The notes under the pieces: model-generated
Told to the model about the DNA's origin: nothing
The model's database searches: none
What the model saw: the letters and a program-made list of their open reading frames with translations, nothing else
Made by a program: the position numbers and the translations under genes
Assembly (NCBI RefSeq): GCF_001898115.1
Contig: NZ_MKSQ01000005.1
Coordinates: 308,129 to 372,128, forward strand
Source of the DNA: Allobosea sp. 67-29
GTDB lineage: Bacteria; Pseudomonadota; Alphaproteobacteria; Rhizobiales; Beijerinckiaceae
Direction of reading: 5' to 3'
Length of the DNA: 64,000 nt
Part shown: positions 1 to 64,000 of the stretch, one piece after another
Numbering within the stretch: the first letter of the stretch is position 1
Layout of the letters: every line of letters begins with the position of its first letter

Positions 1-813
1 GAGCTCGCGCGCATCCTTCCAGATCGTCACGGTCTGGGTGCCGAGCGCGATGCGGTTCAGCGCCGCCCGATCGGCATCCTGGCCGGAGACCGGCACCGAG
101 CCGGCCAGGCCCTGCGCATCGAGCGCCGCGATGGCGCCGCCGGCCGTTCCGTCATTGGCGGCGATCACCGCGTCGACCTTGTTCTGGTTGCGCGTCAGGA
201 TCTGCTCCATGTTGCGCTGGGCGTTGGCCGGCAGCCAGCCATCGGTGAAGGCTTCGCCGACATTCTTGATCTTGCCGCCGTCGATGGCCGGCTTCAGCAC
301 CTCGATCGAACCGTGGTAGAGGAAATTGGCGTTGGGATCCTGGCTCGAGCCCTTGATGAAGACATAGTTGCCCTGGGGCTTCACCTTCTCGATGGCCCGC
401 GCCATCATCCGGCCGACCTCGACATTGTCGAAGGTCAGATAGAACACCTTCGGGTTCTCGATGAGCCGGTCGTAGCCCACGACCGCGATCCCCTCGTTCA
501 CCGCCTTCTCGACGGCGGGGCGGATCGCCTGGGCGTCCTGCGCCAGGATGATCAGCGCCTTGGCGCCGCGCGCGATCAGGCTCTCGACATCGGTGAGCTG
601 CTTGGCGGGCGAGGATTGCGCATCGGCCGACAGATAGGTGCCGCCGGCCTTCTCGATCGCGGCCTTGATCGCAGCCTCGTCCGTCTTCCAGCGCTCCTCC
701 TGGAAGTTCGACCAGCTGACCCCGACGACCGGGCCCTTCGACTGGGCGAAGGCGCTGGCGTGAAGGGAAAGGGCGGCGATGGCGATGCCCGCCGCAACGA
801 CGAAACGCTTCAT
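1..813 (-). CDS. xylF: D-xylose-type sugar ABC transporter substrate-binding protein XylF (3' end missing)
   Basis: Periplasmic sugar-binding protein of the ribose/xylose (peripl_BP_4) family that would feed an ABC importer. The reading frame gives 271 residues and runs off the window edge; family members are about 340-350 residues, so roughly the last fifth is missing. A signal peptide ([23 protein letters not shown]) is followed by motifs typical of Xyl[54 protein letters not shown] and [14 protein letters not shown]. The start at 813 is set by AGGAGG at 822-827 (minus strand). A TTGACA hexamer lies upstream on the same strand (911-916), but no convincing -10 follows. The permease and ATPase genes are presumably beyond position 1. 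Xylose specificity is inferred from similarity to XylF. Confidence 0.88.
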
Positions 814-954
814 CTCGATGACCTCCTGAGCTTCCTCTGCCGCAGACTCTCAGGCTTCTCCGAGCCCCAAAGGCGTCCGGCTTCCGAAGCTCAGCCCAGC
901 CTTCACAGGCTGTCAAGCAGACGAAGGGAGGGCTCTCGCAGCGTCAGGCCGAGC

Positions 955-1668
955 TCAGACCACGCGCTTGTCCGGCGAATCGCAGAGGTCGTTCTGGATG
1001 CAGCGCCCGCATTCGGGCCGGAGCGCCTTGCAGGTGTAGCGCCCGTGCAGGATCAGCCAGTGATGGGCATGGCGGCCGAATTCCGGGGGGATCGCCTTCT
1101 CGAGGCCGAGCTCGACCTGCAGCACGTTCTTGCCGGGCGCTATCCGCAGCCGGTTCGCGACCCGGAAGACATGGGTGTCGACGGCGTGGGTGATCTGGCC
1201 GAAGGCGATGTTGAGCACGACATTCGCCGTCTTGCGGCCGACGCCCGGCAGGCTCTCCAGCGCCTCGCGCGTCGTCGGCACCTGCCCGCCGAATTCGGCG
1301 ATCAGCTTCTCGCTGAGCGCGATCACGTTCTTCGCCTTGTTGCGATAGAGCCCGATCGTCTTGATGGCGTCGCGGACCTTGTCCTCGCCGAGCGCCAGCA
1401 TCTTCTGCGGCGTGTCGGCGATGGCGAAGAGCGGGCGCGTCGCCTTGTTGACGCCGGCATCGGTCGCCTGCGCCGAAAGCACCACGGCGACCAGCAGCGT
1501 GAACGCGTTGACCGATTCCAGCTCGCCCTTGGGCTCCGGGTTCGCGGCCCGGAAACGCTCGAAGATCTCGCGGATCTCGGCCGGCTTGCGGGCGCGCGGC
1601 CGAGGTCCCGCCAATGTGATGCGCTTGGCTGCGGCGACCTTGCGCGGGGCACTGTTCTGCTGGTCCAT
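955..1668 (-). CDS. nth: Endonuclease III (DNA glycosylase/AP lyase)
   Basis: Base-excision repair enzyme that removes oxidised pyrimidines and cleaves the abasic site. It has the helix-hairpin-helix with the catalytic lysine (LPGVGRKTANVVLN), the catalytic aspartate in AVDTHVFRV, and a C-terminal 4Fe-4S motif C-x6-C-x2-C-x5-C (CKALRPECGRCIQNDLC). About 237 residues, slightly longer than the usual 211-220 because of a basic N-terminal tail. The ATG at 1668 is preferred over an in-frame TTG at 1689, which would overlap the divergent gene. No Shine-Dalgarno sequence precedes the ATG, but TATAAC lies exactly 6 nt upstream, so a leaderless message is likely. The neighbouring DUF2244 and ada-like genes support a repair context. 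Confidence 0.95.
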   Translation of the reverse strand: MDQQNSAPRKVAAAKRITLAGPRPRARKPAEIREIFERFRAANPEPKGELESVNAFTLLVAVVLSAQATDAGVNKATRPLFAIADTPQKMLALGEDKVRDAIKTIGLYRNKAKNVIALSEKLIAEFGGQVPTTREALESLPGVGRKTANVVLNIAFGQITHAVDTHVFRVANRLRIAPGKNVLQVELGLEKAIPPEFGRHAHHWLILHGRYTCKALRPECGRCIQNDLCDSPDKRVV

Positions 1669-1673
1669 CACGG

Positions 1674-1682
1674 CGTTATAAT
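1674..1682. promoter_or_regulatory. Shared symmetric -10 element between nth and the DUF2244 gene
   Basis: Only 20 nt separate the two divergent ATG codons. Their centre reads GTTATAAT: TATAAT on the plus strand (1677-1682) and TATAAC on the minus strand (1679-1674). Each hexamer is followed by exactly 6 nt and then the ATG of its gene. That spacing puts the expected transcription start on the A of each start codon. Neither gene has a Shine-Dalgarno sequence. This suggests one bidirectional promoter making two leaderless mRNAs; the -35 regions are weak. Confidence 0.55.
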
Positions 1683-1688
1683 CTGCCA

Positions 1689-2219
1689 ATGGACCTCGAC
1701 AAGAGCCCCGCCGACGACAGGAGCGACGCCGCCAGGCGCCCGGTCTTCGACGCGACCATCACGCCGCATCGCTCGCTCGGCCAGCAGGGCTTCCGCATCG
1801 TGATGACGCTGGTCTGCCTGGCGAGCGTGGTGTCCTCGATCCCCTTCGTGGTGCTTGGCGCCTGGCCGGTGGCCGGCTTCTTCGGCATCGACGTGCTGGC
1901 GCTGTTCATCGCCTTCCACGTCAATTTTCGCCATGCCCGCGCCTTCGAGCGCATCGTGGTGACGCCGTTGGAGATCCTGCTGCGCAAGGTCTCGCATCAC
2001 GGCCGGGAGAAGGTCTGGCGCTCCAACCCGGCCTGGACCCGGCTCGAGAGGCAGACCGACGAGGATTACGGCCTGCTCGGCCTCACCCTCGTCTCGCGCG
2101 GCCGGAGCGTCGCGGTGGCGGCCGCGCTCTCGCCGCAGGAGCGGGCAAGCTTCGCCGATGCCCTCGGCACGGCGCTGGCGAGCGCGCGCCGCGGTGTGGA
2201 TTACGATCCGCTTCGATGA
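1689..2219 (+). CDS. DUF2244 family integral membrane protein
   Basis: A 176-residue protein of the DUF2244 family, which has no established biochemical function. An N-terminal cytoplasmic stretch (PVFDATITPHRSLGQQGF) leads into two closely spaced hydrophobic helices (about residues 38-58 and 62-78). A soluble C-terminal part begins at FERIVVTPLEILLRKV and includes WRSNPAWTRLE and GRSVAVAAALSPQER. The ATG at 1689 lies 6 nt after a TATAAT hexamer and has no ribosome binding site, so the message may be leaderless. It is divergent from nth and is followed by an ada-like gene, an arrangement I recall from other Rhizobiales genomes (not checked). The role is unknown; a link to DNA repair is only contextual. 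Confidence 0.85.
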   Translation: MDLDKSPADDRSDAARRPVFDATITPHRSLGQQGFRIVMTLVCLASVVSSIPFVVLGAWPVAGFFGIDVLALFIAFHVNFRHARAFERIVVTPLEILLRKVSHHGREKVWRSNPAWTRLERQTDEDYGLLGLTLVSRGRSVAVAAALSPQERASFADALGTALASARRGVDYDPLR

Positions 2220-2310
2220 GGTTCGGCTGCCCGTTCTTGCCAGCTTTCGGGTGGGAGCGGCATGGTGCGCGCCCTAGATTCGCATCATGACGATGGATGC
2301 GAGGTTAGCC

Positions 2311-3288
2311 ATGAACGCCCAGGCTCCGATGAAAACGGCGATGACTCCGACGCGCTTCTCGAATGCGGTGTTGGCGCGCGCCGCCGAGGCGATGCCGTCC
2401 GAGGCGGATTTTCCCGCGGTCGTGCCGGGCTCCGATTACGATACGGTGCGGCGCATCCTCGCCTTCATCACCCATAACTGGCGCGAGCAGCCGACGATCG
2501 AGGCGATCGCGGAAGCCGCCGGGGCGACACCGACCGATGTCCATCACCTCTTCCGGCGTTGGTGCGGGCTCACTCCCAAGGCCTTCCTGCAGGCGATCAC
2601 GCTGGACCATGCCAAGGGCCTGCTCGCCTCCTCGGCCAGCATCCTCGACACGGCGCTCGAGGTCGGCCTCTCCGGTCCCGGCCGGCTGCACGATCTCTTC
2701 GTCACCCACGAGGCGATGTCGCCGGGCGAATGGAAGCTCGGCGGCGAGGGGCTGAAGCTCTCCTATGGCTTCCATGGCTCGCCCTTCGGCGAGGCGCTGG
2801 TCGTGGTGACGGATCGCGGCCTCGCCGGCCTCGGCTGGGTCTCCAACAGCGTCGACGGCGGCAAGGTCGTCGGCGGCCGCGCCGAGGCGCTGGCCGACAT
2901 GATGCGCCGCTGGCCCCATGCCGACTACCACTACGATCCGGCCCTGACGGCGCCCTATGCCGGCCGCATCTTCGACCCCCGGGCCTGGTCGGCCGAGACG
3001 CCGCTGCGGGTGGTGCTGATCGGCACGGATTTCGAGGTCCGCGTCTGGGAGACGCTGCTGCGGATTCCGGTCGGCTGCGCCACCACCTATGGCGACGTCG
3101 CCAACCATATCGGCAGGCCCACTGCGGCGCGCGCCGTCGGCATGGCGGTGGGCAAGAACCCGATCTCCTTCGTGGTGCCGTGCCACCGCGTCATCGGCAA
3201 GTCGGGCGCGCTCACCGGCTACCATTGGGGGCTGACCCGCAAGCGCGCCATCCTCGGCTGGGAGGCCGGGCAGGCCGCAGCCGGCTGA
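2311..3288 (+). CDS. ada: AraC-type HTH / O6-methylguanine-DNA methyltransferase (Ada-like, lacks N-Ada domain)
   Basis: A 325-residue suicide methyltransferase that reverses O6-alkylguanine damage, fused to a DNA-binding domain. Residues about 40-130 form an AraC-type double HTH (HNWREQPTIEAIAEAAGATP ... LTPKAFLQAITL ... LHDLFVTHEAMSPGEWK). The C-terminal half is the ASCE-type methyltransferase with acceptor cysteine in VVPCHRVIG and the winged-helix segment AVGMAVGKNPISFVVPCHR. E. coli Ada has an extra N-terminal zinc/methylphosphotriester domain with four cysteines; it is absent here. The start at 2311 follows GAGG at 2301-2304 with 6-nt spacing; an upstream ATG at 2287 has no ribosome binding site. 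Without the N-terminal sensor, self-activation by phosphotriester repair is not expected. Confidence 0.9.
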   Translation: MNAQAPMKTAMTPTRFSNAVLARAAEAMPSEADFPAVVPGSDYDTVRRILAFITHNWREQPTIEAIAEAAGATPTDVHHLFRRWCGLTPKAFLQAITLDHAKGLLASSASILDTALEVGLSGPGRLHDLFVTHEAMSPGEWKLGGEGLKLSYGFHGSPFGEALVVVTDRGLAGLGWVSNSVDGGKVVGGRAEALADMMRRWPHADYHYDPALTAPYAGRIFDPRAWSAETPLRVVLIGTDFEVRVWETLLRIPVGCATTYGDVANHIGRPTAARAVGMAVGKNPISFVVPCHRVIGKSGALTGYHWGLTRKRAILGWEAGQAAAG

Positions 3289-3294
3289 GACCGT

Positions 3295-4998
3295 CTACGG
3301 CCGCAGATACATCTCCCAGCAGGGCGCCAGTGCAATCCGCTCGCGCCCTGCGAGCGCACCGGCGAAATGCTGGCGAATGGCCTCGCGGGCGGTGGTGAGC
3401 GGGCAGGTCGGCGCCAGGATCGCGTCGACCTGGCGCAGCTGCGCCAGCGTATCGGGTTCGAGATCGGGCGTGCTGCGGCCGGGGTCGACGCCGACCGGCA
3501 CGGCGGTGGGCGGGGTCCGTTCGAGCAGGAGGTTCATCGGATCGACGAAGTCGAGGGTGAACAGGCTGGCGAGCCGGCGCCGGTTCGCGGCTTCCCAGGC
3601 CTTGATCGCACTGATCCCCTGCTGGGCCTCCAGCATCCAGCTCGCCTGGTAGTCGATCTCCGAATACAGGATGTAGGACGGCAGCTGGCCCCTGCGGACG
3701 AGGTCGCGATAGCTGTCTGGGAAGGCGGCGTAGTGCTCGAGCATCGCCGCGGCGCGCGCGGCGATCTCCGGCTTCACGCCGACGCGGCCGAGCGGTCCGA
3801 GATCGGGCACGGGGAGCCCGGCATAGCCCGGAGCGGCCAGGCCGGCGCGTGCGCCGCGCTCGATGCAGATCACCGCCGAAGGCAGCGCAGTCGCCAGGAT
3901 CAGCAGCAGCACGGCCGGTCGCAGGCCGTCACCGGTCTTTCGCCACCAGGCGAGGAGAAGCGGCAGCAGGATCGGCCACAGGCCGATGAATTCGAGCGAG
4001 CCGGTGTTCTGCGTCTCGAAGAAGGCGAGCGCGGCGAAGCCCGCGAGCATCCAGCCGAGCGGTCCGTCTGCAAGGAGGCGCCACCCGGCGGCGGTCCGCG
4101 GCAGCCCGTCGCGCCAGGCGATGAAGGCGAGCAGGCCGATCAGGGCGAGCGCGGGGGCGATGACGTTGAACTTGACGGAGGCGACCGTGAGGAAGCGGGG
4201 CAGCAGCGTGCCGGTGTTGAGGCCGAGCAGCGTCAGGATGTCCGCGACATAGGCCGAGGTGATCCCCGTTGCGGCTTCCAGCAGGCCGAGCGCGACGATC
4301 ACGGCCGCGGCTGCTGCGGCGCCGTCGCGCAGGCGCAGCCTGCCGCTCACCGTCGCGTAGCCCACCAGCAGCGTGCCGGCGACGGCGCCGGTGACCTTCG
4401 TCAGGAACAGCGCCAGCATCAGGACCGCCACGAGCGCGATCCGCAGGCCTCGCCGCTGCGCGAAGAGCAGCGTCGCGATCAGCAGGTAGAGCAGCAGCGC
4501 GACATGGCGGTTGTAGAAGCCGTAGCCGTCGAACCCGGGCGACGGGTAGAGCGAATGGAGGTTGATCGGCAGGGCCGCGAACAGCAGGAACGGCAGGACG
4601 AGCGCGAGCGCCTGCGGTCGCGAGCGCCGCGCGACGTGGCCGGCCAGCAGCGCCAGTACCGGCAGCATGACCGGCAGGAGCGCCCAGTTCACCAGCAGCA
4701 TCGGCTGGGCCTGTGGAAACAGCTGCTTCAGGCCCGCGGTCAGGTAGAATCCGAGTGGCCCGACGGGAGCAAAGAAATCGATGCTCGGCACCTGGCCGAG
4801 ATCGATCCGCCAGGCGGCATCGAGATAGACGACGGTATCCCAGGCGTTCGCGCCGAGCGGGAGGCGCAGCGGCAGCTCCAGGGCGAGGGCGGCTGCCGCG
4901 GCGAAGGCCGCGATCCACGCTCCGGAAGACAGCAGCAGTCGCCCGGCCACCCTGCCGCTTCGCGTCCGGGAATGTCTCCCGATCTCGCTCATCACCAC
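3295..4998 (-). CDS. Polytopic membrane protein, possible GT-C fold glycosyltransferase
   Basis: A 567-residue integral membrane protein with about 11-12 hydrophobic segments spread over residues 20-400 and a soluble C-terminal region of about 150 residues. The first loop has NAWDTVVYLDAAWRIDLGQV followed by PSIDFFAPVGPLGFYL. This resembles the first periplasmic loop of ArnT/PMT-like GT-C enzymes, where an acidic residue binds the lipid-phosphate sugar donor. That comparison is tentative, and no family name can be assigned with certainty. The start is GTG at 4998 with AGGAGG about 9 nt upstream; an ATG two codons later (4992) is an alternative. It is convergent with the ada-like gene, with only 6 nt between stops, and appears monocistronic. 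Confidence 0.7.
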   Translation of the reverse strand: MVMSEIGRHSRTRSGRVAGRLLLSSGAWIAAFAAAAALALELPLRLPLGANAWDTVVYLDAAWRIDLGQVPSIDFFAPVGPLGFYLTAGLKQLFPQAQPMLLVNWALLPVMLPVLALLAGHVARRSRPQALALVLPFLLFAALPINLHSLYPSPGFDGYGFYNRHVALLLYLLIATLLFAQRRGLRIALVAVLMLALFLTKVTGAVAGTLLVGYATVSGRLRLRDGAAAAAAVIVALGLLEAATGITSAYVADILTLLGLNTGTLLPRFLTVASVKFNVIAPALALIGLLAFIAWRDGLPRTAAGWRLLADGPLGWMLAGFAALAFFETQNTGSLEFIGLWPILLPLLLAWWRKTGDGLRPAVLLLILATALPSAVICIERGARAGLAAPGYAGLPVPDLGPLGRVGVKPEIAARAAAMLEHYAAFPDSYRDLVRRGQLPSYILYSEIDYQASWMLEAQQGISAIKAWEAANRRRLASLFTLDFVDPMNLLLERTPPTAVPVGVDPGRSTPDLEPDTLAQLRQVDAILAPTCPLTTAREAIRQHFAGALAGRERIALAPCWEMYLRP

Positions 4999-5078
4999 GC
5001 CGAACCCTCCTGGTTCGGCCCGTCCTATGCCAGAGAAACCTTACCAGCAGCCTGACGCGGTCGCCGCAATGCCAGCCG

Positions 5079-6257
5079 CTAGAGCAGCCCGCGCTTTGCG
5101 AGGTGGCGCATCAGATGCGAGGTGCCGTAGGTCCAGGGCTCGCATTCGTCGGTGCGCTTCATGCGATTGACGAGGCTGCCGAGCTCGGGCGCGGCGATGG
5201 TGACGATATCCCCGTATTTGTGGGTGAAGCCGCCGCCCGGCGCATCGCGATCCTTGATCGGCGCGAACATGGTGCCGAGATAGAGCGCCGCGCCATCGGG
5301 GTACTGATGATGCGGGCCGATCATCTGCGCCGCGAGGTCGGCCGGGTCGCGGCTGATCCTCGCGATGGACGACGAGCCTTCCAGGGTGAACCCGTCCTCT
5401 CCCTGCACCATCAGCGTCACGGTCGTGCGGCGGACATGGTCGAGCGTGAAGCTGCCGTCGAAGAAACGGATGAACGGCCCGACGGTAGCTGCCGCGTTGT
5501 TGTCCTTGGCCTTGCCGAGCAGCAGCGCCGAGCGGCCCTCGACATCGCGCAGGTTGACGTCGTTGCCGAGCGTCGCGCCGACGATCGCGCCGGTCGAGGC
5601 GACGATCAGCACGACCTCGGGCTCCGGATTGTTCCAGCTCGAAGCCGGATGCAACCCCGCATCGGCCCCGCTGCCGACCGTCGACATCGCCGGCGCCTTG
5701 GTGAAGATCTCGGCATCGGGGCCGATGCCGACCTCGAGATACTGGCTCCACGCGCCCTGCTTGATCAGCACTTCCTTGAGATGCATGGCCTCCGGGGAGC
5801 CCGGCTTCAGCTTGGAGAGGTCGTCGCCGATCAGCTTGCCGATTTCGCTCCGGATCGTCGCGGCTGCGGCCGGGTTGCCCCGCGCCTTCTCCTCGATCAC
5901 GCGCTCCAGCATCGAGACGGCGAAGGTGACCCCGGCCGCCTTCACCGCCTGCAGATCGAGCGGCGAGAGCAGCCATGGCCGGCTGCGATCGCGCCCCTCG
6001 ACCGGCGTGTTGGCCAGCACCTCGGCGAGGGAGGCGATCGCCTCGCCCTCGACCGCCCGCAGGGCCTTGGCCGGATCGGTCGATTCGCAGAGGTCGCGGC
6101 TGGTGGGGAAATGCGTGGTGACGTCGATCACCTGCCCGTCGCGCACCGTGACGATCGCCGGTCCGCCGTGATCGGGGCGCCAGACTCGACCGGCCAGCAC
6201 GGCGGCGCCGGCATCCTGCGGCAGGGTGGAGGCGACGGAGAGAGCGAAGTCAGGCAT
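5079..6257 (-). CDS. Fumarylacetoacetate hydrolase (FAH) family protein
   Basis: A 392-residue protein whose second half matches the FAH fold that binds a divalent metal and acts on 2-keto acids (hydrolysis, hydration or decarboxylation). Supporting segments are VTFAVSMLERVIEEKARG, the metal-binding region SSWNNPEPEVVLIV, GATLGNDVNLRDVEGRSALLL, and GPFIRFFDGSF. FAH-family enzymes in sugar-acid pathways share the NNPEPE and GNDVNxRD motifs, so a 2-keto-3-deoxy sugar acid is a plausible substrate. No adjacent sugar dehydrogenase or dehydratase confirms this. It is divergent from the ugp operon across a 198-nt gap that carries a Pho box facing the other way. The stop is TAG at 5079. Confidence 0.85.
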   Translation of the reverse strand: MPDFALSVASTLPQDAGAAVLAGRVWRPDHGGPAIVTVRDGQVIDVTTHFPTSRDLCESTDPAKALRAVEGEAIASLAEVLANTPVEGRDRSRPWLLSPLDLQAVKAAGVTFAVSMLERVIEEKARGNPAAAATIRSEIGKLIGDDLSKLKPGSPEAMHLKEVLIKQGAWSQYLEVGIGPDAEIFTKAPAMSTVGSGADAGLHPASSWNNPEPEVVLIVASTGAIVGATLGNDVNLRDVEGRSALLLGKAKDNNAAATVGPFIRFFDGSFTLDHVRRTTVTLMVQGEDGFTLEGSSSIARISRDPADLAAQMIGPHHQYPDGAALYLGTMFAPIKDRDAPGGGFTHKYGDIVTIAAPELGSLVNRMKRTDECEPWTYGTSHLMRHLAKRGLL

Positions 6258-6352
6258 GGCATTGTCCGGAAGCGAGATCGTCAGGACCGGGAGAACAGCC
6301 GCTTATGCGCGAATGCGCAAGCCGGTTCGCGACCATAGGCGGATTGCGGCTC

Positions 6353-6400
6353 CTGTCATCGATTTGTCATTGAACTGTCGCCCGGGCTTCATGCTAGCTT
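6353..6400 (+). promoter_or_regulatory. Triple-repeat Pho box and extended -10 of the ugp operon
   Basis: Three 7-nt repeats with 4-nt spacers lie at 6353-6381: CTGTCAT, TTGTCAT and CTGTCGC. This 11-bp periodicity is the PhoB binding architecture. It is followed after 10 nt by TGCTAGCTT (6392-6400), read as an extended -10, so the Pho box takes the place of the -35 as in PhoB-activated promoters. The expected transcript starts about 50 nt before the ugpB ATG at 6456. Confidence 0.7.
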
Positions 6401-6455
6401 GCGCACCAACGACAAGAACCGCGGCGGAGCCCGCCCGCGGAAGGGAGATCAGTCG

Positions 6456-7781
6456 ATGACCATGAAATCGCGTATTTTGATGTCGGTCGCCGCGTTTGCG
6501 CTTGCGGGTGCTTCGCCGGCTTTGGCCCAGACCGAGATCCAGTGGTGGCATGCGCTGACCGGCGCGAACAACGACGTCGTCGTCAAGCTGGCCGAGGACT
6601 TCAACGCCTCGCAGAAGGACTACAAGGTCGTCCCGGTCTACAAGGGATCCTATCCCGACACGCTGAACGCCGGCATCGCCGCCTTCCGCGCCGGCCAGGC
6701 GCCGCACATCCTGCAGGTCTTCGAGGTCGGCACCGGCACGATGATGTCGGCCAAGGGCGCGATCAAGCCGGTCTACGAGATGATGAAGGAAGCCGGCGAG
6801 AAATTCGATCCGAACGCCTATCTGCCGGCGATCACCGGCTACTACTCGACGGCGAAGGGCGAGATGCTCTCGATGCCGTTCAACTCCTCCTCGATGGTGA
6901 TGTGGTACAACAAGGACGCCTTCAAGAAGGCCGGCCTCGACCCCGCCAAGCCGCCGAAGACCTGGCCCGAGGTGTTCGAGGACGCCAAGAAGCTCAAGGC
7001 TGCGGGTTACGACAAGTGCGGCTTCTCGAACGCCTGGGCGACCTGGGCCAACATCGAGCAGTTCGGCGCCTGGCACAACATCCCGCTGTCGACCAAGGTC
7101 AACGGCATGGCCGGCTTCGATGCCGTCCTGAACTTCAACAAGAGCCCGGCCTTCCTCAAGCACTGGACCAATCTGGTCAATCTGCAGAAGGACAAGACCT
7201 ACGACTATTCCGGCCGCACCAACAACGGCGAGGGTCGCTTCACCTCCGGCGAATGCCCGATCTTCCTGACCTCCTCGGGCTTCTTCGGCAACGTCAAGGC
7301 CAACGCCAAGTTCGACTGGGGCAACGCCCCGATGCCGTATTATCCCGATGTGCAGGGCGCGCCGCAGAACTCGATCATCGGCGGTGCCTCGCTCTGGGTG
7401 ATGGGTGGAAAGTCGGCTAAGGAATACAAGGGCGTCGCCAAGTTCTTCACCTTCCTGTCCGATGTCGACCGCCAGGTGAAGCTGCACACCGAGTCCGGCT
7501 ACCTGCCGATCACCAAGGCGGCCTATGAGAAGGTCAAGGCGTCCGGCTTCTACAAGGACAAGCCCTATCTCGAGACCCCGATCCTCGAGCTGACCAACAA
7601 GGCTCCGACCGACAATTCGAAGGGCCTGCGCTATGGCAGCCTCGTCCAGATCCGCGACATCTGGTCGGAGGAACTGGAGGCGGCGCTGAACGGCCAGAAG
7701 TCGCCGCAGGCGGCGCTGGACGCGGCCGTCGAGCGCGGCAACCAGATGCTGCGCCAGTTCGAGCGCACCGCGGCTAAGTGA
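6456..7781 (+). CDS. ugpB: sn-Glycerol-3-phosphate ABC transporter substrate-binding protein UgpB
   Basis: Periplasmic receptor of the Ugp importer for sn-glycerol-3-phosphate and glycerophosphodiesters. A signal peptide (MTMKSRILMSVAAFALAGAS ending in PALA/Q) precedes the mature sequence TEIQWWHALTGANNDVVVKL, characteristic of UgpB. Other typical segments are YKGSYPDTLNAGIAAFRAGQ, PHILQVFEVGTGTMM, MPFNSSSMVMWYNKDAFKKA and GASLWVMGGKS. Length 441 residues, normal for the family. The start at 6456 follows AAGGGAG at 6441-6447; upstream in-frame codons lack a ribosome binding site. It is the first gene of ugpB-ugpA-creatininase-ugpE-ugpC and lies behind a Pho box, so induction by phosphate starvation through PhoB is expected. 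Confidence 0.95.
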   Translation: MTMKSRILMSVAAFALAGASPALAQTEIQWWHALTGANNDVVVKLAEDFNASQKDYKVVPVYKGSYPDTLNAGIAAFRAGQAPHILQVFEVGTGTMMSAKGAIKPVYEMMKEAGEKFDPNAYLPAITGYYSTAKGEMLSMPFNSSSMVMWYNKDAFKKAGLDPAKPPKTWPEVFEDAKKLKAAGYDKCGFSNAWATWANIEQFGAWHNIPLSTKVNGMAGFDAVLNFNKSPAFLKHWTNLVNLQKDKTYDYSGRTNNGEGRFTSGECPIFLTSSGFFGNVKANAKFDWGNAPMPYYPDVQGAPQNSIIGGASLWVMGGKSAKEYKGVAKFFTFLSDVDRQVKLHTESGYLPITKAAYEKVKASGFYKDKPYLETPILELTNKAPTDNSKGLRYGSLVQIRDIWSEELEAALNGQKSPQAALDAAVERGNQMLRQFERTAAK

Positions 7782-7786
7782 GACGA

Positions 7787-7870
7787 GGCGAGTGACGGGA
7801 TGGCGAATGGTGAGTAGGAGAAGATCGATGCTTCCGAAATCCATTCGCCATTCGCCGCTCGCCATTCGCC
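7787..7870. repeat. Heptamer-repeat inverted repeat (element A) in the ugpB-ugpA gap
   Basis: The right side holds four consecutive 7-nt units (ATTCGCC, ATTCGCC, GCTCGCC, ATTCGCC at 7843-7870). The left arm (7787-7810) is an imperfect reverse complement of 7841-7863, with a loop of about 30 nt. The last unit ends one base before the ugpA ATG and occupies the place where a Shine-Dalgarno sequence would be. The architecture matches a second element at 10352-10425. It looks like a mobile or expanding short tandem repeat; the family is unknown to me. Confidence 0.75.
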
Positions 7871-7875
7871 CATGA
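7828..7875 (+). CDS. Putative 15-residue leader peptide coupled to ugpA
   Basis: A short [18 protein letters not shown], starts at an ATG preceded by AGGAG (7816-7820) with 7-nt spacing. Its TGA (7873-7875) overlaps the ugpA ATG (7872-7874) as ATGA. ugpA has no ribosome binding site of its own, so ribosomes finishing this ORF could restart on ugpA. The peptide is encoded across the right arm of the heptamer hairpin, so its translation would melt that hairpin. The peptide itself need not have a function. Conservation is unknown. Confidence 0.5.
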
Positions 7876-8753
7876 CGAAGAATGCCTATTTCAAGGGGCT
7901 GACGATCCCCTACCTGCTGCTCCTGCCGCAGCTCGCGATCACCGTCGTGTTCTTCTACTGGCCGGCGAGCCAGGCTGTCTGGCAGAGCTTCCTGCTGGAA
8001 GATGCCTTCGGCACCTCGACCCAGTTCGTCTGGTTCGAGAACTACCAGACCCTGTTTGCGGACCCGGGTTATCTCAAGGCGTTCATCAACACCGTCGTCT
8101 TCTCCAGCTTCGTCTGCGTGCTGTCGCTGTCGATTGCGCTGCTCTTCGCGGTGATGGCGGACCGCCAGATCCGCGGCGCCGAGATCTACAAGACGCTGCT
8201 GATCTGGCCCTATGCCGTCGCTCCGGCCATCGCCGGCGTGCTCTGGCTCTTCATGTTCGACCCGTCTCTCGGCATGCTGGCGCGCGGCCTGCAGTCGCTC
8301 GGCATCGGCTGGAATCCGCGCCTCAACGGCAACCACGCCATGCTGCTGGTCATCCTGGCCGCGACCTGGAAACAGATCAGCTACAACTTCCTGTTCTTCC
8401 TCGCCGGTCTGCAATCGATCCCGAAGAGCGTCATCGAGGCGGCCGTGATCGACGGAGCCCGGCCGATGCGGCGCTTCTGGACCATCGTCTTCCCGCTGCT
8501 CTCGCCGACGACCTTCTTCCTGCTTGTCGTCAACATCGTCTACGTCTTCTTCGATACCTTCGGCATCATCGACGCGGTGACCGGCGGCGGCCCGTCGGGC
8601 GCGACCGAGACATTGGTCTACAAGGTCTTCTCCGACGGCAAGGGCGGCTCCGACCTTGGCGGCTCGGCGGCCCAGTCGGTCGTGCTGCTGGTGATGGTCA
8701 TCGCCATGACCGCGATCCAGTTCCGCTTCATCGAGCGCAAGGTGAGCTACTGA
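7872..8753 (+). CDS. ugpA: sn-Glycerol-3-phosphate ABC transporter permease UgpA
   Basis: Inner-membrane permease (293 residues) of the binding-protein-dependent transport family, forming a heterodimer with UgpE. It starts with a short cytoplasmic tail and membrane helix ([20 protein letters not shown]), has six predicted helices, and carries the EAA loop contacting the ATPase ([20 protein letters not shown]). The conserved [20 protein letters not shown] segment precedes the last helix. No Shine-Dalgarno sequence precedes the ATG because a heptamer repeat abuts it. Translation may depend on an upstream 15-codon ORF whose stop overlaps this start. Its stop overlaps the next gene as TGATG. Confidence 0.94.
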
Positions 8754-9499
8754 TGGCGTCCGTGCTCTGGCAGGACCTGACCGCCGAGGAACTGCGCGGC
8801 AAGGCGGCGAGGGACGCGATCGTCGTGCTGCCTGTCGCCTCGGTGGAGCAGCACGGCCCGCATCTGCCCGTCGGGGTCGACACGGTGCTGTGCAGCGGCG
8901 TCTGCAAGGCCGCGGCCGAGCGCGCGGAGGATGTCGAGCTCGTCGTCGCACCGACCCTGTGGTGCGGCATGGCCGAGCACCACATGGCCTTCGGCGGCAC
9001 CTTCACCTTCGACATCCCGACCTATCGCGCCGTGCTGCTCGCGCTCCTGAAGAGCATCGAGCGTCACGGCTTCCACCGCGTGCTGATCGTCAACGGCCAT
9101 GGCGGCAACATCGCTGCGCTGACCGCCTTCCTGCCCGATTTCGCCCGCGAGACCCGGCTGCATGTCGAGGCGACGACCTATTTCATGCTGGCCGAGGCGG
9201 CACTCGGCCCGCTGCTCGAAGACCAGAAGGGCGTGCAGCATGCCTGCGAGGTCGAGACCTCGATGATGATGGTGCTGGCGCCGGGCTCGGTGCGCGAGCC
9301 GCGCCTCGCCGGCGCATTCGGAGCGTTGGACCGCGCTCCACGCCGACAGCTCGTCTCGCGCCATCGCTCCTTCCATGAGATGACCGAGACGGGCGTGGTC
9401 GGCGATGCGCGCCGCGCCAGTGCCGAGAAGGGGCGCGCCTGCCTCGATGCCTGCGCCGAGGCGCTGGCCGGGCTCCTGCGCGAGATGGGGAGGGCCTGA
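8753..9499 (+). CDS. Creatininase-family (creatinine amidohydrolase superfamily) hydrolase
   Basis: A 248-residue metal-dependent amidohydrolase of the creatininase/ArfB/MftE superfamily. Metal ligands are expected in the E/H motif PVASVEQHGPHLPVGVDTVL, in the HHMAFGGTFTF region, in NGHGGN (VNGHGGNIAALTAF), and in HACEVETSMMM. The substrate cannot be read from the sequence. Creatinine is one possibility, but many family members open other cyclic amides. It sits inside the ugp operon between ugpA and ugpE and overlaps both by one base (TGATG at each end), so it is surely co-translated. This placement suggests a role on something imported by this transporter or in the same starvation response. 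E. coli ugp has a glycerophosphodiesterase (ugpQ) in its operon; none is seen here. Confidence 0.88.
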   Translation: MASVLWQDLTAEELRGKAARDAIVVLPVASVEQHGPHLPVGVDTVLCSGVCKAAAERAEDVELVVAPTLWCGMAEHHMAFGGTFTFDIPTYRAVLLALLKSIERHGFHRVLIVNGHGGNIAALTAFLPDFARETRLHVEATTYFMLAEAALGPLLEDQKGVQHACEVETSMMMVLAPGSVREPRLAGAFGALDRAPRRQLVSRHRSFHEMTETGVVGDARRASAEKGRACLDACAEALAGLLREMGRA

Positions 9500-10347
9500 T
9501 GGTCGAGGACCGCCGCCTGGGCGATGCGATCGCCTATGTCATCCTGACGATCGGCGTGCTGATCGTCGCCTTCCCGGTCTGGCTGACCTTCGTCGCCTCG
9601 ACCTGGGATGCCGCGACCGTGATCAACGGCCAGATGCCGCTCTATCCGGGGCCGTATTTCTTCGAGAACTACAACCGCATCCTGTTCGTCGGCACCTCGA
9701 GCACCACGCGCGAGCCGGTGATCCACATGATGCTGAACTCCTTCATCATGGCGATGGCGATCGCATTGGGGAAGATCTTCATTTCGGTGCTCTCGGCCTA
9801 TGCGGTGGTCTATTATCGCTTCCCGTTCCGGATGGCGGCGTTCTGGATCATCTTCATCACGCTGATGCTTCCGGTCGAGGTCCGCATCTTCCCGACCTTC
9901 AAGATCGTCTCCGATCTCAGGATGCTCGACACCTACCAGGGTCTGGCCATTCCGCTGATCGCCTCCGCGACCGGCACGCTGCTCTTCCGGCAGTTCTTCA
10001 TGACGATCCCCGACGAGCTGCTGGAGGCCTCGAAGATCGACGGCGCCGGGCCGTTCAAGTTCTTCAGGGACACGCTGATCCCGCTCTCGATGACCACGAT
10101 CGCGGCGCTCTTCGTCATCCAGTTCATCTATGGCTGGAACCAGTATCTCTGGCCGCTGCTGGTGACGACGAAGGACTCGATGCAGACCATCGTCATCGCC
10201 ATCAAGAAGATGATCGTCACCGCCGACGCGCTGACCGAATGGCAGCTCGCCATGGCCACCGCCATGCTCGCGATGTTGCCGCCCGTCTTCGTCGTCATCG
10301 CCATGCAGAGGCTCTTCGTGAAGGGCCTGGTGGAGACGGAGAAGTAA
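9499..10347 (+). CDS. ugpE: sn-Glycerol-3-phosphate ABC transporter permease UgpE
   Basis: Second permease subunit (282 residues) of the Ugp importer, six predicted helices. The N-terminus VEDRRLGDAIAYVILTIGVL and the motif RIFPTFKIVSDLRMLDTYQG are family-typical. The EAA loop reads LLEASKIDGAGPFKFFRDTL, and FIYGWNQYLWPLLVTTKDSM matches UgpE. The start codon overlaps the stop of the creatininase-family gene (TGATG). A 29-nt inverted repeat follows directly and separates it from ugpC. Confidence 0.95.
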   Translation: MVEDRRLGDAIAYVILTIGVLIVAFPVWLTFVASTWDAATVINGQMPLYPGPYFFENYNRILFVGTSSTTREPVIHMMLNSFIMAMAIALGKIFISVLSAYAVVYYRFPFRMAAFWIIFITLMLPVEVRIFPTFKIVSDLRMLDTYQGLAIPLIASATGTLLFRQFFMTIPDELLEASKIDGAGPFKFFRDTLIPLSMTTIAALFVIQFIYGWNQYLWPLLVTTKDSMQTIVIAIKKMIVTADALTEWQLAMATAMLAMLPPVFVVIAMQRLFVKGLVETEK

Positions 10348-10351
10348 GTCA

Positions 10352-10425
10352 GGCAATGGGCAGTCGGCAGTAGGCAGTCGAACGCCCGCCAAGAACCGAC
10401 TGCCTACTGCCCGTTGCCCACTGCC
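10352..10425. repeat. Heptamer-repeat inverted repeat (element B) in the ugpE-ugpC gap
   Basis: The arms are 10352-10380 and 10397-10425 with a 16-nt loop; 25 of 29 positions pair. The right arm is four tandem 7-nt units: GACTGCC, TACTGCC, CGTTGCC and CACTGCC; the left arm is their complement. The design (four heptamers ending in GCC, folded against an inverted copy) equals element A at 7787-7870, but the unit sequence differs. The ugpC ribosome binding site (GAGGA, from 10426) lies just after it. Confidence 0.8.
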
Positions 10426-10434
10426 GAGGATTGA

Positions 10435-11514
<1,080 letters not shown>

Positions 11515-11517
11515 GCC

Positions 11518-12717
11518 TCAGGCCGCCAGGTCGGCCACCACCGCGTCGAGCAGCAATGCGCCATCGGGCGTGGCCGCGAGCCGGCCGTCGGCGCGCTCCA
11601 TCAGCAGCTTCTCGCCGATCAGGCTGGCGACTCGCCTGGCGTTGAGCTCGCGCCCGGCCAGCGCCTTGAACACGGCCGGGTCGATGCCTTCGACGAGGCG
11701 AAGCCCCATCAGCAGGTATTCGTCGCCCTGCGCTTCCTCGCCCAGCCGTTCGTCCTCGACCAGTGCTTGGCCATTGGCCTCGACCTGTTCCAGCCAGACC
11801 TCCGGCCGCTTCTCGGTCGAATGCGCCATGCGGCCTTCAGCCGTCACCAGCCTTCCATGGGCGCCGGGGCCGACGCCGGCATATTCGCCATAGTGCCAGT
11901 AGACCAGGTTGTGCCGGCACTCGGCGCCGGGCCGTGCATGGTTCGAGATCTCGTAGACCGGCAGGCCGTGCCTCGCCGTCACCTCCTGCGTCGTCTCGTA
12001 GAGCGCGGCGCCGGCATCGTGATCGGGGATAGCGAGCTTGCCGGCGCGGAACAGCCTCTCGAAGGCGGTGCCGGGCTCGATCGTGAGCTGGTAGAGCGAA
12101 AGATGCTCCGCCGCATGGCTGATCGCCAGCTCCAGCTCGGCGCGCCAAAGCGCCGGCGTCTGCGCCGGCGAGCGGGCATAGATCAGGTCGAAGGAATAGC
12201 GCTCGAAATATTGCCGGGCGATAGCCACTGCCGCCAGCGCCTCCTCGGCCGAATGCATCCGGCCGAGCGCCTTGAGATCGGCGTCGTTCAGCGCCTGCAC
12301 GCCGAGCGAGACGCGGTTGACGCCGGCCGCGCGGAAATCGCGGAAGCGGCCGGCCTCGACGCTGGTCGGGTTGGCCTCCAGCGTCACCTCGCAATTCGGG
12401 TCGACCGCCCAGTGCTCGCCGATGGCGTCGAGGATCGCGCCGACGGTCCGGCCTTCCATCAGCGAGGGCGTGCCGCCGCCGAAGAAAATCGAGGAGACGG
12501 TCCGTCCCGGCACCAGCGCCGCGCGATGCGCGATCTCGCGGCGGAAGGCGGCGATATAGCGCTGCTGGTCCGGCGGCTGCAGCCGGACATGGGAGTTGAA
12601 GTCGCAATAGGGGCATTTGGCCAAGCAGAACGGCCAGTGCACATAGACGGCGAAGCCCGCATCCGCCGTCGGATGCAGGATGGAAGGCCGCTCGACGAGG
12701 GCGGCCCGGGCGCTCAC
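11518..12717 (-). CDS. hemW: Radical SAM heme chaperone HemW (coproporphyrinogen III oxidase-like)
   Basis: A 399-residue radical SAM protein of the HemN/HemW group. The cluster motif CxxxCxxC is C31-C35-C38 (FCLAKCPYCDF). HemW proteins lack part of the N-terminal HemN extension and act as heme chaperones rather than oxidases; the short N-terminus before VYVHWPFCLAKCPYC fits HemW. Other typical segments are IFFGGGTPSLM, EANPTSVEAGRF, NRVSLGVQALND and YEISNHARPG. The start is GTG at 12717 and overlaps the rdgB stop by 4 nt (GTGA). This rph-rdgB-hemW order is common in alphaproteobacteria. Confidence 0.93.
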   Translation of the reverse strand: MSARAALVERPSILHPTADAGFAVYVHWPFCLAKCPYCDFNSHVRLQPPDQQRYIAAFRREIAHRAALVPGRTVSSIFFGGGTPSLMEGRTVGAILDAIGEHWAVDPNCEVTLEANPTSVEAGRFRDFRAAGVNRVSLGVQALNDADLKALGRMHSAEEALAAVAIARQYFERYSFDLIYARSPAQTPALWRAELELAISHAAEHLSLYQLTIEPGTAFERLFRAGKLAIPDHDAGAALYETTQEVTARHGLPVYEISNHARPGAECRHNLVYWHYGEYAGVGPGAHGRLVTAEGRMAHSTEKRPEVWLEQVEANGQALVEDERLGEEAQGDEYLLMGLRLVEGIDPAVFKALAGRELNARRVASLIGEKLLMERADGRLAATPDGALLLDAVVADLAA

Positions 12718-13364
12718 GCCGGTTTCCTCAGGCAGGCTGCGGCCAGCGCCTGGAAGGCGCGGGCGCGATGCGAGAGCGCGCCCGCGGGATGGCTCCAGTC
12801 GCTGCCGTGCTTCTCCTCGCTGCCCATCTCGCCGAAGGTCCGATCATGCCCGTCCGGCTGGAAGATCGGGTCGTAGCCGAAGCCGCTCGCGCCCCGCGCC
12901 TGTTCGGTGATGGTGCCGAAGACGCGGCCTTCGAACAGCTCCTGGTGCCCGTCTGGCCAGGCGATCACCAGCGCCGAGACGAAATGCGCCCGGCGCTGCT
13001 CGGGCTTGAGGGCGCCGCGCTTGGCAAGCTCGATCTGCACGCGGGCGATCGCCGGCGCGAAATCCTTGCCGGGCCCGGCCCAGTTGGCCGAGAACAGGCC
13101 CGGCGCGCCGTCGAGCGCATCGATGCAGACGCCGGAATCGTCGGAGAGTGCCGGCAGGCCGCTCGCCTGGGTGGCGGCGACGGCCTTGATCGCCGCGTTC
13201 TCGGAGAACATGGTGCCGTCCTCGACCGGCTCGGGCAGGCCGAGCTCCCCGGCCGAGACGAGCTCGACGCCGTAGGGCGCCAGCAATTCGCGCATCTCCC
13301 GCAGCTTGCCCTGGTTGTGGGTCGCGATCACGACCTTGCCGGTGAGGAGGCGATGTCCGCTCAT
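12714..13364 (-). CDS. rdgB: XTP/dITP diphosphatase (RdgB/HAM1)
   Basis: House-cleaning nucleotide pyrophosphatase (216 residues) that removes ITP, dITP and XTP before they enter nucleic acids. Motifs: ATHNQGKLREM near the N-terminus, ALSDDSGVCIDALDGAPGLF with the metal-binding acidic residues, FVSALVIAWPDG, and SGFGYDPIFQPDG. The ATG at 13364 comes 2 nt after the rph stop. The frame is open further upstream into rph, but homology begins at MSGHRLLTGKVVIATHN. Its stop overlaps the hemW GTG start. It is co-transcribed rph-rdgB-hemW. Confidence 0.95.
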   Translation of the reverse strand: MSGHRLLTGKVVIATHNQGKLREMRELLAPYGVELVSAGELGLPEPVEDGTMFSENAAIKAVAATQASGLPALSDDSGVCIDALDGAPGLFSANWAGPGKDFAPAIARVQIELAKRGALKPEQRRAHFVSALVIAWPDGHQELFEGRVFGTITEQARGASGFGYDPIFQPDGHDRTFGEMGSEEKHGSDWSHPAGALSHRARAFQALAAACLRKPA

Positions 13365-13366
13365 CG

Positions 13367-14083
13367 TCAGGCCACCGCGGCCTTCTGCAGCGTCACCAGC
13401 CTGGACACGCCGTCCTTGGCGAGCTTGAGCAGCGAGAGCAGCTCCTCTTCTGAAAAGGGCGCCCCCTCGGCCGTGCCCTGTACCTCGACGAGGCCGCCGG
13501 AGCCGGTGATGACGAAATTCGCGTCGGTCTGTGCGCCGGAATCCTCGACATAGTCGAGATCGATCACGGGCTGGCCCGCGACGATGCCGCAGGAGACGGC
13601 CGCGACATGGTCCTTCAGCGGGTTGGTGCCCTTGAGCAGGTTGCGGCCTTCCATCCACTTCAACGCGTCGTGCAGGGCGACCCAGGCGCCGGTGATCGAG
13701 GCCGTGCGCGTGCCGCCATCGGCCTGCAGGACGTCGCAGTCGACGACGATCTGGCGCTCGCCGATCGCGGTCAGGTCCACGACGGCGCGCAGGCTCCGGC
13801 CGACGAGGCGCTGGATCTCCTGCGTGCGGCCGGACGGCTTGCCGGAGGTGACCTCGCGGCGGGTGCGCTCATGCGTGGCGCGCGGCAGCATCGAATACTC
13901 GGCGGTGACCCAGCCCTTGCCGGTGCCGCGCAGCCACGGCGGCCCCTTTTCCTCGACGGTCGCGGCGCAGAGCACCTTCGTCTCGCCGAAGGTCACCATG
14001 CAGGAGCCTTCGGCATAGCGCACCACGCCGCGTTCGAGCGTGACCTTGCGCATCTCGTCGGCGGCGCGTTTGGAGGGTCGCAT
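13367..14083 (-). CDS. rph: Ribonuclease PH
   Basis: Phosphorolytic 3'-5' exoribonuclease (238 residues) that trims tRNA 3' ends. Starts [20 protein letters not shown], with the conserved core [40 protein letters not shown] (phosphate-binding arginines) and [20 protein letters not shown]. The ATG at 14083 follows AGGACAG. A longer frame to 14182 exists but lacks homology. It is divergent from hrcA with a 140-nt gap, a gene pair widely conserved in alphaproteobacteria. Confidence 0.95.
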
Positions 14084-14223
14084 GAAACTGTCCTGTGTGT
14101 CGGGAAGAGGCGGCTTGTAGGCCCTCGCAGCCCGCCCGGCAAGGCGCGGGGCATCCGCCCCCTTGATCCGCGCACCCGGCATGACGACAATAGGGAAGTG
14201 CGCCGTTTTCGCAGCCGAGGTTC

Positions 14224-15309
14224 ATGAGCGCCCATACGCCCCGCCCCGAGACGACGAGCAGCCTGGTCGAGATCGACCAGCGCTCGCGCGAGATCTTTCG
14301 CCAGATCGTCGACGGCTATCTGACGACCGGCGAGCCGGTCGGCTCGCGCAACATCGCCCGGCTGCTGCCGATGGCGCTCTCGCCGGCGACGGTGCGCAAC
14401 GTCATGACCGATCTCGAGCTCGCCGGGCTGATCTATGCGCCGCACACCTCGGCCGGCCGCCTGCCCACGGAACGCGGCCTGCGCTTCTTTGTCGATGCGA
14501 TGATGGAGGTCGGCAACCTGACTTCCGAGGAGCGCGCCCGCATCGAGGCGCAGATCCGCGCCGGAGCGACCCATCGCAATCTGGATCAGACGCTGACGGA
14601 AGCCTCTACGTTGCTTTCCGGCCTCTCGCGCGGCGCCGGCGTCGTCGTCACGACCAAGGCCGATCCGCGGCTGAAGCACATCGAATTCGTCCGGCTCGAC
14701 CCCGCCCGCGCCCTCGTCGTGCTCGTCTCGGAGGACGGCGCCGTCGAGAACCGCCTGCTCGCCTTGCCGCCGGGCCTGCCGGCCTCGGCGCTGACCGAGG
14801 CCGCGAACTTCCTCAACGCCCGCATTTTCGGCAAGACGCTGGGGGATCTGCGCGGCGAGATCGCGGCGCAGCGCGCCCGGATGGAGCGCGAGCTCGACGC
14901 CTTGACCGCCCGCCTCGTCGAAAGCGGCATCGCCACCTCCTCGGGGCCGAGCAGCGACCGCCACCTGATCGTCCGCGGCCAGGCCAATCTGCTCGACGAT
15001 CTGAAGGCGCAGGAGGATCTCGAGCGCATCCGCATGCTCTTCGGCGATCTGGAGACGCAGACGGACGTGATCGATCTGCTCTCCCGGGCCGAGGAAGGCG
15101 ACGGGGTGCGCATCTTCATCGGATCCGAGAACAAGCTGTTCTCGATGTCGGGCTCCTCGATGGTGGCGGCGCCCTTCCGCGATGCCGAGCAGCGCATCGT
15201 CGGGGTGGTGGGCATCATCGGCCCGACGCGGCTGAACTATGCCCGCATCGTGCCGATGGTCGATTACACCGCCAAGGTGGTCGGCCGCCTCCTCGACGGC
15301 AGCCGCTAG
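14224..15309 (+). CDS. hrcA: Heat-inducible transcription repressor HrcA
   Basis: Repressor (361 residues) of groES-groEL class heat-shock genes through the CIRCE operator. It has an N-terminal winged helix ([59 protein letters not shown]) and the GAF-like HrcA domain ending in [20 protein letters not shown]. The start at 14224 follows GAGG with 5-nt spacing. No CIRCE inverted repeat (TTAGCACTC-N9-GAGTGCTAA) is present in the 140-nt gap to rph, so local autoregulation by CIRCE is not supported. grpE, often the next gene, is replaced here by a DUF3297 gene. Confidence 0.95.
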
Positions 15310-15385
15310 GCCCGAGTTGGCTTTAGGGCCGTAAGCGGCTATCGAGCGGGCAAGGCAACCGTTTTCCGCACGTCAGGTCCGACCC

Positions 15386-15640
15386 ATGTCCGAGCAGCTT
15401 CCCGACCGTCTCTCCGTGAATCCGGACAGCCCGTTCTACGACGCCGAGGTGCTGGCGCGCGACATCGGCATCCGCTTCAAGGGCGTCGAGAAGACCAATG
15501 TCGAGGAATATTGCGTCTCCGAAGGCTGGGTGAAGGTCGCGGCCGGCGCCGCCAAGGACCGCTTCGGCCGGCAGATGACGATCACGCTGAAGGGCCCGGT
15601 CGAGCCCTATATCCGCGGCGAAGAAGCCAAGGAAGGCTGA
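15386..15640 (+). CDS. DUF3297 family small protein
   Basis: An 84-residue soluble protein matching the whole DUF3297 family (PDRLSVNPDSPFYDAEVLAR, GIRFKGVEKTNVEEYCVSEG, and a strand-rich end ITLKGPVEPYI). The family is found mainly in Proteobacteria and has no assigned function. Ribosome binding site CAGG lies about 8 nt upstream. A possible promoter (TTGGCT at 15317-15322, CTATCG at 15339-15344) sits in the 76-nt gap after hrcA, so it may be transcribed independently. It is convergent with the GNAT gene. Confidence 0.9.
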   Translation: MSEQLPDRLSVNPDSPFYDAEVLARDIGIRFKGVEKTNVEEYCVSEGWVKVAAGAAKDRFGRQMTITLKGPVEPYIRGEEAKEG

Positions 15641-15652
15641 GACCCTGCCGGC

Positions 15653-16201
15653 TCACGCCGGCCCAAGGTCCTTGTAGAAGAAGGTCGAGCCGCAGGCGGC
15701 GCCGTCCGGCATCAGCGCGAAGCGCGGGATGGTGCCCACCTCGGTCCAGCCCAGCCGGTCGTAGAGCCGGCGCGCCGCGCCATGCTCGTCCGTGTCGAGC
15801 ACCAGGAGGTCGCGGCCGTTCTCCCGCGCGATCGCCTCGGCTCGCCGCATCAGCGCCTCACCGATGCCCTGCCGGCGCGCGCGCGAATGCACCAGCACCT
15901 TGGCGATCTCGGCCCGGTGCGGCTGGTTCGGCTTGCTGATCAGGTGGAGCTGGGCCGTGCCGACGATGCCGTCGCCGGTACGTGCGATCAGCAGGATGAC
16001 CTGCCCGCTTGCGACACCAGCCGCAGTATCGCGCCAGAAGCGCTCGTAATCGGCTGCCGTGTTCCAGTTCATGAAGCCGACCGAGGCGCCGTTGGCGACG
16101 CAGTCGCGCAGGATCTCGGCCAACTCCGGGAGCGCGGTTTCGGCGGCAGCGGCGTCGAGGCTTTCGATGGCAAAGGCTTGTGTCGTGGTCGGCGCGTTCA
16201 T
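15653..16201 (-). CDS. GNAT-family N-acetyltransferase
   Basis: A 182-residue acetyl-CoA-dependent acetyltransferase. The GNAT fold is shown by DGIVGTAQLHLISKPNQPHR, the acetyl-CoA binding motif VLVHSRARRQGIGEALMRRA (R/Q-x-x-G-x-G/A), and the C-terminal ARRLYDRLGWTEVGTIP. The substrate is not evident. Its ATG (16201) overlaps the stop of the upstream XRE-cupin regulator by 4 nt (ATGA), so the two are co-translated and probably functionally linked, for example a regulator sensing the acetylated compound. Confidence 0.9.
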   Translation of the reverse strand: MNAPTTTQAFAIESLDAAAAETALPELAEILRDCVANGASVGFMNWNTAADYERFWRDTAAGVASGQVILLIARTGDGIVGTAQLHLISKPNQPHRAEIAKVLVHSRARRQGIGEALMRRAEAIARENGRDLLVLDTDEHGAARRLYDRLGWTEVGTIPRFALMPDGAACGSTFFYKDLGPA

Positions 16202-16797
16202 GCGGCGTGTCCTGGAAAGGTGCCGCTCCCCGCGGCGAGGATGACGGCGTAGCGGACGGGCGCAGCGCCCGGATTGCGGTAGGTGATCGGGCCGCGCAGA
16301 TGCATCTGCAGGCAGTCGCCTTCGGCGAGCTCGTGGCGAATGCCCTCCACCGTCAGGTCGAGACGGCCGCGAAGGACCCAGATCTGCTGGTCGAGGGACG
16401 GCGCGCCGGTGGCGCTGTCGAGACGGACCTCGGCGCCTGCCGGCAGCTCGACCTCGACGATCTCGAAGCCGGAGCCGGTGCCGCGCGGCGAGACGTTGCG
16501 GCGCAGGTATCCGCTGGCCGGATCGCGCCACGCCGGCTGCTCCGCACGTCGCGCCAGCGGCCCCGTTCCGGCGTCCTCCTCCAGCAAGGCCGAGAGCGAA
16601 AGCCCGAGGCCGGAGCCGAGCCTGACCAGCACCGTTGCCGTCGGGCTCGATTCGCCGCGCTCGATCCGGGAGATCATCGCCCGGCTGACCCCGGCCCGTC
16701 GCGCGAGGTCGTCCAGCGTCAGCCCGTGGCGCTGGCGGGCCGCCTTGAGCCGCTCCCCGAGCCGCCGGTCGATATCGATATCGGTCTCGAAATCCAT
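16198..16797 (-). CDS. XRE-family regulator with C-terminal cupin sensor domain
   Basis: A 199-residue transcription factor. The N-terminal HTH is [20 protein letters not shown] ... [20 protein letters not shown]. The C-terminal cupin ([38 protein letters not shown]) probably binds a small effector. The ATG at 16797 starts [14 protein letters not shown]. The frame continues upstream to 16950 but without homology and across an AT-rich promoter-like stretch (16798-16825). No good ribosome binding site is seen. It is co-translated with the GNAT gene through an ATGA overlap; autoregulation is likely but not shown. Confidence 0.88.
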
Positions 16798-16940
16798 AGA
16801 AAGAGAATTATTCTTATATATTGGAAATTGCAAGGGCGGCGATGCCATCGTAAGCGGACCCGGCCGCGCCGGGATCGGGCACTGGTTCGTCGCGCCGGCG
16901 GGAAAAGCATTCGGGAACCGCGCCGGAACGGGCCTGCCGC

Positions 16941-16969
16941 TTGGCGCCACGCGGCTTCACTGCTATGGC
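16941..16969 (+). promoter_or_regulatory. Candidate lepA promoter giving a leaderless mRNA
   Basis: TTGGCG (16941-16946), a 17-bp spacer and TATGGC (16964-16969) with an upstream TG (16961-16962) form a plausible extended -10 promoter. Exactly 6 nt follow before the lepA ATG at 16976, placing the expected start on the A of ATG. No Shine-Dalgarno sequence precedes lepA. Confidence 0.4.
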
Positions 16970-16975
16970 GCGCGC

Positions 16976-18781
16976 ATGAGCACCCGCACCATCGACAATA
17001 TTCGCAACTTTTCGATCGTGGCCCATATCGACCACGGCAAGTCGACGCTGGCCGACCGGCTGATCCAGCAGACCGGCACCGTCGCCGCCCGCGACATGAG
17101 CGAGCAGATCCTCGACTCGATGGATATCGAGAAGGAGCGCGGCATCACCATCAAGGCCCAGACGGTGCGGCTGGATTACAAGGCCAAGGACGGCAAGGAC
17201 TACGTCCTGAACCTGATGGACACGCCCGGCCATGTCGACTTCGCCTATGAGGTCTCGCGCTCGCTGGCGGCCTGCGAAGGCTCGCTGCTGGTGGTCGACG
17301 CCTCGCAGGGCGTCGAGGCGCAGACGCTGGCGAACGTCTATCAGGCGCTCGACGCCAACCACGAGATCGTCACCGTCCTCAACAAGATCGACCTGCCGGC
17401 GGCCGAGCCGGAGCGCATCAAGCAGCAGATCGAGGACGTGATCGGGCTCGATGCCTCCGAGGCCGTGCCGATCTCGGCCAAGACCGGCCTCAATATCGAG
17501 GGCGTGCTCGAGGCGATCGTCGAGAAGCTGCCCGCGCCGAAAGGCGATCCCGACGCGCCGCTCAAGGCGATGCTGGTCGACAGCTGGTACGACACCTATC
17601 TCGGCGTCGTCGTCCTCGTGCGCATCATCGACGGCGTGCTCAAGAAGGGCATGACCATCCGGATGATGCGGGCCAACGCCTCCTACGGCGTCGACCGCGT
17701 CGGCGTGTTCAAGCCCAAGATGCTGGAAGTGAAGCAGCTCGGGCCCGGGGAGGTCGGATTCTTCACCGCCTCGATCAAGGAGGTCGCGGATACCGCCGTC
17801 GGCGACACCATCACCGACGAGAAGAAGCCGATCGCCGAGCCGCTGCCGGGCTTCAAGCCGGTGGTGCCGGTGGTGTTCTGCGGCATCTTCCCGGTCGATG
17901 CCGCCGATTTCGAGGATCTGCGCAGCGCCATGGCCAAGCTGCGCCTGAACGACGCCTCGTTCTCCTATGAGATGGAGACCTCGGCGGCGCTCGGGTTCGG
18001 TTTCCGCTGCGGCTTCCTCGGCCTTCTCCACCTGGAGATCATCCAGGAGCGGCTGGAGCGCGAGTTCAATCTCAACCTGATCTCGACGGCGCCCTCGGTC
18101 GTCTACCGCCTGCGCCTGCGCGACGGCTCGACGCTCGAGCTGCACAACCCGGCCGACATGCCGGACGTGATGAAGATCGAGGCGATCGAGGAGCCCTGGA
18201 TCCGCGCCACCATCTTCACGCCGGACGAGTATCTCGGCTCGGTGCTGAAGCTCTGCCAGGACCGCCGCGGCCTGCAGATCGATCTCGGCTATGTCGGCTC
18301 GCGCGCCAAGGTGGTCTATGACCTGCCGCTCAACGAGGTCGTCTTCGACTTCTACGATCGCCTGAAGTCGATCTCGAAGGGCTATGCCTCCTTCGACTAC
18401 CAGATCACCGATTATCGCGAGGGCGACCTCGTGCGCATGTCGGTGCTGGTTAATGCCGAGCCCGTCGACGCGCTGTCGATGCTGGTCCACCGGACGCGAG
18501 CCGAGTCGCGCGGCCGCGCCATGTGCGAGAAGCTCAAGGAGCTGATCCCGCCGCACATGTTCCAGATCCCGGTCCAGGCGGCGATCGGCGGCAAGATCAT
18601 CGCCCGCGAGACCATCCGCGCGCTGCGCAAGGACGTCACCGCCAAGTGCTATGGCGGCGACGCCACCCGCAAGCGCAAGCTTCTCGAGAAGCAGAAGGAA
18701 GGCAAGAAGAAGATGCGGCAGTTCGGCAAGGTCGAAATCCCGCAGGAAGCCTTCATCGCCGCCCTCAAGATGGACGATTGA
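16976..18781 (+). CDS. lepA: Elongation factor 4 (LepA), ribosomal GTPase
   Basis: A 601-residue translational GTPase of normal length. G motifs are [14 protein letters not shown] (G1), ERGITIKAQ (G2), [11 protein letters not shown] (G3), NKIDLP (G4) and SAKTGLN (G5). Domains III and V and the LepA-specific C-terminal domain follow ([40 protein letters not shown]). The ATG at 16976 begins [20 protein letters not shown], where homology starts. There is no ribosome binding site, but a TATGGC hexamer lies 6 nt upstream, suggesting a leaderless transcript. It is divergent from the XRE regulator and convergent with the GIY-YIG gene. Confidence 0.97.
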
Positions 18782-18838
18782 CGGCAGCCGTCCCCGCGGC
18801 CCTCGGCCGCCGGGAGCCCAGGTTGCGCCGGCCTGCGC

Positions 18839-19174
18839 TCAGATCGGTTCGGCGCCGAGCTTCGCTTGCCAATGGCCGAGGCGTTCCTTGAGGATGCGGT
18901 CGCGGATATAGGCGAGGCTTTCCTCCTCCAGCCGTTCCAGCTCCTCCAGACGAAACGCCTCCGGCCCATGCGCGTCCCAGGCTGCCTGCAGCCCGTAATG
19001 CGTGTGGCTGCGATGGCGCAGGGTGAAGCGCAGGCGGTTCTCGATGCTGGCGAGATCGGGCGCGCGGCCGACCCAGCTTTGGCCGCTCGATTCGCAGCGC
19101 AGCAGGTAGATGCCCGCGACGGTCTTGCGTTCCTTGTAGGCGGCAACGGCCGCTCGTCTCTCGTCGTTTCGCAT
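18839..19174 (-). CDS. GIY-YIG nuclease family protein
   Basis: A 111-residue protein with a single degenerate GIY-YIG domain: GIYLLRCESSGQSWVGRAPD gives the two strands, then ENRLRFTLRHRSHTHYGLQAA and EAFRLEELERLEEESLAYIR. Small stand-alone GIY-YIG proteins of this kind are common in Rhizobiales; their targets are unknown. The ATG at 19174 begins MRNDERRAAVAAYKERK. A promoter with perfect TATAAT (19209-19214, minus strand) and TTGAAG (19230-19235) lies upstream, with a CCGG-centred palindrome in its spacer that may be a repressor site. It is divergent from an SDR gene. Confidence 0.82.
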   Translation of the reverse strand: MRNDERRAAVAAYKERKTVAGIYLLRCESSGQSWVGRAPDLASIENRLRFTLRHRSHTHYGLQAAWDAHGPEAFRLEELERLEEESLAYIRDRILKERLGHWQAKLGAEPI

Positions 19175-19208
19175 CGCTGCCGCCGTTCCGTGTCCGCTCC
19201 CGAGGATC

Positions 19209-19253
19209 ATTATAATCCGGGTAAAAATTCTTCAAGCTATTTTATCCGGGCAA
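19209..19253. promoter_or_regulatory. GIY-YIG promoter with two TTATCCGGRTAA-type operator sites
   Basis: On the minus strand TTGAAG (19230-19235) and TATAAT (19209-19214) are spaced by 15 bp. Two near-palindromes, TAATCCGGGTAA (19213-19224) and TTATCCGGGCAA (19242-19253), lie 29 bp apart. The first fills the promoter spacer and the second lies just beyond the -35, towards the SDR gene. Two similar sites in an AT-rich island of a GC-rich genome suggest binding by a dimeric repressor, identity unknown. Confidence 0.5.
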
Positions 19254-19356
19254 TTTCTTTCCGCCGCGAATGGTGTCGTCGGCAGCTGCGGCGGCGGCGG
19301 CCGGTTGGCCTGCCTCCGCGCTTGATCCGCGCGGCGGCCTGTCGGAATGTCCTGCC

Positions 19357-20127
19357 ATGAGCGAAAGCGAACCGGTTCTTCTCTTTGGCGATCTGTCCGG
19401 CAAGACCGCGCTGGTGACGGGGGCGTCCGGCGGCCTCGGGCTGCATTTCGCCCGGCTGCTGGCGCGCTACGGCGTCGCGGTGACGCTCGCCGCGCGGCGC
19501 AAGGCCGCGCTCGACAGCGCCTGCGCCGCCATCGCCGATGCCGGAGGCGACGTGCAGGGCCTGGCGCTCGACGTCGCCGATGCCGGCTCCGTCCGCCAGG
19601 CGCTTCACGGCCGCTCCTTCGACATCCTGGTCAACAATGCCGGGGTCAGCGGCGCGGCACGCGCGGCTGACCTTTCCGAGAGCGAATGGGATCAGGTCCT
19701 CGATACCAATCTCAAGGGCGTCTTCCTGGTGGCACAGGCTGTCGCGCAGGGCATGCGCGCCTCGGGCCGGGGCGGAGCGATCGTCAATATCGCCTCGATC
19801 CTCGGTCACCGCGTCGCCGGCGGCGTCAGCGCCTATGCCGCCTCCAAGGCGGGGGTGATCCAGCTCACCAAGGCTCTGGCACTGGAATGGGCCCGTGACG
19901 GCATCCGGGTCAACGCGCTCTGCCCCGGCTACATCGAAACCGACATCAACCGGGAATTCTTCGCGACCGAGCCGGGGCAACAGCTGATCCGCCGCATCCC
20001 CCAGCGCCGCCTGGGCCAGCCTGAAGAACTCGACGGGGCGCTGCTCCTGCTCGCTTCGCAGGCCGGCAGCTATATCACCGGCTCGACCATCGCGGTCGAT
20101 GGCGGCCACCTGGTCTCGTCGCTTTAG
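19357..20127 (+). CDS. Short-chain dehydrogenase/reductase (SDR) family oxidoreductase
   Basis: A 256-residue classical SDR. The NAD(P) site is TGASGGLGLHFARLLARYGV, with NNAGVSG, the catalytic serine in VNIASILGHR, the YxxxK motif YAASKAGVIQ, and PGYIETDINREF after it. An Ala-Arg-Arg after the second strand (AARRK) favours NADP(H). The substrate is not evident. The ATG at 19357 begins MSESEPVLLFGDLSGKTALV; no clear ribosome binding site is seen. The upstream region holds a two-site palindromic operator shared with the divergent GIY-YIG gene. Confidence 0.92.
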   Translation: MSESEPVLLFGDLSGKTALVTGASGGLGLHFARLLARYGVAVTLAARRKAALDSACAAIADAGGDVQGLALDVADAGSVRQALHGRSFDILVNNAGVSGAARAADLSESEWDQVLDTNLKGVFLVAQAVAQGMRASGRGGAIVNIASILGHRVAGGVSAYAASKAGVIQLTKALALEWARDGIRVNALCPGYIETDINREFFATEPGQQLIRRIPQRRLGQPEELDGALLLLASQAGSYITGSTIAVDGGHLVSSL

Positions 20128-20143
20128 GGCAGACGGCCCGGCG

Positions 20144-21751
20144 CTAGGCGGCCCGGTCGAAGCTGTCGGTGCGGGCGAGGTCCCAGTTGCGGCGGTAGAA
20201 GCTGTGCTGGCAACGTCCGTCCGTCAATTCGCCGGGCTCCAGGAAGACGTGGAGATCCGAGAACAGCCTGATCTCGGTGGTGCTGACGCGGCGCACGAGA
20301 TGGTGCGGGCCGAGTTCCGACGGGTGGCTCAGGCCCGCCGCAGCCAGCATGTCCGCGAGCGCATGCACCGTGTTGGCGTGGAAGCGGTGGACGCGCTGCG
20401 CCTTGTCCGGCACCACCAGCGCGCGCTGGCGCACGGCATCCTGCGTGGCGACGCCGGTGGGGCAGCGATTGGTGTTGCAGGACAGCGATTGCACGCAGCC
20501 CAGCGCGAACATGAAGCCGCGCGCCGCATTGGCCCAGTCGGCGCCGATGGCGAGTACGCTGGCGATGTCGAAGGCGCTGACGATGCGGCCGGCGGCGCCG
20601 ATCCTGACCTTGTCGCGCAGGCCCGCGCCGGTCAGCACATTGTGGACGAAGAGCAGGCCTTCGCGCATCGGCAGGCCGATATGGTCGCTGAACTCGACCG
20701 GGGCGGCGCCGGTGCCGCCCTCGGCACCGTCGACGACGATGAAATCGGGCACCACGCCGCTTTCCAGCATCGCCTTGACGATGCCCATGAATTCCCAGGG
20801 GTGGCCGAGGCAGAGCTTGAATCCGACCGGCTTGCCGCCGGAAAGGTCACGCAATTGCGCGATGAAGCCCATCATCTCCAGCGGCGTCGAAAAGGCGCTG
20901 TGGCTCGGCGGCGAGATGCAGTCGCGCCCCACCGGCACGCCGCGCGTCGCGGCGATTTCCGGCGTCACCTTCGCCCCCGGCAGGATGCCGCCATGGCCGG
21001 GCTTGGCGCCCTGGCTGAGCTTGATCTCGATCATCTTGACCTGCGGCTCCTGCGCCTGCCGGGCGAAGCGATCCGGGTCGAAGCGGCCCTTGTCGTCGCG
21101 GCAGCCGAAATAGCCGCTCGCGACCTCCCAGACGATGTCGCCGCCGCCCTCGCGGTGATAGGGGCTGATGCTGCCCTCGCCGGTGTCGTGGCTGAATCGG
21201 CCCAGGCGCGCTCCGGTATTGAGCGCCCGGATGGCATTGGCCGAGAGCGAGCCGAAGCTCATCGCCGAGATGTTGAACACCGAGGCGGAATAGGGCTGCG
21301 CGCATTGCTCGTTGCCGATGCTGATGCGAAAGCCCGCCGGGTCCGAGGTCGGCACCGGCCGGGTCGAATGGCCGATGAACTCGTAACCGTCGCGATAGAC
21401 GTCGAGCAGCGTGCCGAAGGGGTGGTCGCCGGCGAGGTCCTTGGCGCGGCGGTAGACCAGCGAGCGCTGCGAGCGCGAGAACGGCGCCGCTTCCTCGTCC
21501 GCCTCGAACAGGTACTGGCGCAGCTCCGGCCGGACGAGCTCGGCAAGCCAGCGGATATGCCCGATCACCGGATAGTTGCGGCGGATCGAGTGCTCCGGCT
21601 GGCTCAGATCCCACAGGCCCAGCAGCGAGAGCAGCACCGCAAGGCTCGCCGGTAGCCAGACCCAGCCATGGCGAAAGGCGAGGGGGACGAGGATCAGGGC
21701 CGCCAGGACGCACAGGACGAGCGTCGTGAAGCGGCTCAGGCGCAAGGTCAT
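20144..21751 (-). CDS. FMN-binding glutamate synthase family protein (membrane-anchored)
   Basis: A 535-residue protein with the GltB-like FMN-binding domain but without the glutaminase and NADPH subunits of classical glutamate synthase. Two N-terminal membrane helices (about residues 10-45) precede the catalytic barrel: FNISAMSFGSLSANAIRALN, HDTGEGSISPYHREGGGDIV, EIKLSQGAKPGHGGILPGAK, DFIVVDGAEGGTGAAPVEFS and an iron-sulfur motif SCNTNRCPTGVATQD. The family is widespread, but its physiological reaction is not settled. GAGG lies 9 nt before the ATG. It is convergent with the SDR gene and separated by about 100 nt from the TRAP permease. Confidence 0.88.
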   Translation of the reverse strand: MTLRLSRFTTLVLCVLAALILVPLAFRHGWVWLPASLAVLLSLLGLWDLSQPEHSIRRNYPVIGHIRWLAELVRPELRQYLFEADEEAAPFSRSQRSLVYRRAKDLAGDHPFGTLLDVYRDGYEFIGHSTRPVPTSDPAGFRISIGNEQCAQPYSASVFNISAMSFGSLSANAIRALNTGARLGRFSHDTGEGSISPYHREGGGDIVWEVASGYFGCRDDKGRFDPDRFARQAQEPQVKMIEIKLSQGAKPGHGGILPGAKVTPEIAATRGVPVGRDCISPPSHSAFSTPLEMMGFIAQLRDLSGGKPVGFKLCLGHPWEFMGIVKAMLESGVVPDFIVVDGAEGGTGAAPVEFSDHIGLPMREGLLFVHNVLTGAGLRDKVRIGAAGRIVSAFDIASVLAIGADWANAARGFMFALGCVQSLSCNTNRCPTGVATQDAVRQRALVVPDKAQRVHRFHANTVHALADMLAAAGLSHPSELGPHHLVRRVSTTEIRLFSDLHVFLEPGELTDGRCQHSFYRRNWDLARTDSFDRAA

Positions 21752-21852
21752 CGGGAAGCCTCAAGGCAGGGTCGAACGCTTCCGGTTTAGAGCATGGCGA
21801 GGCTGGCGGTGCCAGAGGCGGGGGCTCGATGCTCAGTCTGGCGACGGGTTCG

Positions 21853-23739
21853 TCAGTACCGCAGGAACCCGATTGAGAACCACGGGATTGCGGCGACGAC
21901 GATGAGACCGACGAGGAGGGCGAGCATGTAGCCCCAGATGTATTTGAGGCCGTCGTCGGGATTGATCTTGGAGATGGCGCAGGCGCCGTAGTAGCCGACG
22001 CCGAAGGGCGGGGCGAAGAGGCCGATGCCCATGGCGAAGATCACGACCATGGCGTAGTGGACCTCGTGGATGCCGGCGGCCTTGGCGATGGGGAAGACGA
22101 GCGGGCCGAACAGCACCATGGCGGGGATGCCCTCGAGCACGGAGCCGAGCACGGTGAAGGCGAGGATCGAGATGCCGAGGAAGCCCCAATGGCCGCCGGG
22201 CACCGAGGCCATGGCCTGGGCGAGGTCGCGCGAGAAGCCGGACTGGGTCAGGCCCCAGGCCATGGCGGTGGCGGCGCCGATGATGAAGATGATCGCGCCG
22301 GTCAGCGACGCGGTCTCGACCAGCATTCTGGGCAGGCGGCGCCAGTCGAACTGGCGGTAGAGGAAGAGCCCGGCCAGGACCGCATAGGCGATGCCGATGG
22401 TCGAGACCTCGGTCGCCGTGGCGACGCCCTCGACCACCGCGGCACGGATGACGAAGGGGAGCGCGATGGCCGGCGCCGCGATCAGCGCGAGCCGGGCGAT
22501 GACGCGCTTGGGCTGGCGCGCGACATGGCTGAGGTCTTCGCCGCGATAGCGCCACCAGACGACGCAGCACAGCGCCGCGCCGAGCACCACGGCCGGCAGC
22601 ATGCCGCCGGTGAACAGGGCGGCGATCGAGACCCCGGTGACCGAGCCGATGGTGATCAGCACGATCGAGGGCGGGATGGTCTCGGTCTGGGCGCCGGTGG
22701 CGGAGAGCAGCGCCACCAGATCGCCCGGCTTGGCGCCGCGCTTCTGCATCTCGGGGAAGAGCACCGGGGCGATCGCGGCCATGTCGGCGACCTTGGAGCC
22801 GGAGATGCCGGAGACCAGGTACATCGCGCCGATCAGCACATAGGAGAGCCCGCCGCGGACATGGCCGAGCAGCGAGGCGAGGAACTGGATCATCGCCTTG
22901 GCCATGCCGGTCATCTCGATCAGGGCGCCGAGGAAGATGAACAGCGGCACGGCGAGCAGGATGAGATGGCTCATGCCCTCGTCGAGACGCCCGACCATGA
23001 CCAGCATCGGGGTCGAGGTGGTGAGCGCGAGATAGCCGAAGGTGGCGAGCGCGAAGGAAAACGCGATCGGCACGCCGGAAAAGACGTTGAGCGCGACGAC
23101 CCCGACGAAGAACACGATCAGGTTGAGCTTGCCGAGCGGCTTCAGCATCGGTCCGGCCAGCCAGAACAGGCCGATCAGCAGCGCGGTCAGGGCGGCGGCG
23201 GCGAGCACCGGCTTCCAGGCGCCGAAGCGGACGAGGCGCAAGAGCGCGACGACGAGCATCAGGCCGATGCCGATCGGCAGCGCCGCGGCGCGCCAGGCAT
23301 TGGAGATCTCCAGCGCCGGGGTGACGATGAAGCTCTCCTCCTGGGCGTAGTCGAGCGCATGCGGCAGGATCATCACCAGGAAGGCGATCGCCGCCGTGAT
23401 CGCGACCGCCTCGAGCAGCAGCCGCGTCCGCGGCGAAACCCGCGTCACCAGCCCGGTCATCCGCATGTGCTCGCCGCGCTGCAGCGCCAGCACGGCCCCC
23501 AGCATCGACAGCCACAGGAACAGGATCGAGGCCAGTTCGTCAGACCACACCAGAGGCGCATGGAAGACATACCGCGCCGCGACCCCCGCCCCGAGGATCA
23601 CAACCTCCGAAACGACGAGAACGGCCGCGACGAACGAGACGAGGAAGCCGACGATGCGCTCGAGGCCGCTCGCCATTCGTCCGAAGGCGGTCGCGGAAAG
23701 ATCGGCCGGCGTGGCCAGGCTGGCGCCGTGAGCATCCAT
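21853..23739 (-). CDS. TRAP transporter fused permease (DctQ-DctM)
   Basis: A 628-residue protein joining the small (DctQ, residues about 25-165) and large (DctM, residues about 200-628) permease subunits of a tripartite ATP-independent transporter. DctQ features are APLVWSDELASILFLWLSML and QRGEHMRM; DctM features are GVPIAFSFALATFGYL, AVPLFIFLGALIEMTGMAKA, GISGSKVADMAAIAPVLFPE and QTETIPPSIVLITIGSVTGV. No binding protein (DctP) adjoins it; the only one in the window is 13 kb away at 36826. The start at 23739 (MDAHGASLATP) is where homology begins; a TATAAG hexamer lies at 23771-23776 on the minus strand. The substrate is unknown. Confidence 0.9.
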   Translation of the reverse strand: MDAHGASLATPADLSATAFGRMASGLERIVGFLVSFVAAVLVVSEVVILGAGVAARYVFHAPLVWSDELASILFLWLSMLGAVLALQRGEHMRMTGLVTRVSPRTRLLLEAVAITAAIAFLVMILPHALDYAQEESFIVTPALEISNAWRAAALPIGIGLMLVVALLRLVRFGAWKPVLAAAALTALLIGLFWLAGPMLKPLGKLNLIVFFVGVVALNVFSGVPIAFSFALATFGYLALTTSTPMLVMVGRLDEGMSHLILLAVPLFIFLGALIEMTGMAKAMIQFLASLLGHVRGGLSYVLIGAMYLVSGISGSKVADMAAIAPVLFPEMQKRGAKPGDLVALLSATGAQTETIPPSIVLITIGSVTGVSIAALFTGGMLPAVVLGAALCCVVWWRYRGEDLSHVARQPKRVIARLALIAAPAIALPFVIRAAVVEGVATATEVSTIGIAYAVLAGLFLYRQFDWRRLPRMLVETASLTGAIIFIIGAATAMAWGLTQSGFSRDLAQAMASVPGGHWGFLGISILAFTVLGSVLEGIPAMVLFGPLVFPIAKAAGIHEVHYAMVVIFAMGIGLFAPPFGVGYYGACAISKINPDDGLKYIWGYMLALLVGLIVVAAIPWFSIGFLRY

Positions 23740-23927
23740 TGAGACGTTTCCGATTGTCGTGTTTTGAGTCCTTATAGGCTGGCCGGCGTCCCGGCGACTA
23801 GCCGTAACGTCGAGTACTCCGATTGCGCATGGGCGCACCTCGCCCGGGCGTGGCTCCGCCTTCGCCGGCGCCCGTCCGGCAGCCCTGCCGGGTTGCATTC
23901 CCGGAAACAAAGAGAGAACATAGGGGC

Positions 23928-24392
23928 ATGTCACTCGCCGAAGCAGCCCTCAACCCGCCGCCTGCCCGGCCGGACGTCACCCGCGCCGTCTGCCGTGGCG
24001 CGAGCCGGCATCTGCGCGAGCGCGGCTACGCTATCGTCAAGGAAATGACCTTCGCCAATGGCCGGCGCGGCGACATCGTCGCGCTGTCGCCGGCGGGCGA
24101 GCTCTGGGTGGTCGAGGTCAAGTCGGGCCTCGCCGACTACCGGGTCGACGGCAAATGGCCGGATTACCGCGACTATTGCGACGGCTTCCTGTTCGCGGTG
24201 GCGCCGGAATTCCCGCAGGAGGTCCTGCCGGAGGATGTCGGGCTGATCGTCGCCGACGCCTATGGCGGCGAATTGCTGCGCGAGCCGCCCCGGCATCCGC
24301 TCGCGCCGGCGCGCCGCAAGATGCTGACCATCGCCTTCGCCAAGCTTGCGGCCGGGCGGCTGGCGCTGCTCGAGGACCCGCCCGGCCTATGA
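23928..24392 (+). CDS. mmcB: MmcB family DNA repair protein (DUF1052)
   Basis: A 154-residue PD-(D/E)xK-like protein of the MmcB family, named from Caulobacter where it belongs to the SOS-independent mitomycin C response. Core: ALSPAGELWVVEVKSGLADY (D/E-x-K active site in VEVK), DGKWPDYRDYCDGFLFAVAP and DVGLIVADAYGGELLRE. The ATG at 23928 begins MSLAEAALNPPP; upstream in-frame codons have no homology. It overlaps the convergent LysR gene by 6 nt. The function is taken from the family. Confidence 0.9.
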   Translation: MSLAEAALNPPPARPDVTRAVCRGASRHLRERGYAIVKEMTFANGRRGDIVALSPAGELWVVEVKSGLADYRVDGKWPDYRDYCDGFLFAVAPEFPQEVLPEDVGLIVADAYGGELLREPPRHPLAPARRKMLTIAFAKLAAGRLALLEDPPGL

Positions 24393-25346
24393 AGCCGTCG
24401 CGGGCATGGCCGTCTGCGCCTCCTGGCGGACCGTCGCCGGGCGGCCCAGATCGGCCTCTGCCACCAGAAAGTCGATGAAGGCGCGCACGCGCGCCGGCAG
24501 CTTGCCGCCATGGCCGACATAGACGGCGTGGATCTCCTCGACATCGCCGGGGTTGAAGGGCTCCAGCACGGGCACGAGCCGCCCCGCAGCGATGTCGGGG
24601 CCGATATGGAACAGCGCGAGCCGCGTGAGCCCTTGCCCGGCAAGCGCGAGTTCGCGCGCGCTTTCGCCGTCGCCGACGGTGGCGCGTCCATGCGCCGGGA
24701 GCTCGTGGCGCCGGCCATCGATCAGGAACGGCCAGCTGTCGCTGTGGCGGATGAAGTTGAAGGTCACGAGGTCATGCCCTGAGAGATCGTCCGGATGAGC
24801 CGGCGCCGGGCGGCGCCTCAGATAGGCCGGCGCGGCGACGATCGCCATGCGGCTTTCCCCGAGCTTGCGCGCCATGAGTTGGGACGGGCGCATCGGCCCG
24901 ACCCGGATCGCGACGTCGGCGCGCTCGTCCATCAGGTCGATCACGGCGTCGCTCAAGGTGATGTCGAGCTCGACGCCCGGATGGGCCCGGGTGAAGCGCG
25001 GCACCAGCGGCAGCAGGTGGTGCCGGCCGAACGGCACATTGGTGTTGACCCTGAGCCGTCCGCGCGGGATCTGGCAGGCGGCGACCGCGCGCTCGGCCTC
25101 GTCCAGATCGGCGAGCACGCGCAAGGCATGCATGTGGAAGGTGGTGCCTTCCTCCGTCAGCATGAACTTGCGCGTCGAGCGGACGATCAGGCGCACGCCG
25201 AGCCGCGCCTCCAGCCGCGCCACCAGCTTGCTCACTGCCGAGGGCGTCATCCTGAGGGCCCGGGCGGCCGGCGAGAAGCCGCCGAGCGCGACGACGCGCG
25301 CGAACACCTCCATCTCGCCGGAGCGGTTGATCTCGGAACGGGGCAT
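24387..25346 (-). CDS. LysR-family transcriptional regulator
   Basis: A 319-residue LysR regulator. HTH: EVFARVVALGGFSPAARALR ... MTPSAVSKLVARLEARLGVRL. The effector domain includes RGRLRVNTNVPFGRHHLLPL and ADVAIRVGPMRPSQLMARKL. It resembles the large group that controls a neighbouring efflux or oxidoreductase gene. It is divergent from an MFS exporter (25444), with a 97-nt gap holding TGAGTTGATCTCA (25349-25361), an inverted repeat next to the start that may be the autoregulatory site. Control of the MFS gene is inferred from position. Confidence 0.93.
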   Translation of the reverse strand: MPRSEINRSGEMEVFARVVALGGFSPAARALRMTPSAVSKLVARLEARLGVRLIVRSTRKFMLTEEGTTFHMHALRVLADLDEAERAVAACQIPRGRLRVNTNVPFGRHHLLPLVPRFTRAHPGVELDITLSDAVIDLMDERADVAIRVGPMRPSQLMARKLGESRMAIVAAPAYLRRRPAPAHPDDLSGHDLVTFNFIRHSDSWPFLIDGRRHELPAHGRATVGDGESARELALAGQGLTRLALFHIGPDIAAGRLVPVLEPFNPGDVEEIHAVYVGHGGKLPARVRAFIDFLVAEADLGRPATVRQEAQTAMPATAS

Positions 25347-25443
25347 GGTGAGTTGATCTCACAAATGATGGTCCGTCCGGCATACTAATTCACAGCCGCA
25401 TCAGCCGCTATCTCCGGGGCCGATTTCGTACCCGGAGGCTTCC

Positions 25444-26613
25444 ATGCCCATTGCCCTCTATGCCCTGACCGTCGGTGCCTTCGGCATCGGCGTCACCGAA
25501 TTCGTCATCATGGGCCTGCTCCTGCAGGTCTCGGGCGACCTCGGCGTCTCCATTCCGGTCGCCGGCCTGCTGATGACCGGCTATGCGCTCGGCGTCTTCG
25601 TCGGCGCACCCGTCCTGACCATCGCGACGCGCAGCCTGCCGCGCAAGACGACGCTGCTCGTGCTGATGGCGATCTTCACCCTTGGCAATCTGGCCGCCGC
25701 ATTGGCGCCGAGCTTCGCCTGGCTGATGACGGCGCGCATCGTCACCGCCCTGGCGCACGGCACCTTCTTCGGCGTCGGCTCGCTGGTGGCGACGAGCCTC
25801 GTCGCGCCCGAGCGCAAGGCGTCCGCGATCGCGATCATGTTCACCGGCCTGACCCTCGCGACCTTGCTGGGCGTGCCCTTCGGGTCCTGGCTCGGTCTCG
25901 CCTACGGCTGGCGTTCGACCTTCTGGGCCGTCACCGCCATCGGTATCGTCGCCTTCCTGGTGCTGGCGACGCTGGTTCCGTCCGACAGGGAGCGCATCGA
26001 GCCGGCGCCGATCGCCGAGGAACTCAAGGTCCTCGCCCGGCCGCAGGTCCAGCTGGGACTGGTCATGACCGTGCTCGGCTTCGGCGGCATCTTCGCGATC
26101 TTCACCTTCATCCAGCCGATCCTCATCGAGCTCGCCGGCTTCAGCGAGGCGGCGGTCTCGCCGGTCCTGCTCGTCTTCGGCGCGGGCCTCGTCGTCGGCA
26201 ACCTGCTCGGCGGCCGCTGGGCCGACCGCAGCCTGGCGCCGGCGCTGATCGGCACCCTCGTGCTGATGACGCTGGCGATGTTTGCTTCGGGCTTCGCCTT
26301 CCACAGCCAGGCCGGTGCCGTCGTAGCGGCCTTCATGCTGGGCGCGGCGGCCTTCGCCACGGTCCCGCCGCTGCAGATGTGGGTGCTCCAGCAGGCCGGC
26401 GGCGCCGGCCAGGGCCTGGCCTCCAGCCTGAACATCGCCGCCTTCAATCTCGGCAATGCCCTCGGCGCCTGGCTTGGCGGGCTCGTGATCACGCAGGGCC
26501 TTGGCCTGGGCGCCATCCCGCCGGTCGCCGCGCTGGTGCCGCTCGTCGCATTGGGTCTGGCGGCATTCGCGGTGAAGCTGGAGCGCCGGACGGTGCGGGC
26601 CGCCTGCGCCTGA
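25444..26613 (+). CDS. MFS transporter, DHA1-type sugar/drug efflux (AraJ-like)
   Basis: A 389-residue twelve-helix major facilitator. The N-terminus ALYALTVGAFGIGVTEFVIM is diagnostic of the AraJ/YdhP (DHA1) group. The loop 2-3 region reads GAPVLTIATRSLPRKTTLLV, then RIVTALAHGTFFGVGSLVAT (motif C-like) and GVPFGSWLGLAYGWRSTFWA. The ribosome binding site GGAGG lies 6 nt before the ATG. It is divergent from a LysR regulator that probably controls it. A strong bidirectional terminator follows. The exported compound is unknown. Confidence 0.92.
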   Translation: MPIALYALTVGAFGIGVTEFVIMGLLLQVSGDLGVSIPVAGLLMTGYALGVFVGAPVLTIATRSLPRKTTLLVLMAIFTLGNLAAALAPSFAWLMTARIVTALAHGTFFGVGSLVATSLVAPERKASAIAIMFTGLTLATLLGVPFGSWLGLAYGWRSTFWAVTAIGIVAFLVLATLVPSDRERIEPAPIAEELKVLARPQVQLGLVMTVLGFGGIFAIFTFIQPILIELAGFSEAAVSPVLLVFGAGLVVGNLLGGRWADRSLAPALIGTLVLMTLAMFASGFAFHSQAGAVVAAFMLGAAAFATVPPLQMWVLQQAGGAGQGLASSLNIAAFNLGNALGAWLGGLVITQGLGLGAIPPVAALVPLVALGLAAFAVKLERRTVRAACA

Positions 26614-26630
26614 CGGTCGCGATCAAACAA

Positions 26631-26663
26631 AAAACCTGCCGGACGGCCGGTCCGGCAGGTTTT
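26631..26663. terminator. Bidirectional intrinsic terminator
   Basis: A perfect 14-bp stem, AAAACCTGCCGGAC (26631-26644) pairing with GTCCGGCAGGTTTT (26650-26663), has a 5-nt loop and A/T tracts on both sides. It serves the convergent MFS gene and actR. Confidence 0.92.
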
Positions 26664-26683
26664 CGCTTGTCGTGATGACGGGT

Positions 26684-27250
26684 TCAGCGCGGCGCGCGCT
26701 TGGCCAGGATACGCTGCAGCGTGCGCCGGTGCATGCCCAGGCGCCGTGCCGTCTCGGAGACGTTGCGGTTGCAGAGCTCGTAGACGCGCTGGATGTGCTC
26801 CCAGCGCACCCGGTCGGCCGACATCGGTTTTTCCGGCGGCGAGGGGCGCGCGTCGCGAGCGGCTGCGAGCGCGGCGTGGATCTCGTCGGCATCGGCCGGC
26901 TTGGCGAGGAAATCGAAGGCGCCGAGCTTCACGGCGCTGACGGCCGTCGCGATGTTGCCGTAGCCGGTCAGCACGACGCCACGGGCGTCCGGGCGGCGTT
27001 CCTTCAGCCTGGCGATGACGTCGAGCCCGTTGCCGTCGCCCAGCCTGAGATCGATCACGGCGAAGGCCGGTGCCGCTTCCTCGAGCGCGGCGAGCCCGGC
27101 CGCGACGCTGTCGGCGGTCCGCACGCTGTAACCCCGGCCTTCCATGGCGCGGGCGAGACGGGTCAGGAACGGCTTGTCGTCGTCGACCAGCAGCAGGGAC
27201 ATGTCCTCGCCCGTTCCGGGTCTGTTGCTCGCACTGTCGACGCCTTGCAT
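26684..27250 (-). CDS. actR: Redox response regulator ActR/RegA/PrrA family
   Basis: A 188-residue response regulator that in other alphaproteobacteria controls photosynthesis, CO2/N2 fixation, respiration or acid tolerance genes. The receiver domain has the acidic pocket DDD (23-25), phospho-acceptor D67 (FAVIDLRLGDG), T95 (LTGYG) and K117 (FLAKP). The C-terminal Fis-type HTH is NVSETARRLGMHRRTLQRIL, nearly invariant in this family. The ATG at 27250 has AAGGAG 6 nt upstream; a nearer ATG at 27256 abuts that site and is less likely. It follows actS by 84 nt in the same direction. Confidence 0.92.
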   Translation of the reverse strand: MQGVDSASNRPGTGEDMSLLLVDDDKPFLTRLARAMEGRGYSVRTADSVAAGLAALEEAAPAFAVIDLRLGDGNGLDVIARLKERRPDARGVVLTGYGNIATAVSAVKLGAFDFLAKPADADEIHAALAAARDARPSPPEKPMSADRVRWEHIQRVYELCNRNVSETARRLGMHRRTLQRILAKRAPR

Positions 27251-27334
27251 TGCCATCTCCTTGCCGCTTGTCCATGCGCGCTGCGGTTGCGCGGATTCGA
27301 AGGTTCAAGACGACGCCGGCATGGCCGCCGCCGC

Positions 27335-28687
27335 TCAACCTCGTTCATGTAATGCCGACGACGCGCTTTCGGTACCCCCGATGACGGGCAGGTCGGCCTC
27401 GAAGACCTCGCGCGGCCAGACGATGCGGATCGATGCCCCGCTGTCGGGCGCCGGGCGGTTCGAGAATTCGAGCGAGGCGCCGCCGCGTTCGAGCAGCGTC
27501 TTGGCGATGAAGAGCCCGAGGCCGAGCCCACCGCCGGCCCGGTTCTCGGCCGAACCGCGTGACAGATAGGGCTCGCCGGCCCGCATCAGCACGTCGGGCG
27601 GGAAACCCGGCCCGTCATCGGCGATGGTCAGCGTGACCTGGCTGCTGCTCCATCCGGCCTGGATCGAAACTGTTGAGCGGGCGAAGTCCACGGCGTTGTC
27701 TACGATATTGCCGAGGCCGTAGATCATGCCCGGATTGCGCCGGCAGACCGGCTCGGGCTTCTCGCCCCGCATACTGATCTCGAACGGCACGCCGAAGGGC
27801 CGCTGCGGGCCGGCCGCTTCCTCGATCAGCAGGCGCAGCGTCAATTGGTCGAGCGGGCCGGCATCCTCGTCCTGCAGGCTGGAAAGCTTTGCGAGGATGC
27901 CGCGGCAGCGCTCCACCTGTTCGCGCAGCAGGGCGATGTCCTCGGCCATCTCGCCCTCGGGCGGCGCGAGCCGGGTGAGTTCGCGCGCGACGAGCGCGAT
28001 GGTGCCGAGCGGCGTGCCGAGTTCATGCGCAGCCGCCGCCGCGAGTCCGTCGAGCTGCGAGAGATGCTGCTCGCGCGCCAGCACCAGCTCGGTCGCCGCC
28101 AGCGCGTCGGAGAGATCGCGCGCCTCCTTGGCGACGCGCCAGGCGTAGATGCCGGTGAAGGCGAGGCCCAGCACGAGCGCGACCCAGTTTCCGAGCTGGT
28201 AGTAGAACGGCAGCACCGGCCGGTCGGGCCCGGCCCAGGGCAGCGGCAGGTGAAAGCGGCTGAGCAGGGTCGCGAGCGCCGCGGCAAGCAGTCCCAGAGC
28301 GAGTGTGCGTTGCGGCGGCAGGGCCGTCGCCGAGATCAGCACCGGGGCGAGGAACAGGAGGGCGAAGGGGTTCTGCAGCCCTCCGGTCATGTAGAGCAGG
28401 GCGGCGAGCTGGACGATGTCGAAGGCGAGCAACGCGGTGGCGGGGCCGTCCTTCAGGCGGTGGCTCAGCGGAAAGCGCACGCGCAGCGCGATGTTGAGCC
28501 AGGCCGAGATGGCGATGACGCCGAAGCACCAGCCGAAGGGCAGGAGGAAGCCGAGGCCGAAATGGACGCCGGCGACGGCGACGCTCTGCCCGGCAATGGC
28601 CAGCCAGCGCAGCCGCACCAGGGTGTCGAGCCGCAGATGCCGGCTCGCGCGCGCCGGGGCCGGCGCCGTCAGGTCCAAAGTCGTCAC
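27335..28687 (-). CDS. actS: Redox sensor histidine kinase ActS/RegB/PrrB family
   Basis: A 450-residue membrane kinase with six predicted N-terminal helices. It carries the quinone-sensing loop GGLQNPF (residues 102-108), the phospho-acceptor H221 in AAAHELGTPLGTI, and a cysteine exactly 40 residues later (C261, EQVERCRGIL). That cysteine matches the redox-active Cys265/His225 spacing of RegB. ATPase motifs: GNIVDNAVDFA (N box), DDGPGFP (G1) and GGGLGLGLFIAKTLL (G2). The start is taken as GTG at 28687 (MTTLDLTAPAP) by homology; an in-frame GTG at 28768 would add 27 residues. It lies upstream of actR in the same direction. Unlike Rhodobacter, no senC gene separates them. Confidence 0.9.
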   Translation of the reverse strand: MTTLDLTAPAPARASRHLRLDTLVRLRWLAIAGQSVAVAGVHFGLGFLLPFGWCFGVIAISAWLNIALRVRFPLSHRLKDGPATALLAFDIVQLAALLYMTGGLQNPFALLFLAPVLISATALPPQRTLALGLLAAALATLLSRFHLPLPWAGPDRPVLPFYYQLGNWVALVLGLAFTGIYAWRVAKEARDLSDALAATELVLAREQHLSQLDGLAAAAAHELGTPLGTIALVARELTRLAPPEGEMAEDIALLREQVERCRGILAKLSSLQDEDAGPLDQLTLRLLIEEAAGPQRPFGVPFEISMRGEKPEPVCRRNPGMIYGLGNIVDNAVDFARSTVSIQAGWSSSQVTLTIADDGPGFPPDVLMRAGEPYLSRGSAENRAGGGLGLGLFIAKTLLERGGASLEFSNRPAPDSGASIRIVWPREVFEADLPVIGGTESASSALHERG

Positions 28688-28883
28688 CGTGCCCAAGCCC
28701 TTGCGATCACAGGTATTCCGCAGTCGTGCCGCGGGCCGCGCGGGAGGTTTTCGTCGTCGCCCGTCCACATGTCAGAGAATCTTAGCCTTTAGCCGGGTTG
28801 AATGAGAACAAAATCAACTTAAGGTGCGTAGCTCGCTGCGGCGCACCAACACATGCTGCGCCGCCAGAGGACATTGAAATCGT

Positions 28884-30200
28884 ATGTACGGGGCCGCCAT
28901 GTCGTTTGCCTACCATGCCTACGAAGCGGTTCACATGATGGTGGGCCCGATGCGGGGCGTCTCGGACGCGGTCCAGCTCGCGTTCAAGAACCCGGCCAAT
29001 CCGCTCACCTATACGCCGCTCGGGCGCACGGTCGCGGCGTCCTGCGAGCTGTTCGAGCGCATGACGCGCCGCTACGGCAAGCCGGCCTTCGGCCTGCACG
29101 AGACCACGATCAACGGCGTCAAGGTCCCTGTCGAGGAGCGTGTCGTCTGGGAGCGGCCTTTCTGCCGGCTGGTCTATTTCGACCGCAAGATTCCCGGCCG
29201 GCGCAAGCCGCAGCCGAAGGTGTTGCTCGTCGCGCCGATGTCCGGCCACTACGCCACGCTGCTGCGCGGCACGGTTGAGGCCTTCCTGCCCGGTCACGAG
29301 GTCTACATCACCGACTGGGTCGATGCGCGTCTCGTGCCGCTCTCGGAAGGGCGGTTCGATCTCGATGACTACATGGACTACGTCATCGACATGCTGCACA
29401 CCCTCGGCCCCGACACGCATGTCATGGCGGTGTGCCAGCCGGCCGTCCCCGTGATCGCCGCGATCGCGCGGATGGAGGCGGAAGGCGACGACAGCGCGCC
29501 GCGATCGATGACGCTGATGGGCGGGCCGATCGATACCCGCCGCTCGCCGACCGCCGTCAACCAGCTCGCCATGGAGCGCGGCATCGACTGGTTCCGGCGC
29601 AACTGCATCACCGTCGTGCCCCTTCCGCATCTGGGAGCCTTCCGCCAGGTCTATCCCGGCTTCATGCAGCTCTCCGGCTTCATGGCCATGAACATGGACC
29701 GCCACGTCACCGCGCATTACGAGATGTTCAAGCACCTCGTCTCCGGCGACGGCGATTCCGCCGAGAGGCATCGCGACTTCTACGACGAATACCTCGCGGT
29801 CATGGACATGACGGCGGAGTTCTACCTGCAGACGATCGAGACGGTCTTCGTCAAGCATGCCCTGCCGAAGGGGGAGATGACGCATCGCGGCAAGCCGGTC
29901 GACCTCACCGCCGTCCGCCGCGTCGCGCTGATGACGGTCGAGGGCGAGCTCGACGATATCTCCGGTGTCGGCCAGACCAAGGCCGCGCATGATCTCTGCG
30001 TCAACATCCCGGCCGACAAGCGGGTGCACTACCTTCAGCCCAAGGTCGGCCATTACGGCGTGTTCAACGGCTCGCGCTTCCGCGCCGAGATCCAGCCGCG
30101 CATCTCGGACTTCATGGTCAGCCTCGACATGGAGGCCGCCAAGGGCCGCCGTGGCGAAAGCGCCCAGGAGCAGCGCAAGGCCCTGAAGGTCGTCGGCTGA
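28884..30200 (+). CDS. phaZ: Intracellular polyhydroxyalkanoate depolymerase PhaZ
   Basis: A 438-residue alpha/beta hydrolase that mobilises intracellular PHB granules. The family begins MYGAAMSFAYHAYEAVHMMV-like, as here. The catalytic cysteine is C184 in MAVCQPAVPV, equivalent to Cys183 of the Cupriavidus enzyme; the aspartate is expected in VEGELDDISGVGQT and the histidine in KVGHYGVFNGSRF. No signal peptide, as expected for the intracellular type. A later ATG (28899) is possible, but the earlier one keeps the family N-terminus. An intrinsic terminator begins at its stop codon. It is divergent from actS. Confidence 0.94.
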   Translation: MYGAAMSFAYHAYEAVHMMVGPMRGVSDAVQLAFKNPANPLTYTPLGRTVAASCELFERMTRRYGKPAFGLHETTINGVKVPVEERVVWERPFCRLVYFDRKIPGRRKPQPKVLLVAPMSGHYATLLRGTVEAFLPGHEVYITDWVDARLVPLSEGRFDLDDYMDYVIDMLHTLGPDTHVMAVCQPAVPVIAAIARMEAEGDDSAPRSMTLMGGPIDTRRSPTAVNQLAMERGIDWFRRNCITVVPLPHLGAFRQVYPGFMQLSGFMAMNMDRHVTAHYEMFKHLVSGDGDSAERHRDFYDEYLAVMDMTAEFYLQTIETVFVKHALPKGEMTHRGKPVDLTAVRRVALMTVEGELDDISGVGQTKAAHDLCVNIPADKRVHYLQPKVGHYGVFNGSRFRAEIQPRISDFMVSLDMEAAKGRRGESAQEQRKALKVVG

Positions 30201-30228
30201 GGCCCCGGCGCGGCGGCCGGGCCTCTTT
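30199..30228 (+). terminator. Intrinsic terminator after phaZ
   Basis: GAGGCCCCGG (30199-30208) pairs with CCGGGCCTC (30217-30225) with one bulged C, followed by TTT. Confidence 0.7.
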
Positions 30229-30263
30229 CCCGCCGCCCGCGAATCCCGCACAATCGCGCCCGC

Positions 30264-31004
30264 ATGCGCATCTCCCTGTTCAAGCGCCAGCCGGACCCCG
30301 ACCGCCTCGAGGTGGTCCATGCCGGCCGGCGCTATCCCGTCCTGGTGAAGCGGCGCGCCAATGCGCGGCGGATGACCCTGCGCGTGTCGCAGGCGACCGG
30401 CGAGGTCACGCTGACCCTGCCGGAGCGGGTCGATTTCGCCGCCGGTCGGAGCTTCGCCGAGAATCACGGCGGCTGGATCGCGGCGCGCATCGCGAAGCGC
30501 CCGATGGCCGTGCCGTTCGAGCCGGGGCAGATGGTCCCGCTGCGTGGCGCGCCGCACCGCATCGTCCACTGGTCGAAGGCGCGCGGCCTCACCCAGGCGA
30601 CGACGGACAGGGATGGTGCCCCGATCATCGCCGTTGCTGGTGAGGGCGCCCATGTCCCGCGCCGGGTGAAGGATTTCCTGAAACGGCTTGCGCTCGAGGA
30701 TCTGGAGCAGGCGGTACGCCGGCATACCGCCAATCTCGGCATCCCCGCGCGCAGGATCACGATCCGCGACACGACGAGCCGCTGGGGTTCCTGCTCCTCG
30801 CAGGGCCATCTCAATTTCTCCTGGCGGCTGATTCTCGCCCCGGCCTTCGTGCTCGACTATCTCGCGGCGCATGAGGTCGCTCATCTCAAGGAGATGAACC
30901 ATTCGCACCGCTTCTGGGCGCTGACGCACAAGCTCTGCCCGCGCACCGAAGAGGCTGAAGCCTGGCTCAAACGCCACGGGGCGGGGTTGCACGGCTTCGG
31001 CTGA
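30264..31004 (+). CDS. SprT/YgjP-type (DUF45) zinc metallopeptidase
   Basis: A 246-residue M48-like metal-dependent hydrolase of the YgjP family. The zinc site is HEVAH in LAAHEVAHLKEMNHSHRFW, with the third ligand expected at the following H/E region. Upstream segments KRRANARRMTLRVSQATGEV and SRWGSCSSQGHLNFSWRLIL are family-defining. No signal peptide or membrane segment. The physiological substrate of this family is not known. It follows phaZ after a terminator; its own promoter is not clear. Confidence 0.9.
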   Translation: MRISLFKRQPDPDRLEVVHAGRRYPVLVKRRANARRMTLRVSQATGEVTLTLPERVDFAAGRSFAENHGGWIAARIAKRPMAVPFEPGQMVPLRGAPHRIVHWSKARGLTQATTDRDGAPIIAVAGEGAHVPRRVKDFLKRLALEDLEQAVRRHTANLGIPARRITIRDTTSRWGSCSSQGHLNFSWRLILAPAFVLDYLAAHEVAHLKEMNHSHRFWALTHKLCPRTEEAEAWLKRHGAGLHGFG

Positions 31005-31107
31005 GGCTTTGCCGGCAGCGACGCGGGCCACATTTCCGCCGTTAACCACTTTCTGAAAATTGCGCCCGCACACTGACCCCCGATTCGCCTTCAGTGTGAG
31101 TACGTCC

Positions 31108-31323
31108 ATGGGTCAGGTCATCGCGTTTCGTCGCCCGTCGCCAGCGCTTCCGGTCGGGCAGCCCGTACTGGGCCTGATGTCCGCGGTCGATTTCGCCTTG
31201 CGCGACCTGGCCGAGATCATGCCGCATATCACGCTCGATGCCGCGCGCGAGCAGGCCGAGGCCTGCCGCGCCATGCTGGCCGAGGCCTTCAACGCCGAAA
31301 TCGACGCCGAACTCGACGGCTGA
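31108..31323 (+). CDS. Small conserved-looking hypothetical protein
   Basis: A 71-residue protein, MGQVIAFRRPSPALPVGQ at the N-terminus, then a predicted helical part (AVDFALRDLAEIMPHITLDA, REQAEACRAMLAEAFNAEID) with an acidic end. I do not recognise a family. The ATG at 31108 is chosen; an in-frame TTG at 31060 is less likely. The leader contains a perfect 8-bp inverted repeat, CACACTGA (31069-31076) and TCAGTGTG (31091-31098). A GTTAACCAC sequence at 31041-31049 resembles a CtrA half-site (TTAACCAT). Cell-cycle control is only a suggestion. Confidence 0.6.
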   Translation: MGQVIAFRRPSPALPVGQPVLGLMSAVDFALRDLAEIMPHITLDAAREQAEACRAMLAEAFNAEIDAELDG

Positions 31324-31449
31324 AGCCGCGTCCGGGCGGCTCTGCATGGCCCCCCGGCTCTCGCGAGGCTTGTCCGGGCGCGAGAATCGTCGAACTTCTC
31401 TCGTCAAAGAGCGGGCCTGAATCGGTGGCCGGCCGCGGGAGATGTGCGG

Positions 31450-32607
31450 ATGTTCCTCACCAACAGCGACATGGTCGACCTCGTCGATCTGCGGCACCGG
31501 CTGCATCGCCGCCCCGAGATCTCGGGCGAGGAACGCGAGACCGCGGCCACCATCGTCGATTTCCTGAAGCCGACGCAGCCGAACCGCATCGTCACCGGCC
31601 TCGGCGGCCATGGCGTCGCGGCGATCTACGAAGGCGCCGAGCCCGGGCCGACCGTGATGGTCCGCGCCGAGCTCGATGCGCTGCCGATCGAGGAGATCTC
31701 CGACAGCGATCATCGCTCGGAGATCCCCGGCAAGGGCCATCTCTGCGGCCATGACGGCCATATGACGATCCTCGCCTCGCTGGCGCGCGGGCTCAACCGC
31801 AACCCGCCGCGGCGGGGCCGCGCCGTCCTGCTTTTCCAGCCGGCCGAGGAGACCGGCGCAGGCGCCGCCGCCGTCATCGCCGATCCGAAATTCGCCGAGA
31901 TCGCGCCCGACTACGCCATATCCCTGCACAACCGCCCCGGCGTGCCGGTCGGCCAGGCGCGCATCTCGGAGGGCGCGGCCAATTGCGCCTCGCGCGGCAT
32001 CAAGATCGTGCTCACCGGCGAGACCACCCATGCCTCGACGCCGGAGCATGGCCGCTCGCCGGCACCGGCCATCGCGACATTGATCCCCGCGCTCACCGCA
32101 CTGGGTCCGGGCGGCCCACTCGATGCGCAGTTCCGGCTGGTCACGGTCACCCATGTCGCGATCGGCGAGGAGGCCTTCGGCATCGCGCCGGGCCATGGCG
32201 AGCTCTGGGCGACTTTGCGCACCGTCGACGACGCCCAGATGGGTGCGCTCTGCGAGGCGGCGGAAATGCTGGCACGCGAGGCGGCCCTTGCGGACCGGCT
32301 GTCGCTCGAGATCAGCTATCACGACATCTTCCATCATTGCGAGAACGAGCCCGAGGTCGTCGCCATGCTGCGCCGAGCTATGGACGAGGAGAACGTCCCG
32401 CACGGCCCGGCGAAGCCTTCGCGTGGCTCCGAGGATTTCGGTCTGTTCGGCCGCAAGGCGAAATCGGCGATGTTCCTGCTCGGCTCGGGCGATACCGCCC
32501 ATCTGCACAACCCCGACTACGACTTCCCGGACGATGCGATCGCCACCGGGGCCCGCGTCTTCATGCGGGCACTGCGCAACATCCTCGGCGAAGCGCGCCC
32601 GGCCTGA
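31450..32607 (+). CDS. M20-family metallo-amidohydrolase
   Basis: A 385-residue enzyme of the M20 peptidase/amidohydrolase (hippurate hydrolase, N-acyl-amino-acid amidohydrolase) group. Metal ligands: the D in VRAELDALPIEE, the HLCGHDGHM motif, the glutamates in FQPAEETGAGA, H in ISLHNRPGVPVGQ, and the C-terminal HLHNPDYDFPDD. The dimerisation domain lies between about residues 180 and 290. The ATG at 31450 has GGGAG 8 nt upstream; a GTG two codons earlier is the alternative. It is co-directional with a serine hydrolase 10 nt downstream and a peptide-binding protein, which points to peptide or N-acyl-amino-acid catabolism. Confidence 0.92.
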   Translation: MFLTNSDMVDLVDLRHRLHRRPEISGEERETAATIVDFLKPTQPNRIVTGLGGHGVAAIYEGAEPGPTVMVRAELDALPIEEISDSDHRSEIPGKGHLCGHDGHMTILASLARGLNRNPPRRGRAVLLFQPAEETGAGAAAVIADPKFAEIAPDYAISLHNRPGVPVGQARISEGAANCASRGIKIVLTGETTHASTPEHGRSPAPAIATLIPALTALGPGGPLDAQFRLVTVTHVAIGEEAFGIAPGHGELWATLRTVDDAQMGALCEAAEMLAREAALADRLSLEISYHDIFHHCENEPEVVAMLRRAMDEENVPHGPAKPSRGSEDFGLFGRKAKSAMFLLGSGDTAHLHNPDYDFPDDAIATGARVFMRALRNILGEARPA

Positions 32608-32617
32608 GGAGACGGCG

Positions 32618-34126
32618 ATGACCGCGAACTGGACGGAAGCCGCTGCGTGCGCGGCCGGGATCGCCGCCGGATGGCAGCGCGAGGTCGGGCCGGGCGGCGC
32701 AATCGTGCTGTTTGACCGTGACGGCGTCCGCGAGGCTTTTGCCGGCGGGCTCGCCAGCATCGAGCACGGCCTGCCCTTCACGCCCCGGACGGCGAACCGC
32801 TTTGCCTCGATCAGCAAGCATGTGCTCGCCATCGCGTTGCTGCGCGAAGAGGTGCCGCTCGATGCTCCGCTCGGCCGCTGGTTGCCTGAACTGCCGGCAC
32901 CGCTGGCCGAAGTCCCGCTCGTTCGTGCCCTCGACATGACCGGTGGCCTGCCGGACATGATGGAAGCCTTCTGGCAGCAGGGCGTGCCGTTCACCGCGAC
33001 CCTGAGCGCCGACGAAATCCATGCCCTCGCCTGCCGCTTCCCTTCGCTCAGCACCCAGCCGGGCACGGAGATGGCCTATTCCAACACCGGTTGGCGCCTT
33101 GCCCAGCGCGTGCTCGAAAAGGTCACGGGCAAGCCTTACGGCGAGACCGTCGCCGCGCTGTCCGGCGAACTCGGCCTCGCCTTCCGCCTGCCCTATGACG
33201 ACGCGGAGATCGTGCCCGGTCTCGCCACCGGCTATTGGCGCGACGGCGAGAGCTGGCGTCGCGGCCATTACGGCTTCCATTTCTCCGCTTCCGGCGGCAT
33301 CGCCGGCTCGGCCGCCGATCTCGCCGGCTGGTGCTCTGCCCTGCTGGCCGGGCGCGGGCCGCTCGCCGGCATGCTGGAGCGGCTGACCGCGCCGCGCCAT
33401 TTCGCCGACGGCAGCGAGAGCGTCTACCGGCTCGGGCTGGTCTGCAGCCGTCTCGGCGGCTTCGACGTCGTCGGCCATGGCGGCTCGCTGACCGGCTATC
33501 GCAATCACGTCCTAACCGCGCCCGAACTCGGTGTCGGCGTCGTCGTGCTGACCAATCGCGAGGAAGAGGCGCTCTGGCCGGCGCTGACGGTGCTCGCCGC
33601 GTTGCTGGGCGAGCCCCTGCCGGTCGCCGCGGACGCCCCGCCCGGGCTGTTCGCCAGCGAGGAGGGTCCGTTCTGGGCCGAGCTCGCCGCCGATTCGATC
33701 GGCTTCATGGGCGGCTATGAGCGGCTCGTCTCCGATGGTGAAGGCGGCCTGCGCAGCCTGCCGGCCTATCTCGACATCCGCCTGCGGCGCGATGGGGCGG
33801 ACCGCCTGACCGGGCAGATCGGCGGCGTCCGGCGCTCGCTGCGGCGCGTGCCGGCCGACACCGCGCTCGACATCCGCCTGATCGGCCGCTGGCGCGATCC
33901 ACATTTCGGCACCGTGATCGACATCCGTCCCGACGGCACGGCGCTCTGGCCCTGGCCCCTCGACGGCAGGATCACCCGCTTGACCCCGCTGCCGAACGGG
34001 CGCGCCCTTGCCGACCTGATGCACGGCCCCTGGCGGGCGCGACCTTGTCTGTGGCTCGACGGGGAAGGCCGCCTGCGGGTGGCCGGCCACCGGGCGAGAA
34101 TCTTGCAGATGGACCGTGTCGACTAG
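32618..34126 (+). CDS. Serine hydrolase, beta-lactamase / D-aminopeptidase-like
   Basis: A 502-residue protein of the class C beta-lactamase fold (S12). The nucleophile motif SxxK is S64-I-S-K67, the YxN motif is Y154-S-N156, and the third motif is HGGS (VVGHGGSLTGY). The C-terminal 150 residues form a strand-rich extension, as in D-aminopeptidase DAP (DIRLRRDGADRLTGQIGGVR; FGTVIDIRPDGTALWPWPL). No signal peptide, so a cytoplasmic peptidase is more likely than a penicillin-binding role. The ATG follows AGGAGACGGCG. It is in an operon with the M20 gene and a family-5 binding protein. Confidence 0.88.
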   Translation: MTANWTEAAACAAGIAAGWQREVGPGGAIVLFDRDGVREAFAGGLASIEHGLPFTPRTANRFASISKHVLAIALLREEVPLDAPLGRWLPELPAPLAEVPLVRALDMTGGLPDMMEAFWQQGVPFTATLSADEIHALACRFPSLSTQPGTEMAYSNTGWRLAQRVLEKVTGKPYGETVAALSGELGLAFRLPYDDAEIVPGLATGYWRDGESWRRGHYGFHFSASGGIAGSAADLAGWCSALLAGRGPLAGMLERLTAPRHFADGSESVYRLGLVCSRLGGFDVVGHGGSLTGYRNHVLTAPELGVGVVVLTNREEEALWPALTVLAALLGEPLPVAADAPPGLFASEEGPFWAELAADSIGFMGGYERLVSDGEGGLRSLPAYLDIRLRRDGADRLTGQIGGVRRSLRRVPADTALDIRLIGRWRDPHFGTVIDIRPDGTALWPWPLDGRITRLTPLPNGRALADLMHGPWRARPCLWLDGEGRLRVAGHRARILQMDRVD

Positions 34127-34176
34127 GCGCTCCTGAGGGGGAAGCGCCGGCTCGACGAAGACTGGAGGAGGTTCCC

Positions 34177-35766
34177 ATGCGTCTACCCCGCCTTGCTGCG
34201 GCTCTCGCCCTGACGGCCGCCACCCTGCTGCCGCTCGCCGCCCGAGCGCAGGCGCAGCCGGCGCCGAACCGTGTGCTGCGGGTCGCGCCGCATGCCGATC
34301 TCAAGACGCTCGACCCGGTCGCGGCCTCGATCGTCATCACCCGCATGCACGGGCTGATGATCTACGAGACGCTCTTCGCCTGGGATTCGAACCTGCAGCC
34401 CAAGCCGCAGATGGTCGAGAGCTTCGAGACCTCGCCCGACAAGCTGACCTGGACCTTCACCCTGCGCCCCGGCCTCAAATTCCATGACGGCCAGCCGGTG
34501 ACGACCAAGGACGTCATCGCCTCGCTCGAGCGCTGGATGAAGCGCGACACCATCGGCGGCAAGCTTGCCGAATATACCGAGGGCATGGAGGCGGTCGACG
34601 CCAAGACCTTCAAGCTCAGGCTGAAGCGCCCGCTGGCGCTGGTGCCCTTCGCGCTCGGCTCGGCGGTCGGCCAGATTCCGGTGATCATGCGCGAGGCGGA
34701 CGCCAGGAGCGATCCGATGAAGCCGGTCACCACGACCATCGGCTCCGGCCCGTTCAAGTTCAATCGCGAGGAATGGCGCAGCGGCTCGAAGGTCGTCTAC
34801 GATCGCAACCCCGACTATGTGCCGCGTTCCGAGCCGGCCGACGGCCTCGCCGGCGGGCGCGTCGTCAAGGTCGACCGCGTCGAATGGCTGATCATGCCCG
34901 ATGCCGCGACCGCCGCGGCCGCGCTCCAGACCGGCGAGATCGACATCTGGGAGCAGCCGAGCCAGGACCTGATCCCGACCATCGCCTCCAATCGCGACAT
35001 CAAGGTCGAGCGCTATTCCAATCTCGCCAACCAGGTGATGCTGCGGCCGAACCATCTCTACCCGCCCTTCGACAACCCGAAGGCGCGGCTGGCGCTGGCC
35101 TATGCCACCGACCAGGCCGATTTCCTCGCCGCCGGCTTCGGCGACGAGGAATGGTGGAAGCGCTGCAACGCCTATTTCGTCTGCGGCAGCCCCAACGGCA
35201 CCGAAATCGGCACGGAAGGCTATGCCAAGCCGGATCTGGAAAAGGCCCGCCAGCTCCTGAAGGAGAGCGGCTACAAGGGCGAGAAGCTGCTGCTGACCAC
35301 CAGCAACGACATCGCGCCGATCGGGCGCATGGCCGAGGTCGCGGCCGCCTCGCTGAAGAAGGTCGGCTTCAATGTCGACGTGCAGTTCGCCGATTGGGGC
35401 GCCGTCACCACCCGCCAGCAGAACAAGGGCCGGCCGGACCAGGGCGGCTGGAACCTCTTCGTCACCTATGCCTCGGGCGCGACCATGCAGTCGCCGCTGA
35501 CCAACATCGGCACCAACATGGCCTGCCAGCGCGCCTGGGCCGGCTGGCCCTGCGACGCCGAGGCCGAGAAGCTGCGCGGCGCCTTCGTCGATGCGCCCGA
35601 CGATGCCAGCCGCAAAATCGCGCTGGAGGCGCTCCACAAGCGGCTGGCCGAGGTGCAGCCCTATCGCGTGCTCGGGCAGTTCGACCAGCCCTATGCCCGC
35701 CGCGCCAATGTCTCCGGCGTGCTGGCGGCGCCGGTCATGCTGTTCTGGAACGTCGAGAAGAAGTGA
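34177..35766 (+). CDS. ABC transporter substrate-binding protein, family 5 (peptide/dipeptide type)
   Basis: A 529-residue periplasmic binding protein of the DppA/OppA class. Signal peptide MRLPRLAAALALTAATLLPL ... ARAQA, then VLRVAPHADLKTLDPVAAS, PKPQMVESFETSPDKLTWTF and FHDGQPVTTKDVIASLERWM. The ATG follows AGGAGG with 7-nt spacing. No permease or ATPase gene is adjacent (the next gene is convergent), so it must use components encoded elsewhere. Association with two hydrolases suggests that they process its cargo. The ligand could also be an opine or glycoside rather than a peptide. Confidence 0.92.
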   Translation: MRLPRLAAALALTAATLLPLAARAQAQPAPNRVLRVAPHADLKTLDPVAASIVITRMHGLMIYETLFAWDSNLQPKPQMVESFETSPDKLTWTFTLRPGLKFHDGQPVTTKDVIASLERWMKRDTIGGKLAEYTEGMEAVDAKTFKLRLKRPLALVPFALGSAVGQIPVIMREADARSDPMKPVTTTIGSGPFKFNREEWRSGSKVVYDRNPDYVPRSEPADGLAGGRVVKVDRVEWLIMPDAATAAAALQTGEIDIWEQPSQDLIPTIASNRDIKVERYSNLANQVMLRPNHLYPPFDNPKARLALAYATDQADFLAAGFGDEEWWKRCNAYFVCGSPNGTEIGTEGYAKPDLEKARQLLKESGYKGEKLLLTTSNDIAPIGRMAEVAAASLKKVGFNVDVQFADWGAVTTRQQNKGRPDQGGWNLFVTYASGATMQSPLTNIGTNMACQRAWAGWPCDAEAEKLRGAFVDAPDDASRKIALEALHKRLAEVQPYRVLGQFDQPYARRANVSGVLAAPVMLFWNVEKK

Positions 35767-35775
35767 GGCGGTCGC

Positions 35776-36678
35776 TCAGGCCGGCGCTGCCGTCGGGATG
35801 AAATGCGGCGTGGCGCGCCAGACGAAGTCCCGGCTCGTGCCCGGCGCGAGCCGGAGCACGCCGGGCTTCTCCGCGAATTCGCCCTGCCAGCCGACCGGGC
35901 TCGCCATGCCGAACCAGGGCTCGATGCAGAGGAAGGGCGCGCCCGTCGGCTTCGACCAGATGCCGAGGTCCTTGTAGCCCTCCCAGCTCACGGTCAGCGC
36001 CCGGATTTCGCGCCCGGCTTCGTCGAGCGCGGCGAAGCGCACAGCCTCGTTGGCGACGTTCGGGATGACGATCGCGTCGCTGGCGAACAGCCCCTCGGCA
36101 AGGTCGAGCTCCCGCCCGGTGAAGGGCAGCGGGATCGCCGGGCCGAGCAATCCGCCGTCGACGCCGAGGCCCGGGCCGGGCTCGGGGTTCGGGAAGCTCA
36201 GCCTGTGCCGCTCCTTCGGCACGCCGGGCGCCAGCGGCCAGAGAAAGGCCGGGTGGGCGCCGACGCCGCAGATCAGCGCGCTGTCGGCGGGGTTGGTGAC
36301 GCGCGTCGTCACCGAGAGGACGCCGTCCGCGAGCTCGTAGATCATCCGCAGCACGAAACGGAAGGGATAGATCGCCAGCGTCGCCTCGCTCTCCCGCAGT
36401 TCCAGCACCGCCCGGCTCGGGCTCCGCTCGACCCAGGCGAACAGGCTGTCGCGGGCGAAGCCGTGCTGGGTCAGGTGGTAAGAGCGCCCGTCATGGACCA
36501 GCATATCCTCGGCGAGGCGGCCGACGATCGGGAAGAGGACCGGCGCATGGCGCGGCCATTCCGGGCCGCCATGCCAGAGCAGGGGGCCGTCCGCGTCGGC
36601 GAAGGCGACGATCTCGCCGCCCTGCGCGCGGATGGTGGCGCGCAGCCGGCCGGAGGCAATCTCGTGGGTGTCGGTCAT
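35776..36678 (-). CDS. Aldose 1-epimerase family protein
   Basis: A 300-residue galactose-mutarotase-fold protein. Conserved segments: GRLRATIRAQGGEIVAFADA, APVLFPIVGRL, YHLTQHGFARDSLFAW with a likely catalytic histidine, VGAHPAFLWPL and FLCIEPWFGMASP. These match the LacX/YihR-like branch of epimerases, some of which act on hexose phosphates. No sugar gene adjoins it. It is convergent with the binding protein gene at 34177 and divergent from the TRAP binding protein gene. Confidence 0.88.
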   Translation of the reverse strand: MTDTHEIASGRLRATIRAQGGEIVAFADADGPLLWHGGPEWPRHAPVLFPIVGRLAEDMLVHDGRSYHLTQHGFARDSLFAWVERSPSRAVLELRESEATLAIYPFRFVLRMIYELADGVLSVTTRVTNPADSALICGVGAHPAFLWPLAPGVPKERHRLSFPNPEPGPGLGVDGGLLGPAIPLPFTGRELDLAEGLFASDAIVIPNVANEAVRFAALDEAGREIRALTVSWEGYKDLGIWSKPTGAPFLCIEPWFGMASPVGWQGEFAEKPGVLRLAPGTSRDFVWRATPHFIPTAAPA

Positions 36679-36825
36679 GGCGTCCCTCCGCGGCGGCTCG
36701 TGGCTCGTGGATAAGGCAATCGCCCGCCGCTGGGAATCCGCGCCGGCGCCGCGCGAGGCCCTGCCTTGCCGCCAGGCCGCTTGCGGAACGCCGCCGGTTC
36801 GGGCGATCTGGCGTCAGGAGGATCG

Positions 36826-37821
36826 ATGAAGCCGCTGACCACACCGACGCGCCGCGCCGTCGCCGCCGGCCTCGTCGCCGCGCCTGCCCTGCTGCGCGGC
36901 GCTGCCTGGGCGGCCGGCAGGCCCGTCACGGTCGCCTCGCTGCTTGGAGAGGACAAGCCGGAGACGAGGATCTGGCGGCATATCGCCGAAACCCTGTCGC
37001 GGACGGCCCCCGGTCGCTTCGATCTGCGCATCGTCCCCAATGCGGCTCTGGGCGGTGAGAAGGAGGTGGCGGAGGGCCTGCGGCTCGGCTCGATCCAGGC
37101 CTCGCTGTCGACCATCTCGGCGCTCTCCGGCTGGGTGCCGCAGGGCCAGATCCTCGACTTGCCCTTCCTCTTCCGCGACCGCGATCATTTGAGGCGCGTG
37201 CTCGCCGGCCCGCTCGGAACGGAGCTGAAGGCGCAATATGAGGCGCAGGGCTTCGTCGTGCTCGGCTTCGTCAACTACGGCGCCCGCCACCTGCTCGCCA
37301 AGGAGCCGCTGACCACCCCCGCCTCGGTCCGGGGCAAGCGCATCCGCGTGATCCAGAGCCCGCTCCACACCGCGCTGTGGTCCGGCTTCGGCGCCTATCC
37401 GACGCCGCTGCCGATCCCGGAAGTCTACAACGCGCTCAGGACCGGCGTCGTCGACTGCATGGACCTGACCAAGTCGGCTTATGCCGGCTTCCGGCTCTAT
37501 GAGGTCGTGCCCTGCCTGATCGAGACCGGCCATATCTGGGCCAGCGGCGTGGTCATGGTCGCCGCGCCGTTCTGGAAGGCGCTGGCGCCGCAGGACCGCG
37601 ACGCGCTTGCCGCCGCCGCGAGCGAGGGCGCCGCCCATTTCGACGCGCTGATGCAGGCCGATGAGGGGGCCTCGATGGCACAGGCCGCCGCCGGGGGCGG
37701 CAAGGTCTTCGAGCCGGAGGACCGTGCCGGCTGGCAGGAGGGAGCCCGCAAGGTCTGGGCGGCCTTCGCCCCGAATCTCGGCGGCATGGAACGTATCGAG
37801 ACGATCGCCAGCAGCGCCTGA
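36826..37821 (+). CDS. TRAP transporter substrate-binding protein DctP
   Basis: A 331-residue periplasmic binding protein of the TRAP DctP family. The N-terminus holds TRRAVAAGLVAAPALLRGAAWA, a TAT-like signal (paired arginine). Then NAALGGEKEVAEGLRLGSIQ, DLPFLFRDRDHLRRVLAGPL, GKRIRVIQSPLHTALWSGFG (conserved arginine that binds the carboxylate), and EVYNALRTGVVDCMD. The ATG follows AGGAGG. No DctQ/DctM genes adjoin; the fused permease at 21853-23739 is the nearest candidate partner. It is followed after 11 nt by a VOC gene. Confidence 0.92.
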   Translation: MKPLTTPTRRAVAAGLVAAPALLRGAAWAAGRPVTVASLLGEDKPETRIWRHIAETLSRTAPGRFDLRIVPNAALGGEKEVAEGLRLGSIQASLSTISALSGWVPQGQILDLPFLFRDRDHLRRVLAGPLGTELKAQYEAQGFVVLGFVNYGARHLLAKEPLTTPASVRGKRIRVIQSPLHTALWSGFGAYPTPLPIPEVYNALRTGVVDCMDLTKSAYAGFRLYEVVPCLIETGHIWASGVVMVAAPFWKALAPQDRDALAAAASEGAAHFDALMQADEGASMAQAAAGGGKVFEPEDRAGWQEGARKVWAAFAPNLGGMERIETIASSA

Positions 37822-37832
37822 ACGGAGCGAGC

Positions 37833-38615
37833 ATGCCCTTCACCATCGACCATATCGTCATCGCCGTCGCCGACCTCGAAGCCGCCGCGCGCGACTACGA
37901 GGCGCTCGGCTTCACCGTCCTGCCCGGCGGCGAGCATCCGCGCGGCTCACGCAACGTGCTCGTGGTTCTGGCCGATGGCGCCTATCTCGAGATCATCGCT
38001 TTCCCCAAGCCGGTTCCGGGCTTTCGCTGGTGGGAGGTGTTCCAGGCGGCCGGTCCGGGTTTCGTCGACTATGCCCTCCTGCCCGAGGTCTTCGAAGCGG
38101 ATGTCGCCCGCCAGCGCGACGCCGGCATCGCGCTCGAAGGTCCGATCGACGGCGGCCGGCTCCAGCCCGACGGCAGCCGCATCGCCTGGCGCTCGGCGCG
38201 CCCGGTCGAGCCCGATATTCCCTTTCTCGTCGCGGACGTCACGCCGCGCCACCTGCGCGTGCCGGAAGGTGCGCCGCGGATCCATCGCAATGGCGTCACG
38301 GGAATCGCCGCCGTCACCGTCGCGGTGAAGGATCTCGCCGCCTCCACGGCGCGCTACCGGGCCTTGCTCGGGCAGGAGCCCGTCGCCGCCGGCACCGTCC
38401 CGGGCCTTGGCTTCGGCCTCGTCCAGTTCCGCATCGGCGAGCAGGTACTGTCGATCGTCGCTGCGCGGGAGGAGGGAGCCGGCCCGGCGCACGCCCTCGC
38501 GGCGCGGGGGCAAGGCATCTGCGCGCTGTCCTTCTTCGGGTCCGCCGACGCCGTCCTTGAACCCCGCCTGAGCCACGGTGCGCCGCTCGAAATCGTCGGG
38601 CCGCTGCGGTCATGA
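37833..38615 (+). CDS. VOC (glyoxalase-like) family protein, two-module
   Basis: A 260-residue vicinal-oxygen-chelate protein with two beta-alpha-beta-beta-beta modules: residues 1-110 (IDHIVIAVADLEAAARDYEA, AYLEIIAFPKP) and about 150-260 (GVTGIAAVTVAVKDLAASTA, FGLVQFRIGEQVLSIVA). The H near the start and the E in YLEIIAF are candidate metal ligands of the first module. The substrate is unknown. It probably shares an operon with the TRAP binding protein 11 nt upstream, so it may act on the imported organic acid. Confidence 0.85.
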   Translation: MPFTIDHIVIAVADLEAAARDYEALGFTVLPGGEHPRGSRNVLVVLADGAYLEIIAFPKPVPGFRWWEVFQAAGPGFVDYALLPEVFEADVARQRDAGIALEGPIDGGRLQPDGSRIAWRSARPVEPDIPFLVADVTPRHLRVPEGAPRIHRNGVTGIAAVTVAVKDLAASTARYRALLGQEPVAAGTVPGLGFGLVQFRIGEQVLSIVAAREEGAGPAHALAARGQGICALSFFGSADAVLEPRLSHGAPLEIVGPLRS

Positions 38616-38646
38616 TCCGGTCACGCGCATCGGCGACAAGGGTCCG

Positions 38647-38674
38647 TTTACATTCGAATCATTCCATTTAACTA
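38647..38674 (+). promoter_or_regulatory. Candidate promoter in an AT-rich island
   Basis: TTTACA (38647-38652), a 16-bp spacer and TAACTA (38669-38674) lie in a conspicuously AT-rich stretch (38645-38690). It would serve the small gene at 38755, leaving a leader of about 75 nt. Confidence 0.35.
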
Positions 38675-38754
38675 ATAAAAACAACGGCTTGCGCCTGTCT
38701 TCCGGCGCGCCTATCTCTCTTTCGGCCAGTGAATCAGCCGACGGAGAAACCGGA

Positions 38755-39039
38755 ATGGGTGAGGTCAGCGAGGTCGATGTCGCGGCCGTGATCGGGCGGA
38801 CCGACGAACTCGTCATCCGCGAGATCGTCCGCACCGGAGCGAGCCGGTCCGAACTGCGTCGGGCTCTGGCGCTGGCCAAGGGACCGGACGACCTCGTCGA
38901 TCCCGCGGCGCTGCCGCCGCGCATGCGGCGGCTCGTCGACCTGCTCGCCATCACATTGCCCGAGCAGGGTCCGAGGCCCTTGCAAGGGCCGCAGCACCGT
39001 CTTCCGGGCGCCATGAAGGACATCCATCGTGCCGCGTGA
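38755..39039 (+). CDS. Small hypothetical protein
   Basis: A 94-residue soluble protein beginning MGEVSEVDVAAVIGRTDELV. A helical segment IREIVRTGASRSELRRALAL resembles small Rhizobiales proteins of unknown function that contain a TGAs-x-E-L helix. It is followed by DDLVDPAALPPRMRRLVDLL. The ATG at 38755 has CGGAGAAACC upstream; the frame is open further 5' into the VOC gene, but that part has no clear start signal. It has its own AT-rich promoter region. I cannot assign a function. Confidence 0.55.
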   Translation: MGEVSEVDVAAVIGRTDELVIREIVRTGASRSELRRALALAKGPDDLVDPAALPPRMRRLVDLLAITLPEQGPRPLQGPQHRLPGAMKDIHRAA

Positions 39040-39177
39040 TCGCAGCTTGGCGGGGCCGGAACCGGGGCGGTGCTCCTGACGGCCTGTGGCCGGGTGTCGG
39101 GCCATGCTCCGCTGCCGGCCTTGTCCGGGCGCGGGCAGGCGCCGAAAGCGATCGGCAGTTCTGTGAGGAGGTGGCGG

Positions 39178-39267
39178 ATGCTGATTCCCGTGCTGGGCCA
39201 CGTCATGGCGACCGGCGCGCGCGCCTCGCGGCGGTTCTGGAGGCGCTTCAGGCGCCGCTGGCGCTGA
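39178..39267 (+). CDS. Putative 29-residue Arg/Trp-rich micropeptide
   Basis: A 29-codon ORF has GAGGAGG (39166-39172) with 5-nt spacing before its ATG, the best ribosome binding site in this 320-nt gap. The product begins MLIPVLGHVMATGARAS and ends RRFWRRFRRRWR, an amphipathic cationic tail like those of membrane-active or nucleic-acid-binding peptides. The last codons and the stop lie inside a strong RNA hairpin (39242-39273). It may be a leader peptide or a small membrane protein, or chance; there is no homology evidence. Confidence 0.35.
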   Translation: MLIPVLGHVMATGARASRRFWRRFRRRWR

Positions 39268-39273
39268 AGCGCC
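39242..39273 (+). other. Strong stem-loop over the micropeptide stop codon
   Basis: GGCGCTTCA (39242-39250) pairs perfectly with TGAAGCGCC (39265-39273). Inside it GCGCC pairs with GGCGC around a 3-nt loop, with one bulged G. There is no T tract, so it is not a typical intrinsic terminator. The rest of the gap 39040-39361 shows nothing else. Confidence 0.6.
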
Positions 39274-39361
39274 GAGCCCGCCGGCAGCGGCGGCGCGTCG
39301 CGTCCGGGTCTCGCATTCCCGGCGCGGGTCATGCTAAGCGGCGGCGAAGCTTTGGAGCGGC

Positions 39362-40123
39362 ATGCGAACCATCCTCATCATCGGCATCGGGGCCGGCAGT
39401 CCCGACCATATGACGGTCGAGGCGATCGAGGCGCTGAACCGCGCCGATATCCTGTTCATCCCCGACAAGGGCGAGGAGAAGGCCGCGCTTCGGGCCCTGC
39501 GCGAGGCGATCTGCGCCCGCTTCATCCGCAATCCCGGCTACCGCACCGTGCCCGTGGAAATCCCGCGCCGCGCCGAGGCGGGCAGCGACTATCACGGTGT
39601 CGTCGACGATTGGCACGAGCGCATTGCCGGCCGCTACCGGGCCCTGTTCGACACCGAATTGCAGCACGGGCAGACCGGTGCGCTGCTCGTCTGGGGCGAC
39701 CCCGCGCTCTACGACAGCACGCTCAGGATCGTGGAGCGCGTCGCCGCTTCCGGTCTCGCCCTCGACTGGCGGGTCTATCCCGGCATCAGCAGCGTGCAGG
39801 TCCTCGCCGCGCGCCATCGCATCCCGCTGAACCGGATCGGCGCCCCCGTCCTGCTCACGACCGGGCGACGGCTCGCGCTCGGATTCCCGCCCGATCAGGA
39901 CAGCGTCGTGGTGATGCTCGACGGGGAGCAGGCCTTCGCCAAGCTCGATCCGGCCGGGTTGGAGATCTTCTGGGGCGCCTATCTCGGCATGCCCGAGGAG
40001 ATCCTGCTTGCCGGCCCGCTGGCGGAGATCGCTCCGCGGATCGCCGAGGTCAGGGCCGCGGCCCGCACTCGGCATGGCTGGATCATGGACACCTATCTGC
40101 TGCGGCGCCGATCCGCGGCTTGA
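39362..40123 (+). CDS. cobF: Precorrin-6A synthase (deacetylating) CobF
   Basis: Aerobic-pathway C1 methyltransferase (253 residues) that converts precorrin-5 to precorrin-6A with loss of acetate. Tetrapyrrole methylase signature [20 protein letters not shown], then [20 protein letters not shown] (CobF-specific), [20 protein letters not shown] and [24 protein letters not shown] lies 4 nt before the ATG. It stands apart from the cob cluster (51.6-64 kb) and on the other strand, next to dapD. Together with CobG and CobN it shows the oxygen-dependent route. Confidence 0.94.
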
Positions 40124-40181
40124 CGCCGGGCGCCGCATCCGCCATCGCTCGCGCCGTCTGTCCAGCGCCGGAGCCGTGCTC

Positions 40182-41024
<843 letters not shown>

Positions 41025-41029
41025 GCGCC

Positions 41030-41053
41030 GGAGCCGCCATATCCGGCGGCTCC
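41030..41053. terminator. Hairpin after dapD
   Basis: GGAGCCGCC (41030-41038) pairs perfectly with GGCGGCTCC (41045-41053) around ATATCC. No T tract follows, so termination strength is uncertain. It lies between convergent dapD and the DUF1269 gene. Confidence 0.5.
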
Positions 41054-41096
41054 GAGATCGAAGCCTTGCTTCGCCGGAAAGGGACGCAGCGCGACT

Positions 41097-41651
41097 TCAG
41101 CCGACCGGCGAGGGCGCGCCGGAGCCCTGCGCCGCCGGCGGAGCGTCCGTGGCGGGAGCCGCGGCGTGGGCGTCGGCCAGCGCATCGCGCAGCTTCTGCT
41201 CCTGCGACCGGTCGAGCGAGGTCTTGAGCACGGTGCCGCCGGTGCCGCGCAGGGCCTCCAGCACCTTGTCGCCGGTCATCTTCTTGACCAGCACGAACAG
41301 CGCGGCGTTGCCCGGCTGCAGGCTGCCGGCGAGGTCCTTCATGAAGGCGTCGTCGACGCCGTAATCGGTGAGCGCGCCGCCGAGCGCGCCGGAAGCGGCC
41401 CCGAGCGCCGCTCCGAAGATCGGCATCAGGAAGATCGCGCCGATCAGCAGCCCCCAGAACGAGCCCGAGACCGCGCCGAGGGCGGTGGTGTTGAGCAGCT
41501 GGTTGAGCTTCACCTTGCCGCCTTCGTGCATGACGGCGATGGCGGCGTCGCCGATCTCGATCAGGTATTCCTTCTGCAGCCCGAGGAGCTTCTGGCGCAT
41601 CTCCTCGGCGCGGGCCTCGGTCGGATAGACGATGACGACGAGATCGGACAT
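41097..41651 (-). CDS. DUF1269 domain-containing protein
   Basis: A 184-residue protein. An N-terminal alpha/beta part (MSDLVVIVYPTEARAEEMRQ, KEYLIEIGDAAIAVMHEGGK) is followed by a glycine-rich hydrophobic hairpin GSFWGLLIGAIFLMPIFGAA LGAASGALGG (about residues 62-92). A further domain AGSLQPGNAALFVLVKKMTG and an Ala/Pro-rich tail end it. This is the arrangement of DUF1269 proteins, membrane-associated and often stress-related, of unknown function. It appears monocistronic. Confidence 0.88.
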   Translation of the reverse strand: MSDLVVIVYPTEARAEEMRQKLLGLQKEYLIEIGDAAIAVMHEGGKVKLNQLLNTTALGAVSGSFWGLLIGAIFLMPIFGAALGAASGALGGALTDYGVDDAFMKDLAGSLQPGNAALFVLVKKMTGDKVLEALRGTGGTVLKTSLDRSQEQKLRDALADAHAAAPATDAPPAAQGSGAPSPVG

Positions 41652-41739
41652 GGCGCGACTCCTGCTGCGGAAGCGGGCGAAGCCTGCACGGAAGAGATGA
41701 CAGGCAGATGGAAACGCGGGCCCGGCTGCGCCGGTTCCC

Positions 41740-43233
41740 TCATTCCAGGGCTGCGGCCTTGGCGGCCTCTGCCGCCCCGCCGCGCAGCGGCAGCTCCTTC
41801 ATCAGCCCGAGCGAGAGCAGCGCCAGCGCGAAGCCGAAGGCGGCGGCGCCGAAGACGTAGCGGAACAGCATCACCATGGTCTCGCGATCGACCGTCCCGA
41901 GCTTCAGCGCCTCGGGCGAGAGCTGGCCCGTCTCGCCGCCGACGCCGCCGAGCACGATCGCACCGAAGACCGCGACGATGAGCGCGCCGCCGATCTGGCG
42001 GAAGAAGTTGGCCACCGCGGTCGCCGTGCCGAGCTGATGCGGCCGGACCGCATTCTGGATCGAGACGGTGGCGACCGGCAGCAACGTGCCGAGGCCGACG
42101 CTGACGACGGCCAGGATCACGCAGAACGGGGCGAGCGGAATCCGGCCGGAGAACACGGCCAGCACCGCGGCGCCGGCGCAGGCGACCATGAGCCCGACCA
42201 TCGGGACGCGCTTGTAATGGGTGAGCTTCGTCATCGCGCGCCCGGAGCTGGTGGCGCCGATCACCGTTCCGCAGGTCAGCGGCAGCAGCCCGAGGCCGGA
42301 ATGCGTCGCGCTCAGCCCCATCACCGTCTCGAAATAGAGCGGCAGATAGATGGTCAGGCCGATGAAGGCGCCCATGGCGAGGCCGGCGGCCACGGTGCCG
42401 AACCGCACGACCTGGTTGTTCATGACGTCGAGCGGGATCAGCGGCTCGGCCGCGACGCGCTGGCGCCAGGCGAAGAGCGACCATAGCACCAGCGTCGCGC
42501 CCACCAGCCCGGCGATCGGCAGCGACCGCCAGGGATAGGCAGTGCCGCCCCAGGAGAGGGCGAGCAGCAGCGAGAGCGTGCCCGCCGTCATCAGCAGCGC
42601 GCCGAGCACGTCGAGCTTGTGCGGGCGCTCGTGGCGCGGCAGCCGCTTGAGCGCCGCGCTCGACATCCAGTAGGCGCCGATGCCGAGCGGCAGGTTGATC
42701 CAGAAGATCACCGACCAGTGCAGCTTCTCGGCGAGCACGCCGCCGAGGACGGGCCCGATCAGCGACGAGGACAGGAAGACGCTGGCGAAATAGACCTGAT
42801 AGCGGCCCCGCTCCTTCGGCGGCACCATGTCGGCGACGATGGTCTGCGCCAGCGCGATCAGGCCGCCGCCGCCGAGGCCCTGGACGAACCGCGCGAGGAT
42901 CAGCGCCCACAGATTCGGCGCCAGCGCGCAGGCCAGCGAGCCGACCATGAAGACGACGATGCCCGAGAGCAGCACCACGCGCCGCCCGTGGATGTCGGCC
43001 AGCTTGCCGTAGAGCGGCGTGACGGCCGTCGAGGCGAGCAGATAGGTCGTGACGATCCAGGGCAGGTGGGCGACGTCGCCGAGATCGGTCCCGATGGTCG
43101 GCAGGGCGGTTGCCACGATGGTCTGGTCGAGCGCGGCCAGGAACATCGCGACCATCACACCGATCAGGATCGAGCGGATGTCGGCATGCGTCAGCGGCGC
43201 GGCATGCGCCTGGGTTTCGACCCGCTTGTCCAT
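41740..43233 (-). CDS. MFS multidrug efflux transporter, DHA2 (EmrB/QacA) family
   Basis: A 497-residue 14-helix drug:proton antiporter. Motifs: MVAMFLAALDQTIVATALPT (helix 1 motif D1), TAVTPLYGKLADIHGRRVVL (motif A), ARFVQGLGGGGLIALAQTIV and GPVLGGVLAEKLHWSVIFWI NLP (motif C). The ATG at 43233 begins MDKRVETQAHAAPLTHADIR; an in-frame TTG at 43248 is rejected. No membrane-fusion partner (EmrA) or regulator adjoins it, suggesting single-component export. The substrate is unknown. Confidence 0.93.
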   Translation of the reverse strand: MDKRVETQAHAAPLTHADIRSILIGVMVAMFLAALDQTIVATALPTIGTDLGDVAHLPWIVTTYLLASTAVTPLYGKLADIHGRRVVLLSGIVVFMVGSLACALAPNLWALILARFVQGLGGGGLIALAQTIVADMVPPKERGRYQVYFASVFLSSSLIGPVLGGVLAEKLHWSVIFWINLPLGIGAYWMSSAALKRLPRHERPHKLDVLGALLMTAGTLSLLLALSWGGTAYPWRSLPIAGLVGATLVLWSLFAWRQRVAAEPLIPLDVMNNQVVRFGTVAAGLAMGAFIGLTIYLPLYFETVMGLSATHSGLGLLPLTCGTVIGATSSGRAMTKLTHYKRVPMVGLMVACAGAAVLAVFSGRIPLAPFCVILAVVSVGLGTLLPVATVSIQNAVRPHQLGTATAVANFFRQIGGALIVAVFGAIVLGGVGGETGQLSPEALKLGTVDRETMVMLFRYVFGAAAFGFALALLSLGLMKELPLRGGAAEAAKAAALE

Positions 43234-43344
43234 GGAGCCTGCAGTCAAACTTGCGTCAGGGGAATGGCTGCAGGTTAAATCCGCCGCGCGCCATGCGCTA
43301 TGGGCGGGGCGTCGGGTCGGCTCTGCGATGGAGACGGATCGGCG

Positions 43345-43749
43345 TCAGCCCGCCACCGCCGCCGGGTCCATCCACATCACTTCCCAGACGTGCCCGTCGA
43401 GGTCGCGGAAGCCGTGGCCATACATGAAACCGTGGTCCTGCGGGTCGTTATAGGTCGAGCCGCCGGCGGCGAGCGCCGCCTTCACGATCGCGTCAACCGC
43501 CTCGCGGCTCTCGCGCGACAGGCAGGTCAGCACCTCGACGCTCCGCTCGGTGTCGGCGATCGGCTTGGGCGAGAAGCTCGCGAACTTCTCATGCGTCAGC
43601 AGCATCGCGAAGATCGTGTCGCTGATCACCATGCAGGCTGCGGTCTCGTCGGTGAACTGCGGGTTGAAGGAAAAGCCGAGCGCTTCGAAGAAGGCCATCG
43701 AGGCGGGCAGGTCCTTCACGGGCAGGTTGAGGAAGATCATCTGGGCCAT
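43345..43749 (-). CDS. VOC family protein (glyoxalase/extradiol fold)
   Basis: A 134-residue single-domain protein: MIFLNLPVKDLPASMAFFEA, LGFSFNPQFTDETAACMVIS, then a PhnB-like end GFMYGHGFRDLDGHVWEVMW. Several metal-ligand positions of the fold look replaced, so enzymatic activity is uncertain. Proteins of this type are often encoded beside ArsR or SRPBCC genes; neither is adjacent here. A perfect 12-bp palindrome lies about 140 nt upstream (43891-43902). Confidence 0.88.
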   Translation of the reverse strand: MAQMIFLNLPVKDLPASMAFFEALGFSFNPQFTDETAACMVISDTIFAMLLTHEKFASFSPKPIADTERSVEVLTCLSRESREAVDAIVKAALAAGGSTYNDPQDHGFMYGHGFRDLDGHVWEVMWMDPAAVAG

Positions 43750-43890
43750 GGCTTGTCCTCAGGCGGTGGGTCGGCGGATCTTGTCGGGTGACGGGATGCG
43801 GCCTTCGCGAAGGCCGCGCGGAGCTGGGGCTGCTGTGCCGCACGGGCCGCTCGCCGGACCGGCGGTCGCGGCCCCTCCTCAGGAGTTCAT

Positions 43891-43902
43891 GTTGATATCA
43901 AC
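43891..43902. promoter_or_regulatory. Perfect palindrome GTTGATATCAAC, possible operator
   Basis: GTTGATATCAAC is a 12-bp perfect palindrome in the 244-nt gap between the VOC gene and the isochorismatase-like gene. Such short AT-centred palindromes suit ArsR, MarR or GntR dimers. Apart from a TTGACG (43936-43941) and TATGAT (43962-43967) pair with an over-long 20-bp spacer towards the hydrolase, I see nothing else in the gap. Confidence 0.35.
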
Positions 43903-43993
43903 GCTTCGTGTCAAGCCGGTTGGACCATAGGTGGCTTGACGCGCGCCGCGGCCGGGGCGGCTATGATAGGATGTCGCGCAAGGGAGCCGGACG

Positions 43994-44524
43994 ATGCCGT
44001 TGCTGAACCTGCGGAACGCCATGCTGCTGGTCATCGACCTGCAGGAGCGGCTGATGCCGGCGATCGATCAAGGCGGCCTCGTCGTCGCCAACACGGCCCG
44101 CCTGCTCGAGGCGGGTCGTCTGCTCGGCGTGCCTGTGGTGGTGACCGAACAGAACCCGGCCAAGCTCGGTCGGACCGTTCCGGAGCTCCCCGGCCTGCCG
44201 CCCGCCATCGCCAAGATGGCCTTCGATGCCTGCGCCGAGCCGGCCGTGCTCGAGGCGCTCGGCGGCGACAGGGAACTGGTCGTCTGCGGCTGCGAAGCGC
44301 ATGTCTGCGTCGGCCAGACGGTCGTCACCTTGCTGGAGCATCGCCGCCGCGTCGTGGTGGTGGAGGATGCGGTCGGCTCGCGGGCTCCCCGATCGCACGC
44401 GGCCGCGCTGCGCCGCATGGCGGCCCATGGCGCCGAGCTGGTCACCACCGAGATGGTGCTGTTCGAGTGGCTGCGGACCGCGGCCCATCCGCAGTTCCGG
44501 GTGATCTCGCAGCTGATCCGCTGA
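43994..44524 (+). CDS. Isochorismatase-like cysteine hydrolase
   Basis: A 176-residue hydrolase of the isochorismatase/nicotinamidase superfamily. The catalytic triad is visible: D15 (LLVIDLQERL), K74 (AIAKMAFDAC) and C105 (CEAHVCVGQTV), with the cis-peptide region just before C105. It resembles the YcaC/hydrolase subgroup that lacks clear substrate assignment. GGGAG lies 8 nt before the ATG. It is convergent with livM (15-nt gap). Confidence 0.9.
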   Translation: MPLLNLRNAMLLVIDLQERLMPAIDQGGLVVANTARLLEAGRLLGVPVVVTEQNPAKLGRTVPELPGLPPAIAKMAFDACAEPAVLEALGGDRELVVCGCEAHVCVGQTVVTLLEHRRRVVVVEDAVGSRAPRSHAAALRRMAAHGAELVTTEMVLFEWLRTAAHPQFRVISQLIR

Positions 44525-44539
44525 CCGCTCGCGCCGGCG

Positions 44540-45529
44540 TCAGAGCGGCTTGCGGATCGCCCTGGCGATGACGCCGACGATGCCCTCGCGGAAGAGCAGC
44601 ACGCAGGCGACGAAGATCACCCCCTGGATGACCGTGACCCAGGCGCCGAAGGTGGCGAGGTAGTTCTGCATGGCGACGATGACGGCGGCGCCGACGATCG
44701 GCCCGAACACGGTGCCGAGCCCGCCGACCAGCGTCATCAGCACCACCTCGCCCGACATGGTCCAGTAGACGTCGGTGAGCGATGCGAGCTGGAAGACGAT
44801 CGCCTTGGTCGCGCCGGCGAGCCCGGCGAGCGCGGCGGAGAGCACGAAGACCATCAGCTTGTAGCGGTTGGCGCGGTAGCCGAGCGAGATGGCGCGGGGC
44901 TCGTTGTCGCGGATCGCCTTGCAGACCTGGCCGAAGGGCGAGTGGATGATGCGGTAGATCAGCAATAGCCCGCCCATGAAGATCGCGGCGACGAGCCAGT
45001 AGAGGGCGCGGTCGTCGGCGAGGCTGACGAGTCCGAAAAGCTTGCCCCGCGGCACCGCCTGGATGCCGTCCTCGCCGCCGGTGAAGCGCGGCGCCTGCAG
45101 CGAGAAGAAGAACACCATCTGGGCCAGCGCCAGCGTGATCATCGCGAAATAGATGCCCTGTCGCCGGATGGCGAGCGCGCCGAAGACGGTGCCGAGCAGC
45201 GCCGCGACGGCGGTGCCGAGCAGGATGGCGAGCTCGGGCGTCAGGCCCCAGTTCTTGGCCGTATAGGCCGAGACATAGCTCGCCATGCCGAAATAGGCGG
45301 CATGTCCGAAGGAAAGCAGGCCGCCATAGCCGAGCAGAAGGTTGAAGGCGAGCGCGAACAGCGCGAAGCAGAGCACCTTCATCACGAAGACGGGATAGGC
45401 GACGAAGGGCGCGATCACCAGCAGCGCCGCAATGGCGACGAACAGGTTGCGGTGCAGCCTGGCGGTGCCGTCGTCGGTTTCGGCGAGCGCGGTACCCGCG
45501 GCGGCTTCGGTGGAGGCGAGATCGGTCAT
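44540..45529 (-). CDS. livM: Branched-chain amino acid ABC transporter permease LivM
   Basis: Inner-membrane permease (329 residues), partner of LivH. Typical segments: ALFALAFNLLLGYGGLLSFG HAAYFG, GTVFGALAIRRQGIYFAMIT LALAQ, CKAIRDNEPRAISLGYRANR (EAA-like loop) and GEVVLMTLVGGLGTVFGPIV GA. Eight to ten predicted helices. It is the last gene of livGFKHM, 18 nt after livH. Confidence 0.94.
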   Translation of the reverse strand: MTDLASTEAAAGTALAETDDGTARLHRNLFVAIAALLVIAPFVAYPVFVMKVLCFALFALAFNLLLGYGGLLSFGHAAYFGMASYVSAYTAKNWGLTPELAILLGTAVAALLGTVFGALAIRRQGIYFAMITLALAQMVFFFSLQAPRFTGGEDGIQAVPRGKLFGLVSLADDRALYWLVAAIFMGGLLLIYRIIHSPFGQVCKAIRDNEPRAISLGYRANRYKLMVFVLSAALAGLAGATKAIVFQLASLTDVYWTMSGEVVLMTLVGGLGTVFGPIVGAAVIVAMQNYLATFGAWVTVIQGVIFVACVLLFREGIVGVIARAIRKPL

Positions 45530-45547
45530 GTCCTTGTCCTTCTCGCG

Positions 45548-46435
45548 TCAGGCCGGGCGGCCGAACAGGCCGGCGGGCTTCACCAGCAGGACCAGCACCA
45601 TGATGACGAAGATCACGGTCGAGGAGGCCTCCGGGTAGAAGACCTTGGTCAGGCCCTCGACCAGGCCGAGCCCGAAGCCGGTGACGATGGCGCCCATGAT
45701 CGAGCCCATGCCGCCGATCACCACCACGGCGAAGACGACGATGATCAGGTCGCCGCCCATGTTGGGATTGACCGAGTAGACCGGTGCGGCGAGCACCCCG
45801 GCGAAGGCGGCGAGCGCCACGCCGAAGCCGTAGGTCAGCGTCACCAGCAGCGGCACGTTGATGCCGAAGGCCTGGGTCAGCGTCGGGTTCTCGGTCGCCG
45901 CGCGCAGATAGGCGCCGAGCTTGGTCTTCTCGATCAGGAACCAGGTCGCGAGGCAGACCACGACGGAGGCGACGATCACCCAGCCCCGATAGTTCGGCAG
46001 GAACATGAAGCCGAGGTTCTGGCCGCCGGCGAGCTGCGGCGGGATGCCGTAGGGCAGGCCCGACGAGCCGTACTGGTTGCGGAACAGGCCCTGGATGATC
46101 AGCGCCAGGCCGAAGGTCAGGAGCAGCCCGTAGAGATGGTCGAGATGGGCGATGCGCTTCAGCAGGAGCCGCTCGATCGCGATGCCGATGGCGCCGACCA
46201 CGATCGGCGCCAGCACCAGCGCGACCCAGTAGTTCAGCCCGAGATAGTTCAGCGCCATCCAGGCGACGAAGGCGCCCATCATGTACTGGGCGCCATGGGT
46301 GAAGTTGATGATGTTGAGCAGCCCGAAGATCACGGCGAGGCCCAGCGACAGGATCGCGTAGAACGAGCCGTTGATCAGGCCGAGAAGGACCTGGCCGAAC
46401 AGCGCCTGGGGCGGGATTCCGAGTAGCTCGAACAT
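45548..46435 (-). CDS. livH: Branched-chain amino acid ABC transporter permease LivH
   Basis: Permease (295 residues) of the LIV family: GLINGSFYAILSLGLAVIFG LLN, FTHGAQYMMGAF, AGVLAAPVYSVNPNMGGDLI and GGMGSIMGAIVTGFGLGLVE. A 138-nt gap with a strong hairpin separates it from livK upstream. This is usual where binding-protein mRNA must be more abundant than permease mRNA. Confidence 0.94.
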   Translation of the reverse strand: MFELLGIPPQALFGQVLLGLINGSFYAILSLGLAVIFGLLNIINFTHGAQYMMGAFVAWMALNYLGLNYWVALVLAPIVVGAIGIAIERLLLKRIAHLDHLYGLLLTFGLALIIQGLFRNQYGSSGLPYGIPPQLAGGQNLGFMFLPNYRGWVIVASVVVCLATWFLIEKTKLGAYLRAATENPTLTQAFGINVPLLVTLTYGFGVALAAFAGVLAAPVYSVNPNMGGDLIIVVFAVVVIGGMGSIMGAIVTGFGLGLVEGLTKVFYPEASSTVIFVIMVLVLLVKPAGLFGRPA

Positions 46436-46544
46436 GCGTGGCTCAGATCGTCTCGACGTCGGGGTTTGCGGTGCCGGCTGTGCCGCCGGGCGCCGACGCA
46501 GCGTCGATCGCCGCGGCGGCTGGTCCGGACCGGGGCCGGAGTCG

Positions 46545-46567
46545 GGGGCCCGGCCTGGCCGGGCCCC
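46545..46567 (-). other. Intercistronic hairpin between livK and livH
   Basis: A 9-bp perfect GC stem (GGGGCCCGG at 46545-46553 with CCGGGCCCC at 46559-46567, 5-nt loop) begins 6 nt after the livK stop on the transcript. There is no U tract. It probably stabilises the upstream livK mRNA or partially attenuates livHM. Confidence 0.6.
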
Positions 46568-46573
46568 GGCCGG

Positions 46574-47779
46574 TCACTTCTTGACGAGCGCGCAACCACT
46601 CTCGGCGAGCGGCTGGAAGGCGTCCTTGCCGGGCAGGGTCGAGATCAGCTTGTAGTAGTCCCACGGGCCCTTCGATTCCGACGGCTTCTTGACCTCGTAG
46701 AGATACATGTCGTGCAGCACGCGGCCGTTGACCTCGATCGAGCCCTTGCCGAAGAGCGCGTCGTCCGTCGGCATCTCCTTCATCTTCGCCACGACCGTCG
46801 CCGTGTCCTTGCTCTTGGTCGCCTCGACCGCCTTGAGATAGTGCAGCAGCCCGGCATAGACGCCCGCCTGGACCATGCTCGGCATCTTGCCGCCGTTGAG
46901 CTTGGCGAAGCGCTGCGACCAGGCGCGGGTCTGCTCGTTCTTGTCCCAGTAGAACGCCTCGGTCAGCACGAGGCCCTGCGCCGCCTGCAGGCCGAGCGCG
47001 TGCACGTCGGTAATGAAGGTGAGGAGGCCGGCGAGCTTCTGCCCGCCCTGGGTGATGCCGAACTCGCCTGCCTGCTTGATCGAGTTGATGGTATCGCCGC
47101 CGGCATTGGCAAGGCCGATGACCTTGGCCTTCGAGGCCTGCGCCTGCAGCAGGAAGGAGGAGAAATCGGTGCCCGGGAAGGGCGTCTTCACCGAGCCCAG
47201 AACCTTGCCGCCCGCCTTGGTGATGACCGCGGTGGCGTCGCGCTCCAGCGCATGGCCGAAGGCGTAGTCGGCGGTGAGGAAGAACCAGGTGTCGCCGCCG
47301 GCCTTGACCATGGCGCCGCCGGTGCCCTGCGCCAGCGCGTAGGTGTCGTAGGTCCAGTGGATCGTGTTCGGGGTGCAGGCCTTTCCGGTCAGATCGGAGG
47401 TGCCCGCCCCGGAGTTGATCATGATCTTGTTCTTTTCCTTGGTGATCTGGCTCACGGCCAGCGCCACCGAGGAGGTCGGCACGTCGAGGATGAGGTCGAC
47501 GCCGTCCTGGTCGTACCACTGCCGGGCGATGGTCGAGCCGACATCCGGCTTGTTCTGGTGGTCGGCCGAGACGATCTCGACCTTGATGCCCTTGTCGGCC
47601 GCCTTGAAGTCCTCGACCGCCATCCGCGCGGCGATGACCGAGCCTTCTCCGGAGAGGTCCGCGTAGAGGCCGGAGCGGTCGTTGAGCACGCCGGCCTTGA
47701 TCGAGATCTGTTGCGCGAAGGCCGGGCTCGCCAGCATGGCGGCGAGTGCGCTCGTCGCGAGGAACGTCGTGAGCTTCAT
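46574..47779 (-). CDS. livK: Branched-chain amino acid ABC transporter substrate-binding protein LivK-type
   Basis: Periplasmic binding protein (401 residues) with signal peptide MKLTTFLATSALAAMLASPA FA. Mature part: ISIKAGVLNDRSGLYADLSG EGS, NKIMINSGAGTSDLTGKACT PNT, FFLTADYAFGHALERDATAV and SKAKVIGLANAGGDTINSIK QAGEFG. This is the leucine/amide-type family; aromatic, urea or aliphatic amide ligands are also possible. GGGAG lies 8 nt before the ATG. It sits between livF and livH, an order (G-F-K-H-M) with the ATPases first. Confidence 0.93.
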   Translation of the reverse strand: MKLTTFLATSALAAMLASPAFAQQISIKAGVLNDRSGLYADLSGEGSVIAARMAVEDFKAADKGIKVEIVSADHQNKPDVGSTIARQWYDQDGVDLILDVPTSSVALAVSQITKEKNKIMINSGAGTSDLTGKACTPNTIHWTYDTYALAQGTGGAMVKAGGDTWFFLTADYAFGHALERDATAVITKAGGKVLGSVKTPFPGTDFSSFLLQAQASKAKVIGLANAGGDTINSIKQAGEFGITQGGQKLAGLLTFITDVHALGLQAAQGLVLTEAFYWDKNEQTRAWSQRFAKLNGGKMPSMVQAGVYAGLLHYLKAVEATKSKDTATVVAKMKEMPTDDALFGKGSIEVNGRVLHDMYLYEVKKPSESKGPWDYYKLISTLPGKDAFQPLAESGCALVKK

Positions 47780-47842
47780 CTTGGTTCTCCCTGCTGTGGA
47801 TGCCGGCGTTTCCCGGCGTTTTCTGTTGCGGGGGTGAGCGGG

Positions 47843-48589
47843 TCAGACCCCGAGATAGCGGTGGAGCTTGTCGATGTTGGCGTCGAGCTCGGGATTGGGG
47901 ATCATGTCGATGACCTTGCCTTGCTCGACGACGTAGTGCCGGTCCGCGACGGTCTGGGCGAAGCGGAAGTTCTGCTCGACCAGGATGATGGTGAAGCCTT
48001 CCTGCTTCAGCTCCGCGATGGTGCGGCCGATCTGCTCGATGATGACCGGGGCGAGGCCCTCGGTGGGCTCGTCGAGCAGGAGCAGATGCGCGCCGGTGCG
48101 CAGGATGCGCCCGATCGCCAGCATCTGCTGCTCGCCGCCGGAGAGCTTGGTGCCCTGGCTTCTCAGCCGTTCCTTGATGTTGGGGAACAGCGTGAAGATG
48201 CGCTCCAGCGAGAGCCCGCCGGGGCGCACCTGCGGCGGCAGCATCAGGTTCTCCTCGACCGAGAGCGAGGAATAGATGCCGCGCTCCTCCGGCACGAAGC
48301 CGATGCCGAGCCGGGCGATGGCGCGCGAGGGCAGGCCGATCGTTTCCGCGCCCTCCATCACGACCGAGCCCTTGCGCTTGCCGATCACGCCCATGATCGA
48401 CTTCAGCGTCGTGGTCTTGCCGGCGCCGTTGCGCCCGAGCAGCGTCACCACCTCGCCGGGGGCGACGTCGAAATCGATGCCGTGCAGGACATGGGATTCC
48501 CCGTACCAGGCCTCGAGCCCGCGCACCTTCAACAGCGGCGCGCTGCCTGCCGCGGCCGCCGGGGCCGTCGCGGCTTCAGTGATGGCCAT
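47843..48589 (-). CDS. livF: Branched-chain amino acid ABC transporter ATP-binding protein LivF
   Basis: ATPase (248 residues): YGESHVLHGIDFDVAPGEVV, Walker A LLGRNGAGKTTTLK, FVPEERGIYSSLSVEENL (LivF-specific), signature LSGGEQQMLAIGRIL, Walker B LLLLDEPTEGLAPVI and LVEQNFRFAQTVADRHYVVE QG. The ATG at 48589 lies 14 nt inside the end of livG, so the two are translationally coupled. Confidence 0.95.
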   Translation of the reverse strand: MAITEAATAPAAAAGSAPLLKVRGLEAWYGESHVLHGIDFDVAPGEVVTLLGRNGAGKTTTLKSIMGVIGKRKGSVVMEGAETIGLPSRAIARLGIGFVPEERGIYSSLSVEENLMLPPQVRPGGLSLERIFTLFPNIKERLRSQGTKLSGGEQQMLAIGRILRTGAHLLLLDEPTEGLAPVIIEQIGRTIAELKQEGFTIILVEQNFRFAQTVADRHYVVEQGKVIDMIPNPELDANIDKLHRYLGV

Positions 48590-49346
48590 GGCCGCCTCCC
48601 GAGCCGATATAGGCCTCGACCACGCGCGGATCCTTGGAGACGGTGGCGTAGTCGCCTTCGGCCAGAACCTGGCCGCGGGCCAGGACGGTGATGCGGTCGC
48701 ACAGCGAGGCGACGACCGAGAGATTGTGCTCGACCATCAGGATGGTGCGATCAGCCGAGACCTTGCGGATCAGCGCCTCGATGCGCTCGATATCCTCGCG
48801 CCCCATCCCGGCCATCGGCTCGTCGAGCAGCAGCATCTCGGGTTCGAGCGCCAGCGTCGTCGCGATCTCCAGCGCCCGTTTGCGGCCATAGGAGAGTTCG
48901 CCCGCGGTCAGATCGAGGAACGGCGTCAGCCCGACGGCCTCGACCAGATGCCTTGCCTCGGCGTCGAGAACTTTCAGGCTGCGTTCCGAGCGCCAGAAGT
49001 CGAAGGAATCGCCGCGCTTGCGCCGCTGCAGCGCGATGCGGACATTGGTCAGCACCGAGAGCTGGGGAAACACCGCAGAGATCTGGAACGAGCGGACCAT
49101 GCCGAGCCTGGCGATCTCGGCCGGCTTCTCGCCGGTGATGTCGCGTCCGTTGTAGATGATCGTTCCTCGCGTCGGCGGCAGGAATTTCGTCAGCAGATTG
49201 AAGCAGGTCGTCTTGCCGGCCCCGTTCGGCCCGATCAGCGCATGGATCGAGCCGCGCTTCACCTTGAGGTCTACGCCGTTGACGGCGGTGAAGCCGGCGA
49301 ATTCCTTGGTCAAACCTGAAGTCGACAAAATAATGTCTTCAGGCAT
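48576..49346 (-). CDS. livG: Branched-chain amino acid ABC transporter ATP-binding protein LivG
   Basis: ATPase (256 residues), first gene of the livGFKHM operon: GLTKEFAGFTAVNGVDLKVK, Walker A LIGPNGAGKTTCFN, VRSFQISAVFPQLSVLTNVR, signature LSYGRKRALEIATTLAL (Y in place of the usual G, common in LivG), Walker B MLLLDEPMAGMG and MVEHNLSVVASLCDRITVLA RG. It is divergent from a caspase gene across a 410-nt gap. Confidence 0.95.
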   Translation of the reverse strand: MPEDIILSTSGLTKEFAGFTAVNGVDLKVKRGSIHALIGPNGAGKTTCFNLLTKFLPPTRGTIIYNGRDITGEKPAEIARLGMVRSFQISAVFPQLSVLTNVRIALQRRKRGDSFDFWRSERSLKVLDAEARHLVEAVGLTPFLDLTAGELSYGRKRALEIATTLALEPEMLLLDEPMAGMGREDIERIEALIRKVSADRTILMVEHNLSVVASLCDRITVLARGQVLAEGDYATVSKDPRVVEAYIGSGGGHGHH

Positions 49347-49756
49347 GCCGGTTACAAGCCTTCATCAGCCCGGTCTTTCTTGATTTATCGTTTCCCCTTG
49401 CATGTCATGCTGCACCGCGCTCGCGGCATAAGTCAACGCTCCCCGGCGGCCCGAAGGCGGTTCGAAGGCCCTTCTCATCCCTTTGTCGTAGAGGGCCGCT
49501 CTCATGCGAATGGAGGATGCGCGGCGCGCACCCGCGCGCGCAACCTGCGCGCCGCTTTCCGGTGCCGCGCTGGCCATCCTTTGAACCCGTTGGCGGGGCG
49601 CTGCGACCAAGGGAAAGTCGGTTTACCGGTGGAAGCGATTGCGGTAGAAATGCGGCAGTCTTCGACCACCGCTATTTTGATATTTTAGTCGTGCCTGTCG
49701 CGCGAACGGCCGCCACCCGCCGCGTTCCGCGACTTGATTGAGCAGGGGAGGTTGTG
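49347..49756. other. 410-nt intergenic region between livG and the caspase gene
   Basis: No convincing gene. Short open frames on both strands lack ribosome binding sites. The outer ends are AT-richer (49374-49395 and 49673-49689) and probably hold the two divergent promoters. The middle (49520-49560) is an alternating GC stretch with several GCGCG repeats. No tRNA or riboswitch fold was recognised. Confidence 0.5.
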
Positions 49757-51415
49757 GTGAGCTTCGCAACTCGGATTTCGGCGTTCCGTGCTCGAATGGC
49801 TGCGGCCTTTGCGCTGGTGCTCTGTGCTGTTGCGCTCGGTTCGCCCGCCCAGGCTGCCGTTCCCGAGCGCCGCGTGGCGCTCGTCATCGGCAACAGCGCC
49901 TATACGGCGGTGCCGCCCCTGGCCAATCCGATGCGGGACGCCCGAGGCATGTCGGCGGCGCTCAAGCGCCTCGGTTTCGATGTCGTCGAAGGCTACGACC
50001 TCAAGATGGACGACATGACCAATCTGGTGCGCCAGTTCGCCCAGAAGCTCGACGGCGCCAAGGCGGGCCTGGTCTACTATGCCGGGCATGGCATCGCCGT
50101 CGGCGACGAGAACTATCTCATCCCCGTCGACGCGACCCTGCGGTCCGAGGCCGATCTCGATTTCCGCGCCGTCAATGTGCAGCTCATCCTGCGCCAGATG
50201 CAGCGCGACGAGCGGGTCAACATCGTCATCCTCGACGCCTGCCGCGACAATCCCTTCGCCAGCCAGCTCGCTGCCCGCTCGCGCTCGGTCACCCGCGGCC
50301 TGCAGCCGATCGAGACCCAGTCCGCCTCCGGCATCCTGATCGCCTTTGCCACCGATCCCCGCGCGACGGCGCTCGACGGCGAGCGGGACGGCCACAGCCC
50401 CTTCACCGACGCGCTGCTGAAGCATATCGAGACGCCCGAGGTGTCGATCACCACGGTGATGGACCGCGTTCGCGCCGATGTATGGGAAGCGACCGGCAAG
50501 AAGCAGAAGCCCTGGACCAATTCCTCGATCATCGGCGAATTCAAGCTCAACCCGACGCTGAAGCTCGCCTCCGCCGATCCGACCGATGCCAGCACCGACG
50601 CCGCCAAGGCGATCAACGCGGCGGTCCCGACGCCCTCGATGCCGGCGGCGCCGGTCTTCGATCGCAGCCAGATCGACGTCAAGACCTGGGAGGCGGCCGA
50701 GCGCGGCAATTCGCCGGCCGACTACCGCGCCTATCTCGACGCTTTTCCTTCCGGCCAGTTCGCGACCTTCGCGCGCAATCGGCTGGCGAGCCTCGAATCG
50801 GCGGCTCCGCCGGCCAATGCGGCCAGCGCCGCCGCCGCCGCCGCTCCCGGCGTCACCGACGAGGCGTTGAAGAAGGAGACCGGAACGGCGCAGACCGAGA
50901 CCGCGATGAAGCTCGACGCCAAGGGGCGCCGCGAGCTTCAGACCCGCCTTCGCGCCAGCGGCTTCCAGCCCGGCAAGCTCGCCGCCAAGTTCGGGCCGAG
51001 CCAGCGCCAGGCCATCCAATCCTGGCAGAAGTCGCGCGGCATTCCCGAGACCGGATTCCTCACCGCCTTGCAGGCGACCGCGCTGCGGGAGCAGAGCGAG
51101 CCGGCCTATCAGCGGCTGCTCGCCGATGAGGCCAAGGCCGCGGCGGAGAAGAAGACCAGGACGGTCGAGCGCAAGGGCTCCGCCACCCGCAAGGTCACCT
51201 ATGAGGGCGACGAGATGTACCAGCGCGATGTCGCGCGCGAACGCGGTGTCGCCTATGAGGGATCCCCCGCCCGCCGCGGCACCACCAGCAGCGGCTATCA
51301 GGGCCGTGTCCGGACGCGCGGCGGCGATTCCGGCGACAGCACCGGTGCAGCGATTTTTGGCGGCATCGTCGGCGGCGTGTTCGGTGGCGCGATCGGCGGG
51401 GGCTTCCGTCGCTGA
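49757..51415 (+). CDS. Exported caspase-family (C14) protein with peptidoglycan-binding-like domain and glycine-zipper tail
   Basis: A 552-residue metacaspase-like protein. A signal peptide (about residues 1-34, ending SPAQAA) is followed by the p20-like domain VALVIGNSAYTAVPPLANPM. The catalytic dyad is H111 (YYAGHG) and C162 (LDACRDNPF). After an Ala/Pro linker comes a helical PG_binding_1-like module (about residues 390-445; LQTRLRASGFQPGKLAAKFG PSQRQAIQSW), then a basic region. The C-terminus is AAIFGGIVGGVFGGAIGGGF RR, a glycine zipper able to insert in membranes. The start is GTG at 49757 with GGAGG 5 nt upstream (GTG 49754 is the alternative). It is monocistronic with its own terminator. 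Cleavage target and role are unknown. Confidence 0.88.
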   Translation: MSFATRISAFRARMAAAFALVLCAVALGSPAQAAVPERRVALVIGNSAYTAVPPLANPMRDARGMSAALKRLGFDVVEGYDLKMDDMTNLVRQFAQKLDGAKAGLVYYAGHGIAVGDENYLIPVDATLRSEADLDFRAVNVQLILRQMQRDERVNIVILDACRDNPFASQLAARSRSVTRGLQPIETQSASGILIAFATDPRATALDGERDGHSPFTDALLKHIETPEVSITTVMDRVRADVWEATGKKQKPWTNSSIIGEFKLNPTLKLASADPTDASTDAAKAINAAVPTPSMPAAPVFDRSQIDVKTWEAAERGNSPADYRAYLDAFPSGQFATFARNRLASLESAAPPANAASAAAAAAPGVTDEALKKETGTAQTETAMKLDAKGRRELQTRLRASGFQPGKLAAKFGPSQRQAIQSWQKSRGIPETGFLTALQATALREQSEPAYQRLLADEAKAAAEKKTRTVERKGSATRKVTYEGDEMYQRDVARERGVAYEGSPARRGTTSSGYQGRVRTRGGDSGDSTGAAIFGGIVGGVFGGAIGGGFRR

Positions 51416-51442
51416 CGGATCGTTATCCGTTCATATGATCCG

Positions 51443-51468
51443 GAAGGCCGGCCGTCGGGCCGGCCTTC
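51443..51468 (+). terminator. Intrinsic terminator after the caspase gene
   Basis: GAAGGCCGGC (51443-51452) pairs perfectly with GCCGGCCTTC (51459-51468), followed by the T-rich TTCGTTTCT. Confidence 0.8.
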
Positions 51469-51562
51469 TTCGTTTCTGCCGTTGCGCCGATACGCTTCGG
51501 CGCAGAGCCGGATCGCAACCGACTGATAGGTCGTGTTCATCTCCGCCAGCGCAGCTTGACGC

Positions 51563-52174
51563 TCAATCGCGCTCCCAGCCGGCCCTGACCAATTCGGGCA
51601 CGTCGTTGTCCTCCTCCGGCCAGCCGATGCAGAGATAGGCGATCAGCTTCCAGTCCGGCGGCGGGCCGAGCGCCGCGGCGACCGCGCCGGGGTCGAGGAT
51701 CGAGACCCAGCCGACGCCGAGCCCGTGCACGCGCGCCGCCAGCCAGAACTGCGTGATCGCCGCAACGACCGAGTAGTCCAGCATCTCCGGCATCGTCCGC
51801 CGGCCGAGCCCGTGCCCGCGCTCCGTGGCCTGGTCGCAGAATACGGCGAATTGCACCGGCGCCTCCCGCAAGCCTTCGAGCTTCAGGCGCGCATACAGCG
51901 CGGCCCGCTCGCCGGCATAGGAGGCGAGGGCATCGGCATGGCAGCGACGGAAGCTGTCCTGCACCGCCCTGCGCTGTTCCGGCGCCTCGACCGCAAGCCA
52001 GCGCCAGGGCTGCGAGTGCCCGACCGAGGGCGAAAGCTGCATCTGGGCCAGCAGCGCCTCGACCAGCCCGGCCGGGACCGGATCGCGCCGGAAGCGCCGG
52101 ACATCGCGCCGCCAGCGCAGCAGTTCGGCGAATTGCCCGGCGAAGCCTGCGTCGAAGACCGGCGGCGCGCTCAC
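51563..52174 (-). CDS. bluB: 5,6-Dimethylbenzimidazole synthase BluB
   Basis: Flavin-destroying enzyme (203 residues, nitroreductase fold) that converts FMNH2 to the lower ligand base of vitamin B12. Segments: LLRWRRDVRRFRRDPVPAGL, QLSPSVGHSQPWRW (flavin contact), DYSVVAAITQFWLAARVHGL GVGWVSI and YLCIGWPEEDND. The start is GTG at 52174 overlapping the cobB stop (GTGA). It is the last gene of the cob operon, so lower-ligand synthesis is co-expressed with corrin synthesis. Confidence 0.94.
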   Translation of the reverse strand: MSAPPVFDAGFAGQFAELLRWRRDVRRFRRDPVPAGLVEALLAQMQLSPSVGHSQPWRWLAVEAPEQRRAVQDSFRRCHADALASYAGERAALYARLKLEGLREAPVQFAVFCDQATERGHGLGRRTMPEMLDYSVVAAITQFWLAARVHGLGVGWVSILDPGAVAAALGPPPDWKLIAYLCIGWPEEDNDVPELVRAGWERD

Positions 52175-53499
52175 CGCGGTTCCGCCACGGCGATGGCGTG
52201 GAAGAACGAGCCCGTCACCCGGCCGCGCCGGCTTCCTGCCGCCGCCGGAGGCGAGCCGTGCGGATCGCTGACAACGGCGAAGGGCGGGTCCTCACCTTGC
52301 GCGACGACGCTTGCGTAATGGAATTCATGGCCGGTCAGCACGGTGCCGGCGGCTCCGAGCGGGCCGTCCGCCTCCAGCACCGCGCGGCGATAGCCGAGAT
52401 TCATCTTGCGCTTGGCGAAGGAGGTCTCGACCGAGAGCAGCCCCGCCATGGCATGGGCCAGGCCGTCCGCATCGGTGAGAGTCCGCCCGAGCACCATGTA
52501 GCCGCCGCACTCGCCATGGACCGGCCGGGACTGGGCGAAGCGGCGCAAGCCGTCGAGGAAGCAGCCGGCGGCCGCGATCGTGCCCGCATGCAGCTCGGGA
52601 TAGCCACCCGGCAGCCAGCAGGCGTCGCAATCCTCCGGCGGGGCCTCGTCGGCGAGCGGCGAGAACGGCACCAGCACGGCGCCCGCCGAGCGCCAGCCGG
52701 ACTCGACATGCGGATAGACGAAGGAGAAGGCGGCGTCGCGCGCGATCGCGATCCGCCGGCCAGGGGCCGGAAGCGGCGGGGTGTCGCGGCCGATGTTGGC
52801 CGGCAGCGTCGTTGCGCCGGTGGCTGCAATCACCGCATCGAGATCGACGGCCGCCGCGACGGCCTCTGCCAGCGCATCGAGCCTCGCATGCAGGTCGGCC
52901 GTCTCCCCGGCCTGCACGAGCCCGAGATGGCGCTCGGGCAGGATCAGGCCCGCCTCGCGCGGCAGCGCGCCGAGGACGGTGAGGCCGATGCGATCCATGC
53001 CCTGCCGCACGAGCCGCTCGTGGCGCGCGCTCGCGACCTTGTTGAGGATTACGCCGGCGATGCGGATGCGCGGGTCGTAGGCCTTGCAGCCGAGCGCGAC
53101 GGCCGCTGCCGATTGTGCGGCCCCCGAGACGTCGATCACGAGGATCACCGGCCAGCCCGTCAGCGCGGCGATGTCGGCGCTGGCGCCGGTATGCCTGTCC
53201 GGCCCCGGCACGGCGTCGAACAGCCCCATCGAGCCTTCGGCGATGACGATGTCGGCAGCGCGCGCGGCCTCGCCGGCGATCCGCCCGAGCAGCCCGTCCG
53301 TCATCGCGTAGCTGTCGAGATTGGCGCTCGGTGCCCCGGTTGCGGCGGCATGGAAGGCTGGGTCGATATAGTCGGGCCCGCATTTCAGCCCGCGCACTGT
53401 CAGGCCGCGCCTGACCAGCGCACGCTGCAATCCGAGCGCGATCGTCGTCTTGCCGGAACCCGAACGCGGCGCTGCGATGAGAAGTCCGCGTCCGCTCAT
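52171..53499 (-). CDS. cobB: Cobyrinate a,c-diamide synthase (hydrogenobyrinic acid a,c-diamide synthase) CobB
   Basis: Glutamine-dependent ATP amidotransferase (442 residues) acting on the a and c carboxyls of hydrogenobyrinate. The N-terminal dethiobiotin-synthetase-like ATPase has [37 protein letters not shown] and [12 protein letters not shown]. The C-terminal class-I-like glutaminase has [11 protein letters not shown], the nucleophile cysteine in [11 protein letters not shown], and GHEFHYASV. The ATG at 53499 overlaps the cobM stop (ATGA). An open frame continues upstream inside cobM without homology. Confidence 0.94.
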
Positions 53500-54260
53500 G
53501 CTCCGCCCCGCGGCCGGAAGCGGCGGTCGTAGTCGAGCGAATAGAGCGCGCTCTCGCCGAAATCCTCGGCCGCCAGTGCCGGCCCGACCAGGATCAGCGC
53601 CGTGCGTTCCAGCGCGCTCGCCCGGACCTGTTCGGCGATGCCGGTCAGGCTCCCGCGCAGAATGGTTTCGTCGGGCCAGCTCGCCCGGAACACCACGGCG
53701 ACCGGGCAACCCGCGCCGTAGAAAGGCGTCAGCTCCGCCACGACCTGCTCGATCACATGGATCGAGAGATGGATGGCGAGCGTCGCGCCGGAGGCGGCGA
53801 AGGTTGCGAGCGTCTCCATCTCCGGCATCGCGGAGGCGCGGCCGGAGGTCCGCGTCAGGACCAGCGATTGCGCCACGCCCGGCAATGTCAGCTCGCGCTT
53901 CAGCGCGGCGGCGGCGGCGGCGAAGGCCGGCACGCCCGGTGTCACCGTATAGGGGATGCCGAGCGCGTCGAGCCGGCGCATCTGTTCGCCGCAGGCGCTC
54001 CAGATCGAGAGATCGCCAGAATGCAGCCGTGCCACATCCAGTCCGGCGCGGTGCGCCGCTTCCATCTCGGCGACGATGGCATCGAGCGCGAGCGGGGCCG
54101 TGTCGACGATGCGGGCGCCGGGCGGGCACCAGCCCAGCATCGCCTGCGGGATCAGCGAGCCGGCATAGAGGCAGACGGGCGCGGCTGCGATGAGATCGCG
54201 CCCGCGCAGGGTGATGAGATCGGGTGCGCCCGGGCCGGCGCCGATGAAATGGATGGTCAT
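53496..54260 (-). CDS. cobM: Precorrin-4 C11-methyltransferase CobM
   Basis: SAM-dependent methylase (254 residues) making precorrin-5. Class III methylase signature [24 protein letters not shown] N-terminus (here [18 protein letters not shown]), [53 protein letters not shown] and [18 protein letters not shown]. It starts 13 nt after cobE and overlaps cobB by 4 nt. Confidence 0.95.
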
Positions 54261-54273
54261 GCGCAGCGCTGTG

Positions 54274-54666
54274 TCACGTTGTTGTCCTGGCCAGCGCGCA
54301 GGTGACGCGCCCCGTCGCGATCCGCGGCTGCACCAGCTCGCCGCCGGGACCCGCCGCCGCGAGCGCTGCGGCTTCCGCCACCGAGCCGACGCCGTAGAGC
54401 GCGGCGATCCGGGTCGAACGGGTCGCGCAGGCGGCTTCGAAACCCTTCAGCGCCTCGTCCGGTACCGCGACGAGCTCTGCCGAACGGGCCGCCGCCGCCG
54501 CGACCATGCCGGCCTCCGCGGCGCGGCTCGCCAGCGTGGCGAAGCGTGGCGTGGCCGCGCCGGCGAGCCCCGCGATTGCCAGCGCCTCGTCGAGGCAGGC
54601 GAGGATGTCGGCGGCTTCGGTGCCGGGCCTGATGCCGATGCCGGCGACGAGGCGGCCGGTGCTCAA
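54274..54666 (-). CDS. cobE: Cobalamin biosynthesis protein CobE (CbiG C-terminal domain-like)
   Basis: A 130-residue protein of the CobE/GbiG family: [51 protein letters not shown] and ARTTT near the end. CobE belongs to the aerobic pathway, but its exact role is not settled. The preferred start is TTG at 54666, whose TTGA overlaps the cobL stop, the same style as cobH; GTG at 54684 is the alternative (136 residues). It lies between cobL and cobM. Confidence 0.85.
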
Positions 54667-55910
54667 GGCTTCTCGACCCGCCACTGCGTCACCGGCATGG
54701 CCGGGCGCCAGCCATGCTTGCCGCCGACGGGTGCGAGGCGGTCGATCGAGATCCGGCGCAGCGAGCCGCCATGCGCGGCGTGCAGCGCCGCGAGCCTGGC
54801 CTCGCCCTCAATGGTGACGACATTGGCGACGAGCCGCCCGCCCGGCTTCAGCGCCGTCCAGGCGGCCTCGAACAGGCCGTCCTCCGTCAGTCCGCCGCCG
54901 ATGAAGACGGCATCGGGCGCCTCGCATCCCGCGAAGCCGGCCGGCGCTGCACCCTGCACCTCGATCGCCAGCCCGCCGAGTTCCAGCGTGTTGCAGGCGA
55001 TGCGCTCGGCCCGGTCGGCGCGCGCCTCGAAGGCGACGGCCCGGTTGCGGAGGTGGCGCTGGCACCATTCGACGGCGATGGAACCGGAGCCCGCCCCGAC
55101 ATCCCAGAGCAATTCGCCGGCGCGCGGGGCCAGAGCCGAGAGCGTGATGGCGCGGATTTCGGATTTGGTGATCTGCCCGTCATGGGCGAACCATTCCTCG
55201 TCGAGTCCCGGCGCCAGCGGCAGGACGCGCGAGTCGTGGGTGGCGGCGACCTCCACGGCGATCAGGTTGAGCGGGACGATGTCGTCGAGGGCGAAGGCGT
55301 CGGCGCGAGTCTCGCGGATGCGTTCCTGCGGCCCACCGAGCGATTCCATCACCACGATCCGGCTGGCACCCATGCCGCGTGCCGTCATCAGCTCGGCGAC
55401 GGCGCGCGGCGTCGTCTCGTCCCAGGAGAGGGCAAGGATGCGCGCTTCCGGCTGGAGATGCGGCACGATGCGATAGAGCGTGCGGCCATGCAGCGAGACC
55501 AGCGCGCAGTCCTCCTGTGGCCAGCGCATCCGGGTGCAGGCCATCGAGAAGGAGGAGAGCTGCGGGATGATCCGCATCTCCGCGGACGGGATCGCCCGGC
55601 TCAGGCTGTTACCGATGCCGTAATGGAATGGGTCGCTGGTCGCGAGCACGCAGACCTTGCGGCCGCGCTCCCGGAGGATCTGCGGCAGGGCGTTGCGGAA
55701 GGGCTGCGGCCAGGGACGCAACTCGCCCGGCACGGAGCCGACCAGCGCGATATGCCGCTCGCCGCCGAAGACGATCTCAGCCTGCTCGAGCGCGACCAGC
55801 GCCTCGCGGCACAGGCCCGTCGCGCCGTCCTCGCCGAGGCCGACCAGCGTGAGCCAGGGCGCATCTTGCCGGCTCGACAGCGCATCCGATTCACGTAACA
55901 TTGTCGTCAT
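54663..55910 (-). CDS. cobL: Precorrin-6Y C5,15-methyltransferase (decarboxylating) CobL
   Basis: Bifunctional enzyme (415 residues) that methylates C5 and C15 and decarboxylates the C12 acetate. The N-terminal CbiE-like methylase has PWLTLVGLGEDGATGLCREA and FGGERHIALVG. The C-terminal CbiT-like domain has a SAM site LLWDVGAGSGSIAVEWCQRH and PDAVFIGGGLTEDGLFEAAW. The ATG at 55910 has GAGG 6 nt upstream, inside the antisense cobK start region. Its start codon interlocks with that of cobK (CATG, 55908-55911). Confidence 0.94.
   Translation of the reverse strand: MTTMLRESDALSSRQDAPWLTLVGLGEDGATGLCREALVALEQAEIVFGGERHIALVGSVPGELRPWPQPFRNALPQILRERGRKVCVLATSDPFHYGIGNSLSRAIPSAEMRIIPQLSSFSMACTRMRWPQEDCALVSLHGRTLYRIVPHLQPEARILALSWDETTPRAVAELMTARGMGASRIVVMESLGGPQERIRETRADAFALDDIVPLNLIAVEVAATHDSRVLPLAPGLDEEWFAHDGQITKSEIRAITLSALAPRAGELLWDVGAGSGSIAVEWCQRHLRNRAVAFEARADRAERIACNTLELGGLAIEVQGAAPAGFAGCEAPDAVFIGGGLTEDGLFEAAWTALKPGGRLVANVVTIEGEARLAALHAAHGGSLRRISIDRLAPVGGKHGWRPAMPVTQWRVEKP
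55874..55901 (+). promoter_or_regulatory. Candidate promoter of cobK
   Basis: TCGACA (55874-55879), a 16-bp spacer and TAACAT (55896-55901) precede the cobK ATG (55909) by 7 nt. The predicted start falls at or next to the A of ATG. cobK has no ribosome binding site, so a leaderless mRNA is plausible. The element lies within the antisense 5' end of cobL. Confidence 0.4.
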
Positions 55911-56673
55911 GACCGTCCTCATCCTTGGCGGAACGAGCGAAGCTGCTGCGCTTGACCAGCTTCTCGCTGAGCAGGCACCGGACATTCGCGCCATTATCTC
56001 GCTGGCGGGCCACACCGTCGATCCCCGCCCGACGAACCTGCCGGTGCGGATCGGCGGCTTCGGCGGCGTCGAGGGTCTCAGGCGCTATCTGGTCGAGGAG
56101 GGCATCGTCGCCGTCGTCGATGCGACGCATCCTTTCGCCGCCGTGATGCCCTTCAACGCCGAGCATGCCTGCAAGGCCGAAGGCGTGCCGCTGCTCGCCA
56201 TCCGCCGCGACTCCTGGAAGCCGCGCGCCGGCGATCGCTGGAAGTCCGTGCCCGATATCGCGGGCGCCGTGCGGGCGCTGGGGGACGAGCCTCGCCGTGT
56301 CTTCCTGACCGTCGGCCGGCTCGAACTGCCGGCCTTCGCCGACGCGCCGCAGCATCGCTATCTGGTGCGCGCCATCGAGCCGATCGGCGACCGCCTGCCG
56401 GTGCCGCATGTCGACGTCATCCAGCAGCGCGGCCCCTTCGACGCCGACGACGAGGAGGACCTGATGCGCCGGGAGGGGGTCGAGATCCTGGTCAGCAAGA
56501 ATTCGGGCGGGCCGGCGACGGTCGGCAAGCTGACGGCGGCGCGCCGGCTCTCGCTGCCGGTGGTGATGGTGGAGCGCCCGCCCAAGCCCGCTGTCGAGAC
56601 CGTCGATCATATCGATCAGGTCCTGCCCTGGCTGGTGGCGCAGGGCATCTTCGCCACCGAACGCGGCGTGTAG
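55909..56673 (+). CDS. cobK: Precorrin-6A reductase CobK
   Basis: NADPH-dependent reductase (254 residues) that forms precorrin-6B. MTVLILGGTSEAAALDQLLA is the family start, then ISLAGHTVDPRPTNLPVRIG GFGG, VDATHPFAAVMPFNAEHACK, FLTVGRLELPAF and LVSKNSGGPATVGKLTAARR. It is encoded on the strand opposite to all other cob genes here. It fills the space between cobJ (3' ends overlap by 58 nt) and cobL (start codons interlocked). A transcript from cobJ to cobL would be fully antisense to it. Confidence 0.95.
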   Translation: MTVLILGGTSEAAALDQLLAEQAPDIRAIISLAGHTVDPRPTNLPVRIGGFGGVEGLRRYLVEEGIVAVVDATHPFAAVMPFNAEHACKAEGVPLLAIRRDSWKPRAGDRWKSVPDIAGAVRALGDEPRRVFLTVGRLELPAFADAPQHRYLVRAIEPIGDRLPVPHVDVIQQRGPFDADDEEDLMRREGVEILVSKNSGGPATVGKLTAARRLSLPVVMVERPPKPAVETVDHIDQVLPWLVAQGIFATERGV

Positions 56674-57407
56674 ACGTAAGGCGGCCGGCCCTCGCGCGCG
56701 ATCAGGCGCGTGCTCGATGCCCCGATCATGACCAGCGTCGCCATGTCGGCCGTGCTCGCGGCCGTCACAGCTTCTGCCAGCGTCAGGATGCGCAGGCTTT
56801 CGTCCGGCCGGCCGACCGCGCGGGCGAAGAGCACCGGCGTCTCGGGTGAACGCTGTTCGGCCGCCAATTCCAATGCCTTGCCGAGCTGCCAGGGCCGCGC
56901 CTTCGAGATCGGGTTGTAGAGGCAGATCACCAGATCGGCCGCGAGCACGGCCCGGAGCCGCGTGGTCACGACCTCCCAGGGCTTCAGGTTGTCCGAGAGC
57001 GAGATCGCGCAGAAATCCCCGCCGAGCGGGGCGCCGGCCCGTGCCGCCGCCGCGAGCATGGCGGTGATGCCGGGCTCGACGGTGATCGGGATGTTCAGCC
57101 ATTCCCGCGGTCCGGCTTCCAGCGCCTCGAACACCGCTGCGGCCATGGCGAAGACGCCGGGGTCTCCACCCGACACGACCGCGACCCGGCGGCCATCTGC
57201 TGCCAGATGCAGCGCATGGGCGGCCCGCTCGACCTCGACGCGGTTGTCGGAGGCGTGCTTCGTCAGCCCCACCCGCTCGGGCACCCGGTCGACATAGGGG
57301 CCATAGCCGACGATGTCGGTCGCGGCATCGAGCGCGGCCTGCGCAGCCGGCGTGATCCACTGCGCCGTGCCCGGCCCGAGCCCGACGACGATGAGCGAGC
57401 CGCTCAC
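56616..57407 (-). CDS. cobJ: Precorrin-3B C17-methyltransferase CobJ
   Basis: Ring-contraction methyltransferase (263 residues): LIVVGLGPGTAQWITPAAQA, DIVGYGPYVDRV, VAVVSGGDPGVFAMAAAVFE, SLSDNLKPWEVVTTRL, CLYNPISKARPWQL and the terminal RPPYVYTPRSV. The start is GTG at 57407 with GTGA overlap to the cobI stop. Its C-terminus extends about 15 residues beyond the usual end, into the convergent 3' end of cobK. Confidence 0.95.
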   Translation of the reverse strand: MSGSLIVVGLGPGTAQWITPAAQAALDAATDIVGYGPYVDRVPERVGLTKHASDNRVEVERAAHALHLAADGRRVAVVSGGDPGVFAMAAAVFEALEAGPREWLNIPITVEPGITAMLAAAARAGAPLGGDFCAISLSDNLKPWEVVTTRLRAVLAADLVICLYNPISKARPWQLGKALELAAEQRSPETPVLFARAVGRPDESLRILTLAEAVTAASTADMATLVMIGASSTRLIAREGRPPYVYTPRSVAKMPCATSQGRT

Positions 57408-58144
57408 AGCCGCCGCCCTTCGCCAGGTACCAGCACCATGGCGAAATAGGGTGCCTCGTCATCGGCCTTGTCGGCGAGGCGGGCGACCAGCTGCCGCGCC
57501 ATCGTCGCGCGCTCGACATAGATCGCCCGCTCTTCCAGCCCGGCGGCGATCAGCGCGCGGCGCACCTTCGGGAGGTTGCGGCCGAGCTTCATGATCACCG
57601 CTGCGTCGGTATCGGCGAGTCGTCGCGCGAGCTCGGCTTCCGGCAGCGTGCCGGGCAGAACGGTCATCACGTCATCGCCCCAGGTGATCGGTGCGCCGGC
57701 CTCGCCCCAGGCGCCGGTCATGCCGGTCACCCCGGGTACGACCTCGGTCGGAAAGCGATGGGCAAGCCGCCGCCACAGATGCATGAAGGAGCCGTAGAAG
57801 AACGGATCCCCGTCGCAGAGCACGGCCAGCGTTCGCCCGGCCTGCATCTCCACGGCCAGCCGCTCGGCGGCCTCTTCGTAGAACGCGGCGATCGGCCCGT
57901 CGTAATCGGGCTCGCCGACGCTGGCCTCGGTCGTCACCGGGAAGCCGAGTTCGATCTCGCGGGCCGGATCGGGCGCGATGATCGCGTCCGCCGTGCTGCG
58001 GGCATTGCCGCGCCGGCCGCGCTTGCAGAAATGCACCAGCCGGTCGGCCGTGGCGATGATCTCGCGTGCCCTGACCGTCATCAGGTCCGGCGCGCCCGGC
58101 CCGAGTCCGACGCCGTAGAGCAGGGTCCTGTTCGTCCCGCTCAT
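57404..58144 (-). CDS. cobI: Precorrin-2 C20-methyltransferase CobI
   Basis: SAM methylase (246 residues) that commits precorrin-2 to cobalamin: LYGVGLGPGAPDLMTVRARE, HFCKRGRRGNARSTADAII, AVLCDGDPFFYGSFMHLWRR, VVPGVTGMTGAWGEAGAPIT and AVIMKLGRNLPKVRRAL. The ATG at 58144 lies 3 nt after the cobH stop; its stop overlaps the cobJ GTG. Confidence 0.95.
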   Translation of the reverse strand: MSGTNRTLLYGVGLGPGAPDLMTVRAREIIATADRLVHFCKRGRRGNARSTADAIIAPDPAREIELGFPVTTEASVGEPDYDGPIAAFYEEAAERLAVEMQAGRTLAVLCDGDPFFYGSFMHLWRRLAHRFPTEVVPGVTGMTGAWGEAGAPITWGDDVMTVLPGTLPEAELARRLADTDAAVIMKLGRNLPKVRRALIAAGLEERAIYVERATMARQLVARLADKADDEAPYFAMVLVPGEGRRL

Positions 58145-58147
58145 GGT

Positions 58148-58780
58148 TTATTCCTTGTCCTGCGCCAGCGCGTTGACGGCTGCTGCCGCCATGGCCGAGC
58201 CGCCGCGGCGCCCATGCACGACGAGGAAGGGCACGCGCCCGTCCTGCGCCAGCGCCTGCTTCGATTCCGCCGCGCCGACGAAGCCGACGGGAATGCCGAT
58301 CACGGCAGCCGGTTTCGGCGCGCCGGCATCGAGCATCTCGAGCAGGCGGAACAGCGAGGTCGGGGCATTGCCGATGACGACGACGGAGCCGGCGAGTCGG
58401 GGCTTCCACAATTCCATCGCGGCGGCCGAGCGGGTCGTGCCCATCTGCGCCGCGAGCGCCGGCACCTGCGGGTCGTCCAGCGTGCAGATCACCTCGTTCT
58501 CAGCCGGCAGGCGCGCGCGCGTCACGCCATTGGCGACCATTTTTGCGTCGCAGAGGATCGGCGCGCCGCCCTGCAGCGCGGCCCGTGCGGCTTCCGCGAA
58601 ATCGGCCGACATCTCGACGTCCTTGGGCAGGTCGGTCATGCCGCAGGCATGGATCATGCGCACCACGACGCGCTCGGCCGCACCGCCGAAACGGGCGAGA
58701 TCGGCCTCGGCGCGGATGATGGCGAAGGAGCGCTCGTAGATCGCCGCGCCATCCTGGATGTAGTCGTATGCCTTGCTCAA
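58148..58780 (-). CDS. cobH: Precorrin-8X methylmutase CobH
   Basis: Enzyme (210 residues) that moves the C11 methyl to C12, giving hydrogenobyrinic acid. YDYIQDGAAIYERSFAIIRA, RMIHACGMTDLPKDVEMSAD (catalytic histidine in IHACG), ILCDAKMVANGVTR and IGIPVGFVGAAESK. The start is TTG at 58780, forming TTGA with the cobG stop; no ATG fits the conserved N-terminus. This TTG supports the same choice for cobE. Confidence 0.95.
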   Translation of the reverse strand: MSKAYDYIQDGAAIYERSFAIIRAEADLARFGGAAERVVVRMIHACGMTDLPKDVEMSADFAEAARAALQGGAPILCDAKMVANGVTRARLPAENEVICTLDDPQVPALAAQMGTTRSAAAMELWKPRLAGSVVVIGNAPTSLFRLLEMLDAGAPKPAAVIGIPVGFVGAAESKQALAQDGRVPFLVVHGRRGGSAMAAAAVNALAQDKE

Positions 58781-60057
58781 TCCCGCGATCCCGTCGAACG
58801 CGCGGCCTTCAGCCGGGCGTGAATGTCCTGTCCGGGCTGCAATCGCGTGAGCAGCGTCGCGAGGTCAAGCGTCGCGACCGGCTTGTCCCGCGTGGTGCCG
58901 CCCAGAACGATGTCGTAGCCCCCGTCCCGCCCGACCAGCGTCAGGTCGGCCGCAGCGGGATGGGCGCAGGCCTTGATGCAGCCGGAGACATGCAGCCTCA
59001 CGCCTTGCGCGATCAGTCCGGCGGCGGCGTCGGCAAGCCTGGCCGCATCCGTCATGGTCGGCGCCTCGGCGCGCGAGCACGCCGGGCTGCCGGCGCAGGC
59101 CTGCACGGAAAGGCGCGGATCGTCGTCGCGCGTGATCAGCCCGAGATCGTCGGCCAGTGCCAGCAGGTGTTCGGCCTCGGCGCGGTCGAGATCGCGGAAG
59201 GCGAGCCCGCGCCAGGGCGAAAGCCGGATTTCGGCAATGTCCTCGGCAGAACCCAGCCTGTCGAGCGTCGCTGCGTCGCAACGGCCGAAAGGCAGGCCGA
59301 TGACCGCGGCGAAACGATCGCCTTCCGCTGCGAACAGCCCTGCGCGCCTGGGCGGCATCCGCGGCGCCGGAGCGGCGGCTTCAGGCAGAGAGCTCAGGCT
59401 CGCCAGGGCTTCGGGCGCGAGGTCGCGCAGGCGGCGGGGGCAATCGGGTGCGGCCCGGCGCAGCGCCGCGAAGTGGCGCAGGGCGGTTTCGACCGCTGGA
59501 GCGGCTTCCGCCTCGGCAATCGGGCCGCGCCAGAGGCGATCTCCGAGGCACAAGGCCGCGCGCCCGGCCGCGACGCCGACGAGCCGGATGTCGCAGGGGA
59601 ATTCATCCAGCGCCTGCGCGCCGCCATCGTCGAGGACGACGCTAAGCTTGGCCGGCAAACCGGATACGGCACAGGCGCGTGGCTCGATCTGCGCAGCCAG
59701 CGCTGCGGCGTCGATGCGAGCGGTCGGGCTCCACCCTGCCAGCGGCGAAACCAGCGTCACGCGCTGCGGCCCGTCGCCCGCATGCTCCTCGACGAGATTC
59801 TCCGCCAGCAGGCGCTCGACCAGCAGCGGATGGCTTTCGGCCCTCACGCCGCGGATCTGCAGATTGGCGCGGGCCGAGATCTCGATGAGGCCGTTGCCGT
59901 GCTCGGCGGCCAGCGTCGCGATCCGCCGCAACTGCACAGGCGTCAGCCTCGCGCCGGGCGGATGCAGCCGCACCAGCCAGCCGTCGCCGGTCTCCATCGG
60001 CCTCAGCGTGCTCGGGCACCAGCCTCGCCGCAATGCGTCTTTGGGAAGCGCGCTCAT
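58777..60057 (-). CDS. cobG: Precorrin-3B synthase CobG
   Basis: Oxygen-dependent monooxygenase (426 residues) of the sulfite/nitrite reductase fold that hydroxylates precorrin-3A. ALRRGWCPSTLRPMETGDGW begins the family region, then a ferredoxin-like half-domain EHGNGLIEISARANLQIRG. The 4Fe-4S cysteines are in ACAGSPACSRAEAP and SGCIKACAHPAAADLTLVG. Presence of CobG marks the aerobic route. The ATG at 60057 overlaps the cobN stop (ATGA); the frame open upstream lies inside cobN and has no homology. Confidence 0.94.
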   Translation of the reverse strand: MSALPKDALRRGWCPSTLRPMETGDGWLVRLHPPGARLTPVQLRRIATLAAEHGNGLIEISARANLQIRGVRAESHPLLVERLLAENLVEEHAGDGPQRVTLVSPLAGWSPTARIDAAALAAQIEPRACAVSGLPAKLSVVLDDGGAQALDEFPCDIRLVGVAAGRAALCLGDRLWRGPIAEAEAAPAVETALRHFAALRRAAPDCPRRLRDLAPEALASLSSLPEAAAPAPRMPPRRAGLFAAEGDRFAAVIGLPFGRCDAATLDRLGSAEDIAEIRLSPWRGLAFRDLDRAEAEHLLALADDLGLITRDDDPRLSVQACAGSPACSRAEAPTMTDAARLADAAAGLIAQGVRLHVSGCIKACAHPAAADLTLVGRDGGYDIVLGGTTRDKPVATLDLATLLTRLQPGQDIHARLKAARSTGSRD

Positions 60058-63000
60058 TCCGCCGCCTCCCTTGCCAGGAAGGCGCCGACCGAATTGCGCC
60101 GGCTGGTCCAGAGACCGCGCCGCGCCGCTTCGGCCAGCCGCGAGCGGATCGAGGCGGCGGCCGGCGCGTTGGCCGCTTCCAGAGCCGCCCAGACCTGCGG
60201 ATCGGCGCAATAGGCCTGGAACACCGCGTCGAACAGCCCGTCCGCGACGGCATCCGTGCTCGCGGCGAAGACGAAGAGCGTATCGACCGCCTCGGCCAGT
60301 TCCGCCGCGCCGCGCCAGCCATGAGCAAGTTGGGAGGCGATCCAACGCGGGTGTGTCAGGCGGCCATGGACGATGCGGGCGATGTCCTCCGCCAATGTGC
60401 GGGCCTTCGGTGCCTCCGGCTGCGAACTATCGAGGCTGTAGAGTGCCGGATCGGCGCCGAGCGCCTTCGCCGCCGCCGCGAGCCCGCCGATCACGTCGGC
60501 AGCGCTGGTCGCTTCGAGGATGTCGCGCCCGGCCGTGTCGCTGACATGGATGAAGGCGTCGGAAGCGCGGATGCGATCCGTGAAGCCGGCATCGGCGCTG
60601 CCAACGCCTTCGGTCCCGCTATAGGCGTGGTCGGAGGCGGCGAGGTAGGCGGCGCCCAGCTCCTCGCGTCGCGTCCAGTCGCCGTCGAGAGCGCGATCGG
60701 CCATGGCCGCGCCATAGCGGCCGGGCGCGGCTCCGAAGATGCGGGCGCCATGCTCACCGCGGCGGCGGGCGGCTGCCGGCTCGTTCCAGCCGTCCGGCTC
60801 GTCCAGCGCAGCCACTGCGCGCGCCGCCTGGTCGATGAGGGCGATCTGGCCGGGGAAGGTGTCGCGGAACGTGCCGGAGATGCGCACCGTCACGTCGAGC
60901 CGCGGATGGGAGAGCTTCGGCTGCGGGACGATGCTGAAGCCGGTGATGCGGGTCGAGGCACTGTCCCAAAGAGGCTCGACGCCCATCAGCGCCAGCGCAT
61001 GGGCGATGTCCTCTCCGCCGGAACGCAGGGTCGGGGAGGCCCAGAGGTCCATCACGATCCGGCGGGGATAGTCGCCATGATCCTGAAGATGGCGCGACAC
61101 CACCGCCTGCGCCGCCAGGCGGCCGAGCCGGGCGGCGGCCCGCGTCGGGATCGCGCGCGGATCGAGCGTCGAGAGATTGCGTCCGGTCGGCAGCACGTCG
61201 GGCCGGCCGCGATGCGGCGAACCGGCCGAACCGGGCGGGACGAAGCGGCCATCGAGCGCGGCAAGCAGGTTCTGGCGCTCGTTGCGGGCGGAGAACGGGT
61301 CGAGTTCGGACTGTCCGAAGATATGCAGCCCGTCGCGGAAGGGCAGTTCGGCGATGTCGCAGAGATGGGCGTCGAGACGCGTCAGGGCCTCGTTCATCTC
61401 GGTATCATCAGCGACGCCGCAGGAGGCGGCGAGCCCGCTCGCCTCGGCCCGCGCCCGGATCTCGGCCGCAACGATATCGGCGCGACGCGGATCGAGCACC
61501 TGCGCCTGTGAGAACTCCTCGACGAGGTCGCGCAGCAGGGCGGTTTCGCCGGCCGCTTCCGCCTCGGCCAGTGGTGGCGGCAGATGCCCGAGCGTGACGG
61601 CCGAGAGCCTTCGCTTGGCGGGCGCCGCCTCGCCGGGATCGTCGACGACATAAGGGTAGATCACCGGCAGCGCGCCGGTGGCGAGCCGCGGCCAGCAGCC
61701 GGCCGACAGCGCCACCGCCTTGCCCGGCAGCCATTCCATCGTGCCGTGCGTGCCGAGATGGATCAGCGCGTCGACGGCCTCCACCTGGCGCAGCGCGAGA
61801 TAGAAGGCGAGGTAGCCGTGCCCCGGCGGGGCGTCCGGATCGTGATAGCGCGCCTTGCGGTTGGGGCTCGCATCGCGTGGCGGCTGCAGGGCGACGGTGA
61901 GGTTGCCGTGGCGGACGGCGCGGAAATGGAAGGCGCCGTCACGGTGGGCCGGGTCGGCTTCCGGCGCTCCGTGGCTGGCGACAAGCGTTTCGCGGGCGGC
62001 GGCGGGGATCGTATCGAGCCAGTTGCGATAGGCAGCGAGCGGAATGCTGAGGCTGACCGGACCAGTCGTCAGGGCAGCCATGAGAGCCTGACCATCGGGC
62101 CGAGCCTCACCGACCTCGTATCCCGCTTCCGCCAATAGCTCCCGGATCGCCGTCACGCTTGCCGGCGTGTCGAGCCCGACGGCGAAACCGGCCCGCCCGC
62201 CGCGCGCGGGGTAATCCGACATCACCAGCGCCAGCCGCCGTTCCGCGGCGGGCTTCCGAGCCAGCGCGATCCAATTGACCGCCAGATCTGCCAGGGCAGT
62301 GATGCCGTCAATATCGGGCACGAGCTGCCGAGTGGAGAGGCCGGTTGCCAGGTCGTTTTCTTCGGCCTTGAAGGCGACTGGAATAGCGCCGATGCGCCCG
62401 TCGAATTCCGGCAGGGCCACCTGCATGGCGAGATCGGTGGCCGACAGGCCGCGCGGGGACGCCTCCCAGGCTTCGCGCGGGCTGCCGACCGGTACTGCCT
62501 GCAGGATCGGGCAATCGGCACTGTCGAGTACGAAATCGGCGCCCTCGCGAGCCGAGAAGGCGGTGGTGGTGACGATCAGGGCCGGCTTACGTGTCGCGAT
62601 CAGCGCGGCGAGTTCGGCCGTGACGACCGGGTCCTTCAGGCTGGTCAGCGCGAGTGGGAGCGGGGCGAGGCCGCGTGCGCTCAGCGCAGCGGCAATCGCC
62701 TCGCCCATGGCGGTGTCGCCGGCCGCAACGCCTGAACGGTAGAGCAGGATTGAAACAAGCGGTTGGTCATTGGGCGCCGCGGCAAGCGCCTCGCGCCAGG
62801 GCAGGGGCGTACCCTCTGGGCCGAGTGCGAAAAGGGATGGCAGCGGGAGCGGCGCCAGTTCTGCGACGTCGGCACTCTGCGCCAGGTAGCTGTCTATCCG
62901 CTCCAGCAACCGCCGCATGTTTTCGGCGCCACCGCCTGCCTGAAAATAAGCCAGCAACTCACTCGCGAACTCCGCCGCCACTGTCGCATGCTCGCCGAGC

Positions 63001-63359
63001 CGCGGGTCGTCGCGCTCGTCGCCCGGCAGGATCGCAAGCGGAAGGCCGCGCTCCCGGCAGGCCGCCCCGAGCTGCTCGATGCCGTAGCGCCAGTAGTCGA
63101 GCCCGCCGAGGCAGCGCACCAGCACGAAGCGGCAATGCGCGGCGGTCTTCTCGATCAGGAAATCGACCGAGAGCGGATGTTTCAGGCGTCGGAGTGGCGC
63201 GAGCCGCACCGACAGGCTGCTGCTGCCTGCCGCCACCGCCAGCGCCGAGAGGTCGCTGTCGGTGAAGGACAGGACGAGCACATCTCCCGGTGGCAGGGCG
63301 AGATCGACGGCGTCTTCGCCGTCGTCGAGCCTGATCTCGCTGGTCGGGAGAAGGTGCAT
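60054..63359 (-). CDS. cobN: Cobaltochelatase subunit CobN
   Basis: Large subunit (1101 residues) of the ATP-dependent CobNST chelatase that inserts cobalt into hydrogenobyrinate a,c-diamide. It is shorter than the roughly 1275 of the Pseudomonas denitrificans protein but within the family range. Core motifs: LIHLGTHGTMEWLPGKAVAL, YPYVVDDPGEAAPAKRRLSA, GRNLSTLDPRAIPTRAAARL, GDYPRRIVMDLWASPTLRSG and TRITGFSIVPQPKLSHPRLD VTVRISGTFRD. The ATG at 63359 lies 9 nt after the cobW stop. cobS and cobT are not in the window. Confidence 0.95.
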   Translation of the reverse strand: MHLLPTSEIRLDDGEDAVDLALPPGDVLVLSFTDSDLSALAVAAGSSSLSVRLAPLRRLKHPLSVDFLIEKTAAHCRFVLVRCLGGLDYWRYGIEQLGAACRERGLPLAILPGDERDDPRLGEHATVAAEFASELLAYFQAGGGAENMRRLLERIDSYLAQSADVAELAPLPLPSLFALGPEGTPLPWREALAAAPNDQPLVSILLYRSGVAAGDTAMGEAIAAALSARGLAPLPLALTSLKDPVVTAELAALIATRKPALIVTTTAFSAREGADFVLDSADCPILQAVPVGSPREAWEASPRGLSATDLAMQVALPEFDGRIGAIPVAFKAEENDLATGLSTRQLVPDIDGITALADLAVNWIALARKPAAERRLALVMSDYPARGGRAGFAVGLDTPASVTAIRELLAEAGYEVGEARPDGQALMAALTTGPVSLSIPLAAYRNWLDTIPAAARETLVASHGAPEADPAHRDGAFHFRAVRHGNLTVALQPPRDASPNRKARYHDPDAPPGHGYLAFYLALRQVEAVDALIHLGTHGTMEWLPGKAVALSAGCWPRLATGALPVIYPYVVDDPGEAAPAKRRLSAVTLGHLPPPLAEAEAAGETALLRDLVEEFSQAQVLDPRRADIVAAEIRARAEASGLAASCGVADDTEMNEALTRLDAHLCDIAELPFRDGLHIFGQSELDPFSARNERQNLLAALDGRFVPPGSAGSPHRGRPDVLPTGRNLSTLDPRAIPTRAAARLGRLAAQAVVSRHLQDHGDYPRRIVMDLWASPTLRSGGEDIAHALALMGVEPLWDSASTRITGFSIVPQPKLSHPRLDVTVRISGTFRDTFPGQIALIDQAARAVAALDEPDGWNEPAAARRRGEHGARIFGAAPGRYGAAMADRALDGDWTRREELGAAYLAASDHAYSGTEGVGSADAGFTDRIRASDAFIHVSDTAGRDILEATSAADVIGGLAAAAKALGADPALYSLDSSQPEAPKARTLAEDIARIVHGRLTHPRWIASQLAHGWRGAAELAEAVDTLFVFAASTDAVADGLFDAVFQAYCADPQVWAALEAANAPAAASIRSRLAEAARRGLWTSRRNSVGAFLAREAAE

Positions 63360-63368
63360 CGGCCGATG

Positions 63369-64000
63369 TTACGCCCCCGCGAGAGCCGCTTCCACGGCCT
63401 TGAGGTCGAAGCCCTTGAGGCCGATCACGGTGAGGCGGCCGTCGCGCGCTTCGCTCGCGCCCCAGGCCCGGTCGAAATGATGCCCGACGCGTCGGCCGAC
63501 GCCCTGCACCACGAGCCGCATCGGCTTGCCCGGCACGGCGGTGAAGCCCTTGAGGCGCAGCACACCCTCGGCCTCGGCCGCCCTGGCGACGCGCGCCGTG
63601 AGCTCTTCCGGTGTGAGTCCCGCCGGCAGCGGTACGGCGACCGAGTCGAAATCGTCATGATCGTGGTCGTGCTCGCCTTCGCCGTGATGCGAGGGGCGGG
63701 CGGCGAGATCGTTCTCGGCGGCGGCGCCGAGGCCGACGATCAGCGCCGGCTCGACCTTGCCATGGGAGGTCTCGACGATCTTGATCGCCTTGGGCAGGTG
63801 CTCGGCGATCTCGGCCTTGACCCGGGCGCGGCCGGCCTCGTCGACGAGGTCGCTCTTGTTGAGCAGGATCAGGTCGGCGCAGAGGATCTGGTCCTCGAAC
63901 ACCTCTTCCAGCGGGTTGTCGTGATCGACGGATGCGTCGCCCGCCTTTTGCGCCGCGAGCGCCTCCGGATCATCGGCGAACTGGCCCTCGGCGACGGCCG
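63369..64000 (-). CDS. cobW: Cobalamin biosynthesis protein CobW (5' end beyond the window)
   Basis: The C-terminal 209 residues of a COG0523 GTPase thought to deliver metal to the cobalt chelatase. Visible parts: AVAEGQFADDPEALAAQKAG, HDNPLEEVFEDQILCADLIL LNKSDLVD (G4 NKxD), a histidine-rich loop HHGEGEHDHDHDDFD that probably binds metal, and the CobW_C domain EGVLRLKGFTAVPGKPMRLV. Walker A and the CxCC-type metal site are outside the window. It is the most upstream visible gene of the operon, so any B12 riboswitch would lie beyond position 64000. Confidence 0.92.
   Translation of the reverse strand, partial: AVAEGQFADDPEALAAQKAGDASVDHDNPLEEVFEDQILCADLILLNKSDLVDEAGRARVKAEIAEHLPKAIKIVETSHGKVEPALIVGLGAAAENDLAARPSHHGEGEHDHDHDDFDSVAVPLPAGLTPEELTARVARAAEAEGVLRLKGFTAVPGKPMRLVVQGVGRRVGHHFDRAWGASEARDGRLTVIGLKGFDLKAVEAALAGA

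Follow-up and report, generated by a model that had tools for sequence, protein, structure and literature searches.

The 20 bp that separate nth, encoding endonuclease III, from the divergently oriented gene for a DUF2244 membrane protein probably act as a single two-way sigma-70 promoter, with each message starting at, or within 1-2 bases of, its own start codon. Several features that can be read directly from the sequence argue for this interpretation: a TATA common to both strands, 6-nt distances to the two ATGs, a near absence of Shine-Dalgarno (SD) sequences in Bosea, candidate -35 elements on both sides, and conservation among relatives.

Two start codons around one TATA box

The window, by which we mean the whole 64-kb stretch of DNA that was analysed, carries the features listed in Table 1. 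The identity of nth is given by TIGR01083 (255 bits against a cut-off of 211.7) and also by Pfam HhH-GPD, and that of its neighbour by a match to PF10003 (160 bits).

Table 1. Coordinates of genes and putative promoter elements at the nth-DUF2244 locus (positions in the window)
Feature	Positions	Strand	Remarks
nth, endonuclease III (237 aa)	958..1668	-	ATG at 1668-1666; predicted leaderless
DUF2244 membrane protein gene (176 aa)	1689..2219	+	ATG at 1689; predicted leaderless
Divergent intergenic region, 20 nt	1669..1688	.	dyad centre 1678.5
Predicted -10 of DUF2244, TATAAT (-7T)	1677..1682	+	6 nt before ATG; -7T in 36/38 genus loci
Predicted -10 of nth, TATAAC (no -7T)	1675..1680	-	6 nt before ATG; TATAAC in 37/38 genus loci
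Candidate -35 of DUF2244, TTCTGC	1655..1660	+	spacer 16, inside nth codons 3-5; weak TTGACA match
Candidate -35 of nth, TTGTCG	1697..1702	-	spacer 16, inside DUF2244 codons 3-5
Ada/Ogt-type methylated-DNA repair gene	2287..3288	+	TIGR00589 over cut-off; downstream of DUF2244

Positions 1666-1668, read as their reverse complement, give the nth ATG; the DUF2244 ATG occupies 1689-1691, and the bases between them (1669-1688) read CACGGCGTTATAATCTGCCA. On the plus strand TATAAT (1677-1682) is followed by 6 nt and the DUF2244 ATG; on the minus strand TATAAC (1680-1675) is followed by 6 nt and the nth ATG. The two hexamers overlap in the TATA at 1677-1680, which belongs to both on opposite strands, and TTATAA (1676-1681) shares its dyad centre, 1678.5, with the two ATGs. 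The overlapping hexamers and paired 6-nt distances described in the initial annotation are therefore exact on the coordinates. TATAAT, which that annotation called rare in such GC-rich DNA, occurs three times in the window where 0.72 occurrences are expected, which makes it unusual here but not unique. The longer GTTATAAT occurs once in the window, against an expectation of 0.02. When the geometry alone is searched for, as CATN{5,8}NTATAN{6,9}ATG, it is found at five places in the window's own genome and at two for the reversed control. The bare geometry is thus not extraordinary by composition, and it is conservation, not rarity, that carries the argument.

Two other in-frame nth starts are available in the window, a GTG directly before the ATG and a TTG at 1689, and neither is general among the relatives' sequences that were inspected. 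A 7-bp inverted repeat, GGTCCAT/ATGGACC (1662-1668 and 1689-1695), was considered as a functional element and set aside: it simply encodes the MD- with which both proteins begin, and relatives do not generally have it. Elsewhere in the window, ATTATAAT at 19209-19216 makes another symmetric pair of -10 hexamers, both of them with -7T, where a minus-strand ORF (18839-19210) has its 5' end.

Conservation within Bosea

DUF2244 is present in 57 of 61 genomes (the window's own, 36 of the same genus and 24 of the same order), and all 57 loci were read. The genus sample consists of 37 loci from this set (L001-L037) and a 38th (L251). Writing the distances to the nth and DUF2244 ATGs as a pair, 35 of the 38 genus loci, L251 among them, are 6/6 and the other three (L035-L037) are 6/8; these three are labelled as the same genus and show about 60% DUF2244 identity. 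The common TATA and the 6-nt distance on the nth side are kept throughout, TATA-N2 ending exactly 6 nt upstream of the nth start in 38/38 loci, and both genes begin with ATG in all 38 (the scan accepted ATG only). A comparison of the TATAA core and of both spacings across relatives had been proposed in the initial annotation, and it reveals no loss of the core and no spacing in the genus other than 6/6 and 6/8.

The column alignment was restricted to L001-L034, the 34 of the 37 loci that have a 20-nt gap and 6/6 spacing, and so without L251 and the three 6/8 loci. In it the TTATA columns are invariant (2.0 bits), whereas the information content of most N6 spacer columns is 0.4-1.1 bits. The plus-strand hexamer is TATAAT in 19 loci, TATAGT in 13, and TATACT and TATATA in one each; the minus-strand hexamer is TATAAC in 33 and TATAAG in one. 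In the same alignment a GGC beside the core (read on the nth strand as GCC, immediately following the -10, at 1672-1674) is also nearly invariant. GC-rich discriminators are linked to stringent control, and the GCC of the nth strand may be one of this kind.

This pattern, in which most spacer bases in Bosea drift while the core and the lengths do not, is difficult to square with a chance arrangement kept only by the close kinship of the Bosea genomes. Such an explanation can draw on the five genomic sites against two in the control, and on the phylogenetic dependence of the loci, but the conservation of the nth arm across families (below) already contradicts it and we regard it as scarcely credible. 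The GTDB species genome contigs (257 Gb) were also scanned for the 26-nt pattern CATNNNGGCGTTATARTNNNNNNATG, which yielded 58 matching stretches. Thirty-seven of these carry nth and DUF2244 at that place and are mostly from Bosea, with L145, a distant Rhizobiales MAG (63 and 48% identity), among them. The remaining 21 have no nth-DUF2244 pair in the fetched sequence and come from scattered phyla and classes, as expected by chance in 257 Gb.

The nth arm across the order

For a broader view, 266 loci were scored: 38 from the genus, 56 from other genera of the family, 95 from the order and 77 from other orders of the class. The family loci are all 56 that turned up; the order loci represent 93 of the 119 DUF2244-bearing order genomes plus two from the 61-genome set, and the class loci 75 of the 124 other-order genomes with a match, of which two carry two copies. 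The 266 loci exclude four duplicates as well as the loci from the GTDB scan, the genome geometry search and the CarD search. We found nth adjoining and divergent from DUF2244 in 38/38 genus, 53/56 family, 90/95 order and 60/77 class loci. Among these divergent loci, a TATA lies 4-10 nt from both ATGs in 38, 8, 40 and 0 cases, respectively. The nth side alone, taken as TATA-N2-N6-ATG (k=6), is present in 38/38 genus, 35/53 family and 44/90 order loci, and in 0/60 beyond the order. This amounts to 117 of the 181 divergent loci of the order, and over 0-40 nt the next-commonest nth spacing accounts for only 4, 5, 2 and 2 loci at the four levels. Leaving aside the window's own family, 43 families of the order with a divergent pair were sampled, and 20 of them show k=6; it is absent from 18/53 family and 46/90 order loci. 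An arrangement ancestral to the class was rejected, because none of the 60 divergent other-order pairs has either the nth TATA-6-ATG or a common TATA. Separate start-proximal -10-like sites, spotted by eye, are not part of this count.

The position of the DUF2244 start is more variable. Where nth has k=6 (117 loci), it lies 6 nt from the TATA-based hexamer in 43, 8 nt in 38, 7 nt in three and 10 nt in one (85 close-start loci), and is further off or unplaced in 32 (here called distant-start). This preference for 6 or 8 nt, with 7 nt rare, was noticed in L038-L050 and L195-L334. Within the family, 44 of the 53 loci have their DUF2244 start somewhere other than 6-8 nt from a TATA, so that even the window's own family does not always show the double arrangement. 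Taken together, these counts suggest that the nth arm anchors the arrangement and varies less across the order than the other arm, and that DUF2244 would use the same TATA box in many lineages (at 6 or 8 nt) and start at least 22 nt away in others.

A rival reading is a one-way leaderless nth promoter, with DUF2244 transcribed from elsewhere (for example from inside nth) and its close ATG a by-product of genome compaction. In keeping with this, nth k=6 is held while the DUF2244 start moves between 6, 8 and at least 22 nt, and 27 family loci carry the nth element without a close DUF2244 start. Two considerations run against it at this level: the DUF2244 spacing clusters at 6 and 8 nt, and a promoter further upstream would yield a leadered mRNA without an SD sequence in Bosea. 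The -7 base and the -35 region bear on it as well.

Unequal -10 hexamers and CarD

The two predicted -10 hexamers are mostly TATAAC or TATAGA for nth, and TATAAT, TATAGT or TATACT for DUF2244. The base at -7 of nth is never T in the 117 loci (C in 68, A in 28 and G in 21), whereas DUF2244 has -7T in 95 of them (36/38 genus, 16/35 family and 43/44 order). The initial annotation spoke of one symmetric -10; the common TATA and the 6-nt spacings bear this description out, but the hexamers themselves are not equivalent. The same inequality qualifies the bidirectional-promoter interpretation that accompanied it, which the 6/6 or 6/8 spacing in all 38 genus loci and the -35 candidates otherwise support. 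In the DUF2244 arm, -7T tracks the close start, being present in 78/85 of the close-start and 17/32 of the distant-start loci (Fisher p 9e-6, a value that is only indicative because the loci are related and not independent). This association argues against a promoter that serves nth alone.

In several alphaproteobacteria, over 60% of the -10 elements for sigma-70 are without -7T, and CarD has been proposed as a helper at such promoters (PMC8407463). The genome studied here has a CarD family protein (PF02559 over cut-off, in a 197-aa ORF in L052), and another PF02559 match falls inside a 1192-aa open frame. Given an nth element without -7T, a CarD gene in the genome and the prevalence of such promoters in alphaproteobacteria, CarD dependence of nth is plausible, and the nth arm is probably CarD-assisted.

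Candidate -35 elements in the opposite coding sequences

Both -35 candidates fall within the first codons of the opposite gene. A TT at spacer 16 is found on both strands in 35/35 genus 6/6 loci, each time within codon 5 of the opposite gene. As these TTs are the complements of AA in that codon, the whole promoter in Bosea lies on one dyad axis. On the DUF2244 strand the TT at spacer 16 recurs in 7/8 short-leader and 18/27 long-leader family loci and in 13/34 order 6/8 loci. Its constancy in the genus counts against a promoter for nth only, while its presence in 18 of the 27 family loci that lack a close DUF2244 start means that the TT need not belong to DUF2244 at all. Weighing this with the spacing and the -7T association, we consider a one-way nth promoter unlikely, although it is the most substantial of the alternatives. 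On the nth strand 35/38 genus loci have a TTG at spacer 16, and 31/44 order loci have one at spacer 18. Pooled over spacers 16-18, it is found in 75/85 close-start and 15/32 distant-start loci, against a background of 23 in 1568 positions.

The nth-side motif could have a second cause. The TTG lies in DUF2244 codons at a fixed distance from the DUF2244 start in the 85 close-start loci, as the spacer of 18 in the order illustrates, and so it might be coding; the fifth DUF2244 residue is K or N in 75/85 close-start loci. The nth -35 may accordingly reflect protein constraint in part. A purely coding origin was judged unlikely, since nearly half of the distant-start loci still have the TTG at 16-18. 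On the other side, where a coding origin may apply, the fifth nth residue is N in 35/35 genus 6/6 loci, and among the 45 of 60 class loci in which an upstream nth ATG could be placed it is N in none and K in five. The order 6/8 loci mostly have CAG, AAG or ACC as codon 5 of nth, and mostly not AAx, which makes the reciprocal fifth-codon layout a trait of Bosea and its near kin. The -35 candidates support the two-way promoter independently, strongly on the nth side and less so on the DUF2244 side. A TGTT(C) at 1653-1657, in nth codons 4-6, is nearly invariant in Bosea (TGTT in 35/35 genus 6/6 loci), a conservation that exceeds what the TT of a -35 would need.

It is also conceivable that both transcripts start further upstream, inside the opposite gene, and that TTATA is a conserved regulator site or mRNA element and not a -10. 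Promoters within neighbouring coding sequence are common, and the GGC beside the core is conserved beyond the need of a -10. However, the TTG keeps its promoter-like distance of 16-18 despite the differing coding context of the distant-start loci, well above background; the nth ATG is held at 6 nt, which a regulator site would not need; and SD-like 4-mers are nearly absent in Bosea. We therefore think this explanation very improbable.

Evidence on the predicted leaderless messages

An SD-like 4-mer precedes DUF2244 in 0/38 and nth in 1/38 genus loci, and the absence of an SD sequence at both genes, asserted in the initial annotation, accordingly extends through the genus with a single exception, on the nth side. 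In the wider k=6 sample such 4-mers precede nth in 7/35 family and 12/44 order loci. We predict that both mRNAs are leaderless at this promoter. A genome-wide leaderless signature was also considered as support and was dropped. Summed over 37 genus genomes, TATAATN{5,8}ATG (412 occurrences) shows no excess over TATAATN{15,18}ATG (462), with 112 and 111 for the respective reversed-pattern controls, and in the window's own genome TATAMT precedes ATG by 5-10 nt 28 times and by 11-30 nt 50 times. Leaderless starts on TATAAT are thus not a visible genome-wide habit.

A model for the two-way promoter

We propose that RNA polymerase would bind in either direction on the one TATA box, the sigma-70 enzyme using both -10 hexamers, that transcription would begin with the A of either AUG, and that translation of both mRNAs would follow the leaderless route. 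With no -7T and a better -35, the nth arm would lean on CarD; the DUF2244 arm has -7T and a weaker -35 and would not. The balance between the arms would then be set by polymerase orientation and not by a dedicated regulator. In its fullest form the model is dyad-symmetric: the fifth codon of each ORF supplies the opposite -35, one TATA supplies both -10s, and an ancient difference at -7 makes nth CarD-dependent and DUF2244-ogt CarD-independent. We offer this version tentatively and regard it as possible, if on balance doubtful. Were it true, one polymerase-accessory factor would set the balance between two DNA-repair transcription units.

The link to repair comes from the Ada/Ogt-type gene, which follows DUF2244 on the same strand in 25/31 distinct genus loci (one duplicate of the window's own locus having been removed) and in 17/30 order and 9/28 family loci tested. 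DUF2244 and this gene are possibly co-transcribed, in which case both promoter arms may serve DNA repair. If the model is right, the locus would be a minimal case for two protein genes, with two whole promoters and two start codons in 48 bp (1655-1702) and with coding and promoter function overlaid within them. Because the nth arm recurs in so many families of the order, the 6/6, 6/8 and nth-only versions offer a natural series with which to study -7T, CarD, spacing and the choice of orientation. The two-way reading also predicts that a leaderless nth is widespread in the order.

Comparison with known promoters

Bidirectional sigma-70 promoters with a common symmetric -10 were reportedly described by Warman et al. 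in Nature Microbiology in 2021. That divergent promoters sharing a -10 are known, as stated in the initial annotation, is borne out by two further papers, which describe starts 7-25 bp apart and usually 18 (PMC10268837, PMC12825309); the second gives 18 bp as the start-to-start optimum, with 10 and 23 also common (PMC12825309). The nth-DUF2244 interval resembles the promoters described there in having one pseudo-symmetric -10 for both orientations (PMC12825309, PMC10268837, PMC11661796) and, as we predict, in that one binding event would exclude the other. The 21 bp predicted between its starts fall inside the published 7-25 bp range but differ from the usual 18, and the hexamers overlap in TATA only, so that -7 and -11 do not coincide. 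The preferred 18-bp register with reciprocal -7 and -11 positions (TATWATA) is accordingly not the one seen here, though the published definition, as given in these papers, allows other spacings. Further differences are the two predicted zero-leader mRNAs, the -35 candidates in each other's fifth codon and the unequal -7 bases. The second RNA at the bidirectional bacterial promoters described is often antisense and non-coding (PMC10268837). Five bidirectional promoters tested in E. coli fire too rarely for polymerases to compete (PMC12825309), and strong competition between the arms should therefore not be assumed here.

Leaderless messages are likewise well documented in alphaproteobacteria. 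There are 171 mapped leaderless starts in S. meliloti, all AUG (PMC3616915), and leaderless mRNAs make up 7% in M. extorquens, where they are defined by leaders of 0-9 nt (PMC9320726). The two genes studied here share with such mRNAs the AUG, the lack of an SD sequence and a -10 about 6 nt before the AUG; in contrast to those mapped cases, they are two predicted leaderless genes set back to back on one -10. The nth arm is also similar to the CarD-linked promoters that lack -7T (PMC8407463), being without -7T in 117/117 loci in a setting where CarD is encoded, but here the DUF2244 arm, which shares its TATA, usually has -7T, and the action of CarD is putative. In the literature searched, we did not find a pair of leaderless genes on a 21-bp register that overlaps in TATA and has reciprocal fifth-codon -35s. 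Promoters that share a -10 have been described, as have leaderless genes, and what is new is their deeply conserved combination in a mirror-image and, by prediction, doubly leaderless arrangement.
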